NCBI GenBank assembly: GCA_012959275.1
Contig: DUDM01000061.1
Span: 1-55,024 of the forward strand
Direction: 5' to 3'
Length of the DNA: 55,024 bases
Source: Candidatus Poseidoniales archaeon
Lineage (GTDB): Archaea > Thermoplasmatota > Poseidoniia > Poseidoniales > Poseidoniaceae
In this document: positions 1 to 55,024 of the stretch, piece after piece
How positions within the stretch are numbered: the first letter of the stretch is position 1
Layout of the letters: the number at the start of each line of letters is the position of its first letter
Made by a program: the position numbers and the translations under genes
Notes under the pieces: model-generated
The model's input: the letters and a program-made list of their open reading frames with translations, nothing else
Database searches by the model: none
What the model was told of the DNA's origin: nothing

Positions 1-19
1 GTTCCCTAAGGAATTAGTA

Positions 20-742
20 ATGCTCTCTGAATATTTATCAAATTCTGAACAGTCTATTTACCAATTTTTCAAGTCCATTGATTTGGATGATTCTGGTAAG
101 ATAGATGCATACGAATTCCAAATGGCATTGAAAGAAACAGGGATTGCCGACCTTCCTCCATGGGAAACGAGTTCACTCGTTGCTGTCATTGATGCCGATA
201 ACGACGGACAAATCAATTTACCAGAACTTGATATTGCAATTGCAAAGATTCGCAACGCAACTTCTCCAAAAGAGTCAGACTCAGAGCCAGAACCTGAAGT
301 CATCGAACAAGAATCTGAACCTGAAGTGGAACCCGAGCCGGAGCCCGAAGCAGAGCCGGAGCCCGAAGTAATTCAAGAGGAAGTTCGAGTTATTGAGGAA
401 GCAAGTATCAACCTACATGATTTGGTGCACCAACTTGGAGAAGCAAGGTTTGCCAGCGAGAGGTCAGCAATTATGGATTCAATAGACGGTGGAGCATATA
501 ATTTCTCGATTGAAGTATCTGGTGTAGAGAGAACGCTGGGAATTGGTTTGGATGAATATCTACGCGGTGGGCGTTCATTAGCCGGAAATGTAGTCGGCGA
601 CGATATTGAGGTACTGATCAGAATGCCTTCTTCAAGGAATGAGGAAATGGAGAACATCAAAGGAAGTGTAATCGAATTAACTGCTACTGCAAGCGATTGG
701 AACAATCTCCGAAAGCGTTTGGATATGAATCATATCGAGTGA
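20..742 (+). CDS. EF-hand protein with acidic Pro-Glu linker
   Basis: Two EF-hand calcium loops are visible near the N-terminus, DLDDSGKIDAYE (about residues 21-32) and DADNDGQINLPE (about 58-69), each with Asp/Asn at the loop positions and Glu at position 12. They are followed by a linker of alternating Pro and Glu (about residues 90-120) and a C-terminal domain of about 120 residues that I do not recognise. No signal peptide or membrane segment is seen, so a cytosolic calcium-responsive protein is the simplest reading. The frame is open to the left edge of the window, so the true start could lie upstream; the ATG at 20 has an AAGGAA stretch about 7 bases before it. Its neighbour on the right is convergent. 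Function unknown. Confidence 0.75.
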   Translation: MLSEYLSNSEQSIYQFFKSIDLDDSGKIDAYEFQMALKETGIADLPPWETSSLVAVIDADNDGQINLPELDIAIAKIRNATSPKESDSEPEPEVIEQESEPEVEPEPEPEAEPEPEVIQEEVRVIEEASINLHDLVHQLGEARFASERSAIMDSIDGGAYNFSIEVSGVERTLGIGLDEYLRGGRSLAGNVVGDDIEVLIRMPSSRNEEMENIKGSVIELTATASDWNNLRKRLDMNHIE

Positions 743-759
743 TTGACATCATTGTGATT

Positions 760-1926
760 TCACAAATGGCGGGCTATGACTAGCCGCTGGACTTCTTGGG
801 TGCCTTCGTAGATTTGAGTTATCTTGGCATCGCGGAAGAAGCGCTCTACTGGGAATTCTTTGACATATCCATAGCCACCAAGGATTTGAACTGCTTTGTC
901 AGCAACCCACATCGCAGTATCGCCTGCGAATAATTTAGCCATACTCGCTTCCTTGGAATGCCTTGGTCCACCTTCTTCGTAGTGCTTTTGTTTGGCAACT
1001 GCTGCCCGATAAACCAATAATCTTGCAGCATCGATTTGAGTAGCCATATCCGAGAGATAGGCTGTAATCATCTGATGGTGGGCGATTGGTTTGCCAAAAG
1101 TTTCTCTTTCTTTGGAATATTTATTGGCGGCTTCAAAGGCGCCTTGAGCAATCCCTAATGCTTGAGCAGCAATCCCAATTCGGCTGTTATCCAAGGCGTT
1201 CATGGCGATTGTAAAACCCTTACCAACATCCCCCAACACATTCTCAACTGGAACTATACAGTTGTCTAGTTCTAAGGAACAAGTATCAGATGAACGGATT
1301 CCGAGTTTATCCTCCTTCTTTCCAACACTAAACCCAGCAAATTCTTTTTCGATGATGAAGGCAGTTACCCCGCCGTGTTTCTTGACTCCGTAATCTGGGT
1401 GGTCTACTACCTTGGCGAAGAGCACGTAAATATCAGCACTCGCACCATTGGTTACCCACATTTTCAAACCATTGAGGATGTAGTGCTTTCCATCATCTGA
1501 AAGTTTGGCTTTACATGACAAGGCAGCAGCATCAGTACCTGCACCTGCTTCAGAAAGCGAGTAAGCGCCAACATCAGTGCCTGTAAGTCTACGGGCATAT
1601 TTTTCTTTTTGTTCATGAGTGCCGTGCAAGGTGATTGTTTTGCAGCATAACCCGACGTGTACCGCATAGAAAACTGCAAAGGAAGGGTCGACTCTTGCTA
1701 ATTCTTCAACGATGATGGCTTCAACTACATCATCGATTGGCACACCACCATATTGCTCTTCTACTGTTATGCCATGAAGGCCAAGTTCCACAAACTCCTG
1801 CCATTCTGAAGTAGGGGCAATCTGTTCATCATCTCTTTTAGAAATTGTTGCGGCTAAAGTGCTCTCTGCAAAGTCCCTGACGAGTTTCCTAATCATTTGG
1901 TATTCCTCGTCCTCATCGAAATTCAT
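760..1926 (-). CDS. acyl-CoA dehydrogenase
   Basis: FAD-dependent acyl-CoA dehydrogenase of full length (388 aa). It oxidises an acyl-CoA to the trans-2-enoyl-CoA and passes electrons to ETF, whose two subunits are encoded about 5-7 kb away on the other strand. Family signatures are in order: AYSLSEAGAGTDAAAL and WVTNGASADIYVLFAKV in the middle flavin-binding domain, then the C-terminal helical domain with QILGGYGYVKEFPVERFFRD. IYEGTQEVQRLVIARHL contains the Glu expected to act as catalytic base. This is closest in feel to short-chain or butyryl-CoA dehydrogenases, but substrate cannot be read from sequence. The ATG at 1926 gives the usual N-terminal helix. It stands alone, convergent with the EF-hand gene and divergent from the H-protein-like gene. 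Confidence 0.93.
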   Translation of the reverse strand: MNFDEDEEYQMIRKLVRDFAESTLAATISKRDDEQIAPTSEWQEFVELGLHGITVEEQYGGVPIDDVVEAIIVEELARVDPSFAVFYAVHVGLCCKTITLHGTHEQKEKYARRLTGTDVGAYSLSEAGAGTDAAALSCKAKLSDDGKHYILNGLKMWVTNGASADIYVLFAKVVDHPDYGVKKHGGVTAFIIEKEFAGFSVGKKEDKLGIRSSDTCSLELDNCIVPVENVLGDVGKGFTIAMNALDNSRIGIAAQALGIAQGAFEAANKYSKERETFGKPIAHHQMITAYLSDMATQIDAARLLVYRAAVAKQKHYEEGGPRHSKEASMAKLFAGDTAMWVADKAVQILGGYGYVKEFPVERFFRDAKITQIYEGTQEVQRLVIARHL

Positions 1927-2056
1927 TAGGCAGCCCGAAGAGGGAGAGGGGAGGCTTAGTTATGATTGCATCTAGATGAAGATACAAGTATGCAGACAAC
2001 CGCCTCAATAGTTGGATTAAAATAATGGGCTTCAGTCGGCGGCTCAAGGTGAGTTC

Positions 2057-2461
2057 ATGACAGAGGATGAATATCTCGAGTTTAGTATAGCCCACAAGCG
2101 CAAATATTCGATAAAACATTTGTGGTATCAAGAGAAAGATGACAAGATAACAATTGGCCTTTCTGACTTCCTAGCCAAGGAAATTGGCGAAATATTGAGA
2201 GTCATTCTACCCCATGCAGATGATGAATTGGATGTCGATGATGAGATGTTGAGCATCTGGACAGCAGAACAAAAGATTTCCTTTAGGATACCATTCAGCG
2301 GTTTAGTGACCGAAGTTAATGGTGAAGTAGAAATCACCCCTGATTTAATCAATGATAGCGCTTACGACGATGGCTGGTTGATTATCATTGATCCTCATGA
2401 ATTGGACATGGAGATGTTCCTTGAGCCTGAAGAGTATGTCCAAGCACTTGCAGAGATTTGA
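2057..2461 (+). CDS. glycine cleavage H-protein-like, lipoyl lysine absent
   Basis: 134 aa, the size of GcvH. The fold signature is clear: TIGLSDFLAKEIGEI, then SGLVTEVNGEV, then DGWLIII and a C-terminal EEYVQAL, matching the order in H-proteins. An ungapped alignment to the usual ESVKA...SPVSG block gives TAEQK...IPFSG, which places Glu71 where the lipoyl-carrying Lys should be; the nearest Lys (Lys73) is two residues further on. H-proteins normally shuttle the aminomethyl group between the P, T and L proteins of glycine cleavage. Without the lysine this copy probably cannot be lipoylated, so a regulatory or other binding role is more likely. No gcvP, gcvT or lipoate ligase is in the window. 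A GGTGAG site precedes the ATG. Confidence 0.8.
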   Translation: MTEDEYLEFSIAHKRKYSIKHLWYQEKDDKITIGLSDFLAKEIGEILRVILPHADDELDVDDEMLSIWTAEQKISFRIPFSGLVTEVNGEVEITPDLINDSAYDDGWLIIIDPHELDMEMFLEPEEYVQALAEI

Positions 2462-2477
2462 ATACTAATTGTATTCT

Positions 2478-3653
2478 TTATGCAGTTAAGGCAGTGACTG
2501 CCTCTAATTTTTCAGGATGGGCCTCAAAGTGGGCCGCCAAATCTGCTAATCCTGCTGATAAGGCATCGGCTACTGCAAACTTAACATCCAGTGGATGCAA
2601 AGTTCCATCCATCACTGCTACACGAATTGAAGCGAGGTTGGACCAAGTGCTCGGTTCACCAAATTCTGGTTTTGGAGTGACTACCAATTCACCAAATTCA
2701 GGTAAGATGATATTTTCAATCAATTCGTATACTGGTGAATCTTCTTGTTCTGGGTCAAGGAATGCTTTTCTTAATTTCTTACGCATCTTCTTTGCTTCAT
2801 CATGAAGAAGGATTGCAGAACTAGGTTGGGATTTTGACATTTTATGGTCGAAACTTTCCATTCTTCCTCCACTTGCTTTCAAGCCAGAGATAATTGGAGT
2901 GTGGAAGCAAGTGGCCTTTGTCCACTTCCATTTGTCTGCAGTTTCTCGCATATACATGTGAGCCTTGCGTTGGTCCATCCCTCCAAGAGCAATGTCAATC
3001 TTCATTTCAAAAATATCGGCTGCCTGCATTGCAGGATAGTAGAATCTTGCGAGGTCTCCATCAGATGAATCCTCATCTCTTCCCATGATAGTAAAGGTAC
3101 GGCGAACTCTCGCAAGGCTCATATTCTTGGAACAACGAAGTACTCTTGCCCAATAATCCCCTGAATCCATAATGGTACTAGCATACTGGAATTGTAATTG
3201 CCCTGCTCCATCTCCTTCGGGTGGATTATTGAGTAATACTCTGAATGTATCTTCCATGTAGGATGCGGTGGTCTGTATTTTTTCCATGTCACCGCCAAAC
3301 TTGTCATTCACCCAAGCATGCCAATCTGCCATAAAAACCAGTACATTTGCTCCTGCTTCAAGTAACCTGTTGAGTGTTAATGAAATCACTTTCCAGCCAA
3401 TATGGGCTTTTCCACTTGGCTCAAAACCAACATAGCAGCGAATAACATCATCTCCTCCAGCGCTTTTTCCATCTAACATTATACCGACGAGGTGATCTAT
3501 TCCCACTACTTCCTGTAGTGCTCCAACCATCCATGCCAAGCGCCTTCTTTGCTCGTTGTTGAGTTCTGAAAAGCGAGGGTGTTTCTCTGTATATGGTGTG
3601 AGGATGGCATCGATGGTACTTTCATTCATCTCCGCCATCGTGGACATCTTCAT
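2478..3653 (-). CDS. tyrS: tyrosyl-tRNA synthetase (archaeal type)
   Basis: Class I aminoacyl-tRNA synthetase that attaches tyrosine to tRNA-Tyr. The HIGH-type motif reads GFEPSGKAHIGWKV, the next block FMADWHAWVN matches the archaeal/eukaryotic LADWHAYLN, and the KMSKS loop is intact as HKMSKSQPSSAI. The GGMDQRKAHMYMRE block matches the tyrosine-binding region. Length (391 aa) is slightly above the usual 310-350 of archaeal TyrRS because of an N-terminal extension and a short C-terminal tail. A TrpRS identity was considered but the DWHA and GGMDQRK blocks fit TyrRS better. It overlaps the upstream DUF5611-like gene by ATGA, so the two are probably translated together. Confidence 0.93.
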   Translation of the reverse strand: MKMSTMAEMNESTIDAILTPYTEKHPRFSELNNEQRRRLAWMVGALQEVVGIDHLVGIMLDGKSAGGDDVIRCYVGFEPSGKAHIGWKVISLTLNRLLEAGANVLVFMADWHAWVNDKFGGDMEKIQTTASYMEDTFRVLLNNPPEGDGAGQLQFQYASTIMDSGDYWARVLRCSKNMSLARVRRTFTIMGRDEDSSDGDLARFYYPAMQAADIFEMKIDIALGGMDQRKAHMYMRETADKWKWTKATCFHTPIISGLKASGGRMESFDHKMSKSQPSSAILLHDEAKKMRKKLRKAFLDPEQEDSPVYELIENIILPEFGELVVTPKPEFGEPSTWSNLASIRVAVMDGTLHPLDVKFAVADALSAGLADLAAHFEAHPEKLEAVTALTA

Positions 3654-4183
3654 CCCTCAACGAGTTTGCTCAGTTTTTCAGATAATGACATTGCACGGGT
3701 GCCGTTGCCTTCTTCCAACTTCTGCTCAACTTCAGAAATTAACACAAGAGCTTGTTCTTTCACATCATCTGTCATGGTCTTTGACATTTCCATCATTTTT
3801 TTTGCCAATCTGATATTTGAGTTCGCCTTGGAGATTTTCTTACCTGCTTCTTTGGCCTTGTCTCCTCGCTGCTTGGAATTGTAGCCAGTTGCCTCATCGA
3901 GGAAACCCGACCAGCGCTTGCGTGCTTGCATCGCTTGTTCGCGTCCACCATCTGCTTGCAAATATTCGGAAAGGTCATTACCCTTCATTTGCTCAACATC
4001 TACAACCAATTTCCCATCTTCGGAATATGTGGCTTGAATACGGCACAGAATCGAAAATGATGCGGTAAAGCCCCCATCAACCCCACTCTTTACTTCATCA
4101 AAATACTGGCCGCCTAATTTGGCTAAACCAGCATTTCCACCCATCGTTTTTACTAGCCCGCGCTTGACTTCGAATTGTTCCAT
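3650..4183 (-). CDS. DUF5611-like protein
   Basis: Protein of 177 aa from the ATG at 4183 (the track start at 4186 is a TTG). The N-terminal half begins EQFEVKRG and ends in RWSGFLDEATGYNSKQRGDKAKE. This resembles the conserved ending (FL.E.TGY..KER) of the small archaeal DUF5611 family as I remember it, so that name is tentative. The C-terminal 60 residues are Lys/Glu-rich and predicted helical, with EVEQKLEEGNG and LSEKLSKLVEG, possibly coiled coil. Its stop overlaps the tyrS start (ATGA), so it is the first gene of a two-gene operon. Function unknown; the linkage to tyrS hints at a translation-related role, which is inference only. Confidence 0.7.
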   Translation of the reverse strand: MEQFEVKRGLVKTMGGNAGLAKLGGQYFDEVKSGVDGGFTASFSILCRIQATYSEDGKLVVDVEQMKGNDLSEYLQADGGREQAMQARKRWSGFLDEATGYNSKQRGDKAKEAGKKISKANSNIRLAKKMMEMSKTMTDDVKEQALVLISEVEQKLEEGNGTRAMSLSEKLSKLVEG

Positions 4184-4209
4184 CAAGCCCCTCCAACAGA
4201 CTACATGAA

Positions 4210-5511
4210 ATGACCTTTACGTTGGGAATGGCTGAAATGGAGTATCACCTGCGAGTCTTCATGGCCAGCCTGAGAGCACCTATTGTTGCGTTATTTCTGG
4301 CCCTCTTATTGATTCCTTTCCACGCTTTAGCCCAAGAGGATGAAGAAGAAATGTACTCAATTGCTAAAGCCACTCAAATTGGCGCAATTTCAGATTCAGA
4401 TCTAGGATTGAATGCGGCCCAGTTGCGCCCTCAAGGAGACCTAATTCTAATTGTTGGCGCAGAAGGATATGCTCGTCTAATCGATTCAGAAGAGCCGGAG
4501 TCAAGGGGCAAAGATATCTCATTGACTTCAGGTAAGTCAGAAGATTTCACCGCCTTAGGCTGGCATCCACAGGGCCAATCAGCACTTTTGGTTGGAGAAA
4601 ACGGTCAAATGATGCGGCTCAGCCTTGAGAATTACGCTTTAGAAACCGTCGAAGGAAAGGGCGTCTTGGAAGGCGAGAAACAAACTGCAATCACCTGGAA
4701 CCGAAATGGAGACGTCGCATATCTTGGCGGGGGAAATGGCAGTATTTTCAGATATTCTTCAGCCGATGGGTTTACATTTCTTGATAAGTCCTCAAGTCCA
4801 GTCACGGCAATCGATTGCCATCCAAGTCCAAGCACACGCCTATGCGTGATAACAACTGCAGGTGATGGGGCGGCTGTAATAGATACTGACCATCAAATAT
4901 CTTGGATTTCAAATACCGCAGGAGATACTTGGGTAGACGTGGTTTGTCCTACTGTTTCGAGGGATGTTTGCATCTTGATTGGCAGTGGTAAGAGAATTGC
5001 AGTTCTACATTTGGATGTTGAAAAACCGTCTGCAAGTGCCACTGATACCCCAGAAGTTCTATCATCATTACAGGGTGAATTAACCGGTGGTTCATTGATG
5101 GGAGATGGTAGCATCAGTTTGCACATCGCCCCATATTCAGTAGCAAGTTATGGCCTCGAGGAAGAAATGGCTTGGGCTGTTGTCATGAAGAGTGATGTTA
5201 GTGGCGAAGGTAGCCTAGCAGGCTCGACCATGGTTTTCACTTGGGGTAGTGAAGATACCGATGGTTTTGTTCTTTCTTCCAATGGTTTAATCGCCTCTAT
5301 TTCTCCGCTTAAAGAGGTAGAAGAGAAAGATTTGCTTGGCATGGTTGTCATAGGGATGGTTGCAATCAGCGTCCCTGGGGTGCTATTTGGAATGATTTTC
5401 ATGAATTCTAAAACTTTACAGCGCTGGTGGATGGATATGTCAAGAAAGCGTAGGCAGAAGAAGTTTGACCGTATTCAAGCCAAGCAAGATGCCAACAAAT
5501 CAGGGGATTAG
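4210..5511 (+). CDS. membrane-anchored beta-propeller-like protein
   Basis: 433 aa. A hydrophobic N-terminal stretch (about residues 20-41, ending in HALAQ) looks like a signal peptide or signal anchor. The bulk shows WD/YVTN-style repeats of the form 'F.ALGWHPQGQSALLVGENGQMMRL', 'AITWNRNGDVAYLGGGNGSIFRYS' and 'AIDCHPSPSTRLCVITTAGDGAAVI', consistent with a propeller facing the outside. Near the C-terminus a second membrane span (LGMVVIGMVAISVPGVLFGMIFM) is followed by a basic cytoplasmic tail rich in Arg and Lys. The predicted topology is therefore an extracytoplasmic propeller held by a C-terminal anchor. Binding partner unknown. It stands between a divergent DUF5611-tyrS pair and the downstream dehydrogenase. 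Confidence 0.72.
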   Translation: MTFTLGMAEMEYHLRVFMASLRAPIVALFLALLLIPFHALAQEDEEEMYSIAKATQIGAISDSDLGLNAAQLRPQGDLILIVGAEGYARLIDSEEPESRGKDISLTSGKSEDFTALGWHPQGQSALLVGENGQMMRLSLENYALETVEGKGVLEGEKQTAITWNRNGDVAYLGGGNGSIFRYSSADGFTFLDKSSSPVTAIDCHPSPSTRLCVITTAGDGAAVIDTDHQISWISNTAGDTWVDVVCPTVSRDVCILIGSGKRIAVLHLDVEKPSASATDTPEVLSSLQGELTGGSLMGDGSISLHIAPYSVASYGLEEEMAWAVVMKSDVSGEGSLAGSTMVFTWGSEDTDGFVLSSNGLIASISPLKEVEEKDLLGMVVIGMVAISVPGVLFGMIFMNSKTLQRWWMDMSRKRRQKKFDRIQAKQDANKSGD

Positions 5512-5567
5512 GATTCTCCTTTTGCTGCGAAAGTTCATGAACGCAGCGTCCAGCCCTTGGGCTAGGA

Positions 5568-6752
5568 ATGGTAGATATGGTATACGAGGCCTTGGATTTC
5601 TACGATATTGAATCGGAATGTACAGAAGAAGAAATTATGGTTCGAGACATGGTTCGTGATTGGGTTGATGAAGAAGTCATTCCAAACATCGAGGCAGCCT
5701 GTCGCGAAGGTCGGTTCCCAGAAGAATGGGGTAAAGCACTTGGTGAAATGGGAGTCTTGGGAATGACCATTGATGAGAAGTATGGTTGTGCTGGAATGTC
5801 CTATGTGGCATATGGACTTGTTTGTCAAGAATTAGAACGAGGAGATAGTGGACTTCGTTCATTCGCCAGCGTTCAAGGTTCCTTGGCAATGTTCCCAATT
5901 TCAGCCTTCGGCTCCGAAGAACAAAAGATGCACTACCTACCAAAGATGGCCAGTGGAGAATGGATTGGCTGTTTTGGTTTAACCGAACCGGATTATGGCT
6001 CTAACCCAGGTGATATGATTACCAAAGCGAGTGATCAAGGAGACCATTACTTATTGAACGGGGCAAAAATGTGGATTACCAATGGAACTGTTGCGGATGT
6101 AGCAGTAGTTTGGGCTAAGTTAGATGGCGTAATTCGTGGCTTCATCGTAGAGAAAAATGACCCTGGGTTTAGTGCTCCTGAGATGACTGGAAAGCATTCA
6201 TTGAAGGCAAGTGTTACCAGTGAGTTGGTATTTCAAGACTGCAAAATTCCAAAAGATAGAATGCTTCCAAGTGTGAAAGGATTGAAAGGTCCATTCTCAT
6301 GCTTGAATAATGCCCGCTTCGGTATTTCGTGGGGCGCCATCGGTTCAGCCCAAGCATGTTTTCATTCAGCCAAGGAATATGCACTTTCACGGATTCAATT
6401 TGACCATCCTATCGCTTCCTATCAATTGGTCCAAAATAAATTATCTTGGATGCTTAGGGAGATAACAAAGGGGCAGTTATTGGCTCTAAACCTCGGCAGG
6501 AAAAAAGATGCTGGCACTTGGATTCCTGAACAAATTAGCCTTGCAAAAATGAATAACGTCGATATGGCATTGGAAATTGCTAGAATGGCCCGAGATATAC
6601 ATGGAGCAAATGGTATTCTTGATGAGTACCCAATAATGAGGCACATGGCCAACCTTGAGTCTGTTAAGACCTATGAAGGAACACACGACATCCATAATCT
6701 CATCATTGGTCGTTGGATTACAGGCATTCAATCCTTTACTCGTACTCTTTGA
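5568..6752 (+). CDS. gcdH: glutaryl-CoA dehydrogenase-like acyl-CoA dehydrogenase
   Basis: 394 aa, FAD enzyme of the glutaryl-CoA dehydrogenase branch, which oxidises and decarboxylates glutaryl-CoA to crotonyl-CoA in lysine and tryptophan breakdown. Blocks typical of that branch are present: LRSFASVQGSL, GCFGLTEPDYGSNPGDM, GPFSCLNNARFGISWGAIG, RMARDIHGANGILDEYPI and KTYEGTHDIHNLIIGR. The last block carries the catalytic Glu position, and ITGIQSF is the family C-terminus. It is co-directional with etfB-etfA, which begin 157 bases downstream, so ETF is the likely electron acceptor. AGGAATG gives only a weak ribosome site at the chosen ATG; a second ATG at residue 4 is also possible. Substrate assignment follows from motif similarity, not experiment. 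Confidence 0.9.
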   Translation: MVDMVYEALDFYDIESECTEEEIMVRDMVRDWVDEEVIPNIEAACREGRFPEEWGKALGEMGVLGMTIDEKYGCAGMSYVAYGLVCQELERGDSGLRSFASVQGSLAMFPISAFGSEEQKMHYLPKMASGEWIGCFGLTEPDYGSNPGDMITKASDQGDHYLLNGAKMWITNGTVADVAVVWAKLDGVIRGFIVEKNDPGFSAPEMTGKHSLKASVTSELVFQDCKIPKDRMLPSVKGLKGPFSCLNNARFGISWGAIGSAQACFHSAKEYALSRIQFDHPIASYQLVQNKLSWMLREITKGQLLALNLGRKKDAGTWIPEQISLAKMNNVDMALEIARMARDIHGANGILDEYPIMRHMANLESVKTYEGTHDIHNLIIGRWITGIQSFTRTL

Positions 6753-6775
6753 ATGATAGAGTAATCACACCTATC

Positions 6776-6815
6776 GCGTGAACGGTTGTGATGATTTTTG
6801 TCGTTCAGTTCACGC
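6776..6815 (+). promoter_or_regulatory. 8-bp inverted repeat upstream of etfBA
   Basis: GCGTGAAC (6776-6783) is followed 24 bases later by its exact reverse complement GTTCACGC (6808-6815). The inner sequence also offers GAACG/CGTTC as an alternative pairing. It lies between the gcdH stop and the etfB start. It could be an operator, a terminator-like stem for gcdH without a T-run, or the first stem of a leader RNA. No assignment to a known regulator is possible. Confidence 0.5.
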
Positions 6816-6824
6816 TGACCATTC

Positions 6825-6841
6825 GCATTGCTGCGCAATGC
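6825..6841 (+). promoter_or_regulatory. second leader hairpin before etfB
   Basis: GCATTG and CAATGC form a perfect 6-bp stem around the 5-base loop CTGCG. It is the second of three consecutive stems in the 157 bases before the etfB start. Confidence 0.4.
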
Positions 6842-6882
6842 TCAGGGAATGTTCATCAATGGACTGCTGGTCGGCGACTCGT

Positions 6883-6905
6883 CCACTCTATGGAGTGGAG
6901 GTGAT
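6883..6905 (+). promoter_or_regulatory. third leader hairpin overlapping the etfB Shine-Dalgarno site
   Basis: CCACTC (6883-6888) pairs with GAGTGG (6893-6898) around a TATG loop. The strong ribosome-binding site GGAGGTGAT occupies 6897-6905, so the 3' arm of the stem shares its first two G bases. The site decides the etfB start: it is 7 bases (from GGAGG) before the ATG at 6909 and too close to the ATG at 6906. The stem could modulate initiation. Confidence 0.5.
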
Positions 6906-6908
6906 ATG

Positions 6909-7655
6909 ATGCCTGAAATCGCAGTTCTCGTTAAGCGTGTACCAGATACCAATGCAAAAATTGCAATTTCAGGGGATAGAGTTGACCTCTCATCAGTCAA
7001 GTGGGTAATGAGCCCATACGATGAATTTGCCTTGGAAGCAGCAATGATGCACAAAGAATCCAATGGCGGTACAGTTACTGCAATCACTCTTGGTACACCG
7101 GATTGCGACAAGGTCCTAAAAGATGCAAAGGCAATCGGAGTTGACCGAATTGTCCGAGTTTGGGATGACTCATGGAGTGACTTGGACTCAAATCAAGTTC
7201 AATCAGCTTTGGTCAGTGCCTTGAAGGAACTTTCAACCGAGGTTGTCTACTGTGGAAAATCTGCTGCGGATACCGGTGCATCATCCACTGGGCCCGGCGT
7301 AGCAGAGCGAATGGGTTGGGCCAGTGTGAGCAATATTATTGGCATCGAATTCGAAGATGCCGGAGTAGAAGTTCTAATTCCACGAAATATTGGTAATGCG
7401 CGAACAGGAGTTTCACTCCCCGCCGTTATTTCCTGTGACAAAGGATTCTGCAAACCCCGCAAACCCAATGTGAAGGGCATCATGATGGCCAAGCGAGCCC
7501 AAGTTGAAGTATTGGGTGCAGATATTCCAACCTCATCAATCAATATTGTATCACATACTCCTCCTCCTCAAAAAGCATCTGGACAAAAGTTCGAAGGTGC
7601 TGGAAATGTCCCTACCGTCGTGGCAGCCTTGAGAAACGACGCCAATGTAATTTGA
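6909..7655 (+). CDS. etfB: electron transfer flavoprotein beta subunit
   Basis: Beta subunit of the ETF heterodimer, which accepts electrons from acyl-CoA dehydrogenases such as those encoded at 760 and 5568 and passes them to a quinone reductase. The protein begins PEIAVLVKRVPDTNAKI and continues VKWVMSPYDEFALEAAM, both standard for EtfB. Later blocks include CGKSAADTGASSTGPGVAERMGW and CDKGFCKPRKPNVKGIMMAKR. The track ORF starts at a TTG at 6828, but homology begins at the ATG at 6909, which has an excellent GGAGGTGAT site; 248 aa from there is the normal size. etfA follows after 10 bases, so the two form an operon. Confidence 0.95.
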   Translation: MPEIAVLVKRVPDTNAKIAISGDRVDLSSVKWVMSPYDEFALEAAMMHKESNGGTVTAITLGTPDCDKVLKDAKAIGVDRIVRVWDDSWSDLDSNQVQSALVSALKELSTEVVYCGKSAADTGASSTGPGVAERMGWASVSNIIGIEFEDAGVEVLIPRNIGNARTGVSLPAVISCDKGFCKPRKPNVKGIMMAKRAQVEVLGADIPTSSINIVSHTPPPQKASGQKFEGAGNVPTVVAALRNDANVI

Positions 7656-7665
7656 GGTGGATTAA

Positions 7666-8598
7666 ATGACAGAAATAATTGTTATAGCAGAGACAAAAGA
7701 TGGCATCATCAGTCCAGTCACCTCTGAATTAGTTAGTGCAGCAATAGTATTGGGTGGAAACCCAACTGTTATTGTTCCTGGAGTTAATGATACAGCAGCC
7801 ACTTCTGGGGCTGCGATTTCAGGTGTTAGCAAGGTCATCGCTTGTGTTGGTGAACAATTTTCAAATTACGATGCAGCCGCATGGGCAAGCGCAATAGATG
7901 CTTGCGCTCCTGCAGGAGTAATAATTTGTGCAGCCACTCAAAATGGCAAGGATTTGGGCAGTCGTTTGGCTGCACGTAGAGCCGTTTCAGTTGTGCAGGA
8001 CGTAGTGGCCATCGATGGAGGAGTCCTGACTTCACCAATTTACTCTGGCAAGGCAATGCAAAATGTTTCACTGCAGGGAGATGCGGTTGTCAGTATCAGA
8101 GCAAATACATTCTCCCCATCTTCAGATGGCGGAAATGCTGAAATCTCTGTGATGAATCAATCTGCTGACCTCAAAACAGCAGTTAGAGAAATGATCGCCA
8201 AAGCAAGTGAACGCTTAGACGTGGCTGAAGCCGATATCATCATCTCAGGCGGTCGCGGAATGCAAGACCCCGCAAACTTTGCGCACTTGGAAAGAGTTGC
8301 AGATACCTTAGGGGCTGCAGTTGGAGCAAGCCGTGCTGCAGTTGACGCTTGGGAGGACATTTCTCACGGCATGCAAGTAGGACAGACTGGTAAAACCGTT
8401 AATCCAAGTCTCTACATCGCAGTAGGAATTAGTGGTGCAATTCAGCACTTAGCCGGAATGAGGACCTCCAAGTATATCGTGGCAATCAACAAGGATGCAG
8501 AGGCTCCAATCTTTCAACATGCAGATTATGGAATCGTTGCAACTTGGCAAGATGCTCTGCCAATTCTTGAATCTGAATTAAAGGCATTACTCGGATGA
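7666..8598 (+). CDS. etfA: electron transfer flavoprotein alpha subunit
   Basis: Alpha subunit of ETF, 310 aa, which binds the redox FAD. The N-terminal half matches the AANH-like domain. The C-terminal half carries the FAD-binding signature in order: SGGRGMQDPANFAHLERVA, VGASRAAVDAW, QVGQTGKTVNPSLYIAVGIS, GAIQHLAGMRTSKYIVAINK and DAEAPIFQHADYGIV. A GAGGTGG site lies just before the ATG, within the end of etfB, and the 10-base spacing indicates co-translation. It ends convergently against the LETM1-like gene with an AT-rich inverted repeat between them. Confidence 0.96.
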   Translation: MTEIIVIAETKDGIISPVTSELVSAAIVLGGNPTVIVPGVNDTAATSGAAISGVSKVIACVGEQFSNYDAAAWASAIDACAPAGVIICAATQNGKDLGSRLAARRAVSVVQDVVAIDGGVLTSPIYSGKAMQNVSLQGDAVVSIRANTFSPSSDGGNAEISVMNQSADLKTAVREMIAKASERLDVAEADIIISGGRGMQDPANFAHLERVADTLGAAVGASRAAVDAWEDISHGMQVGQTGKTVNPSLYIAVGISGAIQHLAGMRTSKYIVAINKDAEAPIFQHADYGIVATWQDALPILESELKALLG

Positions 8599-8605
8599 TT
8601 AATCA

Positions 8606-8626
8606 AATAATTAATATTGAATTATT
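8606..8626. terminator. AT-rich inverted repeat between convergent genes
   Basis: AATAATT (8606-8612) and AATTATT (8620-8626) are inverted copies around a 7-base loop, placed between the etfA stop and the end of the convergent gene. The stem is weak and has no clean T-run, so a terminator role is only a possibility. Confidence 0.3.
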
Positions 8627-9125
8627 CATCTAATTCTAAGGCATCTCTCGCCGCTTCGGCTTCGTCTTCAAAGCCTGTGGATTCACCCTTTCCAAATTTC
8701 TCCATCAAGGCACCTCGCAGGTCAAGGTCAGGTAAATGGAATTCTGGCATCAGATGCCAAGGTGTTAATTTAGAAAGTGTTCCAAGCAATAACCAACTTC
8801 CTGGAAGCATGAACACTCTTAGTGGTGGAATCACAAGCCCCAATTCACCGAGTTGTTCGGCCGTTTCTTTCAAGTCCTTTGTTGGAACTTCTTTGGCAAG
8901 AGCGATTTTTGCTAAAACAATGATTGCATCCTTTGTTTCGCCCGCCTCTAGAACTGTCCAATCCCAAGCATCCGTGAGTTTTTCCCCCCATGCTTTCGGG
9001 TCCTTTGCAACACCGAGAATTTCTTTTCGATGATCTGGATTAATCATTTTAGCACCTTTCCAAGCCAAGCCTGCAGCACCAATCGCTATTGCGATGGCGC
9101 CTTTTTTTTCTTTTTTACTTGACAT
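8622..9125 (-). CDS. LETM1-like membrane-associated protein
   Basis: 167 aa. The middle contains KDLKETAEQLGELGLVIPPL, then RVFMLPGSWLLLGTLSKLTPWHLMPEF. That order of a 'KETA.QL' helix, a hydrophobic stretch with 'PG..LLL...LSKL', and an 'LMPEF'-type ending resembles the LETM1 core, where mitochondrial proteins have 'LPFGELLLPLALKLFPNLLPSTF'. Those proteins are linked to cation/proton exchange and ribosome binding; related bacterial proteins exist. The N-terminus is Lys-rich with a short hydrophobic patch, and the C-terminus is acidic. The stop of the upstream gene (9126) abuts its start, so both are in one operon. Family placement is by eye and moderate; function is unknown. Confidence 0.5.
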   Translation of the reverse strand: MSSKKEKKGAIAIAIGAAGLAWKGAKMINPDHRKEILGVAKDPKAWGEKLTDAWDWTVLEAGETKDAIIVLAKIALAKEVPTKDLKETAEQLGELGLVIPPLRVFMLPGSWLLLGTLSKLTPWHLMPEFHLPDLDLRGALMEKFGKGESTGFEDEAEAARDALELDE

Positions 9126-9770
9126 TCAACTCACCATTTCATCATCTGCTGCAAATACTATTGTCAGCATTGCATTCCAATCATTATCATCGCTGTCACT
9201 CATTCCATTCAATAATACAACCGTTCCTTGATGTAACATCCAAGCGTCCATGCTACTATTGTAGCCGGCAGTATCACTACTGTTCCCTGGAAACAAATCC
9301 CAATAGTGAGTGAATGTTCCATCAAATTCAGTTTCTTCAGTATGGCTCATTGAATAACCAAAGCCGACTGCAAGCATACTCCAATCGCTGGTATCGAAAG
9401 TGCATCCAATTGCCGGAGAAGTTCCGGTGGTATTTGCAATAATTGTGAAATTGAGGCTACAAGTCTGAGCATCATGATTGCCAGAAGGGTCGCCATTTCC
9501 ATCGAAGGTAATGTTCAGTGTAATATTTGCATCCTCGGCTAATTTTTCGTGCATCAATGAAGTTGCAGTGATTCGCATGCGAGCATTTCCATCAACAAGA
9601 AGGTCATGAGAATCCGGTACACCATCTAAGTCGGAATCATCTAATCCAGTAGCGGTATTAGGCATTAAGGAAATAATGAGGCCAAATAATGCTGCCCCAA
9701 GAAATACTCCGAAGACTAAGGCAGAAGTTACTGCGATGCGCACATCGGCTTGTTGTTGGGACTCCGGCAT
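9126..9770 (-). CDS. anchored surface protein with thrombospondin-3-like calcium repeat
   Basis: 214 aa. One membrane segment near the N-terminus (VTSALVFGVFLGAALFGLIISLM, about residues 14-36) is followed by a calcium-binding type DDSDLDGVPDSHD repeat. The rest, rich in Asn, Thr and Asp, is predicted to lie outside the cell. Two Cys (QTCSLNF and AIGCTF) could form a disulfide. Type 3 thrombospondin-like repeats of this kind are common in Marine Group II surface proteins, which is background knowledge. The gene ends directly before the LETM1-like gene, so the two are co-transcribed. Specific role not identifiable. Confidence 0.65.
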   Translation of the reverse strand: MPESQQQADVRIAVTSALVFGVFLGAALFGLIISLMPNTATGLDDSDLDGVPDSHDLLVDGNARMRITATSLMHEKLAEDANITLNITFDGNGDPSGNHDAQTCSLNFTIIANTTGTSPAIGCTFDTSDWSMLAVGFGYSMSHTEETEFDGTFTHYWDLFPGNSSDTAGYNSSMDAWMLHQGTVVLLNGMSDSDDNDWNAMLTIVFAADDEMVS

Positions 9771-9824
9771 GAAGGCAAGTCGGGGTTGATTTGCTTTGAT
9801 GCTTGTGCTGAACTGATTTGGTGA

Positions 9825-11681
9825 TTATTCAGGTTCTTCTGGACACATTGGATAACTTCCCGTCATCATCGGAGGCATGAACAAATCATCACAACTCCGC
9901 ATTGAACTAGACAAAGAGAAAATACTCGATTCATCCAATGAAATTGTAACTGATTGCAGACTGACTGCACTTGGTACGTAATCTTCGCCAGTTTGAGTTA
10001 TTACCAACTTCACTCCATCACCGGACTCGATAAAAGCATCCATAGCAAAGAATTGCATTTTGGCAACGACTGTAGAGCCTGGAGTCAAGGACTGACCTTG
10101 CTTACCTCCAGCATGGAATCTCAAATCCATAACAGCATGTCCAAGGTGCATATCGTCACTTGCTCGAAGCATTTCAACGAATAGATGGCCTGAAGTTGCG
10201 GTAAATCCAATTCTTGACTCGATATGAATCGTTGGCATTCCTGTTATCCTTGTATCGTTTTCAAAGCTTGGACATTGAAGAATCGTAGTACTAAAAGTAC
10301 CGATATTAGCGCCACCAGATTGCAACTCACAACCCCCCTCGCCAAGTGAGAATTCAGTCCATTGTGTGTCGATGGGTGGGTATTGCCCCTCTACTCTCCA
10401 TCCGCCCATATTGTCTTGAATTTCAGCGATTAACCTTGGCTGAAGGCCTTCATCATAGAGATAATAGTTGAACCATTCTAGCAAATCATCAGCCCAATCC
10501 CAGCGCAGAGTGAATGGATAGGCTTCTCCCCCTCTGCCCGAACTAAGTCCGGAGTGCCCTGATTCACGGTCTGGATAATCATGGCCCCATTGTCCATAAA
10601 GTCCTTTGACATCGAATCCAGCATCAAGCATAATATTGTGAGTAGGGAATGCCATATGAGGGTCAACATTCCAATCTTGCATTCCATGAATTATGTAGAT
10701 TGAACCATTGTATTCTTCGATAACTCTGTCGAGGAAAAAGCGCTCTTGCCAGTAATCAGAACCCATCCAACTCAAATCATCGCCAGTTAGGTAGGCGCCG
10801 ATTCCAGCGTACATTCCTTCTGCATAGCCTTCACAAGCATTTTGTAAGTCTTCTGAATCACCATCTAGGCCGAAAGTTCCGTAGACTCCGTTGTGCATTA
10901 TTGCGCCTCGGGCTTCCATGCTACCGTTTCGCCACATTAACTCTTGAACTCCAATCAATCCTGACATTGGTACAATTGTCTTCAGGTATTCCGAGCCTGC
11001 TGCTGCGGCATTCCAAGGGGTTGAGCCATCGTATGATTTGCCAATAACTCCCACTGCACCATTTGACCAGCCTTGGCTTCCTAACCATTCTACTGCGGCA
11101 TTGATTCCATATTGTTCATCATGACCCATCAAGTCCATACAATGGTTGGATTCGCCTGTTCCAAAGACCGAAACTTGGGCAACACCGAAGCCATGGGGGA
11201 CGTAATTTTCAATTAGGAAGGCTCCAAGTCTTCCTGCTGGAGTTAGGGCATCTGAATCTCCATCATCATAATATGGACCAATTTCTGCTATTATTGGCAC
11301 TTGACATTCCTCGGGAATCGTTTCAAGATTGAAATCACAGCCTTCCATTTCAGGAAGCCATAGTCCTAGGTGGACTTCCGCAACTCCTGCCACCCCAGCA
11401 CCTCCATCACTGAGGGTAATCTCTGGGACATCTATGAAGACGGATTGTACTGCTGAAATATTATGGCTTCCATTAATCGATACATGTGAATAAACATCAT
11501 CATTTCGATAAAATAATTCTGAGCGAACTTCAACTTCTGGAAGCCAATGGGCTTGCATTTCTTCTTCGATAAAAGTTTCTGGATTTGAGAAACAACCAGC
11601 CAGTGGCAATGCAAGCATCAGCGCCGCGAATAGCAGTGCAGTTGGGCCACGCATACCTTGTCGCCACTTGCTGGCCCACAT
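9825..11681 (-). CDS. S15/CocE-type lipoprotein hydrolase (X-Pro dipeptidyl-peptidase family)
   Basis: About 618 aa from the ATG at 11681. A signal peptide ends in LALPLAGC, a lipobox that would anchor the mature protein by a lipidated Cys. The alpha/beta-hydrolase domain shows the serine nucleophile in GVIGKSYDGSTPW, an Asp in IHGMQDWNV and a His in GQWGHDYPDR, the expected triad order. The C-terminal 170 residues match the jelly-roll domain of the CocE/X-Pro dipeptidyl-peptidase group. Members release dipeptides after proline or cleave esters; here an extracellular peptidase role in protein scavenging is likely but inferred. It sits alone between the calcium-repeat gene and the MBL-fold gene on the same strand. 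Confidence 0.85.
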   Translation of the reverse strand: MWASKWRQGMRGPTALLFAALMLALPLAGCFSNPETFIEEEMQAHWLPEVEVRSELFYRNDDVYSHVSINGSHNISAVQSVFIDVPEITLSDGGAGVAGVAEVHLGLWLPEMEGCDFNLETIPEECQVPIIAEIGPYYDDGDSDALTPAGRLGAFLIENYVPHGFGVAQVSVFGTGESNHCMDLMGHDEQYGINAAVEWLGSQGWSNGAVGVIGKSYDGSTPWNAAAAGSEYLKTIVPMSGLIGVQELMWRNGSMEARGAIMHNGVYGTFGLDGDSEDLQNACEGYAEGMYAGIGAYLTGDDLSWMGSDYWQERFFLDRVIEEYNGSIYIIHGMQDWNVDPHMAFPTHNIMLDAGFDVKGLYGQWGHDYPDRESGHSGLSSGRGGEAYPFTLRWDWADDLLEWFNYYLYDEGLQPRLIAEIQDNMGGWRVEGQYPPIDTQWTEFSLGEGGCELQSGGANIGTFSTTILQCPSFENDTRITGMPTIHIESRIGFTATSGHLFVEMLRASDDMHLGHAVMDLRFHAGGKQGQSLTPGSTVVAKMQFFAMDAFIESGDGVKLVITQTGEDYVPSAVSLQSVTISLDESSIFSLSSSMRSCDDLFMPPMMTGSYPMCPEEPE

Positions 11682-11714
11682 CAATGTTCGTTTGATGTGA
11701 TAAGTTCAGTGCCT

Positions 11715-12431
11715 TCAGAGAAACATTCCTCTGTGGTCATTTAGAAAGGGGTTGTTTCGCTTTTCTTCACCGATTGTTGTTAGTGGGCCATGGCCAGGAT
11801 AAACTATAGTTTCCTCATCTAATGTGAATAATTGTTCTTCGATGCTTTGTTTGAGTAAAGGCCAATTTCCTCCTGAATTTGGAATATCCGTTCTGCCTAC
11901 TCCTCCAGCAAAAAGAACATCTCCAACGAAGGCATGGTTAATGTCGCAATTATCGAGAATTAAACAAACGCTACCGAGTGAATGACCAGGTGAATGCCTT
12001 ATCTCGAAACTTAAGTCACCACATTCTAACCTATTGCCATGCTCCATTATTTTCGTTGCAACTGCAGGTTCAGGGACATGCAAGTTCCAACGATTCGCAG
12101 ACAATTTTGCAGTTGATTGAAGATTATTATCATCAGGATGCAAATACCAATCCACTTGGTATTCTTCTAGTAGGGGGGGGATGGCTCCTGAATGGTCAAA
12201 ATGGGCGTGAGTATTCCAAAGTGCGATGACTTTTCTTTGCTGTTCGCAATGATGATTATTACTTTCATCTGGACCATCTCCAGATTCTCGGTTAATCCAA
12301 TCGATTAGTCGCTGTGCTTCATCACCTCCATCAATGATGACAGTATCTCCAGACGATAGACATGTGACCACGCTACAGCGCATTTGCAATGGGCCGACAA
12401 AGAATCCTTCGATTAGCGCCTTGGCTGACAT
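11715..12431 (-). CDS. metallo-beta-lactamase-fold hydrolase (glyoxalase II-like)
   Basis: 238 aa from the ATG at 12431; the track start at 12443 is a TTG. The metal-binding motif reads NTHAHFDHSG (HxHxDH). It is followed by RHSPGHSLGSVCLI, the Asp-bearing AFVGDVLFAGGVGRTD, and the final His in VYPGHGPLTTIGEEK, the complete set for a two-zinc MBL hydrolase. The arrangement is that of glyoxalase II-like thioester hydrolases, but substrate cannot be told apart from other MBL families. NPFL near the C-terminus also fits this group. It is 21 bases downstream of the propeller-PKD gene on the same strand and is likely co-transcribed. Confidence 0.88.
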   Translation of the reverse strand: MSAKALIEGFFVGPLQMRCSVVTCLSSGDTVIIDGGDEAQRLIDWINRESGDGPDESNNHHCEQQRKVIALWNTHAHFDHSGAIPPLLEEYQVDWYLHPDDNNLQSTAKLSANRWNLHVPEPAVATKIMEHGNRLECGDLSFEIRHSPGHSLGSVCLILDNCDINHAFVGDVLFAGGVGRTDIPNSGGNWPLLKQSIEEQLFTLDEETIVYPGHGPLTTIGEEKRNNPFLNDHRGMFL

Positions 12432-12452
12432 AGGCTTAGCCAAGTGGTATCT

Positions 12453-14036
12453 TCATTCAACGATAACGGTAGTAGTGTCAGTTGTCGTTGCACCATCATT
12501 ATCTTTAACAGTCAATTCAAAATGGTGGGTTCCAACATTCAATTTAACCTTGATTTTGTCAGTTTCACCAATTGTTTTGCCGCTTCTATCCTTCCATGTC
12601 CAGCCTACAACCATGCCATCTGGATCAAAGGATTTACTTCCGTCAAGCAGTGCGGTTGCCGTACCATCTTTGCCCAATTCAATTATCTGGTCGAAGCCAG
12701 CATCTGAAACGGGAGGGATATTGGTGATTTTACTTTCTTCTTCTAAGCCACTTAATAATAAATCTGTATCAATTTGGCTACCAGCCATTTCTTCTATATC
12801 CAAATCTCCACTCAACATGGCTAGTAAGTTACTTTGGCTTTGCTCACTTCCTCCAGATTCTATTTGGCCTCTCTCCTCCTCGGTTAGGAGTCCTGAGATT
12901 GCAGTTTGGTCATCAGCATAAATATCGATTTCTTCCACTTCTGACCCATCATCCATTTGCAAGTCTGCAGTCCATGGGTCATCTTGGTGGACAACTTCCA
13001 TTTCTCGCGGGGTTGCATTTGCATCAAGAATAAGGATAGGTTCTGAATCTGTGTAATCGTTTTGGTCTTCTCCACCAATGGCGATTCTATCACCTGCTTC
13101 ATTTATTGCAAGGTGTTCGACGATTCCAGCATGTTCAACCTGCCATGCTGGCTCATCTTCCATTCCTTTGTCTGGAATTCGGAATAGATTGAACCAACTA
13201 GCAACTAATAAGTCATCATTGATTGTTGCCAAGCATTGGACTGAGTAGGTTGATTTCCAGATTTGTTCGGGTTCCTTATCGATTGAGGCCTTGAGTATTC
13301 TACCATCATATTGAGCCAACCAACAGCCTCGAGAATGGGAGGTGATTGCATCACATCTTGCCGATAATTCAGCCGTCCAAATTTTATTTCCAAGAGGGGT
13401 CCACCATTCAGCCTCAAGTTCATTTTCATCGTTTGCAGCAAGACCAAGAGTTTCCTTAGCAATCACCAAATTACCATCTGCTTGATAGGCTATTGCAGTA
13501 ATCCTCTCGGCAACTGAACCACTTGGTTGACGGGTGAATCGAGTTTCTCCAGTTCTGTCGTAGACCGTAACATTGCCATGGTCATCAGCAACTGCTACAC
13601 AACGACCAGTGCGGTCGACTACAACAAAATTCAACTCGCTGTCTTTAGAAGTAAACAAGATTCTCCCATGGCTATCTAACAAATGCAGACGTCGACCGCC
13701 ATCTATCAAGGCAATTAGCCCTCCACTTTTTGAAACTTCGAGAAGGTCGCATCCCGAAGCAACTTCATGAGACCAAATTATTTCACCATCAGTAGAGATC
13801 ATATGCAAATCGCCATCGCTCATCCCAATGATGAAACGGTCCTTTGAAAGCGCAGCAATGGGGCCAGGGGCGCCATCTGTTTCAATGGTTATTTTATTGC
13901 TACCATCTACATTTGCTAGGTGGAATGATTCTTCCACTTCACCCCAAGCAATATACTCTCCATCACCCGAAAAAGCGATGCCACTTAGTAAGGCTGAAGT
14001 CGCAATTGTGGCAACGGGGTCGATGACGGAAGGCAT
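12453..14036 (-). CDS. beta-propeller protein with C-terminal PKD domain
   Basis: About 527 aa from the ATG at 14036, which has AGGGG upstream; the track start is a TTG. The first 330 residues contain repeated four-strand blade sequences such as GIAFSGDGEYIAWGEVEESFHL, RFIIGMSDGDLHMIS and CVAVADDHGNVTVYDRTGETRF, typical of a WD/PQQ-like propeller. An acidic linker follows. The last 90 residues are a PKD-type Ig fold with LDGSKSFDPDGMVVGWTW and FELTVKDNDGATTTDTTTV. No signal peptide or membrane span is clear, which is unusual since PKD domains are mostly extracellular. Role unknown; a scaffold or sensor is plausible. A similar propeller is encoded at 4210. Confidence 0.72.
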   Translation of the reverse strand: MPSVIDPVATIATSALLSGIAFSGDGEYIAWGEVEESFHLANVDGSNKITIETDGAPGPIAALSKDRFIIGMSDGDLHMISTDGEIIWSHEVASGCDLLEVSKSGGLIALIDGGRRLHLLDSHGRILFTSKDSELNFVVVDRTGRCVAVADDHGNVTVYDRTGETRFTRQPSGSVAERITAIAYQADGNLVIAKETLGLAANDENELEAEWWTPLGNKIWTAELSARCDAITSHSRGCWLAQYDGRILKASIDKEPEQIWKSTYSVQCLATINDDLLVASWFNLFRIPDKGMEDEPAWQVEHAGIVEHLAINEAGDRIAIGGEDQNDYTDSEPILILDANATPREMEVVHQDDPWTADLQMDDGSEVEEIDIYADDQTAISGLLTEEERGQIESGGSEQSQSNLLAMLSGDLDIEEMAGSQIDTDLLLSGLEEESKITNIPPVSDAGFDQIIELGKDGTATALLDGSKSFDPDGMVVGWTWKDRSGKTIGETDKIKVKLNVGTHHFELTVKDNDGATTTDTTTVIVE

Positions 14037-14068
14037 GATGAGCAACCCCTACGAGGTGTTAGCCCTCT

Positions 14069-15013
14069 TCATTCTATCCACGATAACAATGTGGAGTTTC
14101 CTGCATGACCCCACTCATTTGAAATTGGATCTTTAATGTGAGCCAATAATGCCGATTTTTCAGATTCCGACCAGCCTTGAGTAGCATCTAGTTCAACTGG
14201 GGGAGTAATTCTATCGCGGTCTTTACGAATCCTTTTTTCCGCCTCCATTCTCGGCATTCCAATGAATCCCCAAGGAGTTCTCTTACCCCATTTCTTCTTT
14301 CTTGAAGATGAAATATTTCCCTTTGCTGCCTCGCCAAGTCCTGCATCCCAATCGTCAAGAATTGCCATTAGGTCATTATTGCTACCTTTGATTGGCACTA
14401 TCCCTGCCCCTCTCCTCATCACTTGCCAAGCACTTAGCAAGTCGGACTCACTCTGAATATTTGCGATGACGTTTCCTTGAACGCCACATGGCAGACCTCC
14501 CGGTCCAGGAATTCTCTTCTCCATTAACCAAGCATCCTTTGGAGTAATATGAACTCGAACAGTAATCTCTGGATTACTCAAGTTTACCTTCAATGAAGGA
14601 TCTAATTCTAGCATGTGATGACCTACAGTTCCCGCGAATGTTTGACTATTCCATTCGGTTTTTGAGCCACTGCGTCTACAACGAACCGCGAAAGTCCTTG
14701 CTTCACCTCTTCTCTCATCTCTCTTCAAGGCTGCTGCTGCAACAACTTCAGGATTCAAATCCATCTGGGTTACTGGGTCGCAACCGACCATGCCAAAGCA
14801 TCTTCTAAGAATCCCTTCGACTACATCTCTTGGCCCAGAAGTTGTTGCTAACACTAACGTATCTACGCGGTCATGATAGAGATCGATATTATTGAGAATA
14901 GCTGCTCTGTCAAGAGAGGCAATCAATACTCTCTGAAAATTTCTGCGAACTGGAGCAGACTTCAAACCAAGTTCTCCGAATCTTAGAGCATATGTGTGAT
15001 GTGCATCCGCCAT
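14069..15013 (-). CDS. ThiI-like THUMP protein without a working PP-loop
   Basis: 314 aa from the ATG at 15013, chosen because AGGAGGTGG lies just before it and ThiI homology (ALRFGELGLKS, like 'RYGEIALKG') starts there. A ferredoxin-like/THUMP region follows with FAVRCRRSGSKTEW and NPEITVRVHITPKDAWLMEKRIPGPGGLPCGVQG, the ThiI junction. ThiI normally continues with the ATP-pyrophosphatase SGGIDS motif; here the aligned residues are QSESDL, so the PP-loop is lost. The remaining 100 residues are basic and unlike the ThiI catalytic domain. It may still bind tRNA through THUMP but should not thiolate U8 by the usual chemistry. It lies 17 bases downstream of purF. Confidence 0.75.
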   Translation of the reverse strand: MADAHHTYALRFGELGLKSAPVRRNFQRVLIASLDRAAILNNIDLYHDRVDTLVLATTSGPRDVVEGILRRCFGMVGCDPVTQMDLNPEVVAAAALKRDERRGEARTFAVRCRRSGSKTEWNSQTFAGTVGHHMLELDPSLKVNLSNPEITVRVHITPKDAWLMEKRIPGPGGLPCGVQGNVIANIQSESDLLSAWQVMRRGAGIVPIKGSNNDLMAILDDWDAGLGEAAKGNISSSRKKKWGKRTPWGFIGMPRMEAEKRIRKDRDRITPPVELDATQGWSESEKSALLAHIKDPISNEWGHAGNSTLLSWIE

Positions 15014-15029
15014 GGCGCCACCTCCTAAT

Positions 15030-16562
15030 TCAATCCTCATTATGGATTTCAATAACATCGTCTATATTTTCACGATTGGCTTTTGCGCTATCATTACGAT
15101 TCTTTTCCAAGGCAGTAAGATATGCATCGTCGATATCTCCAGTGATATATTCACCATCAAAACAAGATGAATCAAAAGTAGACAAGCCTAATTTTCCCTG
15201 ACTACAAGAATCTACAAGGTCTGGTAAAGTCTGATAAATTAGCCAATCAGCACCAATCGCTTCGCATATTTCTTCTGTTGAGCGGTCATGAGCGATGTAT
15301 TCTGCCTTTGCTGGCATGTCAATTCCGTACACATTGGGATAGATGACCGGTGGGGCAGCACTTGCAAAGAACACTCGGGCAGCCCCTACTTCTCTCGCCA
15401 TTTCAACAATTTTCCTACTGGTATTGCCCCTAACGATTGAATCATCGACAAGAAGAACAGTTTTACCTGCGAATTCACTTGGAATAGGATTCAGTTTTTT
15501 GCGCACCGACTCTTGACGAATCATTTGACCAGGCATGATAAAAGTCCTCCCTACATATCGATTCTTAACAAATCCTTCACGGAATGGGAGTTTCAATTCA
15601 TTGGCTAATTCCATGGCCGCAATCCGACCACTATCGGGTACTGGAATCACAACATCGATATCCATATCCGGTGCTTCATGAGGGATTCTCATCGCTAGTT
15701 TCCTACCCATTTCAAGGCGGGCAGCATGGACACTGATTCCATCTATTTCGGAATCCGGCCTTGCAAAGTATACATGTTCGAAGATACAGGGATTCCAAGT
15801 AGGATCTTTAGCGCATTGTTGAGAAAACATCTGTCCATTATGAGCGATAAAGACCGCTTCACCAGGAGCAATATCCTTGACGTGTTCAAATCCGAGGGTA
15901 ATCAATGCAACCGATTCGCTGGCCATCAACCATTCTTCGCGTCCATCCTCTTCTACTCTTCTTCCTAGGCATAGTGGCCTAATTCCGAAAGGGTCGCGGA
16001 AGCCAAGTAGCCCATAACCGGTTATTAGAGAGACAACTGCATATCCACCAAGACAATGAGAGTGTAATTGCGCCACCGCCTTAAAAATTGCTTTTGTATC
16101 CAAGTAAGGATCTCCGCCAATATTCAATTTATGTTGTTTGTGAATTTCATTTGCCAACATATTGAGTAGCACTTCTGAATCAGATGAGGTATTGAGGTGT
16201 CGGAGGTCATCGAGTAAGTGTTTGCGAAGTTCTTCAGCATTTGTAAGATTGCCATTGTGAGCCAAAGCGATTCCATACGGGGAATTAGTGTAGAATGGTT
16301 GTGCCTCTGCTCCTGATGAAGAACCTGCTGTGGGGTAGCGGACATGACCGATACCAATGTGTCCAGATAATCTGTCCATGTGGCGTTGGCGAAAAACATC
16401 GTTAACCAAGCCGTTGGCTTTTCTTTGGTACAATTTCTTGCCATCGCAAGTAACGATTCCAGCCGCATCTTGGCCACGATGTTGGAGAACAGTCAAGCCA
16501 TCATAGAGCAATTGTCCAACCTTGGACTTCTCTGTTGCAACGATGCCGATGATGCCACACAT
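15030..16562 (-). CDS. purF: amidophosphoribosyltransferase
   Basis: First committed enzyme of purine synthesis, making phosphoribosylamine from PRPP and glutamine. MCGIIGIVA places the nucleophilic Cys right after Met, with no propeptide. The glutaminase domain shows LQHRGQDAAGI and GHVRYPTAG, and the phosphoribosyltransferase domain shows the PRPP loop VLLVDDSIVRGNTSRKIV. Of the Fe-S cysteines known from the Bacillus-type enzyme, only those in NPCIFEHVYFARPDS and SSCFDGEY remain; the Cys before YGID is replaced (PNVYGID). A cluster is therefore unlikely. Length (510 aa) is normal. The ThiI-like gene follows after 17 bases. Confidence 0.97.
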   Translation of the reverse strand: MCGIIGIVATEKSKVGQLLYDGLTVLQHRGQDAAGIVTCDGKKLYQRKANGLVNDVFRQRHMDRLSGHIGIGHVRYPTAGSSSGAEAQPFYTNSPYGIALAHNGNLTNAEELRKHLLDDLRHLNTSSDSEVLLNMLANEIHKQHKLNIGGDPYLDTKAIFKAVAQLHSHCLGGYAVVSLITGYGLLGFRDPFGIRPLCLGRRVEEDGREEWLMASESVALITLGFEHVKDIAPGEAVFIAHNGQMFSQQCAKDPTWNPCIFEHVYFARPDSEIDGISVHAARLEMGRKLAMRIPHEAPDMDIDVVIPVPDSGRIAAMELANELKLPFREGFVKNRYVGRTFIMPGQMIRQESVRKKLNPIPSEFAGKTVLLVDDSIVRGNTSRKIVEMAREVGAARVFFASAAPPVIYPNVYGIDMPAKAEYIAHDRSTEEICEAIGADWLIYQTLPDLVDSCSQGKLGLSTFDSSCFDGEYITGDIDDAYLTALEKNRNDSAKANRENIDDVIEIHNED

Positions 16563-16661
16563 CGTAGTTCCCGATGCGTCCTGTCAACCGCCCTCTTTAG
16601 TCATTCACCCCAATGGAGGCAAAGTCGATGGCCGGCGGATTGATGTTTAAGCAGCATTCCA

Positions 16662-18578
16662 ATGCCCTTCATGCCAGTCGGAATGCCCCCACTCGGCGGC
16701 CCAGTCGGGCGCAGTAGAATGCGTCTTTCAGCCAGTGGATTGGTATCTTGGGAAAGGTGCTCAAGACAGTGGTTCCACCGCACTAAACAGGGTTTATCTG
16801 GCCCTATTAATCCCGAAATGATTCTAGGAATTATCGTCGAGGATGCTCTTGTTTCCTTGCTAATGGAGGACCCTGGGGATCGTGCCCTAGATGCAAAACC
16901 ATGTTGGATTGAATGGCAAGATGATTATTCAAAGCCAAATGATGGAGGTGGTGAGGAACCAGAATCATTGCAAGATATTGAGCAATACCTACTGGCAAGG
17001 ATTCCAGCCTGTGCTGCAAAAGTCATCGAATTAGGGGCCAAGAAATGGAAGGAAGCACCTTTCAGAAGTCCTGAAAGGGATTGGTCCGAGAAATCACAGG
17101 ACTATGTTGAAGCATTATTACTAGCAGGAATAGAATTACAATTGGAAGAGGTAGAAAAATGCCATGCGGCAGGCGGAGGTCCACATTTATCTAAATGGCG
17201 AGAAAATGGAGACCCTCATTTTGTTAGGGCCCCAAGATGGTGTGAAGAGCCACGTTTCCCAATTCCAGAAAAAGTTCCAGGGAATTCTCTCAAATTAGCA
17301 GCGATAAAAATCTCTGAAGAAACTCAATCAAAAGATGAGAGTGAAATCACTTGGTTCGAAGCCTGGAAAATCGCTAGACCATGGGTCAAAGACCCAAGAG
17401 TTTGGCAACCACAGCGTCTCTATCACCCTGATGGCTGGGCAGCGGGGGAACTCGACATGTTATTGAGATGGCAAGGCAAAGCAACTGTAGTTGACATAAA
17501 ATCAGGAGATGGGAGTAGCGGTTGGTCTACAGGATTGGCCAGCCAGTTACAATTCTATCAATGGCTATACCTTCGAACAAGGACAGAGGAATCCCTAATT
17601 AGCGAAGTAGAGGGGATAGAAGGTTGGTATCTGGGTTCAAAAGACCGCCACGAAATCGATATATGGAGCGCGGAAGAATTAATTCAAAAAGATGAGGAAC
17701 TACATTCTATTTGGCAAGCAATGACCAATGCTGATGGCGACAAAGAGACTTGGCCAGAAGCAAATCCATCTGCATGGAAGGGCGAATCTGTTGAGGAAAC
17801 TTGCAAGCGCTGCCATGCCCGTTTCATTTGTGACTTCGTCAGTGAAGAATTGAGCCAAGAGGGATTAATTGCGATTTTACCGCCTAGGATGAAAGAATTA
17901 TCAAGGCAACAAGTGCAAGAAAAATTGCAGGCGCGCGAACCCGCAAGCCCAATTTCTGTAATTCCTAATCGAGTAAATGTTGAAGGAAGAATTTCAGGAA
18001 AGTGGGGCCCAATGTCAAATCATTTTGGTGAACCAGTGCATGGGGCCGTACTTTCAACTGGTGCAAAATCCAGTGTCGTAGTAGAGGAAATGGCCCCAGG
18101 TACCTTCCTTGAATTGAAAGACCTTGCTGATGGGAACTGGCTGATAAAAAATGCAGCACCAGGAGTTTGGCGTAATTCATCTCGGATTTATCTCGATTCA
18201 CGCTCAAGCCTAGTTAAATCCGGAGAAGAAGATGTTGAAGTCACCAGAATAGGCCTTCTCCCAACTCGTGCCAATGTCGATGGCTTGGTGGTAAGTAGGA
18301 GAACTGCAAAAGGGATTCGTATTGACGGTAAGCCGTGGACTATGATGACATGTCATCTTTGGGATGGAAATCACACCATAGAAGTGGTAGTATTTGGCTG
18401 GGGAGTTACAGAAACTTTTGCTGACATTACGGTCGGAGATAGAGTCTTGTTAACTGGAGCGGAATTAGGTTGGAGAGCAGGATTGCCACAATTAAGAATA
18501 TCTCCCCGAAACTCTCGAATCGAAGTCAGGTCTAGAGATTGGCAACCAATGGATGAATTGCCAGATTCAATTCAATGA
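16662..18578 (+). CDS. RecB/Cas4-like PD-(D/E)XK nuclease fused to an OB fold
   Basis: 638 aa. The N-terminal block SASGLVSWERCSRQWFHR resembles the start of Cas4/RecB-type nucleases with the first cluster Cys. The active-site motifs follow: GELDMLL, VVDIKSG (the D-x-K lysine), and QLQFYQWL (motif QxxxY). A C-terminal Cys trio, CKRCHARFIC, completes a Cas4/AddB-like 4Fe-4S pattern. After about residue 430 come two OB-like segments, the second reading RANVDGLVVSRRTAKGI, then TCHLWDGNHTIEVVVFGWG. This suggests single-stranded DNA binding joined to nuclease activity, as in repair or replication processing. It is followed 41 bases later by a full-length paralog. The start could also be the Met at residue 20. 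No Cas genes are near. Confidence 0.8.
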   Translation: MPFMPVGMPPLGGPVGRSRMRLSASGLVSWERCSRQWFHRTKQGLSGPINPEMILGIIVEDALVSLLMEDPGDRALDAKPCWIEWQDDYSKPNDGGGEEPESLQDIEQYLLARIPACAAKVIELGAKKWKEAPFRSPERDWSEKSQDYVEALLLAGIELQLEEVEKCHAAGGGPHLSKWRENGDPHFVRAPRWCEEPRFPIPEKVPGNSLKLAAIKISEETQSKDESEITWFEAWKIARPWVKDPRVWQPQRLYHPDGWAAGELDMLLRWQGKATVVDIKSGDGSSGWSTGLASQLQFYQWLYLRTRTEESLISEVEGIEGWYLGSKDRHEIDIWSAEELIQKDEELHSIWQAMTNADGDKETWPEANPSAWKGESVEETCKRCHARFICDFVSEELSQEGLIAILPPRMKELSRQQVQEKLQAREPASPISVIPNRVNVEGRISGKWGPMSNHFGEPVHGAVLSTGAKSSVVVEEMAPGTFLELKDLADGNWLIKNAAPGVWRNSSRIYLDSRSSLVKSGEEDVEVTRIGLLPTRANVDGLVVSRRTAKGIRIDGKPWTMMTCHLWDGNHTIEVVVFGWGVTETFADITVGDRVLLTGAELGWRAGLPQLRISPRNSRIEVRSRDWQPMDELPDSIQ

Positions 18579-18619
18579 AGCATCATGCTTGAAAACCCTT
18601 GACGGTAGCAAGCGGTTGT

Positions 18620-20488
18620 ATGCCAGTCAATCATCCGCCAGCAGACGACCCAATTGGCCCCTACAAGAGGCTCTCTCATACTCAATCTGCAATGCTCTCA
18701 AACTGCCCTCGTCAATGGTATCACCGCTATAAACAAGGATTGCGCGGTGAATCTCCCCCAATCCTAGCAATGGGGCGAGCAGTCGAAGAAGCAATTTGTA
18801 GAACTTTGAGAGAATCTCCCGTTCTTGTGCCCATCGATGCTCAATCAGAATGGCTTGATAGTCCACTCGAAGAAACAATTCCTCAATGGGCCGGTGGTGC
18901 TTTACAGGCAGTCAATAGACCAAGCCGTTCACAAGAAGGTTGGCCTTCTCCAAAAACAACAACTTCTCCCAAATCAACTTGGCCAATGTCAAGAAATGAA
19001 ATGAAAAGATGGGCATCTTACCGCCTTGATATTCATTTTGCTCGTTGTTGGGAGGCAGCAGGAAAAGAATGGAATGAAGACCCAAACAAAGTTGGAGACT
19101 GGGATGAATTTACTGCAAAAGATGGACCAAGGGCCCAACAGATGGCATTAGATGGAATTGAATTACACTTGGATGAAGTTCAACAATGTATTGTGGATTT
19201 AAATCCAGAAACATTAGCAAATTGGAGATGCGGTCAATCAAGGCCTCAATGGCCTGCCCCTGATGGGTTTCCATACCAATGGAGCACCCCTCACCCTTGT
19301 GCTAAAGAAGGCGGAACTATCTCGTGGGTAGAAGCCTGGGAAATAGCTAGACCTTGGTTTGTCGACCCAGATGCAGACAGTTTTTCCCTCACCTGTATTC
19401 ACAAGGATTTCTGGTTCCAAGGAGAATATGACCTCGTTTATCGTTGGACAGGTGAGACCAACATAGTCGATATCAAAGCAAGTATTGGAGCAACTGATCG
19501 TTCTGGTGATTATATCAAGCAAATGCGCACTTATGCTTGGCTCTGGTGGGATATGCACGATGGTCAGTTACCAGCAAGACTAGAGATTTGGTACCTTGGA
19601 GCGGCATCAAAAAAGTATGTTCCAGTGCCAGATCAAAAGCAGATGAAAATAATAGGTGAGGAATTACACACTTGCTGGATTGAAGCCCAAGAAGATGATG
19701 CAATAAAGGAAGATTTTCCAATGAATCCTGCGCCTTATCGACAATTTGCAGCGGGTGGAGTCTCTGATGGAGAAGACCTTTCGGGACTAACCCGTTGTAC
19801 TCATTGTGACTTCGTTAACATTTGTCCAAACTCAGGCCCAATTAACCTACCCGCATTCGAAAAAGGATTTGTATCCATCGGGGATATTGACCCATACTTG
19901 ACGGCATGGGGTCGAGTATACAGGTTAGGCGTGGAATTACAATTCCCTTTCACTGCGGATATCAGAAAGCGAGAATTCACCTTGCACATGGAAGATGGGC
20001 AGGTCAATTGTGTTCTTGATGATGATATTGAATTGCCAGAATGGGAGGAAGGCATGGCCATTCGCATCTTTGGAGCAACACCGGCTATCGTCAAGAAGGG
20101 TACACAATGGTGGAAGCGCTTGAAAATTGGTCGAGGTGCGAGCATAGTTCTTGCTGAAGAACGCAGAGATGGCGATTGCCTAACGGCGCAAGTTGAAGCG
20201 ATGGAAGTTTCAGTCAAAGCCTTGGCCTTTTCCTTTGATCATCGTAACACCACTCGAAGTGACGGTAGTAAATCCAAAAAGTGGAGTGCTCGTTTGGTAG
20301 ATGATTCGGGAGTTATTCCGATTGAGGCTTGGGATGAAAAGATACTCTCGATGCTTTTGGATGGTGAACCAGTGCGTGGTAATGTAGTCAAAGCAGTTTC
20401 TTTCAGCGTGGTTGGAAATGCGGCTGGTAAGCCGGTGTTGAGAGCTAAGCAAAACCGTTCTGGGTCTTCGCGCTTGAAAATAGTTTGA
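18620..20488 (+). CDS. second RecB/Cas4-like nuclease-OB fusion (tandem paralog)
   Basis: 622 aa from the ATG at 18620 (the track start is a TTG). It has the same architecture as the gene before it: LSHTQSAMLSNCPRQWYHRYKQGL at the start, GEYDLVYRW and NIVDIKAS as the metal-binding D and D-x-K motifs, QMRTYAWL as the QxxxY motif, and CTHCDFVNIC as the C-terminal cluster cysteines. The C-terminus is an RPA-like OB fold with WSARLVDDSGVIPIEAWDEKI. Both catalytic and cluster residues are kept, so both copies are probably active. Divergence between the two is large, so the duplication is old. They may form a heterodimer on single-stranded or branched DNA, which is inference. Confidence 0.8.
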   Translation: MPVNHPPADDPIGPYKRLSHTQSAMLSNCPRQWYHRYKQGLRGESPPILAMGRAVEEAICRTLRESPVLVPIDAQSEWLDSPLEETIPQWAGGALQAVNRPSRSQEGWPSPKTTTSPKSTWPMSRNEMKRWASYRLDIHFARCWEAAGKEWNEDPNKVGDWDEFTAKDGPRAQQMALDGIELHLDEVQQCIVDLNPETLANWRCGQSRPQWPAPDGFPYQWSTPHPCAKEGGTISWVEAWEIARPWFVDPDADSFSLTCIHKDFWFQGEYDLVYRWTGETNIVDIKASIGATDRSGDYIKQMRTYAWLWWDMHDGQLPARLEIWYLGAASKKYVPVPDQKQMKIIGEELHTCWIEAQEDDAIKEDFPMNPAPYRQFAAGGVSDGEDLSGLTRCTHCDFVNICPNSGPINLPAFEKGFVSIGDIDPYLTAWGRVYRLGVELQFPFTADIRKREFTLHMEDGQVNCVLDDDIELPEWEEGMAIRIFGATPAIVKKGTQWWKRLKIGRGASIVLAEERRDGDCLTAQVEAMEVSVKALAFSFDHRNTTRSDGSKSKKWSARLVDDSGVIPIEAWDEKILSMLLDGEPVRGNVVKAVSFSVVGNAAGKPVLRAKQNRSGSSRLKIV

Positions 20489-20509
20489 TTTTTGAGACTT
20501 ATAGGCGCC

Positions 20510-20549
20510 GGTTTCGAACAAGCGCTATGTATCGATTGTGTTCGAAACC
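20510..20549. repeat. 11-bp perfect inverted repeat downstream of the nuclease pair
   Basis: GGTTTCGAACA (20510-20520) and TGTTCGAAACC (20539-20549) are exact reverse complements around an 18-base loop. The repeat sits 22 bases after the nuclease stop codon. It may serve as a terminator stem or protein-binding palindrome. There is no T-run after it. A smaller stem, AACGAAC/GTTCGTT (20555-20571), follows immediately, and GGCGCC recurs four times within the next 180 bases. Confidence 0.6.
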
Positions 20550-20571
20550 TAGCCAACGAACGAAGTTCGTT

Positions 20572-20594
20572 TGGCGCCGAGAGAGAGATTTGAA
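20572..20594 (-). repeat. duplicate of the tRNA-Ser 3' end
   Basis: These 23 bases are identical to 20689-20711, the T-loop/T-stem 3' side, acceptor strand, discriminator and CCA of the neighbouring tRNA-Ser gene, in the same orientation. Identity stops abruptly beyond them, and the T-stem partner is not complementary, so this is not a working tRNA. It could be an att-type direct repeat left by an integrative element or a remnant of a tandem tRNA copy. The 94 bases between the copies encode nothing recognisable. Confidence 0.75.
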
Positions 20595-20688
20595 TCCGAC
20601 ATGCTTCACAATCAGCATTATTCAGCGAAGTATTAGGAGAAAAGCTCTCCTTTCGGCGCCACTGAATATAGTTATCACTTATTGAAAG

Positions 20689-20774
20689 TGGCGCCGAGAG
20701 AGAGATTTGAACTCTCGCGTCCAAGGGACAGTGGATTTCGAATCCACCGCGATACCAGGCTATGCGATCTCGGC
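20689..20774 (-). tRNA. tRNA-Ser (anticodon CGA)
   Basis: Read on the minus strand, the acceptor stem GCCGAGA pairs with TCTCGGC, followed by discriminator G and an encoded CCA. The anticodon arm is GTGGA-TTCGAAA-TCCAC, giving CGA, which reads UCG serine codons. A long variable arm with GTCC/GGAC pairing marks a class II tRNA, and the T arm GAGAG-TTCAAAT-CTCTC is perfect. The D loop has the expected AGCCTGG with one weak pair in the stem. No intron is seen. It is transcribed away from the ubiquitin-like gene. Confidence 0.93.
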
Positions 20775-20830
20775 TGTTGATGGCGTGCTGATGCGCGTTG
20801 GTCATAAGCGTGATGCCACGGCATCGATAC

Positions 20831-21031
20831 ATGCTGATTAGAATCCTCAACAATGGCGTGAGGACAGAATTAGAATTCGACGGTCCTTGTTCGATTGAAT
20901 CAATAATTCAGAAAATGGGTATTCTTCCCTCAACCGTTTTAGCCATTCATAATGATTCAGTAGTTCCATATAATGCAATTGTAAATGAAGACATTGAATT
21001 GGAATTGATTATCGTTTCTTCTGGCGGTTAA
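20831..21031 (+). CDS. ubiquitin-like ThiS/MoaD/SAMP-type protein ending in Gly-Gly
   Basis: 66 aa from the ATG at 20831. It has a beta-grasp pattern: IRILNNG, an acidic second strand, IESIIQKMGILPSTVLAIHNDSVVP and a final IELELIIVSSGG. The C-terminal diglycine is the part activated by an E1-like enzyme in ThiS, MoaD, Urm1, TtuB and archaeal SAMP proteins. These donate sulfur for tRNA thiolation, thiamine or molybdopterin, or become attached to lysines. The length and the phrase 'VLAIHNDSVVP' are nearest ThiS/Urm1-like sulfur carriers. No E1 or PP-loop thiolase is in the window apart from the degenerate ThiI-like gene. It is a lone gene divergent from tRNA-Ser. Confidence 0.82.
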   Translation: MLIRILNNGVRTELEFDGPCSIESIIQKMGILPSTVLAIHNDSVVPYNAIVNEDIELELIIVSSGG

Positions 21032-21076
21032 TTTGCCCTGCGCTTGAATAACCGTATTATCAACGAAGTCAGTATT

Positions 21077-22282
21077 TCATCGCCCCTGTAGAACTCCTAA
21101 ACGCTCTGAGACAACCATGTTTTCTTTTGGAGTTCCCATAAAAATGATGATTTCACCGGCACCCAGTTTCTTTTTAGTTGAAGGATTACCCTTTACTTCC
21201 CATCCTTCTCCCTCTATTTTTTCGGGATTCTTTTCTGCGGTTGCAATGAGAAGGGCACCATCGTTTTCAATCATTTCTTTGCGGATTTCTGAAACGGTCA
21301 TGCCTTCTGCCGATGAGCCTTCGGTGACAGTAAATTGTTGGATATCGCAATCAGATAATCCCGAGGTCATCGTATCTACAAGGTGGGCGACTTCAGGTTC
21401 AAAAGCGGCTGATGCAACAAGCCGTCCGCCGATTTCAAATGGTGATGCAACATATGTTACTCCTGATGCTGAGAATGTAGTACGGAGTTCTGGTCTCTGT
21501 ACGTAAACGATTATTCTCAAATCTGGGTTATTTGCCCTGACGTTGAGTGAAGAGATTAGGTTAGTCGTATCTTCAGGGGTTGCAATTATTAGGGTATGTG
21601 CATCTAAATGATTGGCTCTCTGAAGGGCAGGGAGCGCCGTTGGGTCTCCTATGGTGATGAATAATTGGCTATCATCATCGCACAATTCCTTGATCAGAGA
21701 TATGTCATTTTGATCTTCACATATCACTGCTACTTGTCTTCCAGCAGCAAGTAGTTCGGGTATTGCTACCTTAGAAATACTGCTCCATCCGCATACTATT
21801 ACATGGTTTTTCATATTTGTTCCTGTCATTCCCAGCCACCTCAATCTATTGTAGTCCATAACTGCTGATTGTATTCCCGAGAGGACGATGGCGATGAATA
21901 CCATTGTCGTCATAATGAAGGCTCCAGCAGTCAATCTGCCTCCAAGGGAAACGGGATAGTGGTCACCATATCCTATGGTGCCAAGAGTGACGGTTGACCA
22001 CCAAAGTGCGTCATCCAGTCTCTGAATATTTGGTTCGCGAGGGCATTCATCACAGCCTTCAATCACATCCCCTACTCGGGTTGCCCCTGAATCTTTGAAT
22101 TCTTTTTCAAATATCTTAGCCTGTGAGGTTTCAAAACCATATACTGCAAGTGAAGTTGCTAGATAAAGGAAGAAGACGACAATTACAGGTGTAGCGATTT
22201 TAAGCAGGACAATTTGCCTGATTCTTGCAGCCTCGCCCTTAGGAAGCCTAGTTCTTGCAGACTCGGCCTTAGGAATCATCAT
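21077..22282 (-). CDS. potassium channel with RCK (TrkA-N/TrkA-C) domains
   Basis: 401 aa, MthK-like. A first membrane helix (IVLLKIATPVIVVFFLYLATSLAVYG), a pore region WWSTVTLGTIGYGDHYPV with the K+ selectivity filter TIGYGD, and a second helix (TAGAFIMTTMVFIAIVLSGIQ) form a 2-TM channel. The cytoplasmic part starts HVIVCGWSSISKVAIPELLA, a Rossmann RCK domain, and ends with a TrkA-C-like domain. The loop before the pore is long and has two Cys (EGCDECP). The channel would gate K+ flux in response to a ligand such as Ca2+ or nucleotide. It lies 44 bases downstream of the PAC2-family gene, at the end of the translation operon. Confidence 0.92.
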   Translation of the reverse strand: MMIPKAESARTRLPKGEAARIRQIVLLKIATPVIVVFFLYLATSLAVYGFETSQAKIFEKEFKDSGATRVGDVIEGCDECPREPNIQRLDDALWWSTVTLGTIGYGDHYPVSLGGRLTAGAFIMTTMVFIAIVLSGIQSAVMDYNRLRWLGMTGTNMKNHVIVCGWSSISKVAIPELLAAGRQVAVICEDQNDISLIKELCDDDSQLFITIGDPTALPALQRANHLDAHTLIIATPEDTTNLISSLNVRANNPDLRIIVYVQRPELRTTFSASGVTYVASPFEIGGRLVASAAFEPEVAHLVDTMTSGLSDCDIQQFTVTEGSSAEGMTVSEIRKEMIENDGALLIATAEKNPEKIEGEGWEVKGNPSTKKKLGAGEIIIFMGTPKENMVVSERLGVLQGR

Positions 22283-22326
22283 GCCTCACACAAGCATCCC
22301 CTACATGTGCTTTGAGCCGGCAAACC

Positions 22327-23133
22327 TTAGGAATACAACATTGGAGCGTTATCTTCTTCTGCTAATTCGGGTATTTCTCCGGCGACGCCCTTTTCATCAA
22401 GCATTGCCATATGAATGCCCATTCTATCCATTGTAGCAAATGGAATCTCCAATTTCAAATCAAACCATGCAACGAGAGAAGCGAGGAGGCGTTGGGCTGC
22501 AATCGGATCGGCACTAGAACCGAGAGTTGTTGATATAGCACAGGTTGATGAAATCCCAACGACCGGCCCTAGTGAGGATAATAGTCCGACTAAGCCAATG
22601 ACTCCCCCATTTGGTTGGTCTCTTCTGACGTCGGCTGAACTTTGTTCCAATTCAAGTCTTGTTTCGATATCAGAGCAGACCAAGAATACATCTTCTTCTC
22701 CTACTGCAGCAGCCATTCCCGCTAGAATGATTACATGCTGACAGGAAGATTGTTTTGCAAGTTTCAAGATTTCTAACGCACACTCATGTTGGCCACTAGG
22801 GGTGACTGGTTGGCCATCTGCAGTTACTAGAATCAATTCCCCATAATGGTGAAAGGAGATATGTGGGGGAGAAAGTAATCCTTGGCTGTCTAGACTTGCT
22901 TGAGGTGGCATATCAGGATGAATGAGGCGAAGCACTTCCTCGGCTTCACATGATTCTGTTAAACTGTCGATTATCAATTTCCCGACATTGCCAACCCCCG
23001 GTAATGCTGCCAACATTATTCTATGCTCGGGCAGGCTTTGGTGTCCGCTTAGCCATTGCTGGAGAAGTCCCATATTCTCGATGCTCCGCCTATGGTGGAT
23101 AATGATTCGCATCAACATCGCCACGCTAAGCAT
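22327..23133 (-). CDS. PAC2-family protein (proteasome assembly chaperone-like)
   Basis: 268 aa. The core begins IMLAALPGVGNVGKLIIDSL, the diagnostic PAC2 opening, followed by SFHHYGELILVTADGQP and CQHVIILAGMAA; later GLVGLLSSLGPV and the C-terminal LDLKLEIPFATMD-type region fit COG2047/COG1938 members. In eukaryotes PAC2 proteins help assemble the proteasome core; the archaeal role is not settled. The position after L44e, S27e, aIF2a and Nop10 is a conserved archaeal gene order, which supports the call. The track start gives about 20 extra N-terminal residues, and Met21 is an alternative start. The start is 13 bases beyond the Nop10 stop. Confidence 0.82.
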   Translation of the reverse strand: MLSVAMLMRIIIHHRRSIENMGLLQQWLSGHQSLPEHRIMLAALPGVGNVGKLIIDSLTESCEAEEVLRLIHPDMPPQASLDSQGLLSPPHISFHHYGELILVTADGQPVTPSGQHECALEILKLAKQSSCQHVIILAGMAAAVGEEDVFLVCSDIETRLELEQSSADVRRDQPNGGVIGLVGLLSSLGPVVGISSTCAISTTLGSSADPIAAQRLLASLVAWFDLKLEIPFATMDRMGIHMAMLDEKGVAGEIPELAEEDNAPMLYS

Positions 23134-23146
23134 GGATTAGGGGGCT

Positions 23147-23368
23147 TCATTCTTCTTCCAAAGAAGATTCCTGAATTGGTTTAGGAAGTTTTTTGACCCA
23201 CTCTTTAGATTCAACAGAATGCCTTTGTCTTCTGCGCGAGGCTTGGTGGTCATCAGGAGACCACTTCAATGGCGCAGCAGCCTGTGCTGGCTGTCCACAT
23301 TTTATGCAGGTGGTTGACAAACCATGCGCCCCACAAGTTGTGCAGGTCTGAAGTTTTTGACGAACCAT
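23147..23368 (-). CDS. nop10: H/ACA RNA-protein component Nop10
   Basis: 73 aa. It has the zinc-ribbon CTTCGAHGLSTTCIKCG followed by the Nop10 core 'P.KWSPDD....RR.R', here PLKWSPDDHQASRRRQR. Nop10 binds the catalytic subunit Cbf5 in H/ACA ribonucleoproteins, which direct pseudouridylation of rRNA. Compared with a typical archaeal Nop10 of about 60 residues it has a slightly longer acidic tail. It lies 4 bases downstream of the aIF2a stop, in the standard archaeal order, which makes the identification firm. Confidence 0.9.
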   Translation of the reverse strand: MVRQKLQTCTTCGAHGLSTTCIKCGQPAQAAAPLKWSPDDHQASRRRQRHSVESKEWVKKLPKPIQESSLEEE

Positions 23369-23372
23369 TTAA

Positions 23373-24155
23373 TCAGCCCCGTGTTGCACTAGCCACTCCG
23401 CCAGATTCTTCAACTATAGTAATTGCATCTTCGCACAGTGATTCCCAAGCGGATTCTCCACTTTTGTAATCTGGGGCTCTTAATTCAATACGATATTGAG
23501 GGGCACCATCATAATGGCAAGTGATGGAAATTTCATTCTCTTCATCGCTATAGGACTCGGCCGCCTCTAAGGCTCTGCGAATTACCTCGATACCTTCTGT
23601 AGTATGGCATTCCATCAGGAAAGTGCCTTTGATATGGACAAAAGGAGGAATAATATTCTCAATTGCCAATTCGATGAATTGTGCACACCAATCTCCCTCA
23701 AATCCAGAAGCAGAGAGGGCCTCATTATTGATTGCACTTTCTTCAAAAGCAGAATAGAGTGTACCGAATTCTTCGATTAGTTCGCCTGCATACTCTTCTG
23801 TCTTGTTGTGATCCCATTCTACCTTCTCTGCCAAAACTTTCAGCAATTGGTTAGCCCTTTGTTCATTCTTCCAGGCTTGAATAGTATCTCTCCTTCTTTC
23901 ATCAGATACACTTTTTAGGGATAATTCCACGCTTCGTCCATCTTTTCTGGTGCGCAATACTTTGCAAACTAAGCGCTGACCATCACGTACGAAGCCACGA
24001 ATATTCTTGACCCAACCACTAGCGATTTCACCGATGAAGATGAAACCCTCGAGGTTATTGTAGGTGTCTAATTTTGTGTAAGCACCATTTTGCTTGACAT
24101 CTGAAACTGTACAGACAACAAGTTCCCCTTCGCTTGGGAATTCGAGTTCTGCCAT
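23373..24155 (-). CDS. translation initiation factor aIF2 alpha subunit
   Basis: 260 aa from the ATG at 24155, selected because GGAGG lies 7 bases upstream and family homology starts at PSEGELVVCTV; the track start at 24173 is a GTG overlapping the S27e stop. An S1-type OB domain (residues 1-85) includes GFIFIGEIASGWVKNIRGFVRDGQRLVCKVLRTRKDGRSVELSLK, matching the region around eIF2a Ser51. It is followed by a helical domain and a C-terminal ferredoxin-like domain. With the beta and gamma subunits it delivers initiator tRNA to the ribosome. It is part of the L44e-S27e-aIF2a-Nop10-PAC2 operon. Confidence 0.96.
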   Translation of the reverse strand: MAELEFPSEGELVVCTVSDVKQNGAYTKLDTYNNLEGFIFIGEIASGWVKNIRGFVRDGQRLVCKVLRTRKDGRSVELSLKSVSDERRRDTIQAWKNEQRANQLLKVLAEKVEWDHNKTEEYAGELIEEFGTLYSAFEESAINNEALSASGFEGDWCAQFIELAIENIIPPFVHIKGTFLMECHTTEGIEVIRRALEAAESYSDEENEISITCHYDGAPQYRIELRAPDYKSGESAWESLCEDAITIVEESGGVASATRG

Positions 24156-24169
24156 TCTGAAGCCTCCGT

Positions 24170-24340
24170 TCACTGGAGAGCTTCAACAACAGTGCATCCA
24201 ACCAGGTTTGCATTTCCACCAGCCGGTTGGGCTAGGGTTGCGCCGCATACTCCACAGGAGATGGAAGTTGTGGCACGCTTGAAAATTACAGTTTCGTTTC
24301 CGCAATCGCGGCATGATACCTTGATGAATCCACTTGTCAT
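24170..24340 (-). CDS. rps27e: ribosomal protein S27e
   Basis: 56 aa from the ATG at 24340, which has GAGGTG upstream; the longer track ORF is out of line with the family. It is a small zinc ribbon with all four Cys kept: FIKVSCRDCGNETVIF and SISCGVCGATLAQPAGG. The ending LVGCTVVEAL is typical of archaeal S27e. A component of the small ribosomal subunit. It lies 10 bases downstream of L44e, and its stop is 14 bases before the aIF2a ATG. Confidence 0.95.
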   Translation of the reverse strand: MTSGFIKVSCRDCGNETVIFKRATTSISCGVCGATLAQPAGGNANLVGCTVVEALQ

Positions 24341-24350
24341 ATTATGCACC

Positions 24351-24635
24351 TCACTTGTCGATGAGTTCGAATTTCTTTGCACGTTGACAAGGAGCGTAAT
24401 GAGCCTTGCCGGTTTCTGTACAACGGAATAGAATGTTCACTCTCTTGGTTGGCTTTTCACGGCCTTCAGGCTTCGGGCGAGGGAAACCACGGTATCCTGC
24501 AGTAACTCTGCGGAATCGGCGTTGACCCCACTTCAATTCACTGGCCCGCCTTTTCTTGACACGCTCCACCGTATGCATGGTATGGCGGCCCGCTGAGGGG
24601 CTGTATCGCTTGATCTGTCGGGGCATTTTGACCAT
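24351..24635 (-). CDS. rpl44e: ribosomal protein L44e with degenerate zinc finger
   Basis: 94 aa. The core KWGQRRFRRVTAGYRGFPRPKPEGREKPTKRV is unmistakable L44e, a large-subunit protein near the tRNA exit site. The family zinc finger, normally YCPYCKKHT and CTECGKAH, reads YSPSAGRHT and CTETGKAH here, so three of four Cys are replaced and the metal site is probably gone. It is the first gene of the S27e/aIF2a/Nop10 operon, with a TATA-like box about 40 bases upstream. Met1 or Met4 could be the start; Met1 (ATG at 24635) leaves a 5' leader of about 15 bases. Confidence 0.96.
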   Translation of the reverse strand: MVKMPRQIKRYSPSAGRHTMHTVERVKKRRASELKWGQRRFRRVTAGYRGFPRPKPEGREKPTKRVNILFRCTETGKAHYAPCQRAKKFELIDK

Positions 24636-24672
24636 TTAGAACACCTTGAGCGAGCGTCCCACAAGGGTTCGG

Positions 24673-24680
24673 TATATATT
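24673..24680 (-). promoter_or_regulatory. TATA-like box for the L44e operon
   Basis: On the plus strand the site reads TATATATT; on the minus strand AATATATA. It lies about 38-45 bases before the L44e ATG, which would put transcription start about 15 bases before the gene if the usual archaeal 25-base offset holds. It is the only clear AT-box in the gap between L44e and the divergent membrane protein. Confidence 0.55.
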
Positions 24681-24771
24681 GGTGCCGGAAAGAATCCGGC
24701 TAACAAATCGTGATACTGCAAGGCAATACATGGACAATACTTATTGATTATCTACATCGGCACAGGCCTTG

Positions 24772-25560
24772 ATGGAAGATTTTCTTCAGGCGGCCTTATT
24801 GTTTTGGCTGCCCTTGATTTGTCTTCCATTTGGCACAGTCTTGGCTCTTTCAAGAAAAGAAGGTAGGCGCCCAGTCATCTCTTGGTCAGTAGTTTTCTTG
24901 GCTTTCATAATGATTTTATTTTCTTGGGTAACTGTGCCTGCATCGGATTCTTCAGCCGGTGGTCACCTGCTTCTTTCAATCATTGGCCCAACAATTTTGA
25001 TGGGCTTAGGTTGTTTCATGATTATCTTCACCGGAAAGATTCCCGTACGCCGCCTTCCTGAACCGGCAAGGCCAGTCGGTTTGCTTTCCTTAATTCTTGG
25101 AGTTTCTTGGTTAGTGATGATGCACTTCAGCAGTCCACCCATCTGGAGGCATCAAGTAAATCCATATTGGTTAGTTTGGTGGCCAACATTCTTGTTATCT
25201 GTTATCCTACTCTCATCCTTTGTCATTGGTGCATTATTGATGGTCGGTGAAAACCGTAGAAAGGAGGCATCATTGATGGTAGTCTTTGGCCTTCTGTTTT
25301 TGGGATTATTACTTGCTGTGATAAACATGGATGGCACCTTTACTACGGCAGAGGAGATGAGATCTCATCTCTGGTTGGTATCTGCAGATATTCTTGGTAC
25401 TGTAATTGGAACTCTCATTGCAGTGGTTATCGTTGCTACCGTTGTAACAAAATATGAGAAGTCCCTTCCAGAACCTAATACTGTTTTGGAATTGACTGCT
25501 GAAGAGAAAGAATTGCTTCTGACGCACCTTGGAAATAATTTGGAAGGTGGCAATAAATGA
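24772..25560 (+). CDS. multi-pass membrane protein, unknown
   Basis: 262 aa from the ATG at 24772 (track start is a TTG). About seven hydrophobic helices can be counted, including ALLFWLPLICLPFGTVLAL, WSVVFLAFIMILFSWVTV, LLLSIIGPTILMGLGCFMIIF, LLSLILGVSWLVMMHF, WPTFLLSVILLSSFVIGALLMV, LMVVFGLLFLGLLLAVIN and LGTVIGTLIAVVIVATVVT. The C-terminus is a short acidic cytoplasmic tail. No transporter or enzyme motif is recognised. Its stop overlaps the start of the next membrane gene (ATGA), so the two are translationally coupled and may form a complex. Confidence 0.7.
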   Translation: MEDFLQAALLFWLPLICLPFGTVLALSRKEGRRPVISWSVVFLAFIMILFSWVTVPASDSSAGGHLLLSIIGPTILMGLGCFMIIFTGKIPVRRLPEPARPVGLLSLILGVSWLVMMHFSSPPIWRHQVNPYWLVWWPTFLLSVILLSSFVIGALLMVGENRRKEASLMVVFGLLFLGLLLAVINMDGTFTTAEEMRSHLWLVSADILGTVIGTLIAVVIVATVVTKYEKSLPEPNTVLELTAEEKELLLTHLGNNLEGGNK

Positions 25561-26021
25561 CTCCATTAACCTCCAATAGGAGATGGCCATTGCTGGTTTT
25601 CCCAATGCTTGGTTGCCTTTTGGTTCTGATGTTGGTACTATTTTTATTCGGACTAGGAGATGTTTCTGAGAGTTTCAAAAGATTCACTAATGCATTATTG
25701 ACTAGTTTTTCAGTTTCAGCTGCAGTGCTGGCAATTGCCATGTGGTCATATGCTGATTCGAGGGAACGCCCGATGGCCCCAATTTTTGCAATCGGCTTGA
25801 TGGCTATGATTGGAGGGATTCTTACTTTCACTGGTTTGAGGTTTGCCGGTGATTTGATGCTTGAAGCAAATGGCACGCCGATGGCCCAAATCCTCTACAA
25901 TATCGTTCAACTGCTGGTAATCATCAGTGCAATTGCTATCGCCGGCGGCTTAGTTCTTGGGACAGCCTTTTCTCTCATCACAGCACGTCAACCTGAGCCT
26001 CTGTTTAACGAAGAGGAATGA
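25557..26021 (+). CDS. four-helix membrane protein, unknown
   Basis: 154 aa with four predicted membrane spans: LLVFPMLGCLLVLMLVLFLFG, LLTSFSVSAAVLAIAMWSYA, MAPIFAIGLMAMIGGILTFTG and ILYNIVQLLVIISAIAIAGGLVLGTAF. The protein ends in a short acidic tail. I recognise no family. It begins inside the stop of the preceding membrane gene (ATGA) and is followed by L37e 86 bases later under a separate TATA-like box. Its coupling to the 24772 gene is the main clue that the two act together. Confidence 0.7.
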   Translation: MTPLTSNRRWPLLVFPMLGCLLVLMLVLFLFGLGDVSESFKRFTNALLTSFSVSAAVLAIAMWSYADSRERPMAPIFAIGLMAMIGGILTFTGLRFAGDLMLEANGTPMAQILYNIVQLLVIISAIAIAGGLVLGTAFSLITARQPEPLFNEEE

Positions 26022-26061
26022 TTCTAAGAGGGATTGATTGAGTGCTTGGTAATAGTTCAAT

Positions 26062-26068
26062 TGATATA
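26062..26068 (+). promoter_or_regulatory. TATA-like box for L37e
   Basis: TGATATA sits 40 bases before the L37e ATG at 26108. Allowing about 25 bases to the start of transcription leaves a leader of about 15 bases containing the AGGTG ribosome site at 26097-26101. Confidence 0.45.
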
Positions 26069-26107
26069 TGCGAGGTCGGTGGCCGCCTCGTCCACTAGGT
26101 GTTCGTC

Positions 26108-26287
26108 ATGAGTAAGGGTACTCCATCCATGGGAAAGCGTCAGAAGACGACTCACATCCGTTGCCGCCGTTGCGGCCGTAATGCTTACCACAAGCAGAAG
26201 TCTATTTGTGCCTCTTGCGGCTATGGTGCAACCGCCAAAATACGCAAGTATTCTTGGGCTAAGAAAACTCACAGGCCCAAGGCTTGA
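26108..26287 (+). CDS. rpl37e: ribosomal protein L37e
   Basis: 59 aa from the ATG at 26108; the track start at 26099 is a GTG. It has the canonical order [39 protein letters not shown] with all four zinc-binding Cys, then [13 protein letters not shown]. This small basic protein binds 23S rRNA in the large subunit. AGGTG lies 6-11 bases upstream. It ends convergently against the Rli1/ABCE1 gene with a T-rich hairpin between the two stops. Base usage and size are normal for archaea. Confidence 0.97.
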
Positions 26288-26310
26288 TTTCAACTTTTTT
26301 TCGTTGAATC
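26286..26310. terminator. T-rich hairpin between convergent L37e and Rli1
   Basis: GATTTCAAC and GTTGAATC pair with one bulge around TTTTTTTC. The seven-T run (26295-26301) follows the L37e stop directly. The convergent arrangement with only 26 bases between the stops suggests a shared terminator. Confidence 0.55.
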
Positions 26311-26313
26311 AGT

Positions 26314-28092
26314 TCAGGAGTTGTAGGCGTAAAAATCCCCGTTTGACCTTTGTTCGCGGTCTTTTCTTGAATCTACCTTGTTTATTCTTGGGCGTTTTGA
26401 ATCATGATCACGACGGAATGTCACATTGACTTCTTTCAAAAACCGGTTCATCCCAGCACGCAATTCGAATGGCCCTTCGACATTTCCCCATTTTCCTCCA
26501 TCTCCCTCAAAGACCAACAATGAGTCACTAACGATATCGATGAAGTAGACATCGTGGTCGATAACAAATGCCGACTTTTCGTTGGCTTCCATGGTTCTGC
26601 GAATGGCTTTGGCAGTTTCCATACGGGCATTGGCATCTAAGTGGGCGCTTGGTTCATCAAGCAAATACAGGTCAGCATCTCTGCCCAAACAAATGACAAT
26701 ACTCACAGATTGCAATTCCCCTCCACTCAATTTGTTGGCTCTCTTTTCGAGTAATTGATCAACGCCCAAGGCTCGAACTACGTTGACTCTGAATTCGCCA
26801 GAATGCCACCTTGGTCCGAGTTCTGCATCTAGCCATTCCCTGACCTTCAGGTCATGCTCTGCCTTGACATGTTGTGGTTTATAGGAAATTTTCGCCTCAG
26901 CGGTCACCCAACCTGCATCATATTCCATTTCCCCTGCAATCAATCTTGCCAACGTTGTTTTTCCGGTACCATTCGCCCCTACTACACCAACAACTTCAGA
27001 GCGGTGAATGTTTCCATCTCCGCTGGTTAATTTGAAATCACCTAGGTTCTTTTCCAAACCCCCCCATGAAAGGATGGGCATCCCTCTTTCAGAAGTTCTT
27101 TCAACATGAGTTTGGAAAATGATTGGTTTGTCTCTAATGCGGATGTTCTGCTCGGGTAAGAATCCATCGAGATAGACATTTATTGCAGTCCTTGTCGAGC
27201 GGGCAGGAGTAAATATTCCATATGCCCCTTTCTCGCCATACACAATGTGAATCAAATCGCATAATACATCGAGAATTGCCAAATCGTGCTCGATTACGAT
27301 AACTCTTCGAGTTTCTGCTAATTCCTGTATCAGGCCGACAATTCTCATTCTTTCATGAATATCCAAGTAAGATGATGGCTCATCAAAAAAATAGACGTCT
27401 GCTTCGCGCAATACTGTTGCGCATATTGCCACCCTTTGCAATTCACCACCAGAAAGTTGAGTTAATTTTCTATTGAGTAAATGGTCAATCCCCAATTTCA
27501 CCGTCATCTCTTCAAGGATTCCTCTTTCATCCACACCTTTCAGTAGTTCTTCGACTCCCCCTTCTAACATCTTGGGTAATTTATCGACATACTGGGGCTT
27601 TACTGCAACTGATACACCTGCTTCTGAAATCATAGTTAGGAAATCGCGCAATTCACCCCTTGGAAGGCTTTCGATGACATCTTCCCAATAACAATCATCT
27701 GAATCCCACTCGCCAAGGTTGGGAATAATTTGTCCTGAGAGAATATTTATTGCGGTTGATTTCCCCATTCCATTTGGTCCAAGAATTCCTACAACTTGGT
27801 CTTTTGAGGGAGTTGGAAGGCGAAATAACCTAAACCCATTTTGTCCATATCTGTGGATTCTATCTTCTCCCAATTCACTCGGTAATTGTGTAATGATGAG
27901 AGCATCGTGAGGGCATTTATTGATACAAATCCCACATCCTATACACAACGACTCCGAAATGTGCGGCTTGCCAGTTTTGTCATCTAAGATGATGCACTCA
28001 ACACCGTTTCTAACAGGTGGGCAAAATGCATGGCACTCATCCATGCACTTCTTTGGCTGGCAATTATCTTCTTTCAGAACTGCAACGCGCAT
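26314..28092 (-). CDS. ribosome recycling/RNase L inhibitor ATPase ABCE1 (Rli1)
   Basis: About 592 aa from the ATG at 28092, which follows AGAGGTG; the track start is a TTG. Two N-terminal ferredoxin-like clusters are intact: CQPKKCMDECHAFCP and CIGCGICINKCPHDA. Both ABC domains follow, with Walker A GPNGMGKSTA and signature LSGGELQRVAI, then GANGTGKTTLA and LSGGELQSVSI. ABCE1 splits ribosomal subunits after termination and is universal in archaea and eukaryotes. The C-terminal tail has an extra basic stretch (RKDREQRSN). It lies 46 bases downstream of the receiver-PPDK-like gene and may be co-transcribed with it. Confidence 0.97.
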   Translation of the reverse strand: MRVAVLKEDNCQPKKCMDECHAFCPPVRNGVECIILDDKTGKPHISESLCIGCGICINKCPHDALIITQLPSELGEDRIHRYGQNGFRLFRLPTPSKDQVVGILGPNGMGKSTAINILSGQIIPNLGEWDSDDCYWEDVIESLPRGELRDFLTMISEAGVSVAVKPQYVDKLPKMLEGGVEELLKGVDERGILEEMTVKLGIDHLLNRKLTQLSGGELQRVAICATVLREADVYFFDEPSSYLDIHERMRIVGLIQELAETRRVIVIEHDLAILDVLCDLIHIVYGEKGAYGIFTPARSTRTAINVYLDGFLPEQNIRIRDKPIIFQTHVERTSERGMPILSWGGLEKNLGDFKLTSGDGNIHRSEVVGVVGANGTGKTTLARLIAGEMEYDAGWVTAEAKISYKPQHVKAEHDLKVREWLDAELGPRWHSGEFRVNVVRALGVDQLLEKRANKLSGGELQSVSIVICLGRDADLYLLDEPSAHLDANARMETAKAIRRTMEANEKSAFVIDHDVYFIDIVSDSLLVFEGDGGKWGNVEGPFELRAGMNRFLKEVNVTFRRDHDSKRPRINKVDSRKDREQRSNGDFYAYNS

Positions 28093-28138
28093 GCTCAACA
28101 CCTCTGCTCAGACATTCACTCGCAAGCATTCCCATTCA

Positions 28139-31084
28139 TCAATCCGCCGCCTGAGGGGGTTTCTCAATAACCGCTTGACCGGCTTTACTATCGAGCAATA
28201 CTCTTGCTTCTCCGTCTAATGAAATATGCCTTAATGGACCTTCTTCAAAATCAGCATCGTGCGAGTCTAACCACTGCCAATCTACATCCTCATCAACACT
28301 TGTGATTGTTAAATATCCTACATTGAAGGAGACGATATTTTGGAAGAAATGTGTGCCTTGACTTGGTTCAACATGAATATCGTCCATCGCCGCCTCAACA
28401 ATTGCTTTGGCACCACTAATTTGGCCCCATGAAACTGGAATTCCAAGGCTTGGATCAGAAGATCCCCATCTACCTGGGCCGATTAGAATATACGGACGGT
28501 TCTGCTGGGATAACTTAGCATTTATTCGTTCTATAGGTTCATTGAGGTCTCGAGTTTTCAATCGATTTAGTCTTTGAGGATGGACGTATACTATGTCTTT
28601 GATATTATCAATAACACCGGTTCCAAGCGATAGACTGCTTTGGCAAATCATATTTTCACTCTTTAGGTGCGACATCTCCACTTCATATTGGGCACCAATC
28701 GTCAATAAAGGCCGTAATTGCAACATAGCAAAGCAACTCTTGCCTTCACTCTCTTCAATATCAACAGCGAATTCAATTTCAACTGGGCAAGACAAGTGGT
28801 TTTCGCAAGTTTTCAGCACGTGCCTCAAGATGTTTGCCAATGGAAAAGAATCTCTCTTTAGTGGGCCGTGGAATGAAAGAATTCTGGCCCCCGGCAGTGC
28901 TATACCATCTACAACCCTATCATCAGCAGCAACATATGTCGAAGCGATTTGTGATAACCTTCCATGCTCTTCTGCAATTGCAATATCTGAACTAACCATC
29001 AATTCAGTCAACGACTTTGAATCAATGTCCTCTTTAACTCCGGTTCGCAATGCCCAAAACTTGCGTTGGCTCTGCTCTAGCGCGCTGCTTGTAGATGCTA
29101 GTTGAAGCAATCTCTTCGGATGAGCAGGTGAAAACCTCAAGCATTTATCACCAGTTGCTACTGTAACTCCTAGGCCGAGTGCAATTGCTGCAACTCCATC
29201 CTCTGCTTTCATGGGTGCAACAGGGTAGTGATTTCGACTCCTTGCCACCCCTGAAATTAATGGATAGAATAGACCTTGATGTTGGCTTCCGACCAATTCT
29301 TGAATAACCACCGCCATTCTTTCTTCTTCGATAGAATTTGGTGTAGCCGCGACGTAGGCTTTTGCCCTCTTGGAATAAGTGGATGCGAATACAAGCTTCA
29401 CAGCATCTGCGAGTTGTTTTGTCCTAACTTTGTCATCTGGATGATCATTGGGAAGGAAATGAGTATCATATACTCCAGCAAATGGCTGGTGTAATGAATC
29501 TTCGAGAAGGCTGGAAGAACGTACAGCTAAGGGCCAATCAACAATTTCAAGGATTCTACTTAGGACGGCCATATGCTCTTCTTTGAATCGCCCTGCCAAA
29601 AAAGCAGACTTAACCTCCTCATCATCATGATCATCTGAAGCGAACTTTCCCAAATCATTTCTTTCAACAAATTCTTCAAATACATCAGTTGCCACAACCA
29701 TACTTTTAGGCACTACGATATCGATTTCTGGAAAGCGCTCGGCAATCCCGAGATCTGGCATTTTAGAATAGAAGAATGCTAGGCCCCTTCCTTTCCCTCC
29801 CAAGGTTCCGCTGCCAAGTTTCTGGAACCCACCAACCTTTTCAAGCCCAGCAGAATAGTCTCTAATTTCCCTTTTTCGATTTGCTGCAAGGAAGTCGTTG
29901 ATTGAGGACAGCAAGAACTCCCTAACTCCTTCCAATTGTTCGAAATCATCTAATTTTTTGGGCCTTATCGCGGCTGCAAGGCCAAATTCGGTTCTAGTTC
30001 TAAGCCAATGCGAGAAGTGATTGCGTGAGGCATGTCTTCCTACGCATTCAATTGGAACCTTTACGAGTTGATCTCTGAGTTGGCGTAGGTCTTCTGCCTT
30101 GCATATTTCCTCCCCTGCTTCATCTCTGAAAATAAAATCACCAAAACTCATATGTTGTTTCATGAAATTCTGAATCCTTTTTCTCAATGTGGATGATTCT
30201 TTGTGCAAAAAGGTAGTTTTCAAGGCCCTTGCAGGTTCGGCAAGTTCGGGATTTTTACTCTGAAAAAGAATGGGCATATGTGGGTTTCTTGAGCGGATTT
30301 CCTTCACAAGATCCAATCCAGCATTTTTTCGATTTCCCGATTTTGTTGGAAATTCTCCATCTGTGAAAACACCGATGATATTTTCACTATAGCGTTCAAT
30401 ATGCAGCATTGCATCTTCGTGATTGGTTGCCAACAATATCTTTGCTCTAGCCCTAAGGCGTAAGTTTTTCTCAAGTAAGTTCGCTCCTTCATACATTAAG
30501 CGACTTGTCTGTTTAACAAGCATTCTATAGAGAATTGGCAAGTAAGAAGAGTAGAACCTTCGGCTATCTTCAACCAGTAGAATTACCTGAACATCACCCT
30601 TTTCTACATCGTGGTGAACATTTCGCTCATCCTCCATCAATTTGCATATTGCCAATAGAATTCTACTATCTCCATGCCATACGAATGTGTGATCAAGTCC
30701 TGCTCCCTCTCTTAATGTTGCCAATTCTCTTGTGTTGTAGGCTAGTAATACTACACGCAGACCAGGCTGGATGCTCTTTACTTGCTGAGCGAATTCATGT
30801 ACTTTCATCGTGCCAATTCTTAGCATCGTAATGACAAGGTCAATACTGCGCTCTCTCAGCAAGGCAATAGCATCAACAGCATTTGGTGAATGGATGAAGC
30901 GCGGAGCCTGAGTTAAATTCAATTCGCTATATTCTTGGGCAATCAGTTCTGAAAGGTGGCCTGATTCCTCCAAAACGTAATGGTCGAATGGTGAAGAGAC
31001 GATCAAGACCTCTCTAATCTTGAACGGCGTTAGGCGCTCAAAGCGCCGCAAGTCTGAATCACCACTCTCCACGTGTACAACCAC
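28139..31084 (-). CDS. receiver-receiver-PPDK/PEP-synthase-like ATP-binding fusion
   Basis: 981 aa, GTG start. Residues about 20-150 look like a response-regulator fold whose phospho-Asp position reads ITM, so it is probably inactive. Residues about 165-310 look like a second receiver with VILLVEDSRRF and FTDGEFP, keeping acidic residues. The C-terminal half is the ATP-grasp domain of pyruvate phosphate dikinase/PEP synthase: GTLGGKGRGLAFF, AVRSSSLLEDS, PFAGVYDTHFLPND and IEFAVDIEESEGK. It ends in an extra block, IGPGRWGSSDPSLGIPVSWGQISGAKAIVE. The phospho-His swivel domain and PEP-binding barrel are absent, so it is unlikely to make PEP alone. A signalling or phosphotransfer role is inferred. 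It lies 43 bases after hpnD. Confidence 0.75.
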   Translation of the reverse strand: MVVHVESGDSDLRRFERLTPFKIREVLIVSSPFDHYVLEESGHLSELIAQEYSELNLTQAPRFIHSPNAVDAIALLRERSIDLVITMLRIGTMKVHEFAQQVKSIQPGLRVVLLAYNTRELATLREGAGLDHTFVWHGDSRILLAICKLMEDERNVHHDVEKGDVQVILLVEDSRRFYSSYLPILYRMLVKQTSRLMYEGANLLEKNLRLRARAKILLATNHEDAMLHIERYSENIIGVFTDGEFPTKSGNRKNAGLDLVKEIRSRNPHMPILFQSKNPELAEPARALKTTFLHKESSTLRKRIQNFMKQHMSFGDFIFRDEAGEEICKAEDLRQLRDQLVKVPIECVGRHASRNHFSHWLRTRTEFGLAAAIRPKKLDDFEQLEGVREFLLSSINDFLAANRKREIRDYSAGLEKVGGFQKLGSGTLGGKGRGLAFFYSKMPDLGIAERFPEIDIVVPKSMVVATDVFEEFVERNDLGKFASDDHDDEEVKSAFLAGRFKEEHMAVLSRILEIVDWPLAVRSSSLLEDSLHQPFAGVYDTHFLPNDHPDDKVRTKQLADAVKLVFASTYSKRAKAYVAATPNSIEEERMAVVIQELVGSQHQGLFYPLISGVARSRNHYPVAPMKAEDGVAAIALGLGVTVATGDKCLRFSPAHPKRLLQLASTSSALEQSQRKFWALRTGVKEDIDSKSLTELMVSSDIAIAEEHGRLSQIASTYVAADDRVVDGIALPGARILSFHGPLKRDSFPLANILRHVLKTCENHLSCPVEIEFAVDIEESEGKSCFAMLQLRPLLTIGAQYEVEMSHLKSENMICQSSLSLGTGVIDNIKDIVYVHPQRLNRLKTRDLNEPIERINAKLSQQNRPYILIGPGRWGSSDPSLGIPVSWGQISGAKAIVEAAMDDIHVEPSQGTHFFQNIVSFNVGYLTITSVDEDVDWQWLDSHDADFEEGPLRHISLDGEARVLLDSKAGQAVIEKPPQAAD

Positions 31085-31127
31085 TGCCCGTCATTGGCAT
31101 CAATGTTGCTGAGTAGAGGTTGTCAAT

Positions 31128-32453
31128 TCAGACTCTAGGCAATAAGCCCACTCTTGCCAATCCATCCCAAATCGGAGTTAGGAACCGAGGTAGAATCCGG
31201 TGTTTCAAGTAAACGGTTGCAGCGAGAATTAGTTTCTGAGGTTTTGAAAGACCCACTCTTGATGTGAAAACGTCGCCTTGGCGTTTGACGATTCCATTCA
31301 GGATTTTCTCGTAGAATGCAATCATCGCAGCGGGAGAGTATCTGGCTCTACGAGGTAGGAGTGGCAACAATTTCCTCGCCTCCTTGAGATAACTTCGAGC
31401 ACGTTTTGCATATTCTTTGGTATATGGCTCCCATTGGTTATTCAAGAGAACACGACCTTCTGTGAAATGCTCAACATCTATATTGTTTGATTCAAGTTCA
31501 TCTAGAGGTAGATATACTCTGTTGCGGCCAATATCTTCCCCTACATCTCTGAGAACATTGATTAATTGCATAAAAACACCCCATGACTCAGCATATTTCT
31601 TTGCTCTTTCATCTTCGTAGCCATAAATCTCTATACACATTAAACCGACAACACTAGCTACTCTATAGCAATATAAGTACAAGTCATCGAATGTTTTGTA
31701 GCGATTGATGAACAAGTCTTCCTCCATTCCCGAAATCAAGTCATCAAAGTGTTCTCTGGAAATCCCATAATTCTTGACAGTGTCCTTCAAGGCAAGAAAT
31801 ACTGGGTCGGTTGAAGATAATTCATTGTAGCATGTGGAGAGTTTTTTGCGGAAGAAAAACAGTTGAGTTAATTTGTTTTTGTATGCATCTTCATTGATTA
31901 TTGTGCTTCGCCCATAAAGTTCCTCTAGGCGTAATCTGTATTGAGCAGCTTCAGGGTCTTCTTCTCCTTTGCCCCCTGGAAACCTGTCGGACCAATCTCC
32001 ATCAGCGATATCATCAGCACGCCTACAAAATGCATAAACAGCGCACATTGCTAATCGTTGTTCATCTGGGAGATATTTGAATGAATGGTGAAAATTCCCT
32101 GCTTCTCGAATTGTTAACTCCTCACAATAATTGTATGCCAAATGAAGCAATTCAGAAGGTGGAGTCCGTTCCCAAATCGGCGCATTGAGGTTTTCAAATG
32201 GATCCACCAATTCATTTTGTGGATTTGTTATTCCAATGAAGGCTGCACCTTCTCGTAAAGCCTCCATTGCTGTGATTGAAACGGCTTTAACCGCATCCTT
32301 AGTCAAAACTACTGCTGCTCGAAGTGTCTCAAGTGTGCTATTTTTGGGACGATATGAGTCTTTTCGGTTTGGTGCAGCACCAAGGAGTGGAGTCAGTAAT
32401 CCCTTCCTATCACCGCGCTCAAGCATGCTAATCGCCTCGTTCGTATCAGCCAT
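31128..32453 (-). CDS. hpnD: squalene/phytoene synthase family, HpnD-like
   Basis: 441 aa from the ATG at 32453. The trans-prenyl head-to-head synthase domain (about residues 110-400) has both Asp-rich motifs: CRRADDIADGDW and LRDVGEDIGRNRVYLPLDEL, plus RVASVVGLMCIEIYGY. These features fit HpnD, which makes presqualene diphosphate from two farnesyl diphosphates. Two further genes, HpnC-like and HpnE-like, lie immediately upstream, so the three-step HpnCDE route to squalene is complete. About 100 extra N-terminal residues are not part of the known domain. Phytoene synthesis is an alternative if the substrate is geranylgeranyl diphosphate, but the neighbours argue for squalene. Confidence 0.85.
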   Translation of the reverse strand: MADTNEAISMLERGDRKGLLTPLLGAAPNRKDSYRPKNSTLETLRAAVVLTKDAVKAVSITAMEALREGAAFIGITNPQNELVDPFENLNAPIWERTPPSELLHLAYNYCEELTIREAGNFHHSFKYLPDEQRLAMCAVYAFCRRADDIADGDWSDRFPGGKGEEDPEAAQYRLRLEELYGRSTIINEDAYKNKLTQLFFFRKKLSTCYNELSSTDPVFLALKDTVKNYGISREHFDDLISGMEEDLFINRYKTFDDLYLYCYRVASVVGLMCIEIYGYEDERAKKYAESWGVFMQLINVLRDVGEDIGRNRVYLPLDELESNNIDVEHFTEGRVLLNNQWEPYTKEYAKRARSYLKEARKLLPLLPRRARYSPAAMIAFYEKILNGIVKRQGDVFTSRVGLSKPQKLILAATVYLKHRILPRFLTPIWDGLARVGLLPRV

Positions 32454-32471
32454 CACCTTTCAGGGCATCGG

Positions 32472-33452
32472 TTAAGTGAGTTTTTGCTGACTTCTCTTAT
32501 ATTTTTTCTCTGCCCTTCGCCATTTTCTCCATGTTGAGAATAACATTTGTAGTTGAGAAAATTTACTGACTCTTGGCCTTTTCTTGAAAGTGTCAAATTT
32601 TTGTCGACGTATCGACTTGAGGATTGATTCCCCTCCCTTGGTAAACATCTGCAGATCAACCGCTAAGCGTGGGTCGATTTGCGGCCATAATTTTCGACCT
32701 TCATCGAAAAGGGATTGTGCCCTTTCTACCTGAAAAGAAAGTAAGTTCCTCCATTGTTCGTTGACTACTCGCTGTTCATACATCTCAATGGTATAACCGA
32801 ATTTCTCCATTTCATCTAGGGGAATGTAAATTCGGTCTTGATCTAGGTCTCTGGAGATATCTTGCCAATGATTTGCCAATTGCAATGCAGTACAGGTATT
32901 ATCTGCAAGCCCCCTCATTTCTTGATTATCATGCCCATATACATAGAGAAACATGTGTCCAACAGGGTCCGCTGAATGTACGCAGTATTGCTTCAACTCA
33001 GCCCAATCATTGCATCTATTTGTTGATTGGTCCATTTTGAAAGCCTGAATCAGTTTGATGAAAGGTTCTACTGGAATGTTTTTTTCTTTGGCTGTATGCT
33101 GAATTGCAATATGAATAGGATGTTTTGCTGAGCCTGTCCACTCATTTTCCGCAGCCCTTTGTAAATCATCTTGCCATTCTTGCAATAACAGAAGGCGTTG
33201 GTCTGGGGGGAATGGGGCATCATCTCCGAGGTCATCACCGTAGCGACAGAAGGCATAGATATTCTCGATATGTTGCTTAATTTCTTTGGGTGTAAACCAA
33301 TTAGAAATCACGAAGTTTTCGTAATGAGACTTTGCGATTAGAGTACAATATGATTGGGCTTCTACAAGTTCTCTATAGAGATTATAGCCGGCTAATTCAA
33401 CACTGCCATCAGGTGAAATTTGATGTTCACCCCAGTTGAATTTTTCACCCAT
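32472..33452 (-). CDS. hpnC: squalene/phytoene synthase family, HpnC-like
   Basis: 326 aa. YCTLIAKSHYENFVISNWFTP is the HpnC-type opening ('HYENF.V'). The Asp-rich motifs are CRYGDDLGDDAP and HWQDISRDLDQDRIYIPLDEM, and YCVHSADPVGHMFLYVYG matches the 'YC..SA.PVG' block. HpnC converts presqualene diphosphate to hydroxysqualene. The gene starts directly after the HpnE stop and is 18 bases before the HpnD ATG, so it is the middle gene of an operon. Its C-terminal part is basic, ending in KYKRSQQKLT. Confidence 0.87.
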   Translation of the reverse strand: MGEKFNWGEHQISPDGSVELAGYNLYRELVEAQSYCTLIAKSHYENFVISNWFTPKEIKQHIENIYAFCRYGDDLGDDAPFPPDQRLLLLQEWQDDLQRAAENEWTGSAKHPIHIAIQHTAKEKNIPVEPFIKLIQAFKMDQSTNRCNDWAELKQYCVHSADPVGHMFLYVYGHDNQEMRGLADNTCTALQLANHWQDISRDLDQDRIYIPLDEMEKFGYTIEMYEQRVVNEQWRNLLSFQVERAQSLFDEGRKLWPQIDPRLAVDLQMFTKGGESILKSIRRQKFDTFKKRPRVSKFSQLQMLFSTWRKWRRAEKKYKRSQQKLT

Positions 33453-34874
33453 CTACCAGGTCCTCCAACTATCGTCTCTCCTTTTAGGAGGGCTTGGCCA
33501 CCATCGCCATTTTTTCTCTGGATTCCAATTTTCATTCAATAAACTCGATGCTGCCAGCAATCCGCTTCGAACTGCTCCTTCCATCGTTGAGGGCCAGTCG
33601 GTATTTGTCCATGCTCCTGCGATGTAGATGCCATCTTTTGCAATCAAATCTTGGCTCAATCGGTATTTTTCACTTCCAGGAAGAGGAGCAAATGTCGCCT
33701 TACGGTTGCGGATTACAACAAATGAATCGGGTTCATTCCATAAATGGGGGTAGGTTCCTTTTACAACTCTTCGATATTCCTCAAGGAATTGTTCATCGTC
33801 CCAGTCCAGCCATTTATCACCGCAACTAATCGGAACAGAAACCCATTGGCCAATACCTTCAGGCATTTTCTCTTCATCAATTTCAGAATTCTTATTGAAC
33901 AGCATTTGGATTATCGGTTCATCAACACAAACTGCAAAAGTGAATGATTTGGGTAGAACTTCAGCGGAATGTAATGCATGGATTCCAATCAATGACCGAT
34001 ACTCTAAATGGTCTACTGCTTCAACAATTTCAGAGAACTCTGATAGTAATCTCCCTGTCAAGTGATGTGGTAGTGCTACAACAATCTTTTCACATGAAAT
34101 GATTTCTTTACTCAAGCATACTTTAAGCCCATTTTCTTTTGAAATTGAATTTACTTTAGTAGACAATTTCACCTCTACTCCCGATTCTTCAAGTGTTCTC
34201 AAAAGATGGGGGTGTAATGAATCTGAAAGGTCCGAGGTGAATGCCCCTACATCGAAGGCATGCGCATCACCGAATAATCCGCGCTGGAAAAGGAAAGCAG
34301 AGAGGGCTGCACTCGCTTGTGAAACAGGAATATTCAATGCTGCGAGAACAAAGAACCCCCAGAAGCGATCTATGGCTCTTTGACTCTGACCTTTTTCTAT
34401 TAGCCATTGTTCAAAATTTAAGTCATCAAGGGCTGACATTTGTTCTGGAGTCATTTCTGATAATTCTTTGATGACCTTCCTCATTGCGATTTTATCAGAT
34501 AAACTAAGAAAAGGGAATTTAATCATTGAACCAGCCATATGGTTAGGAGGTTCTAGACGGCCATCGCTTAGTGAAGCGATTCGCCCCCCACCGACTTGCA
34601 AAAATGGCAAATCTGTTTTTGCTTGTAACTTGATGCTATCGCGGGCACCACACCTCGCTAATAATTGTAAAAAACAATCATATACGCGGAAGCAAGCATG
34701 CTGGCAATTATCGAGCAGCAAGCCGCTTTTCGGGTCCTTGATACTTGAGACTCTGCCGCCAAGTTGGGCTCTCGATTCAACTAGAATAACTTCGTCTTCA
34801 GGGGAGGAATCTGCGATAGCAAGGGCTGAGGCTACTCCAGATAGCCCCCCTCCTACCACAACGATGCGAGCCAT
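33453..34874 (-). CDS. hpnE: FAD-dependent hydroxysqualene oxidoreductase, HpnE-like
   Basis: 473 aa from the ATG at 34874; the track ORF begins at a TTG 25 codons earlier, outside the family. The dinucleotide-binding motif is RIVVVGGGLSGVASALAIA, then LVESRAQLGGRVSSIKDPKSGLLLDNCQHACF, which corresponds to the 'LDNGQH' block of HpnE. FPFLSLSDKIAM and the C-terminal GIYIAGAWTNTDWPSTMEGAVRSG complete the phytoene-desaturase-like fold. HpnE reduces hydroxysqualene to squalene. Being first in an hpnE-hpnC-hpnD set makes squalene the most likely product; carotenoid desaturation is the alternative for this fold. Confidence 0.87.
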   Translation of the reverse strand: MARIVVVGGGLSGVASALAIADSSPEDEVILVESRAQLGGRVSSIKDPKSGLLLDNCQHACFRVYDCFLQLLARCGARDSIKLQAKTDLPFLQVGGGRIASLSDGRLEPPNHMAGSMIKFPFLSLSDKIAMRKVIKELSEMTPEQMSALDDLNFEQWLIEKGQSQRAIDRFWGFFVLAALNIPVSQASAALSAFLFQRGLFGDAHAFDVGAFTSDLSDSLHPHLLRTLEESGVEVKLSTKVNSISKENGLKVCLSKEIISCEKIVVALPHHLTGRLLSEFSEIVEAVDHLEYRSLIGIHALHSAEVLPKSFTFAVCVDEPIIQMLFNKNSEIDEEKMPEGIGQWVSVPISCGDKWLDWDDEQFLEEYRRVVKGTYPHLWNEPDSFVVIRNRKATFAPLPGSEKYRLSQDLIAKDGIYIAGAWTNTDWPSTMEGAVRSGLLAASSLLNENWNPEKKWRWWPSPPKRRDDSWRTW

Positions 34875-35031
34875 ATTCCCAAACCGTTCGGAACTGCCAA
34901 AGTGAATCAACTCTTGCTTTGTCAACTCCCTTTTCCGCATCTTTTTCAACCCGAGTTAATTGGCTTCAGCAGGCATCTTGCGTAGCAAGCGTTTTACAAG
35001 GGCCGGAGACAGCAGGGGTTGGGGATGAGTC

Positions 35032-36558
35032 ATGCAGTGTACTTCCTGTGTTTCAGAGATTCCCGATGACAGTATTTTTTGCACTGAGTGTGGCTCTCGT
35101 CAAGATCTCTCAAAAGCTTCACTTCCGGGGCAAGTTGGCCTGGCTGGTGGAGAAGTATCAGGAGGCCGCGGATTTGGTGTTGTCAGTGGTGAAGCAATTC
35201 GCCAGGAAAGAGAGCAACAACAAATGCAGCAAGGACAACTACCCAGTGGAATCCTAGACCAAATAAACCAACAAAATGTACCACCTCAACAGTTTCCGCC
35301 CGACCATATGTTAGACCAAATGCAGCAAGGACATCAACCAGTAATTCAGGACCCTAATGCCCAACCGATGTCTTCTTTGCTAGACCAAATGGCGACCGGA
35401 ATTCCTTCATTAGACCAGCCACACCTAGATGCTGCTGCCATCGAAGCGGCTTCATTGCAAGGCATGCCTCAGCCTGATTTAGGTGCATTAATTCAAACTC
35501 CACAATCATTGCAGTCTACATACAACCCCTCTGTTAGTCCAACTGATGAGATGGTCAATAGATTGAGTATTGCTGAGAAGGAAATCAAGAATGAGCGTCG
35601 AGGTCAATGGCTGCAAATGAATCAAGATAGCGCTTCATCTGTACTTGCTCAAATCAGTGGTGAGTTACCTGCGCATTTACAAGAGGAGGCGAGTAAGGCG
35701 GCCGAATTCCTGAAAGAAACTATCGGGGGTGGTGAAAATGAAGCCAGCATCGATAAAAGTTTGTTGCGAAGAATGGCCGAAGTTTCAGTTCGCCGAGTTG
35801 CAAGGAAGCGCGGGGTAGCAGTTGAAACTCCACAATCTAAAACGGAGTCTGACTTACTAATTATCAATATCACTTATGTTGATGATGGCAGAGTATTGGA
35901 TACTCCTGAAGACCTTGCCCGTGCATTTCAACATGCAATTTCAACGGAATTAGCATTGAAAGGAATTGACCTATCTGCAGAAATCAACCTCTTCCGTTCC
36001 AAAGATGGTGAAGTTGAATTGGTTCATGGAAAGACTTCAACTCCTGAACCTGAAGACGAAGAGGAAATGTTTGCATGCGAAATGTGCGGAGGATTGGTAG
36101 TAGAATCTGATTCGAAGTGCAGTCATTGTGGTGCCGTATTTGAAGATGAAGTAGATGATTCATCCAATGGGCCTCCCGGCCCTGGAAGTAGGGGAAGCGG
36201 CCCACCGGGCCCCGGAAGTAGAGGCTCTGGTCCACCTAGCGGAGCCAGAGGTGGCCCATCAGGGCCAGCAAAGGGCGGTCCACCCGGTAGAGGCGGAGGC
36301 CCACCCGGTGGTGGTGGCGGCCCTTCAGGTCCTGGAAGAGGAGGTCCCTCACGTTCGGGTCCTCCCGGTGGTGGTGGCGGCCCTCCAGGTGGTCCAAAGC
36401 AAGGCGGTCCAGCCGGTAGAGGCGGTGGCCCTCCAGGTGGTCCAAAGCAAGGCGGTCCACCCGGTAGAGGCGGTGGCCCTCCAGGTGGTCCAAAGCAAGG
36501 CGGCCCCCCTGGCGGTCCGAAGAAAGGTGGCCCTCCAAGAAAGGGCCCACCGCGATGA
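35032..36558 (+). CDS. double zinc-ribbon protein with Gly/Pro-rich repeat tail
   Basis: 508 aa. A zinc ribbon at the N-terminus reads MQCTSCVSEIPDDSIFCTECGSR; a second ribbon lies near residue 345 as CEMCGGLVVESDSKCSHCG. Between them is a long Gln/Pro-rich linker followed by a helical, acidic domain containing LLRRMAEVSVRRVARKRGV. The final 130 residues are almost only Gly, Pro, Arg, Lys and Ser in GGPPG-type units, probably disordered and possibly RNA- or protein-binding. I recognise no family for the whole protein. It is preceded by a divergent hpn operon and ends convergently against sucD. The reverse strand of the tail gives a false Pro-rich ORF. Confidence 0.72.
   Translation: MQCTSCVSEIPDDSIFCTECGSRQDLSKASLPGQVGLAGGEVSGGRGFGVVSGEAIRQEREQQQMQQGQLPSGILDQINQQNVPPQQFPPDHMLDQMQQGHQPVIQDPNAQPMSSLLDQMATGIPSLDQPHLDAAAIEAASLQGMPQPDLGALIQTPQSLQSTYNPSVSPTDEMVNRLSIAEKEIKNERRGQWLQMNQDSASSVLAQISGELPAHLQEEASKAAEFLKETIGGGENEASIDKSLLRRMAEVSVRRVARKRGVAVETPQSKTESDLLIINITYVDDGRVLDTPEDLARAFQHAISTELALKGIDLSAEINLFRSKDGEVELVHGKTSTPEPEDEEEMFACEMCGGLVVESDSKCSHCGAVFEDEVDDSSNGPPGPGSRGSGPPGPGSRGSGPPSGARGGPSGPAKGGPPGRGGGPPGGGGGPSGPGRGGPSRSGPPGGGGGPPGGPKQGGPAGRGGGPPGGPKQGGPPGRGGGPPGGPKQGGPPGGPKKGGPPRKGPPR
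36403..36498 (+). repeat. 48-base tandem repeat inside the Gly/Pro tail
   Basis: Two head-to-tail copies of a 48-base unit (36403-36450 and 36451-36498), each coding GGPxGRGGGPPGGPKQ, are nearly identical at the DNA level, with one or two differences. Shorter related units flank them. Near-identity at silent sites points to recent slippage or unequal crossing-over. Confidence 0.8.
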
Positions 36559-36580
36559 TTGTTATTCTTCAACTGATTAA

Positions 36581-37495
36581 TCAGCGAAGTCCTGCTTCTT
36601 TCAAAGCATTGAGTAAAACTTGTCCGATTTCAGATGGGTCCTTTGCAATATGAATCCCTGCGGCTTCAAAGGCTGCGAATTTATCCGCTGCTGTCCCTTT
36701 GCCACCTGAAATAATAGCACCTGCATGACCCATCCTCTTACCAGGAGGGGCTGTTGCACCGGCTACGAAACCGACTATTGGTTTGCTTACATTTTCATCG
36801 GCCCACTGAGCTGCGTCTTCTTCTGCAGTTCCACCAATTTCTCCAATCATAACTATGGCTTTGGTTTGAGGGTCGGCTTCGAAGGCCGCTAAACAATCGA
36901 TGAAACCAGTTCCATTGACTGGGTCTCCGCCAATACCAACACAAGTTGATTGGCCTTCATCGATGCTCATTGTTTGAGCAACTGCCTCATATGTCAATGT
37001 TCCAGACTTGGAGACGATACCGATTCTACCCTTAGCGTGGATATGACCCGGCATGATGCCGATCTTCGCACCACCGGTTTCACCTGGGGTGATGATTCCT
37101 GGACAATTTGGACCGATGAGGCGAACTCCAACTCGCTCGTTAACATAGGCTACGGCTTTGACCATATCGAGGGTCGGAATCCCTTCTGTAATGCAGATGA
37201 CCACTCCTTCTCCTTTACTGCGGTCGAATGCATCAGCGGCTTCCATTATCGCTTCAGCAGCAAATGGAGGTGGAACATAGATTACGCTTGCATCAGCATC
37301 GGTTGCTTCTACAGCATCCAAAACGCTGTCGAACACTGGGATGTTGTCCAAGACAATTTGGCCACCTTTGCCCGGAGTTACTCCTCCAACTATGTTGGTA
37401 CCATACTCGATCATCATTTCAGCGTGAAACATTCCTTGCTTACCTGTAATTCCTTGGACCAGTACTTTTGCGTCTTCTTCAATCCAAATTGCCAT
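36581..37495 (-). CDS. sucD: succinyl-CoA synthetase alpha subunit
   Basis: 304 aa from the ATG at 37495, which overlaps the sucC stop (TGATG). The CoA-binding domain shows [34 protein letters not shown]. The ligase domain shows [14 protein letters not shown] and the phospho-histidine loop [18 protein letters not shown]. With SucC it interconverts succinyl-CoA and succinate while making ATP or GTP, a TCA-cycle step. Length and motifs are standard. It ends 22 bases from the convergent zinc-ribbon gene. Confidence 0.97.
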
Positions 37496-38706
37496 CACAC
37501 ACCACCTCCGATTAGTTGAACTATTTTTTGAGCACCTTCGGCTAAGGTTTCAACGGAATGGATGTCAAGGCCACTTCCACTCAGAATATTTCGGCCTTCT
37601 TGAAAGTTCGTTCCAGATAACCGAACTACCAGTGGAACTTCCAGACTTAATGATTCAGTTGCTGCTATAATTCCGCGTGCGATGATATCACAACGCATTA
37701 TTCCGCCGAAGATATTGACCATGATGCCTTTCACATTGGGGTCATCAAGAATAATTCCAAAGGCGGTCTTAACCGCCTCTTCATCAGCACCTCCTCCAAC
37801 ATCTAGGAAGTTCGCTGGGTCGCCACCATAGAGTTTGATTACATCCATTGTAGCCATTGCAAGGCCAGCCCCGTTGACTAAGCAACCGATTTCCCCATCT
37901 AGTTTGACATATGATAAACCGGCTTGTTCGGCTTTAATTTCGGTTTCTTCCTCTTCAGCAAGGTCGCGCATTTCGTTGAATACATCTGGGTGGCGGAAGA
38001 ATGCGTTTTCGTCAAAACTGACTTTTGCATCAAGGGCAATGATTTCATCATTTTCGGTTCGTACTAATGGGTTAATTTCAACCATGGCGCAATCTTTTGA
38101 GACGAATAATCCATACATCGCACGCAACATCTTTGCGAATGAGCGAGAGGCCATTTTTGAAAGTCCGAGTTTTCTTGCTAAATCTCCAATTTGGAAACCA
38201 AGTAGACCAGCATTTGGGTCGACCCATATCTTGTGAAGTAATTCGGGAGTGTTCTCAGCAACCTCTTCTATATCCATTCCACCTTCGGTAGATGCCATTA
38301 TTAGAACAGATTTTTCTTCTCTGTCTACCAACAGTGCGAGGTAATATTCATGAGCAATTGAGCAACCTGCCTCGATGTATAGGTTTTGAACGAGTTTACC
38401 TTCTTCTCCGGTTTGCTTAGTGACTAAGACATTGCCCAGCATATTGCTCGCTTGTGATTCTACATCTTCACGAGAGCGGGCTAAATGAACTCCTCCTTGC
38501 ATCACCATTTCACGGGATTGAGGGTCGATAAGAGTGCCTTTTCCTCGCCCACCCGCATGGATTTGACATTTTACAGCAACAATGCTTGAGCCAAGTGTAT
38601 CCCAGCCTGCAAGCGCTTCTTCAACTGAAGTTGCGTGAACGCCCTGTTGCACACTGATTCCATGTTTTGCAAACAATGCCTTTCCTTGGTATTCATGAAT
38701 ATTCAT
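37495..38706 (-). CDS. sucC: succinyl-CoA synthetase beta subunit
   Basis: 403 aa from the ATG at 38706, the family start [19 protein letters not shown]; the track ORF adds 18 residues upstream. The ATP-grasp domain includes [16 protein letters not shown] and [16 protein letters not shown]. The C-terminal part has [34 protein letters not shown] and [14 protein letters not shown]. It is the nucleotide-binding partner of SucD, and the two coding regions overlap by one base, so they are translated together. The intergenic region to the divergent nucleotidyltransferase is about 100 bases and should hold promoters for both. Confidence 0.97.
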
Positions 38707-38810
38707 GTCTCTCGCCGAACCTGCGACCGATAGGTCCTCCTTGAACATCGCGCCCATCACACATCAGCGGGTGACAAGTCACTTGAACCACGTCAGACCC
38801 CCCACTGACC

Positions 38811-39812
38811 ATGTCAATGCAGGTAGTGGTGCTGGCTGGGGGTATTGGAAGTCGTCTACGACCTTGGACTAACTCCATCCCAAAACCTCTTCTTCCTCTC
38901 TTGGATATGACCTTGGTAGAGCAAGTAGTCTCTGGGATTCCTACTGAATTAGTTGACCAGGTAATCATCGCTGCCGGATACAAAGTGTCGCAGATGAGGG
39001 AATACTTCTCAAAGGCGGATTTAGATTATGATGTTGTTATCGTACCTGAAGATGTACCATTGGGAACGGGTGGGGCTTTGAGGAATTGTATGGATCATGT
39101 CAGTGGAACCTTTGCTTGTTTTAATGGCGACGTAATATCATCGCTCGATGTCGGTGCGATGTTAAATCAACATAAACAAATGAGTGTACAAGGAACACTT
39201 GGATTATGGGAGGTTGAGGACCCAACAAGATTTGGAATCGTCGGATTGGATGATAACAAAATGATTACTAGATTCAAGGAAAAACCCAAGCCTGAGGAGG
39301 TATTTAGCAATTTAATCAACGCTGGTTCCTATATCCTTGAGGAGGAAGTCTTTGCCATGATGCCTGAAGGTAAATTTAGCATCGAGAGGGAGATTTTCCC
39401 AATATTAGCAGAGCAAGGTGAGTTGAGCGGATTTCCATTTGAGGGTTATTTTATCGACGCCGGCACTCCAGATTCATGGCTTGATGCAGTAGAGGTTGCA
39501 GTCGCTAATTCACGGCATAATGCAGGTCAAGTGGTAGATGGTTCTTGGTTTGCATCACAACCATCAAAAAATGTCCAAGGTGGAAGTATGATTTCAGATT
39601 CTGTCGAAATCCAAGAGAATTGTTCCCTCACTAGAAGTTCAATCCTCAGTGGTGCAACAATTGGCCGCTCCTCGAAAATAGAAAACTGTTTGATTGGCAA
39701 CAATGCATTCATCGGTGAAGAATGTTCATTGGAGGGAGTTATAGTCGCCCATGATGGAAATGTACCAGCTGGAACAAGTCTGTGTGGAGGAACTTGGCCG
39801 CCCTCAGATTGA
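38811..39812 (+). CDS. sugar-1-phosphate nucleotidyltransferase with left-handed helix tail
   Basis: 333 aa. The nucleotide-binding signature is VVVLAGGIGSRLRPWTNSIPKPLLPLLD, followed by GTGGALRNCMDHVSGTFACFNGDVI, ATP/GTP-sugar pyrophosphorylase features with the metal Asp in FNGDV. The FKEKPKPEEV and NAGSYILEEEVF blocks are typical of mannose-1-phosphate guanylyltransferase or glucose-1-phosphate thymidylyltransferase-like enzymes. The C-terminal 90 residues form hexapeptide-like repeats (SDSVEIQENCSLTRSSILSGATIGRSSKIENCLIG). Activated sugar for glycans or S-layer glycosylation is the likely product. The exact sugar cannot be told. The start may instead be the Met at residue 3. Confidence 0.9.
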   Translation: MSMQVVVLAGGIGSRLRPWTNSIPKPLLPLLDMTLVEQVVSGIPTELVDQVIIAAGYKVSQMREYFSKADLDYDVVIVPEDVPLGTGGALRNCMDHVSGTFACFNGDVISSLDVGAMLNQHKQMSVQGTLGLWEVEDPTRFGIVGLDDNKMITRFKEKPKPEEVFSNLINAGSYILEEEVFAMMPEGKFSIEREIFPILAEQGELSGFPFEGYFIDAGTPDSWLDAVEVAVANSRHNAGQVVDGSWFASQPSKNVQGGSMISDSVEIQENCSLTRSSILSGATIGRSSKIENCLIGNNAFIGEECSLEGVIVAHDGNVPAGTSLCGGTWPPSD

Positions 39813-39837
39813 ATAATCGGAACCTCGGCGCAGGTCT

Positions 39838-40509
39838 ATGTCCAAACCGCTGATTGTAGTCAATTTCAAAACTTATGAATCCGCACACGGCCTTGCCGCA
39901 GTTGAATTAGCAAGGGCAATGGAAGTCGTCAACACTGAAGTCGAGACTGCAGAACTCGTTGCTGTCGTCAGTGCATTCGATTTAGCATCAGTCATTGCAG
40001 CTGCACCTACTCTTGACGTTTGGACCCAACACCTTGACCCAGTTGGATTTGGCTCCAACACCGGCTGGTTACATCCTTCAACTGCAATTCAGCATGGAGC
40101 ATCTGGAACAATAATCAATCATGCAGAACACAAGGTTTCAATTGAGCACGTAAAGGAATTGATTTCCCAACTCCCTATTGATTTCCCAGTATGCGCTTGT
40201 GCTGCCGATTTAGATGAAGCAAAGGCATTAGCAGCACTTTCTCCAACAATGATTGCAGTTGAACCTCCTGAATTAATCGGCGGAGATATCTCGGTAACCA
40301 GTGCTGACCCAGCAATTGTATCAGATACAGTTAGTCTAGTAAATTCGGTGAATCCACAAGTTGTAACTCTTTGTGGAGCAGGAGTAAAGAATGGGCAAGA
40401 TGTTTCAACCGCAATCGAATTGGGGACCTCTGGAGTATTGCTCGCAAGCGGAGTAACTAAGGCTGAAGACCCTTTGTCGGTTCTTCGTGACCTAGTATCA
40501 AGCCTTTGA
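39838..40509 (+). CDS. tpiA: triosephosphate isomerase (archaeal type)
   Basis: 223 aa, the short archaeal form. Catalytic and substrate residues are present: VVNFKTYESAHG (Asn and Lys), the His in INHAEHKVS, and the Glu in AVEPPELIGG. The phosphate-binding ending LCGAGVKNGQDVSTAIELGTSGVLLASGVTKA is complete. It interconverts dihydroxyacetone phosphate and glyceraldehyde-3-phosphate in central carbon metabolism. The gene begins 25 bases after the nucleotidyltransferase stop and its last 12 bases overlap the 3' end of the convergent nuclease-like gene. Confidence 0.97.
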   Translation: MSKPLIVVNFKTYESAHGLAAVELARAMEVVNTEVETAELVAVVSAFDLASVIAAAPTLDVWTQHLDPVGFGSNTGWLHPSTAIQHGASGTIINHAEHKVSIEHVKELISQLPIDFPVCACAADLDEAKALAALSPTMIAVEPPELIGGDISVTSADPAIVSDTVSLVNSVNPQVVTLCGAGVKNGQDVSTAIELGTSGVLLASGVTKAEDPLSVLRDLVSSL

Positions 40510-41502
40510 ATTAACATATGCCTGCTCAGCTGCGGCTTGCAGTAACTTTGCACTCTCCATATCTTTCCCGCCTGGGCATGTGAATCGAAAGCCACAGTCC
40601 TTGCAACGCCATTTTTTTTCAGCAAGAGGAATTCTATCGAGGTTGAGCATAGGCCCAGCACTACGCACTAAAGTCCTAGCAGCCGAAATATCTGAGCGTA
40701 TCATTTGTCGAAGTATTTCAGTATCGTTCTTTTTCACCTGCCGTCGCCAAGTCCTCCAACCCTTTTTCTTTGAATGTGAAATACGGGCAATTTCGTAGGA
40801 TTCTTCGCTATCAGGCAAGGTCGGTTCTTCAAGAGCCCATTTGACCATTCCTAGAAGTTCAACTTCTCTCGCTGCATCTGGAAGGTGTTTCCAAGAATCA
40901 CTCAATAGTCGAATCAATACCCAGCGTTGAGGTCCTTTAATGATTAAATCGGGAGTCAAGTAGGCTAGGCCTTCCTCGGTTCTCGATAATTCGAACGGGT
41001 CAAGGGGTTGCCATTCTCCTGAAAATCTACAAGAAAGTAATTCACCAATTAACGGATGATTTAGAGCCCGACGAAGGATCAAATCGCCATCTTCGAGCAA
41101 TCTTGCAATGGAGTCAGGAGTTGGAGTTCTGTATAGAGCAGTTGGCCTTTGCAGACGACTTTGTAATTTCGCCATCTCATCCTGTTGAGAAGAGATACTA
41201 CGTTGGAAGCGTCGTTCCATCTCGCAATGTGCTGTATTGATGGACCAGCAAATTCCAGCATGAGCATCGAGCATCCAGGCTCTCAAAGTGTCCTTAACTG
41301 CACGTTTCAACAATTCATTTGCCGGAGCCCAGCGGCCTTGTTTCCACAACCAACGGCGTGGTCTATCCAGCACCTGACGGCCACCTCTTCCTGCAACGTA
41401 TTGTAGTAAATAGCGGCGAGGACAAGATTGAATCCAACGGCTTCTACTTGCACTCCAAACGGGAACCCAATTTCGTGCTTGTTGCTTCACTTCGCTGACC
41501 AT
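40498..41502 (-). CDS. RecB/Cas4-like paralog, catalytic residues lost
   Basis: 334 aa, related to the pair at 16662 and 18620 but without OB domain. WSASRSRWIQSCPRRYLLQYV is the N-terminal cluster-Cys block, and WRCKDCGFRFTCPGG is the C-terminal one, so the Fe-S framework is kept. The metal site is not: TPDLIIKGPQRWVLIRLLSDS occupies the place of GELDMLL...VVDIKSG, replacing the D-x-K with I-R-L. It should therefore be nuclease-dead and may serve as a structural subunit of the active paralogs. It ends with a 12-base overlap of the convergent tpiA. An independent, unrelated WxxxC-protein is the alternative but less likely. Confidence 0.65.
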   Translation of the reverse strand: MVSEVKQQARNWVPVWSASRSRWIQSCPRRYLLQYVAGRGGRQVLDRPRRWLWKQGRWAPANELLKRAVKDTLRAWMLDAHAGICWSINTAHCEMERRFQRSISSQQDEMAKLQSRLQRPTALYRTPTPDSIARLLEDGDLILRRALNHPLIGELLSCRFSGEWQPLDPFELSRTEEGLAYLTPDLIIKGPQRWVLIRLLSDSWKHLPDAAREVELLGMVKWALEEPTLPDSEESYEIARISHSKKKGWRTWRRQVKKNDTEILRQMIRSDISAARTLVRSAGPMLNLDRIPLAEKKWRCKDCGFRFTCPGGKDMESAKLLQAAAEQAYVNSKA

Positions 41503-41545
41503 GAAGAGAAATCAATAACGTCAAGGGTATTGAAGAAGGCGGTCC

Positions 41546-43882
41546 CTAAAAGAAGCCAATATTTTGAGCATCTAAGAATACAGACATCATCATCCACAAG
41601 GACAATGGAATCATGATTACGCCGTATGCCCTGAGTAAATCCGCTCTTCCATATTTTCCCAAGAGTACCGAAATTCTACCTGCCATCGATGAAATCATCC
41701 TAGCAACCAATACTACTGTGCCAGAAGTTATTATGCAGCCAATCAGCATAAGTAAGCCCATGCTTATTCCATAACCACTGGTCGTCAATGGGGTAGAAAT
41801 CATTTGAGGAATTAACATCGGTGATGTCATCCAAGAAATCAATCCAACCCACAAACCTAGTTGGAATTCGAGACGAAATTCTTCTTTAGGTTTCCAAAGG
41901 CGGTAGATGCGTGGAGAAAATCCATAGAGTACATTTCCAAGTAACTTGACCTCTAGGGCACAACCCCAAATCATTGTTGCAATCGCTTGGTAAATCAAAT
42001 AACTAGCGATTCCTAACTGGACAAGATACCAAGCCTCTCCACTTAATCCCGTCATTCCAAGAATTGCTACGGGTAAGGCAAAAACTAGGAAACCAAAACC
42101 AGCCGTCAAAACAGTCCCGCCCCAATTTGCACCTGGCGGCAATGGTTCCTCAGGACGCTGCCAATCACTGGTTGGCAAGGAAATCAAAATTAGCGGGAAA
42201 AATGCAGTCCAAAGTAGAGCAATTAGCATCATTGGGCCATTACCAGAGCCTTCTGAAATACCATCGAGTGCTACTTCAACATCTTCGAGAGTAGTACTTT
42301 CTTCCGTCCACCATGCTACATGACCGGAACCATCGATGAGGATTAAGCCATCAGCCATACCAGTAGGTAGACTGGCTGCGACACCTCCATCGTGTTCATC
42401 GAGCATTATCGCCCATTTCCCATCGACCTGTTCATTGAGGGCTTCCAATTCAAAGGGCGCAACTTCTTCTCCGGTTATCAGCATAGCAACACTCATTCGG
42501 TCAGATAGTTTGTCCTGAACCATTTCAAGAACTGATTGATGAGAATACACATTTGGAGAACCTACGATACTAACCGCAATCAGAGTTGCTTCCTTATCCT
42601 CCAATAGATTATCCAAAGACATCGCACTACTATTGTTACCTGCGGTATTCAGAACAAATTGGGGTGCCGGCCAATCATTGTCAATGCGTTCATCGGACGC
42701 TCCCAGATTAGGCATTTGGGAAGTTAGAGGTATCAAAAGGAGGGACATTACCAACATCAACACCATCAAAGGAACTGGAAGAATAATTGATTGCTTTATA
42801 TTCCAGCCTAACCAAAGTAAAACAGAAAGAAATGCCGTTGGTGCTAACCAATATATCGCATTAAAACCATCTTCTTCGGCCCCTTCATCCACGATATGCA
42901 GCCAGCCTTTGAAGTGGCATTCACCAACCATTGTGGTATGGTACCCATCATTTGTCTCCATGCAAAATTGAAGTAAATAATGACCCTTGCCTAATTTAGG
43001 AGTCACATATGTATAAGCGGTTCGAGATTCCTCGACGGTTCGGACATCTTGGGGGTCAGTGAATATTTCAAGAATAGATTCTCGGTCCATAGGCCTTCCA
43101 TCATCGGAATCAAGTGGCCCCCAAACTTCCAACTCGATGCTCCTATATCCTTCCATTCCCCAAGGTCCTAAGGCAATAAAGTCAACATGTGCAAAACCGA
43201 GGTCATCGTAAAGTACACGCGCTTCAGGTTTGAGAAGTTCCCCTTCGAGGACAATTCCGCCGTCGTGGACAATTCCGTTCCACCACAAATCGATTGGTGC
43301 GGTGCAGTCATGCATAACAGATAATGTGACCTCGATAACATCTCCAACGCTTAGATTAAGATTAATTTGAGTTCGATCAAACGTGAAGTTATGAGCCCTA
43401 GTTATCGTTTCTTCTCTAACAATAATCGATTCTGATTCATCAGAATAAACTACTTCTCCACCAGCCTTTACATCCAGAAATATTTGGGTTGGTCTAGTTT
43501 GAATAGCACAGGATGCCAATGGGATGAGGTCGGTTGCGGTGACATGAATAAATCCAGAAACATTGATTTCTGCATCAATCGCCTCAACCAATGGGGGAGA
43601 TTGGATTGAATCGAAAATAGTTCTACGAGTAGCAGAACCTCCAATTCTCATATTACCAGCAGGTTCAGTAGGATAAGGGTTGAGAATAGATAAATGGGTA
43701 TCTGAAGCATCACTGCCATTGAAAAACAATCTATTTTTTTGTGGAATTAGCCATTCCTCTTCACCATGCAGCCAGTCCTTGCCTGCGGCAGATGCATTAG
43801 AAGAAACTACACCAAAAAAGGATGAACCAACAAAGAAACACAGTAACAGGATGCCCAAGGCCTTACCTGTGCTGTGCTTCAT
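41546..43882 (-). CDS. large membrane protein with thioredoxin-like insert
   Basis: About 778 aa from the ATG at 43882. A signal peptide (KALGILLLCFFVGSSFFGVV) leads into a long outside domain of about 300 residues rich in beta-strand. Two membrane spans follow (YWLAPTAFLSVLLWLGW; VPLMVLMLVMSLLLIPL). Then comes a soluble domain of about 130 residues with ATLIAVSIVGSPNVYSHQSVLEMVQ and ADGLILIDGSGHVAWW, reminiscent of a redoxin fold but without a CxxC. The C-terminal third has about six more spans. I do not recognise the whole. A role in envelope redox or transport is possible but not shown. Confidence 0.65.
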   Translation of the reverse strand: MKHSTGKALGILLLCFFVGSSFFGVVSSNASAAGKDWLHGEEEWLIPQKNRLFFNGSDASDTHLSILNPYPTEPAGNMRIGGSATRRTIFDSIQSPPLVEAIDAEINVSGFIHVTATDLIPLASCAIQTRPTQIFLDVKAGGEVVYSDESESIIVREETITRAHNFTFDRTQINLNLSVGDVIEVTLSVMHDCTAPIDLWWNGIVHDGGIVLEGELLKPEARVLYDDLGFAHVDFIALGPWGMEGYRSIELEVWGPLDSDDGRPMDRESILEIFTDPQDVRTVEESRTAYTYVTPKLGKGHYLLQFCMETNDGYHTTMVGECHFKGWLHIVDEGAEEDGFNAIYWLAPTAFLSVLLWLGWNIKQSIILPVPLMVLMLVMSLLLIPLTSQMPNLGASDERIDNDWPAPQFVLNTAGNNSSAMSLDNLLEDKEATLIAVSIVGSPNVYSHQSVLEMVQDKLSDRMSVAMLITGEEVAPFELEALNEQVDGKWAIMLDEHDGGVAASLPTGMADGLILIDGSGHVAWWTEESTTLEDVEVALDGISEGSGNGPMMLIALLWTAFFPLILISLPTSDWQRPEEPLPPGANWGGTVLTAGFGFLVFALPVAILGMTGLSGEAWYLVQLGIASYLIYQAIATMIWGCALEVKLLGNVLYGFSPRIYRLWKPKEEFRLEFQLGLWVGLISWMTSPMLIPQMISTPLTTSGYGISMGLLMLIGCIITSGTVVLVARMISSMAGRISVLLGKYGRADLLRAYGVIMIPLSLWMMMSVFLDAQNIGFF

Positions 43883-44049
43883 ATTGACTGCGTGCAAGAC
43901 TCTATTCAACAACCCTACGCTTCAGTGTCCACCCCAACATTGCGATTCTGACCTGTCAATAATCATCCGAAGCAAGTCGGACTCTCGTGGATTAGTATTC
44001 GGTGAAAGAAGCACTTTGTCTATGGTAGGTAGTTAGAGGTAAATGCGCG

Positions 44050-44544
44050 CTAACCTCCATCTGTACTATTGTTGTTCAAGTCACCAGATGTTGTGTTATT
44101 ACCGGAATCAGACCCATCACTGTTTGAATCATCCGTACTGGTTTCAGGATTATCGACATAACCATCGCAGTCATCATCTCCAATCTCTGCTTGAGCATCG
44201 CAAGTCTCGCTGACTACATCCATGAAGACCACCATGTAGTACCCGAACAGAAGCACGAGAATCGCGATGAAGGACGGAAGCACCCAGTTCCTATCTTCGG
44301 GAATGAAGTATGATTTGAGATTAAATGGCTTTAATTCTCCATCACCTTTCTTCGGCTCGACCTTCTTACGTCGCCTCACTGCTCTGTGTTTCTTCTCCGG
44401 TTTCGGTTCTTCTTCCGGCAATTCTTCCATCTCTTCCTCCACTGGTTCCGAATCTTCTTCCATCTCTTCCTCCACAGGTTCCGATTCTTCTTCTGGCAAT
44501 TCTTCCACGTCTTCCTCTTCCTCTACTGTGTCATCTTTGCTCAT
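44050..44544 (-). CDS. acidic single-pass membrane protein
   Basis: 164 aa. The N-terminal third is a Glu/Pro-rich repeat (EEDSEPVEEEMEE-type units, nearly identical at DNA level), then a basic patch KKHRAVRRRKKVEPKK. One membrane span follows (WVLPSFIAILVLLFGYYMVVFM), then an outside tail with CDAQAEIGDDDCDGYVDN, a calcium-repeat-like segment with two Cys, and a Ser/Asn/Asp-rich end. It starts directly at the stop of the 433-aa membrane gene, so the two are in one operon. No known family; a small surface or adaptor protein. Confidence 0.6.
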   Translation of the reverse strand: MSKDDTVEEEEDVEELPEEESEPVEEEMEEDSEPVEEEMEELPEEEPKPEKKHRAVRRRKKVEPKKGDGELKPFNLKSYFIPEDRNWVLPSFIAILVLLFGYYMVVFMDVVSETCDAQAEIGDDDCDGYVDNPETSTDDSNSDGSDSGNNTTSGDLNNNSTDGG

Positions 44545-45837
44545 TCAGGCCACCCCCTTATCGGTGAAAATTACCACTATCAATGTCGCTACTACTAAGA
44601 ACACGGCAAATCCGATATTCGTCCACCGCTCAAGTTGTTTTGGATCTCCTTCTATTATCCAAGTTGGATTGAAATCATCCTCAGGAGGTTGCATGGCAAC
44701 TAGAACTCTCTTTTCAATTTCAAATGCTAATACTGCACCAAGGAGGAAGCCTGAGACTAATTGGGAAATTCCCAATATCGGTTGAAGTATTTCTGTGATG
44801 GTGGATACCGAGCCAGCCAGCGCCATGATTATCATCGCTCGGCTACCGCGCGGAAGATGGTTTGTTTGAACAAAACCAAATTTCACGCAGAGGAAGAGAA
44901 TAATCAATGGTCTAGCTAATGATTGCATCACCCCGTGTGTCAACAGCGCAAATGATTCTGAAACCGATGCTTCGTTCAAAATTGAGCCAACCAATTCGTA
45001 ATCTACCGATTCCGACTGATAGAAGTAGTATCGTATCATTCCTGCGAACAGCACGAAAACAAGGAAGCCACCTAACAATTTTGAGCCTTGTTTGTTCAAG
45101 TGCATTAGTGCACCTATGAATAATACGAATAAGGTCAAGCCGACGGTCACCAATTCAAAATTCCATGTAAGTGAAGTGAATAGAGGGAAGGGATGTGCAT
45201 AGGCTGGCCAATACGAATAGAACATCTCACCTTCAGTGAAAATGCCCATCCAGTCGAACCAGTTCTTGCCAGCCCACAGAGTGACTGCCATGATGGCGAA
45301 TAGACCAGCCTTATCGGTGGTCTTCTCAAGATTGTCTTCACCGCTGGTTTCAGAAGTCAGGAAATTCCAGCCTATGTAGGTATAGATTATCATCATGATT
45401 ATCACCGCCGGAGACATAGCGAACCACAGCCCCCATCCGGTCTCAGAATAGGCCGGAGTGCCATGTACAAACCATGCTTCCAGGAGATTTATTATCAGTA
45501 GAGCAACGAATATCTTGAGATATGTATCTCCTTTCTTGAACCACGGCATCGGAACGGTGAACATGGCTAGGAAAAAGGCCAGTACTCCAATTCTCCATAA
45601 ATTCCAAACTAGAACACCCATCAAATCAGTGACGAAGTCACCACCTTCTTGGAAATTATATCCAAAGGCCCCTGAAGCCCATTGATAGCCAAGGTGGCAT
45701 AGTAGGAACCACAACATGAATGTCGCCCCCATACGCTGAGTCCATGTTCTGTCATCCTTCTTGAGATGAAGAATCAAGATGAATGTCAATAATAGACCAT
45801 CTAACAAAGCGCCAACAACGGATAATGCCTCAACCAT
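44545..45837 (-). CDS. multi-pass membrane protein, unknown
   Basis: About 430 aa from the ATG at 45837; a GTG three codons earlier is the track start. At least ten hydrophobic segments are visible, such as VVGALLDGLLLTFILIL, ATFMLWFLLCHLGYQW, LWRIGVLAFFLAMFTV, IFVALLIINLLEAWFV, VIIMMIIYTYIGW, LVTVGLTLFVLFIGALM, LGGFLVFVLFAGMIRYYFY, PLIILFLCVKFGFV, AMIIMALAGSVSTITEIL and IGFAVFLVVATLIVVIF. No family motif is recognised. The following gene for an acidic single-pass protein abuts its stop. Its 5' side faces the choline-kinase-like gene divergently over about 80 bases. Confidence 0.7.
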   Translation of the reverse strand: MVEALSVVGALLDGLLLTFILILHLKKDDRTWTQRMGATFMLWFLLCHLGYQWASGAFGYNFQEGGDFVTDLMGVLVWNLWRIGVLAFFLAMFTVPMPWFKKGDTYLKIFVALLIINLLEAWFVHGTPAYSETGWGLWFAMSPAVIIMMIIYTYIGWNFLTSETSGEDNLEKTTDKAGLFAIMAVTLWAGKNWFDWMGIFTEGEMFYSYWPAYAHPFPLFTSLTWNFELVTVGLTLFVLFIGALMHLNKQGSKLLGGFLVFVLFAGMIRYYFYQSESVDYELVGSILNEASVSESFALLTHGVMQSLARPLIILFLCVKFGFVQTNHLPRGSRAMIIMALAGSVSTITEILQPILGISQLVSGFLLGAVLAFEIEKRVLVAMQPPEDDFNPTWIIEGDPKQLERWTNIGFAVFLVVATLIVVIFTDKGVA

Positions 45838-45916
45838 ATTCGACACAGGACTATTAAACCTATTAACCTTCTACCGACAATATAATCAAAAATGCATTTA
45901 TTAAGCCGCCTGATAG

Positions 45917-46807
45917 ATGTGGGTGCTTCTGCATCCAAGCAGAAACCCTCAAATCACCAGAGCAAAAGTTCGCTTCGTGGAAGAGGTACCCAATAGAGAA
46001 GCCGGCAGTGGTATCGGTGATAGTTACCTCTACAAGAGTGAAGAAGGAATTTGGAAAGGCAGCAGAAGCCGCGCCCTTATGTCGGTGCTCAGGGGCCTTG
46101 GATGGAATCTCGCGGCACCTCTGCACATTGAACCCTGCCAATTTGGGCTCAGCAATCACAATTACAAGATTTTTTGCGGCGACTTTGGTCCACTCCTTCT
46201 GAGGATATTCGGGCCGAGCGTCGGAGATACCAACCCAGATGAGAGGCACATTCAGGACTCTGGGTTCGGAGCACATGTAGTGCAGCGTCTTGATTGGGGT
46301 AGACTTGAGACGTGGTTGCCAGGACGGACGATGCAGCGCGGAGATTGCGACAACAACCAGATGTTAGCGGCGCTCGCCCATGAATTGCGTCGCCTGCATA
46401 CGGTGGCTGGCCGGAACCACAACGACCTGAACTTCACCAATGTTCTGGTATGCGACAGTGTAGACTCCCTCGTCATTCACCTTCTCGACTTCGAATATGC
46501 TGGTCCACTTGATCCACCCTTCGACGTCGCCAATTTCTTCTGTGAGTGGATGTATGATTACCAATCGCCTCGGTGGTTTGAGCCAGATTCGACGCGCTTC
46601 CCGTCTGACGCACAGGCTCGCTCCTTCGTCGCACAATATTTGGAAATCACCGATTGCACCGATGGAGAAGTGTCTGCCTTTCTGAAAGAGGTCCAGACGC
46701 GGATTCCGTCCGTACATACATTCTGGATAGATTGGGCCATGAAGAATTTCTCAGATCTAGATGAGTATGTACAATACGCCGAGCAGCGCCAAATCCTTGT
46801 GAAATGA
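45917..46807 (+). CDS. choline/ethanolamine kinase-like phosphotransferase
   Basis: 296 aa, protein-kinase-like fold of the aminoglycoside/choline kinase group. The N-lobe has CQFGLSNHNYKI and LLLRIFG, the nucleotide loop and an Arg/Lys-type strand. The Brenner motif reads HNDLNFTNVLV and the metal-binding strand LLDFEYAGPLDPPFDVANFFCEW, which is the choline/ethanolamine kinase version ('DFEYA....FDIANHFCEW'). Such enzymes phosphorylate choline or ethanolamine for phospholipid head groups. That is unusual for an archaeon, so transfer from a eukaryote or bacterium is likely; GC and codon use look higher than in the genes before it. The start at the ATG 45917 gives about 50 residues before the motif region and is uncertain. 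Confidence 0.8.
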   Translation: MWVLLHPSRNPQITRAKVRFVEEVPNREAGSGIGDSYLYKSEEGIWKGSRSRALMSVLRGLGWNLAAPLHIEPCQFGLSNHNYKIFCGDFGPLLLRIFGPSVGDTNPDERHIQDSGFGAHVVQRLDWGRLETWLPGRTMQRGDCDNNQMLAALAHELRRLHTVAGRNHNDLNFTNVLVCDSVDSLVIHLLDFEYAGPLDPPFDVANFFCEWMYDYQSPRWFEPDSTRFPSDAQARSFVAQYLEITDCTDGEVSAFLKEVQTRIPSVHTFWIDWAMKNFSDLDEYVQYAEQRQILVK

Positions 46808-46825
46808 GATATTCTTTCTCTAACT

Positions 46826-46836
46826 CTTGTGCGTCC
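46826..46836 (+). repeat. half copy of the hairpin repeat
   Basis: CTTGTGCGTCC matches the 3' part of the repeat at 46860-46875 exactly, but the left arm is missing. It lies just after the kinase stop codon, 24 bases before the full copy. Confidence 0.65.
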
Positions 46837-46859
46837 GTTGGAGTATCCTGAGTGGATGT

Positions 46860-46875
46860 GGACGCTTGTGCGTCC
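46860..46875 (+). repeat. hairpin repeat GGACGC-TTGT-GCGTCC (full copy)
   Basis: Perfect 6-bp stem GGACGC/GCGTCC around TTGT, between the convergent 3' ends of the kinase-like and DsbA-like genes. It is the reference copy for the six occurrences in the 46.8-55 kb region. Confidence 0.8.
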
Positions 46876-46896
46876 GGACCAAACTATTCGAATTAC

Positions 46897-47535
46897 TCAA
46901 TTTTGCCCAGTCTCATTCCACTTATACAGAATCTCCTGAGCCGAGGAATAACCATCGCAAAGGAATTGCACCTTTCCATCGCTTTCCAACACCAGACTTG
47001 GAAATGAATAGGCTCCAATTCGCCGCCGAGTGTTGAACCCTGCCTGTAATTTTGTTTCAACCTCTGCTGAGATTATTTCCGCATGGAATTCCCCTTCGTC
47101 AAGACCGAGTTCTGTGGCTAGAGAGCAAAGAACTTCTACATCTGAGGGATTTCTTGCTTCTAAGTAGTAGGCTTGTTGAATTCGGTCGAACATCTCTGGG
47201 CCCTTGTCTGCTGCCGCTATGACGGCACGACAGGCAGGGTAGGTCGACCTGCGCGGTTGACAGTTCTCCCAGAAGTCCCAGTTGAATTCCGCTCCAGTTC
47301 TGTCGTTGACTTGACGCCAAGCCTCTTTGACGTAGGACTTTGTTTCCTCAGGCATAGGCTCATCCGAGTCTCTTGCAAGTCCACCCATCACGAATTCTAT
47401 TTTCACATCCTCACTAATTGCTTTGAAAACTTCATCTCTTGCTTCTCTGAAACCCCAGCACCACGAGCACATTGGGTCAGCCACATAGTAAAGGACGGAT
47501 TCATTTGGGATGCGATCACCTTCGACTCTCCTCAA
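46897..47535 (-). CDS. DsbA-family thiol oxidoreductase
   Basis: 212 aa, thioredoxin fold with an inserted helical domain. VLYYVADPMCSWCWGFREARDEV carries the CxxC active site as CSWC and the DPMCSWCWGF context of the COG3531-type DsbA-like proteins. FVMGGLARDSDEPM follows, and the cis-Pro loop is probably AYSFPSLVLES. No signal peptide is seen, so it acts in the cytosol, perhaps reducing or isomerising thiols. Its start overlaps the stop of the PlsC-like gene (ATGA), so the two are translated together. Partner substrate unknown. Confidence 0.87.
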   Translation of the reverse strand: MRRVEGDRIPNESVLYYVADPMCSWCWGFREARDEVFKAISEDVKIEFVMGGLARDSDEPMPEETKSYVKEAWRQVNDRTGAEFNWDFWENCQPRRSTYPACRAVIAAADKGPEMFDRIQQAYYLEARNPSDVEVLCSLATELGLDEGEFHAEIISAEVETKLQAGFNTRRRIGAYSFPSLVLESDGKVQFLCDGYSSAQEILYKWNETGQN

Positions 47536-49115
47536 CGCATTCGTACTACTTCTGCATCATCGGTTCCTAATGGTGGGTTCTGCCAATCAGCGTCACCTGG
47601 TAATATCATTTCATCGCCCAATGAAGTCAATATTCGAGCAATTGCGAGCTGTTCGTTTCGCAGGGTATCCCACTCAATGCTGTCATCCTTCCACCGCTTC
47701 CATCGTCTGATGACTCTCCATGAACGGGAAGCATTTGCCTGAAGTACAAGATGCGCTCTCCCTGTCAGTGGCCAGAATAATATCAATATCATCCCTACAA
47801 CAATTAAAGGAATATCCGTCAGATATACCAGTAACCAATGCGAAGCAAATAATTCTCTAACCGCACTATTTTCTCCAAGTAACATCCAGATCGTTGCTAC
47901 CGTTATCATCACCCACCAAATTGGGAACAGAAGAATAGAGGAATATACCTTAATCGAACCCAGTGCTGCCTGAGAGGCATTTTTTCGAATAGCGAGGTTG
48001 GTCAGAAGTCGATTGGCATAGTATGGAGGCAATGTACCTAGGATAGCACCCCACGTGACTATTCCTAACATCCAACTCACCGACCACAACCATCGAATGT
48101 TATTGGCGATATATTTCTTGGCCGTCAACTCCTCAGGTTTGGCATCGATATCCAGTGGATGGAGCCCCAACTGGTCCAGATTCTCAAAGTGTGCAGTCGC
48201 CCTTGTTTCAATTTCAGTGGTTCTTTCTGAATCGTGCTTTGCAAGATATTCCCAACCTGCTCTCAGTCGTCTGGCTCCGAGTACAGATTCTGCATATGAT
48301 GGCTTACTTATTGCATCGACACTAGCCCGAGAACGCTCAGCATGAACAATGCTTCTCGCTCTCCATATCAGGTGCCTGTTTTGCCAAGAAGAGGTTGCAT
48401 GGCTGGCTCGCTTCAATTCGTTTTCGATATCCGAAGTCACTTCCTTGACCCATGTTCTTCGCTCAGTTTCATCAGCCGCTGCATCACCACTTCGTTCAGG
48501 GAGTGGGGGTAGGTCCATCGGCCTCTCAACGATGACTGCAGCCCTTTCTCGGAAAGTATGCGCTTCGGAATAGTGGAGGCCAACTGGAATCAATGACGGG
48601 GGTGCTAATCCTTCCTCCTCACTCTGTTCAATCGCCATCTCCATGATTCGAGCAGTGCCAGTTCGGACGCGTTTAACATCAGATTCAGAGTGGGTTGTTC
48701 CTTCTGGGAATATTATCAGTTTTCCACCTCTGGCTACCGCTTCGGCGACTAAGGAAAGTTGGTTTTCATTGTGTTTTTTTGAATCAGTCCCATTACTTTT
48801 TACATCTGAAGAGCGCATTATCGGCAGAGCACCTGAAGCCCTCATTATAGTGCCTAGAATTGGCACCTTGAACAGTGTATGCTTGGCTATCAATGACATC
48901 TTTCCAGGAAGGGTGGCCATCATCAGCATTGGGTCGATTAATCCTGATGGATGCCATGCGATGAATACGGCTCCACCCTCAGAGGGAATGTTCTCATTAT
49001 CGACCACATCCACTTCCCTGAACCATACTTGGACTATCTCTCTCGCCACTACTCGGATGCTACGATATGTCAAATTAGGCCGTTGCTGATTGGCTGGGTC
49101 TTCGGGCCATCGCAT
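47532..49115 (-). CDS. PlsC-like acyltransferase with C-terminal membrane domain
   Basis: 527 aa. The acyltransferase domain shows the catalytic HxxxxD motif as AWHPSGLIDPMLMM and the substrate motif as LIIFPEGTTHSESDVKRVRTGTARI, both standard for 1-acylglycerol-3-phosphate acyltransferases. The C-terminal 200 residues contain three or four hydrophobic spans (LWSVSWMLGIVTWGAILGTL, LFPIWWVMITVATIWMLL, LVYLTDIPLIVVGMILILFW). Archaeal membranes are ether-linked isoprenoid, so a PlsC-type enzyme is notable; it could acylate something other than glycerol phosphate. It overlaps the DsbA-like gene. The downstream tail is basic and Trp-rich. Confidence 0.87.
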   Translation of the reverse strand: MRWPEDPANQQRPNLTYRSIRVVAREIVQVWFREVDVVDNENIPSEGGAVFIAWHPSGLIDPMLMMATLPGKMSLIAKHTLFKVPILGTIMRASGALPIMRSSDVKSNGTDSKKHNENQLSLVAEAVARGGKLIIFPEGTTHSESDVKRVRTGTARIMEMAIEQSEEEGLAPPSLIPVGLHYSEAHTFRERAAVIVERPMDLPPLPERSGDAAADETERRTWVKEVTSDIENELKRASHATSSWQNRHLIWRARSIVHAERSRASVDAISKPSYAESVLGARRLRAGWEYLAKHDSERTTEIETRATAHFENLDQLGLHPLDIDAKPEELTAKKYIANNIRWLWSVSWMLGIVTWGAILGTLPPYYANRLLTNLAIRKNASQAALGSIKVYSSILLFPIWWVMITVATIWMLLGENSAVRELFASHWLLVYLTDIPLIVVGMILILFWPLTGRAHLVLQANASRSWRVIRRWKRWKDDSIEWDTLRNEQLAIARILTSLGDEMILPGDADWQNPPLGTDDAEVVRMR

Positions 49116-49220
49116 CAGGAGGTGTTAGGCTTCTCTCTTTTGAGTACATCACCATACAGCAGGAAAAATATGGCTATTCTGAATCCTGAATCCTTTCTAG
49201 ATTGGGCGCCAGCGGGAGTG

Positions 49221-51251
49221 CTACTCTTCAGCGGATAACTGACCGCGAATACGCGCATCTTCCTCTGCAGCCACCCGCATACCTTCCTCAAGGTCGACGC
49301 GACTGGTCATATAGGTCCCAATCAAGATGACTATGGTTATCGTCAAGATGGCCACACGGCTGTCGTATTGCGATACTGCCAAGGCATAAAGGAATGGCCC
49401 AATCATCGCTGCAGCCTTGCCAATGAAACCAAAGAATCCGAAGAATTCTGTTGTTCGAGTTTCTGGAATCAACTTGGTGAACATCGAACGTGCCTGCGCA
49501 CCAGCAGCACCCATGGCACAACCAACGAACAGACCGAGGATTATCCATTGAAGGTTAACACTCAAACCGAGAGGTTTCCAGACATTCTCTCGTAACGTGG
49601 CTGGCCACCAATCGACGATTCCACCTTGGTCTACCTGAGTGGGATGCTTCTTGCCGATCTCTTCTTGTCCCGTTATGTTTTCATTTCCTCCTACGAAAAT
49701 GATGGAGAAACGGTGGTCATCTGTTTCAGCAAAGGCTGCAACCATGGCTGTAGCGTTCTCAATGCCGATATGCTTGATTCCGGCCTCTTCCTCTGTAGCA
49801 GCCTTATCAGCCATTAATGAGGCAGCGAAGATACCCCCTCCTACTAGGATGAAACAGAGTGCCAGACCCAGCCACCCCATCTCACGGGAGAGGATATACA
49901 TCATAGTTGCTCCAAGACATCCGGTGACAACGATGATGAAGACACAGACGAGTAAGCCATTACCAAACGAGGATACTGAAGAGGCTTCCTCAGAATAATC
50001 AGTTGCAGGGAAGTGGGGTTGGAAATTATCACGGAAAGCCGTATCACCAGCGCCCTCCTCAGAGACCCAGCCCTCATATCCACGGTCATACAATGTGGTC
50101 AATTCATACATCTTGCTCTCGTTATTCCAATCAAAAGTGAAGTCATAGCGTTCAGCATCAGTTTCTCCCTCAAGTTCAAGCGGCGCGAAACCAGCAGCAG
50201 CGACCGCCACGAAGCAATAGATAAACAGGGCCAGCATCAATGAGAACTTAGTGCCCTTTCGGTCGGCCAACTTTCCAAATAATATCGACATTGGAATTGC
50301 TACAATATTTACTGTGAGCAATAATGCGATGTTCATCGATTCATTGATTCTAAGAACCACCTCACCGAAGACACTAGCCATGGCTGCAATCGTGTTAACA
50401 CCATCGTAGAATAGCAGGTAAGCAGCAAGATAGAGAGCGAGGACTCGGAATTTCTTGATTTCTTTGAAGGTTCGTCCAACTTCAGCATAAGCGAATAACG
50501 TGGCCTTCCTTAAGCCCGGCCATTCCATCTCCGATGTTATCTCTGGCTCAGGCGTCCATTTGAACATCAATGCACCAAAGCCCCACCACCATAATGAGGA
50601 AGTCACAAAGATGACTGCAAGTTTGAAATTGGTATCCCACGGGCTAGCTAGAAGTATTCCCAAATGTACCAGAAGCAATAGTGAGCCACCCATGAATCCG
50701 TATGCATAGCCCCAAGATGAAACATGGTCCATGCAGCGTTTATCTGCAAGATGTGGCATGAAGGCGTAATAGATGACGTTACCACCAGTGAAACCGATGG
50801 AACCGATGACATACATGACCGCCAACACCATGTATCCGTCTGAACCAAAATATGGCGCTGCACCCATCATTGCGGTGAAGATGACACCAACCGCAGTGTA
50901 CCATTTCAGTAATTTCTTCTTGATAGGCATCCGGTCAGCGATGACACCTAGAGCAGGTGCCGTTATCGCCACAATTCCCATTGCAAACATCAGTACGATG
51001 GCGTAAAATGAGTCTCCAGTGACCTTGAATCCAAAGAAGTCGCTCTCACCACCTGTGGCTTGATTGAACAGACTACCCATCAGAGCAGGAGCGATAACCG
51101 TCATCACGGTTAGGGCATAAGCCTGATTCGCCCAGTCATAGAAATACCAGCCTTTCAGTGCATCCTTTTTTTCAGGAGTCATTGCTTCGATAGTTTCTTT
51201 CACTGACATTGAACCAGTTTCAGAAATTGTTCCGTTCACGGTAGCACTCAT
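49221..51251 (-). CDS. UMF1/Atg22-type MFS transporter with large loops
   Basis: 676 aa. The opening KGWYFYDWANQAYALTVMTVI is the UMF1/Atg22 signature ('YDWANSAYAT'). About 12 membrane spans follow. Two long hydrophilic insertions, about 60-80 residues near position 370-430 and another near 490-560, make it far longer than the usual 420-450 aa. Atg22 exports amino acids from the yeast vacuole; prokaryotic relatives are uncharacterised, so the substrate is unknown. SMFTKLIPETRTTEFFGFFGFIGKAAAM near the end matches the family C-terminal half. It is followed by a 174-base gap holding a hairpin repeat copy. Confidence 0.87.
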   Translation of the reverse strand: MSATVNGTISETGSMSVKETIEAMTPEKKDALKGWYFYDWANQAYALTVMTVIAPALMGSLFNQATGGESDFFGFKVTGDSFYAIVLMFAMGIVAITAPALGVIADRMPIKKKLLKWYTAVGVIFTAMMGAAPYFGSDGYMVLAVMYVIGSIGFTGGNVIYYAFMPHLADKRCMDHVSSWGYAYGFMGGSLLLLVHLGILLASPWDTNFKLAVIFVTSSLWWWGFGALMFKWTPEPEITSEMEWPGLRKATLFAYAEVGRTFKEIKKFRVLALYLAAYLLFYDGVNTIAAMASVFGEVVLRINESMNIALLLTVNIVAIPMSILFGKLADRKGTKFSLMLALFIYCFVAVAAAGFAPLELEGETDAERYDFTFDWNNESKMYELTTLYDRGYEGWVSEEGAGDTAFRDNFQPHFPATDYSEEASSVSSFGNGLLVCVFIIVVTGCLGATMMYILSREMGWLGLALCFILVGGGIFAASLMADKAATEEEAGIKHIGIENATAMVAAFAETDDHRFSIIFVGGNENITGQEEIGKKHPTQVDQGGIVDWWPATLRENVWKPLGLSVNLQWIILGLFVGCAMGAAGAQARSMFTKLIPETRTTEFFGFFGFIGKAAAMIGPFLYALAVSQYDSRVAILTITIVILIGTYMTSRVDLEEGMRVAAEEDARIRGQLSAEE

Positions 51252-51410
51252 GAACCTGCCAAATACTCAAAGGTTGTAATAATTCTGCCGGACATATAAC
51301 TGAACAGGGCATTCCTATATCGACAAGAAGGCGCCAATATACGCTCTCAAGGTATGTGAGATTTCATACTGGAAGCCCCTACAACGGGTTATTCTGATAC
51401 AGAGGGCTGC

Positions 51411-51426
51411 AAGCGTTTGTGCGTCT
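51411..51426 (+). repeat. diverged hairpin repeat copy
   Basis: AAGCGTTTGTGCGTCT matches the reference repeat at 11 of 16 positions, with the TTGTGCGTC core intact. It overlaps the amtB stop codon and lies 160 bases before the start of the transporter gene. Confidence 0.5.
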
Positions 51427-52639
51427 ATTCTGTGTATGCAGCCTCACCGTGAAGAACCATATCAAGGTCAGCTTGTTCAGCCTCATCGCTCACTTTCACG
51501 GGTGTCACCTTGTCGATCAACATGAGCATGCCATAGGTGAATGCGAATGCCCAGACACAGGCCAGAGCTAATCCGGCCAACTGCACCAAGAAGAAGGTCT
51601 GGTCACCATGATAGAGACCGTTTTGCCCACCGATGCTCTCAGAGGCCAGAACACCCAGCATAACGATTCCCAGAGCACCACCAACGCCGTGAACACCCCA
51701 GACGTCGAGAGCATCGTCCAATCCCTTCTTCTTTCGGAATACCACGGCATAGTAGCACACTAGACCAGCAGCCACCCCGATAATCATCGCACTTTGAGGA
51801 GTGACGAATCCTGCAGCGGGTGTTATCGTGGCCAATCCAGCAATCATACCGATGAGTAACTCCACGAATGATGGTTTTTCATCATTGTACCAAGCCAGGA
51901 GCAGCCATGTTATTGCAGCGAATGCAGCCGCAATCTGAGTGTTGATGAAGGCGACCGCTGTGACTTCGTTAACAGCCAGCGCGCTGCCGGCATTGAACCC
52001 GAACCAGCCGAACCAGAGGAGCGCAGCGCCTATGGCGACAAAGGGGACATTATGAGCGCCAGTGTCTTGGACCTTCCTTTTCCCTACGTAAATAACACTG
52101 GCTAGGGCCGCCATACCCGCTAAGGTGTGCACCACGATGCCGCCGGCGAAATCAAGCACTCCCCAATCAGCCAACATACCTCCACCCCATATCATGTGGA
52201 CGAAGGGGTAGTAGACGAGAATCTGCCAAGCCACTAGGAAGATAAGGTAGGCCTTGAAGGTTATTCGGTCGACAAAAGCACCGGTGATGAGGGCTGGTGT
52301 GATGACCGCGAACATCATCTGGTAGACTACGAATAACAATAGCGGAATGGTTCCTTCAGCACCTCCGTAGAGGTCAGATGGCCCGATGCCTATCAAGAAA
52401 GCCATATCCAAATCTCCGATGATTCCAAACAATGTATCGCCACTGAAACACAGTGAGTACCCCACAGAGACCCAGAGTATCGTCGAGATACCCATCGATA
52501 CATAGGACTGCATCATCACTGTCAGGACGTTCTTTTTGTTCACCAGACCGCCATAGAAGAAGGCCAATCCGGGTGTCATTATCATTACTAAAGCGGTGGC
52601 TATGAGCATAAAGCCCGTATCGCCAGTATCTAGAGGCAT
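51425..52639 (-). CDS. amt: ammonium transporter
   Basis: 404 aa with eleven predicted membrane spans. The N-terminal block DTGFMLIATALVMIMTPGLAFFYGGLV and the twin-histidine pore residues, in VHMIWGGGMLADWG and GVHGVGGALGIVMLG, identify the Amt/Rh family. The Phe-gate segment and C-terminal tail ADLDMVLHGEAAYTE are also present. It takes up ammonium from the environment. A GlnK/PII gene usually lies next to amt; none is seen in the window. A hairpin repeat copy lies 94 bases before its start and another overlaps its stop. Confidence 0.97.
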   Translation of the reverse strand: MPLDTGDTGFMLIATALVMIMTPGLAFFYGGLVNKKNVLTVMMQSYVSMGISTILWVSVGYSLCFSGDTLFGIIGDLDMAFLIGIGPSDLYGGAEGTIPLLLFVVYQMMFAVITPALITGAFVDRITFKAYLIFLVAWQILVYYPFVHMIWGGGMLADWGVLDFAGGIVVHTLAGMAALASVIYVGKRKVQDTGAHNVPFVAIGAALLWFGWFGFNAGSALAVNEVTAVAFINTQIAAAFAAITWLLLAWYNDEKPSFVELLIGMIAGLATITPAAGFVTPQSAMIIGVAAGLVCYYAVVFRKKKGLDDALDVWGVHGVGGALGIVMLGVLASESIGGQNGLYHGDQTFFLVQLAGLALACVWAFAFTYGMLMLIDKVTPVKVSDEAEQADLDMVLHGEAAYTE

Positions 52640-52732
52640 AATTCCTACTGTTTGAGCCCACTTTTAGTCATGTGGGGTGGTTTGGCATGTTAGAAGGGCG
52701 TTTTTACCAGTCTCTGGGCCAAGTCTGGGAGT

Positions 52733-52748
52733 AGACGCTTGTGCGTCC
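52733..52748 (+). repeat. hairpin repeat copy upstream of amt
   Basis: AGACGCTTGTGCGTCC, one mismatch to the reference copy, so a 5-6 bp stem remains. It lies 94 bases upstream of the amt start and 31 bases after the end of the 87-aa gene. An AT-rich stretch (TAATATTTGG) follows on the plus strand. Confidence 0.75.
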
Positions 52749-52778
52749 GGTAATATTTGGAATACGTAGCAGGGCAGA

Positions 52779-53042
52779 TTAAATCTTTTCCGAGATTGCA
52801 AATTCGAGAATTTTCTTAAAAAGTTTGATATTAGAAGAATGCTTCATGACAATGCAATAGAATTCTCCAATTGCCTCAGAAATTTCATCATTTCCGAATT
52901 TTTCCCAAATTTCATCTAAGTCGGGGTAATCGAAATCGGAGTGATAATTGATTATATCTTTTTCAAGATGTTTTACAGAATTCATAAAATCTTCATAGTC
53001 TTTTCCTAAAATATGTTCGCTCATTTTTATCGCCTCTTTCAT
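52779..53042 (-). CDS. small acidic protein, unknown
   Basis: 87 aa, acidic and helical, with EDFMNSVKHLEKDIINYHSDFDYPDLDEIWEKFGNDEISEAI. No motif is recognised. Its start overlaps the stop of the preceding 206-aa gene by ATGA, the third such overlap in this cluster, which supports it as a real gene. AT-rich composition (many aaa and att codons) is unlike amt next door. It may act with its upstream neighbours; a toxin-antitoxin or defence partner role cannot be shown. Confidence 0.6.
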   Translation of the reverse strand: MKEAIKMSEHILGKDYEDFMNSVKHLEKDIINYHSDFDYPDLDEIWEKFGNDEISEAIGEFYCIVMKHSSNIKLFKKILEFAISEKI

Positions 53043-53659
53043 TTATCCAATTCATTCATTTTCTTTAACCTTTCAATCGTTAATTCATGTACACTGCCCA
53101 TGTCTTTACAGAATGGACAAGGCTCGCTAGGGTCGGGATGGTGAGTGGCGCAGAATGTTCGTCCACACCTGCACCGCTTTGTGCTTGCTTGCGCCGCTGC
53201 ATCGCACTTCTTTGACCCCGGTAGACCCATGCAGACGGTCACCGCTTCCGAGGCGTACTGATCTGCCTGAGACAGGCTTCTGAAGGCCGCCATTCGAGGT
53301 GCGGTTGCAGGAACCCAATGCCAAATGAAATCGTCTGTGATGTTCTCCTTTATCCATCGCGTGCTGAGCGATGGCGGGGGTATCGGCGTCCAGACTCGGT
53401 AGGGGTACAGATGGGCGCTCTCCTCATCACCCTCGTAATACTCGAATGCCGGTTCTACTTTCATTCTCTCCTCTCTTGAGTCGGATATTTCTTTTTTCAC
53501 TTTAGATTTCTTTTGATGCCAAGGTTTGAACCTCAGGTTGCATTTCCAAACCCAACCCATCTCTGATCCTTTTTCTTCAGCTGTAACTCCATCTCTGAAG
53601 AACAGCCTCAACGGTGTTTCACAGATGTTACAATCCGGGATGTTGTCCTCTAAACTCAT
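53039..53659 (-). CDS. Cys-rich zinc-finger-like protein, unknown
   Basis: 206 aa. An N-terminal C-x2-C pair (CNIC) with a partner Cys near residue 40 (VWKCN) suggests one zinc site. A C-terminal region with RCRCGRTFCATHHPDPSEPCPFC has Cys and His spacing like an AN1-type or treble-clef finger. The middle has a Pro-rich WTPIPPPS segment and many Trp. No enzyme motif is seen. It overlaps the genes before and after it by four bases each, so it is the third gene in a tight operon. Function unknown; nucleic-acid or protein binding is inferred from the fingers. Confidence 0.65.
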   Translation of the reverse strand: MSLEDNIPDCNICETPLRLFFRDGVTAEEKGSEMGWVWKCNLRFKPWHQKKSKVKKEISDSREERMKVEPAFEYYEGDEESAHLYPYRVWTPIPPPSLSTRWIKENITDDFIWHWVPATAPRMAAFRSLSQADQYASEAVTVCMGLPGSKKCDAAAQASTKRCRCGRTFCATHHPDPSEPCPFCKDMGSVHELTIERLKKMNELDK

Positions 53660-53793
53660 TCTTCTGACTCCTTTTCTTTATTTTTCATTTCCAACCTTGA
53701 AATCTTCTCCCACATGATGACAATCATGAGAATTTCCAAGAATGTCCAGTATTCATGCGCATAGGGGGCCATTTCTAATAACCAATTAAACAT
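53656..53793 (-). CDS. 45-aa single-span membrane protein (not in ORF track)
   Basis: I read this ORF directly: it starts at the ATG 53793 and ends with TGA overlapping the next ATG (ATGA). The peptide begins MFNWLLEMAPYAHEYW and contains one hydrophobic stretch (FLEILMIVIMW), then a Lys/Glu-rich tail. TGGAGATG lies 8-12 bases upstream, a good ribosome site. The overlap with the following gene supports expression. Small membrane peptides of this type occur beside toxins and defence genes, which is only a hint here. Confidence 0.55.
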   Translation of the reverse strand: MFNWLLEMAPYAHEYWTFLEILMIVIMWEKISRLEMKNKEKESEE

Positions 53794-53875
53794 ATTTTTT
53801 CATCTCCAATTTTTTCATCGCTGGCGTATCAGACTCATTTTCATCACTTGCATTAATCTTCAATTCAATTTCCAT
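53786..53875 (-). CDS. 29-aa peptide, possible leader (not in ORF track)
   Basis: ORF read from the ATG at 53875, preceded by GAGGATTC, a ribosome site. It encodes an acidic-basic peptide, MEIELKINASDENESD..., and ends with a TAA that overlaps the start of the 45-aa gene. Without a homologue or measurable bias it is a weak call; it could be a leader whose translation couples to the next gene. Confidence 0.35.
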   Translation of the reverse strand: MEIELKINASDENESDTPAMKKLEMKKYV

Positions 53876-53940
53876 GAATCCTCATAACCAGCGGAAAAAG
53901 TATTTATTTGCTACCTATATTAACCCAACGAGCAAAGTCT

Positions 53941-53956
53941 GGACGCTTGTACGTCT
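53941..53956 (+). repeat. hairpin repeat copy upstream of the small-gene operon
   Basis: GGACGCTTGTACGTCT, 14 of 16 positions as the reference. It is 66 bases before the 29-aa ORF and 16 bases after the stop of the HEPN-like gene. The preceding CAAAGTCTGG resembles CAAGTCTGGG before the copy at 52733. Confidence 0.75.
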
Positions 53957-53971
53957 CATTTGTTGCTGATA

Positions 53972-54850
53972 TTACTGAGTTCCATGGGTGATAGGTTCCG
54001 GGTCAATTCCGGGTTGATAAAGACGGAATTTTCTATCTTCGGAGAAGAACAGGTCATATTCTCTATCATCATGCAAATTATGAGAAAGTCTGGTCTTGAG
54101 ATTCGTGGTCATCATATAGGCGTGGCAGTTGATTGCGGTTTCAGTATAGGCTGGATACTTGTCATCATACCACTCTCGAATTTCATTTCCAGTCAGAAAT
54201 TGCCCCTGCTGTATGTTCATGTCTGCCACCATCTCATGCATGCAATCGACTAATGTAGTCGCGTAATGTTTCTGAAAAGCACGGCGGTATTTTGCATATT
54301 CCTTTTTGCGTACGGTGTGCTCTCGGTCGGTCCCGGTCTGCTCACCTTTACCGGAGATGCATTCGATGCCAATCCCCTGATTACAATACTCACAAGGTAC
54401 AGCATCACATATCACCCTGATAAATTCCAACTCTGATGAAATCGGCATCTCGGTTGGACCGGGGTTTCGCCATTGGAAAACTTCAGTCGCCGCCCATAGG
54501 CAGTAAAGTGAATCCTCTGTTGGTGGCTCAATCCCGCCTTGCCAATGCGAACCGAAGTTACCCATTCTCTGAATGTGCTCTAGGTAATGCCCCAATCGTA
54601 TAGGAATTCTCGACCTGACCGAAGTAAACATGTCGTTGGTTGACTTCATTGGATGCCGTTCAATTTCAAACTCATCGGCCAATGACTCGACGATGACTTC
54701 CCAGAACTTCCGCAGATTGTTCAGTGCACCTTCTGGGTCTTCCTCGGCATATTTTTCTGCCCGGGATAGATATTTTTGCAAAGTTGCCGAAGTGTCTTGA
54801 GCGGGCATCGAGTTCTCCATTATTTTCAAACGTTTAACCATTGCACCCAT
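53972..54850 (-). CDS. HEPN-like (DUF4145-like), zinc-finger and winged-helix protein
   Basis: 292 aa, three visible parts. Residues about 20-130 look like a DUF4145/HEPN helical domain: LSRAEKYAEEDPEGALNNLRKFWEVIVESL followed by RMGNFGSHWQG, whose R-x6-H fits the HEPN ribonuclease motif. Residues 150-180 form a finger, C-x2-C-x7-C with a final His (VPCEYC...GIEC...REH). Residues 215-285 (FLTGNEIREWYDDKYPAYTETAI...YDLFFSEDRKFRLYQPG) resemble a winged-helix domain I recall from restriction and defence proteins. Together this suggests a nucleic-acid-targeting effector, but no partner is known. A downstream Met (residue 4), preceded by GGGTG, is an alternative start. A hairpin copy lies 93 bases upstream. 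Confidence 0.65.
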   Translation of the reverse strand: MGAMVKRLKIMENSMPAQDTSATLQKYLSRAEKYAEEDPEGALNNLRKFWEVIVESLADEFEIERHPMKSTNDMFTSVRSRIPIRLGHYLEHIQRMGNFGSHWQGGIEPPTEDSLYCLWAATEVFQWRNPGPTEMPISSELEFIRVICDAVPCEYCNQGIGIECISGKGEQTGTDREHTVRKKEYAKYRRAFQKHYATTLVDCMHEMVADMNIQQGQFLTGNEIREWYDDKYPAYTETAINCHAYMMTTNLKTRLSHNLHDDREYDLFFSEDRKFRLYQPGIDPEPITHGTQ

Positions 54851-54942
54851 TGAAGCACAACCCGATTACCGAAATTTCCGCTTCTACTTCTCAAACAGAT
54901 AATTGTGACCAAACTTAGCGCACGGACAATGGAGGTGGGTTT

Positions 54943-54958
54943 GTACGCTTGTGCGTCC
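54943..54958 (+). repeat. hairpin repeat copy upstream of the HEPN-like gene
   Basis: GTACGCTTGTGCGTCC, 14 of 16 positions as the reference, keeping a GnACGC/GCGTCC-type stem. It is 93 bases before the HEPN-like gene start, followed on the plus strand by AGAAATATC. Confidence 0.7.
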
Positions 54959-54989
54959 AGAAATATCTAGTGCTCGTAGCGGAAGGTGA

Positions 54990-55009
54990 GTGAATTGTTT
55001 GCAATTCAC
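54990..55009. repeat. 8-bp perfect hairpin at the window end
   Basis: GTGAATTG and CAATTCAC pair around TTTG. The stretch 54851-55024 holds no ORF of note; this hairpin and the 54943 repeat are the only structure seen. It could be a terminator for a gene beyond the window edge or another repeat class. Confidence 0.5.
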
Positions 55010-55024
55010 GAAGTCCATAACTCA

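Follow-up and report, generated by a model that had tools for sequence, protein, structure and literature searches.

A PPDK-type ATP-grasp protein with two receiver modules from a Poseidoniales archaeon, and the linkage of its family to glutamate dehydrogenase genes

The PPDK_N-type ATP-grasp of PEP synthase (pyruvate, water dikinase) and PPDK is also reused, for another acceptor, by rifampin phosphotransferase and by the prodigiosin ligase PigC/RedH. The latter two enzymes carry recognisable His domains. REC-PPDK fusions have been listed as "Bacteroides-like" and as present in Heimdallarchaeota, with no function given (Galperin et al., 2018; PMC5847659). The architecture is already known, and the protein described here is a member of this known, uncharacterised fusion family. 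Assignment thus leads to these fusions, for which no reported activity was found, and not to a characterised family; neither a published function nor a link to glutamate dehydrogenase (GDH) was found for them in the open-licence literature. We analyzed a 55,024-nucleotide stretch of DNA from a Candidatus Poseidoniales archaeon (contig DUDM01000061.1 of assembly GCA_012959275.1), referred to as the window, which encodes one such protein, and compared it with its relatives.

Domain architecture and distribution of the family

The ORF call yields a protein of 981 aa with a GTG start (Table 1), which is the sole PPDK_N protein of the window's assembly (1.92 Mb, 77% complete). Pfam searches with this protein returned PPDK_N as the clear match, along with a receiver domain below threshold and, weakly, DUF5752, while matches in NCBIfam and PDB were mainly to the ATP-grasp part of PEP synthase. 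The likeness to rifampin phosphotransferase and PigC/RedH in NCBIfam covers approximately aa 453-607 only and is far below every cut-off. Relatives were sorted into T1, the receiver type, T2, a separate paralogous clade, and NT, the type with a C-terminal nucleotidyltransferase domain.

The first receiver module (REC1) is matched by PF00072 in all 26 family members (best 7e-8), and its profile matches solved receivers from E 8e-6 onwards. The position of the phospho-Asp is occupied by Met87 (M in 43 of 44 T1 sequences) and that of the conserved Lys by Trp136 (W in 44 of 44), and judged from profile and residues REC1 is a pseudo-receiver without phospho-Asp and Lys. PF00072 recognises the second module (REC2) less clearly, in 15 of 26 members with a best value of 5e-4, but REC2 has the full receiver site, consisting of the acidic pair E172/D173 together with D242, S276 and K295, the last three being invariant in all 44 T1 sequences. 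A DUF5752-like segment (PF19027, best 3.5e-9), which an earlier sequence-only reading of this DNA did not contain, lies between the receivers and the ATP-grasp. Within the ATP-grasp, K431, R522, E771 and Q789 are invariant across T1 and T2, and E769 is kept in 43 of 44 T1 sequences. Searches of Pfam and NCBIfam gave no match to a PEP/pyruvate barrel, and the protein stops about 170 aa past the ATP-grasp. The observation made in the sequence-only reading, namely two receiver modules, the first with its phospho-Asp replaced, fused to a PPDK-type ATP-grasp with no PEP barrel behind it, is therefore confirmed.

Table 1. Features of the receiver-kinase gene and its downstream neighbour, in window coordinates.
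Feature	Position	Strand	Basis or remark
ABCE1-type ABC ATPase	26314..28101	-	co-directional, 37 bp downstream of receiver-kinase gene
Whole gene, REC-REC-DUF5752-PPDK_N-C-terminal domain, 981 aa	28139..31084	-	ORF, Pfam, family alignment
REC1 pseudo-receiver, aa 20-157	30614..31027	-	PF00072 in 26/26 members, PDB receiver matches, residue counts
Met87 codon, phospho-Asp position of REC1	30824..30826	-	family alignment, residue counts
REC2, complete receiver site, long first helix region, aa 160-312	30149..30607	-	PF00072 in 15/26 members, residue counts
Asp242 codon, predicted phosphorylation site of REC2	30359..30361	-	family alignment, residue counts
DUF5752-like middle segment, aa 312-420	29825..30151	-	PF19027 in 26/26 members
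PPDK_N ATP-grasp, aa 427-808	28661..29806	-	PF01326, E 2.4e-39; ATP-site K431, R522, E769, E771, Q789, R791 conserved
C-terminal domain, fold unassigned, aa 809-981	28142..28660	-	in all PPDK_N relatives found, including receiver-less types
GPGRWG motif, aa 869-874	28463..28480	-	at least 95% conserved in 81 relatives
GTHFF motif with His912, candidate phospho-carrier, aa 910-914	28343..28357	-	alignment of 81 relatives

Of 293 genomes searched in the phylum, 101 gave matches, many of them full length at 980-1050 aa. Alignment A1, with 26 sequences including three Bacteroidota proteins from plasmid records, shows one architecture end to end, and tblastn found copies in Parabacteroides, Phocaeicola and Prevotella at about 36% identity over 98% of the query length. 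Since the 981-aa architecture recurs at about this length across the phylum and in Bacteroidota, it is not a product of chance. No relatives were found in viral contigs, and a role as a defence system was discarded as PADLOC gave no match.

The ATP-grasp together with the GPGRW/GTHFF C-terminal domain also occurs with other front ends. Proteins of the NT type measure 1050-1100 aa, receiver-less short forms exist (L048, L052), and some T2 members without both receivers are open frames of 632-713 aa. At two loci (L049:7561-10179 and L050:8360-10954), the PPDK_N protein is 864-872 aa long and includes this C-terminal domain; its N-terminal part has no Pfam match and looks KaiC/RecA-like by eye. 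In a tree of the core, T1 consists of a Poseidoniales-like group, which includes the window protein, a second archaeal group and the Bacteroidota; the T2 and NT clades each have a support of 1.0, and the Bacteroidota group adjoins T2 with a support of 0.9.

Glutamate dehydrogenase genes beside the family

GDH is one of the main entries of ammonia into metabolism. Among 48 T1 loci from archaea and Bacteroidota, a GDH gene lies within 200 bp of the T1 gene in 18 and within 5 kb in 12 more; in 17 of the 48, no GDH was seen in the sequence covered, in several cases because the contig ends. The 18 close pairs comprise 13 with GDH followed by T1, two with T1 followed by GDH, two tail-to-tail and one head-to-head, and these varied arrangements argue that the linkage is more than mere inherited order. 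In 16 of 17 loci the T2 gene is located directly 3' of a GDH gene, from which 0-130 bp separate it; T2 loci read GDH, T2 and then NT, often with a metallophosphoesterase gene. The NT type encoded after T2 behind GDH (L046:5605-8805, L047:10208-13348 and others) resembles a further enzyme of this system. The T1 partner is mainly an E. coli-type NADP-GDH, typed by comparison with the GDH of the window genome, and the T2 partner is a Pyrococcus/Bacillus-type GDH. Most receiver-less T2 proteins still adjoin GDH, which assigns the link to the core of DUF5752, ATP-grasp and C-terminal domain.

In Parabacteroides distasonis the T1 gene and gdhA are arranged head-to-head, and four genes on there is another GDH gene; Phocaeicola likewise has both, its T1 gene being head-to-head with the GDH gene. 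No GDH was found within 8 kb of the T1 gene of one Prevotella. By tally, 48 of 51 T1 genomes, including that of the window, have an E. coli-type GDH; only about 48 of about 170 genomes with this GDH carry a T1 gene, and the enzyme is also encoded in about half of the genomes without T1. With so many genomes encoding the same GDH and no T1 gene, the gene is dispensable, and GDH does not require it.

The linkage of the T1/T2 family to GDH genes, with paralogues matched to GDH types, is apparently new and constitutes our strongest new evidence. A functional link between the family and GDH is likely. Since archaeal and gut Bacteroidota relatives both adjoin GDH, the family probably is a switch for nitrogen metabolism. 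As best overall reading we propose, tentatively, a signal-gated ATP-grasp phosphotransferase or regulator of a family that acts on GDH.

Alternatively, the protein would be a metabolic enzyme, transferring phosphate to a substrate or product of GDH (2-oxoglutarate, glutamate) or to a related metabolite; its receivers would then sense feedback. The relatives named by the NCBIfam matches (PEP synthase, rifampin phosphotransferase and PigC/RedH) do act on small molecules, and enzymes of nitrogen and redox metabolism (glutamine synthetase, NuoEFG-like) are neighbours at some family loci. Nevertheless, we regard this as unlikely, because neither the PEP barrel nor another known substrate domain is present, a housekeeping enzyme would rarely carry receivers, and two paralogue clades paired with two distantly related GDH types fit recognition of a protein better than a shared metabolite.

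The C-terminal domain and the signalling input

The C-terminal domain gave no match among Pfam families or solved structures and is conserved in the relatives, in agreement with the sequence-only reading, which had taken the C-terminal block as the mark of a distinct family. His912 is the sole invariant His across the 81 relatives that combine the ATP-grasp with the GPGRW/GTHFF domain; this invariance is the single positive indication of a catalytic His912.

The phospho-His swivel PF00391 was matched neither in the 981-aa protein nor in the whole, 77% complete assembly, and it is absent from 10 of 14 related genomes with the receiver-kinase gene. Where it does occur in related genomes, it lies in a frame of ordinary PEP-synthase size. 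The idea of a separate His-domain partner put forward in the sequence-only reading is thus not supported in these genomes. Its statement that the protein is without a swivel holds for PF00391 and is less certain for a very divergent swivel within the C-terminal domain. By eye, GTHFF...GIGY recalls the swivel motif TSHAA...GIPAVVG, and the terminal VxxDGR recalls VTVDGT. A comparison with archaeal PEP-synthase swivels by hhalign gave a P of 0.047, which decides neither way, in a 14-column match that does not contain His912; in the shuffled-profile control one of 60 shuffles scored higher, up to 21.3 compared to 18.8 for the real profile. As this profile-profile match falls short of significance, the C-terminal domain has no supported homology to the PEP-synthase swivel. 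AlphaFold2 models of the C-terminal domain and of the full-length protein, calculated from the window protein and two fragments of a near-identical genome only, had mean pLDDT values of 30 and 32, too poor for a fold search.

The input to REC2 was approached through the histidine kinases encoded in T1 genomes. HisKA domains were detected in none of the 14 T1 genomes from the order and class to which the window belongs and in all 23 other T1 genomes searched, the groups f16 and f11 having many histidine kinases. The HATPase matches that were identified are GyrB and TopoVI-B in the window's own genome and MutL in relative G164, and the others are of similar frame length; a cognate histidine kinase in the own genome was rejected as a candidate, the matches there being GyrB and TopoVI-B. 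Other receiver-domain proteins exist in these HisKA-less genomes. The phosphate on REC2 in these archaea may come from the ATP-grasp of the protein itself, from a small molecule or from a kinase that escaped recognition, and the puzzle is raised where a fully conserved receiver obtains its phosphate in archaea without detectable histidine kinases.

One answer would be a self-contained phosphorelay, in which phosphate passes from ATP to His912 and on to the protein's own Asp242. The protein would then act as a source of signal driven by ATP, independent of any histidine kinase, and would control a partner, GDH or another, by binding. The full REC2 site kept in the Poseidoniales-like genomes that show no HisKA, and the identified HATPase matches, namely GyrB, TopoVI-B and MutL, are in line with it. 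However, the other receiver proteins in the same genomes indicate that kinase-less receivers are not special to the 981-aa protein, the f16 and f11 relatives are well supplied with histidine kinases, some T2 members have lost both receivers, and donors of the acetyl-phosphate type may be an alternative source, so that we think a relay of this kind improbable.

The gene context would be the same if the protein regulated GDH by binding and transferred no phosphate at all, the ATP-grasp being an allosteric ATP/AMP sensor and GDH being inhibited or activated by the contact. The phospho-acceptor is indeed only putative; still, a PPDK catalytic set plus one invariant His in 81 relatives exceeds what pure binding needs, and we give this explanation little chance.

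The window locus, proposed role and comparison with known systems

The GDH gene of the window genome is located on another contig, and no GDH was found near the receiver-kinase gene in the five loci of the window's own family, f1. In all five, a gene for an ABCE1-type ATPase, a ribosome-splitting enzyme named here from its ferredoxin domain and two ABC domains, is located directly downstream in the same direction. A role of the protein in translation or ribosome recycling together with ABCE1, the GDH neighbourhood being irrelevant in this lineage, is very unlikely despite this constant pairing, which is confined to one family: in the sister family, f2, an XPD-like helicase is encoded downstream, and GDH lies about 2.3 kb upstream of the T1 gene in eight of eight loci. 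Upstream of the receiver-kinase gene, two phytoene/squalene-synthase-like genes and an amine-oxidase-like gene stand in a row (31128-34949), possibly a squalene-type isoprenoid cluster as read from the sequence. The ORF at 35032-36558 has ends that resemble zinc ribbons and a long tail of low complexity, rich in Gly and Pro, with GGPPGGPKQ repeats.

In the signal-gated phosphotransferase that we prefer, the ATP-grasp would phosphorylate His912, and the phosphate would then be handed to GDH, or to a ligand bound to it, altering GDH activity. Whether Asp242 of REC2 is phosphorylated, a state sensed together with REC1, would turn this transfer on or off. Covalent modification of GDH via His912 is possible, and we advance it with reserve. 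In the window organism, where GDH is encoded elsewhere, control would act at a distance. The stand-alone kinase under signal control suggested in the sequence-only reading is plausible, and the gene context points to GDH as its target or partner, chemistry and target both being the parts that we infer; overall, that interpretation is partly supported.

At its most far-reaching, the proposal would describe a new class of post-translational nitrogen regulators that Bacteroidota share with archaea. Such a regulator would be a PPDK-like kinase under receiver control, equipped with a divergent phospho-His domain of its own, that would phosphorylate GDH, with separate paralogues for each GDH type; this full version is speculative and rather doubtful. 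If it were true, a receiver-gated GDH kinase could explain the trans-acting control of GDH reported in Bacteroides. An effect of this kind on GDH activity is named in the title of Baggio and Morrison (1996), as cited in PMC4539542. Going by that title, the Bacteroides control is a lead, not a result, as regards identity with the T1 family, and the divergent T1/gdhA order seen here in Bacteroidota does not by itself fit "downstream of gdhA". With its position next to GDH in archaea and gut Bacteroidota, this conserved gene for a kinase-like protein provides a concrete candidate that would be easy to delete.

The closest known systems are the Bacteroidota REC-PPDK proteins, annotated as 'PEP/pyruvate-binding domain-containing protein', which have the full-length architecture and the conserved motifs in common with the window protein. 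The window copy differs from them in being archaeal (Thermoplasmatota), in belonging to a genome without detected histidine kinases and in that its own family is not found beside GDH. With PEP synthase and PPDK it shares the ATP-grasp and the ATP residues, but it has no barrel or recognisable swivel and carries additional receivers and a DUF5752-like segment. GlnE and GlnD are comparable solely in the way they work: no sequence relation to them was seen, and GDH would take the place of glutamine synthetase or PII as the target. Like them, the window protein would modify an enzyme of ammonia assimilation, and a nucleotidyltransferase domain is present in NT, the tandem paralogue.
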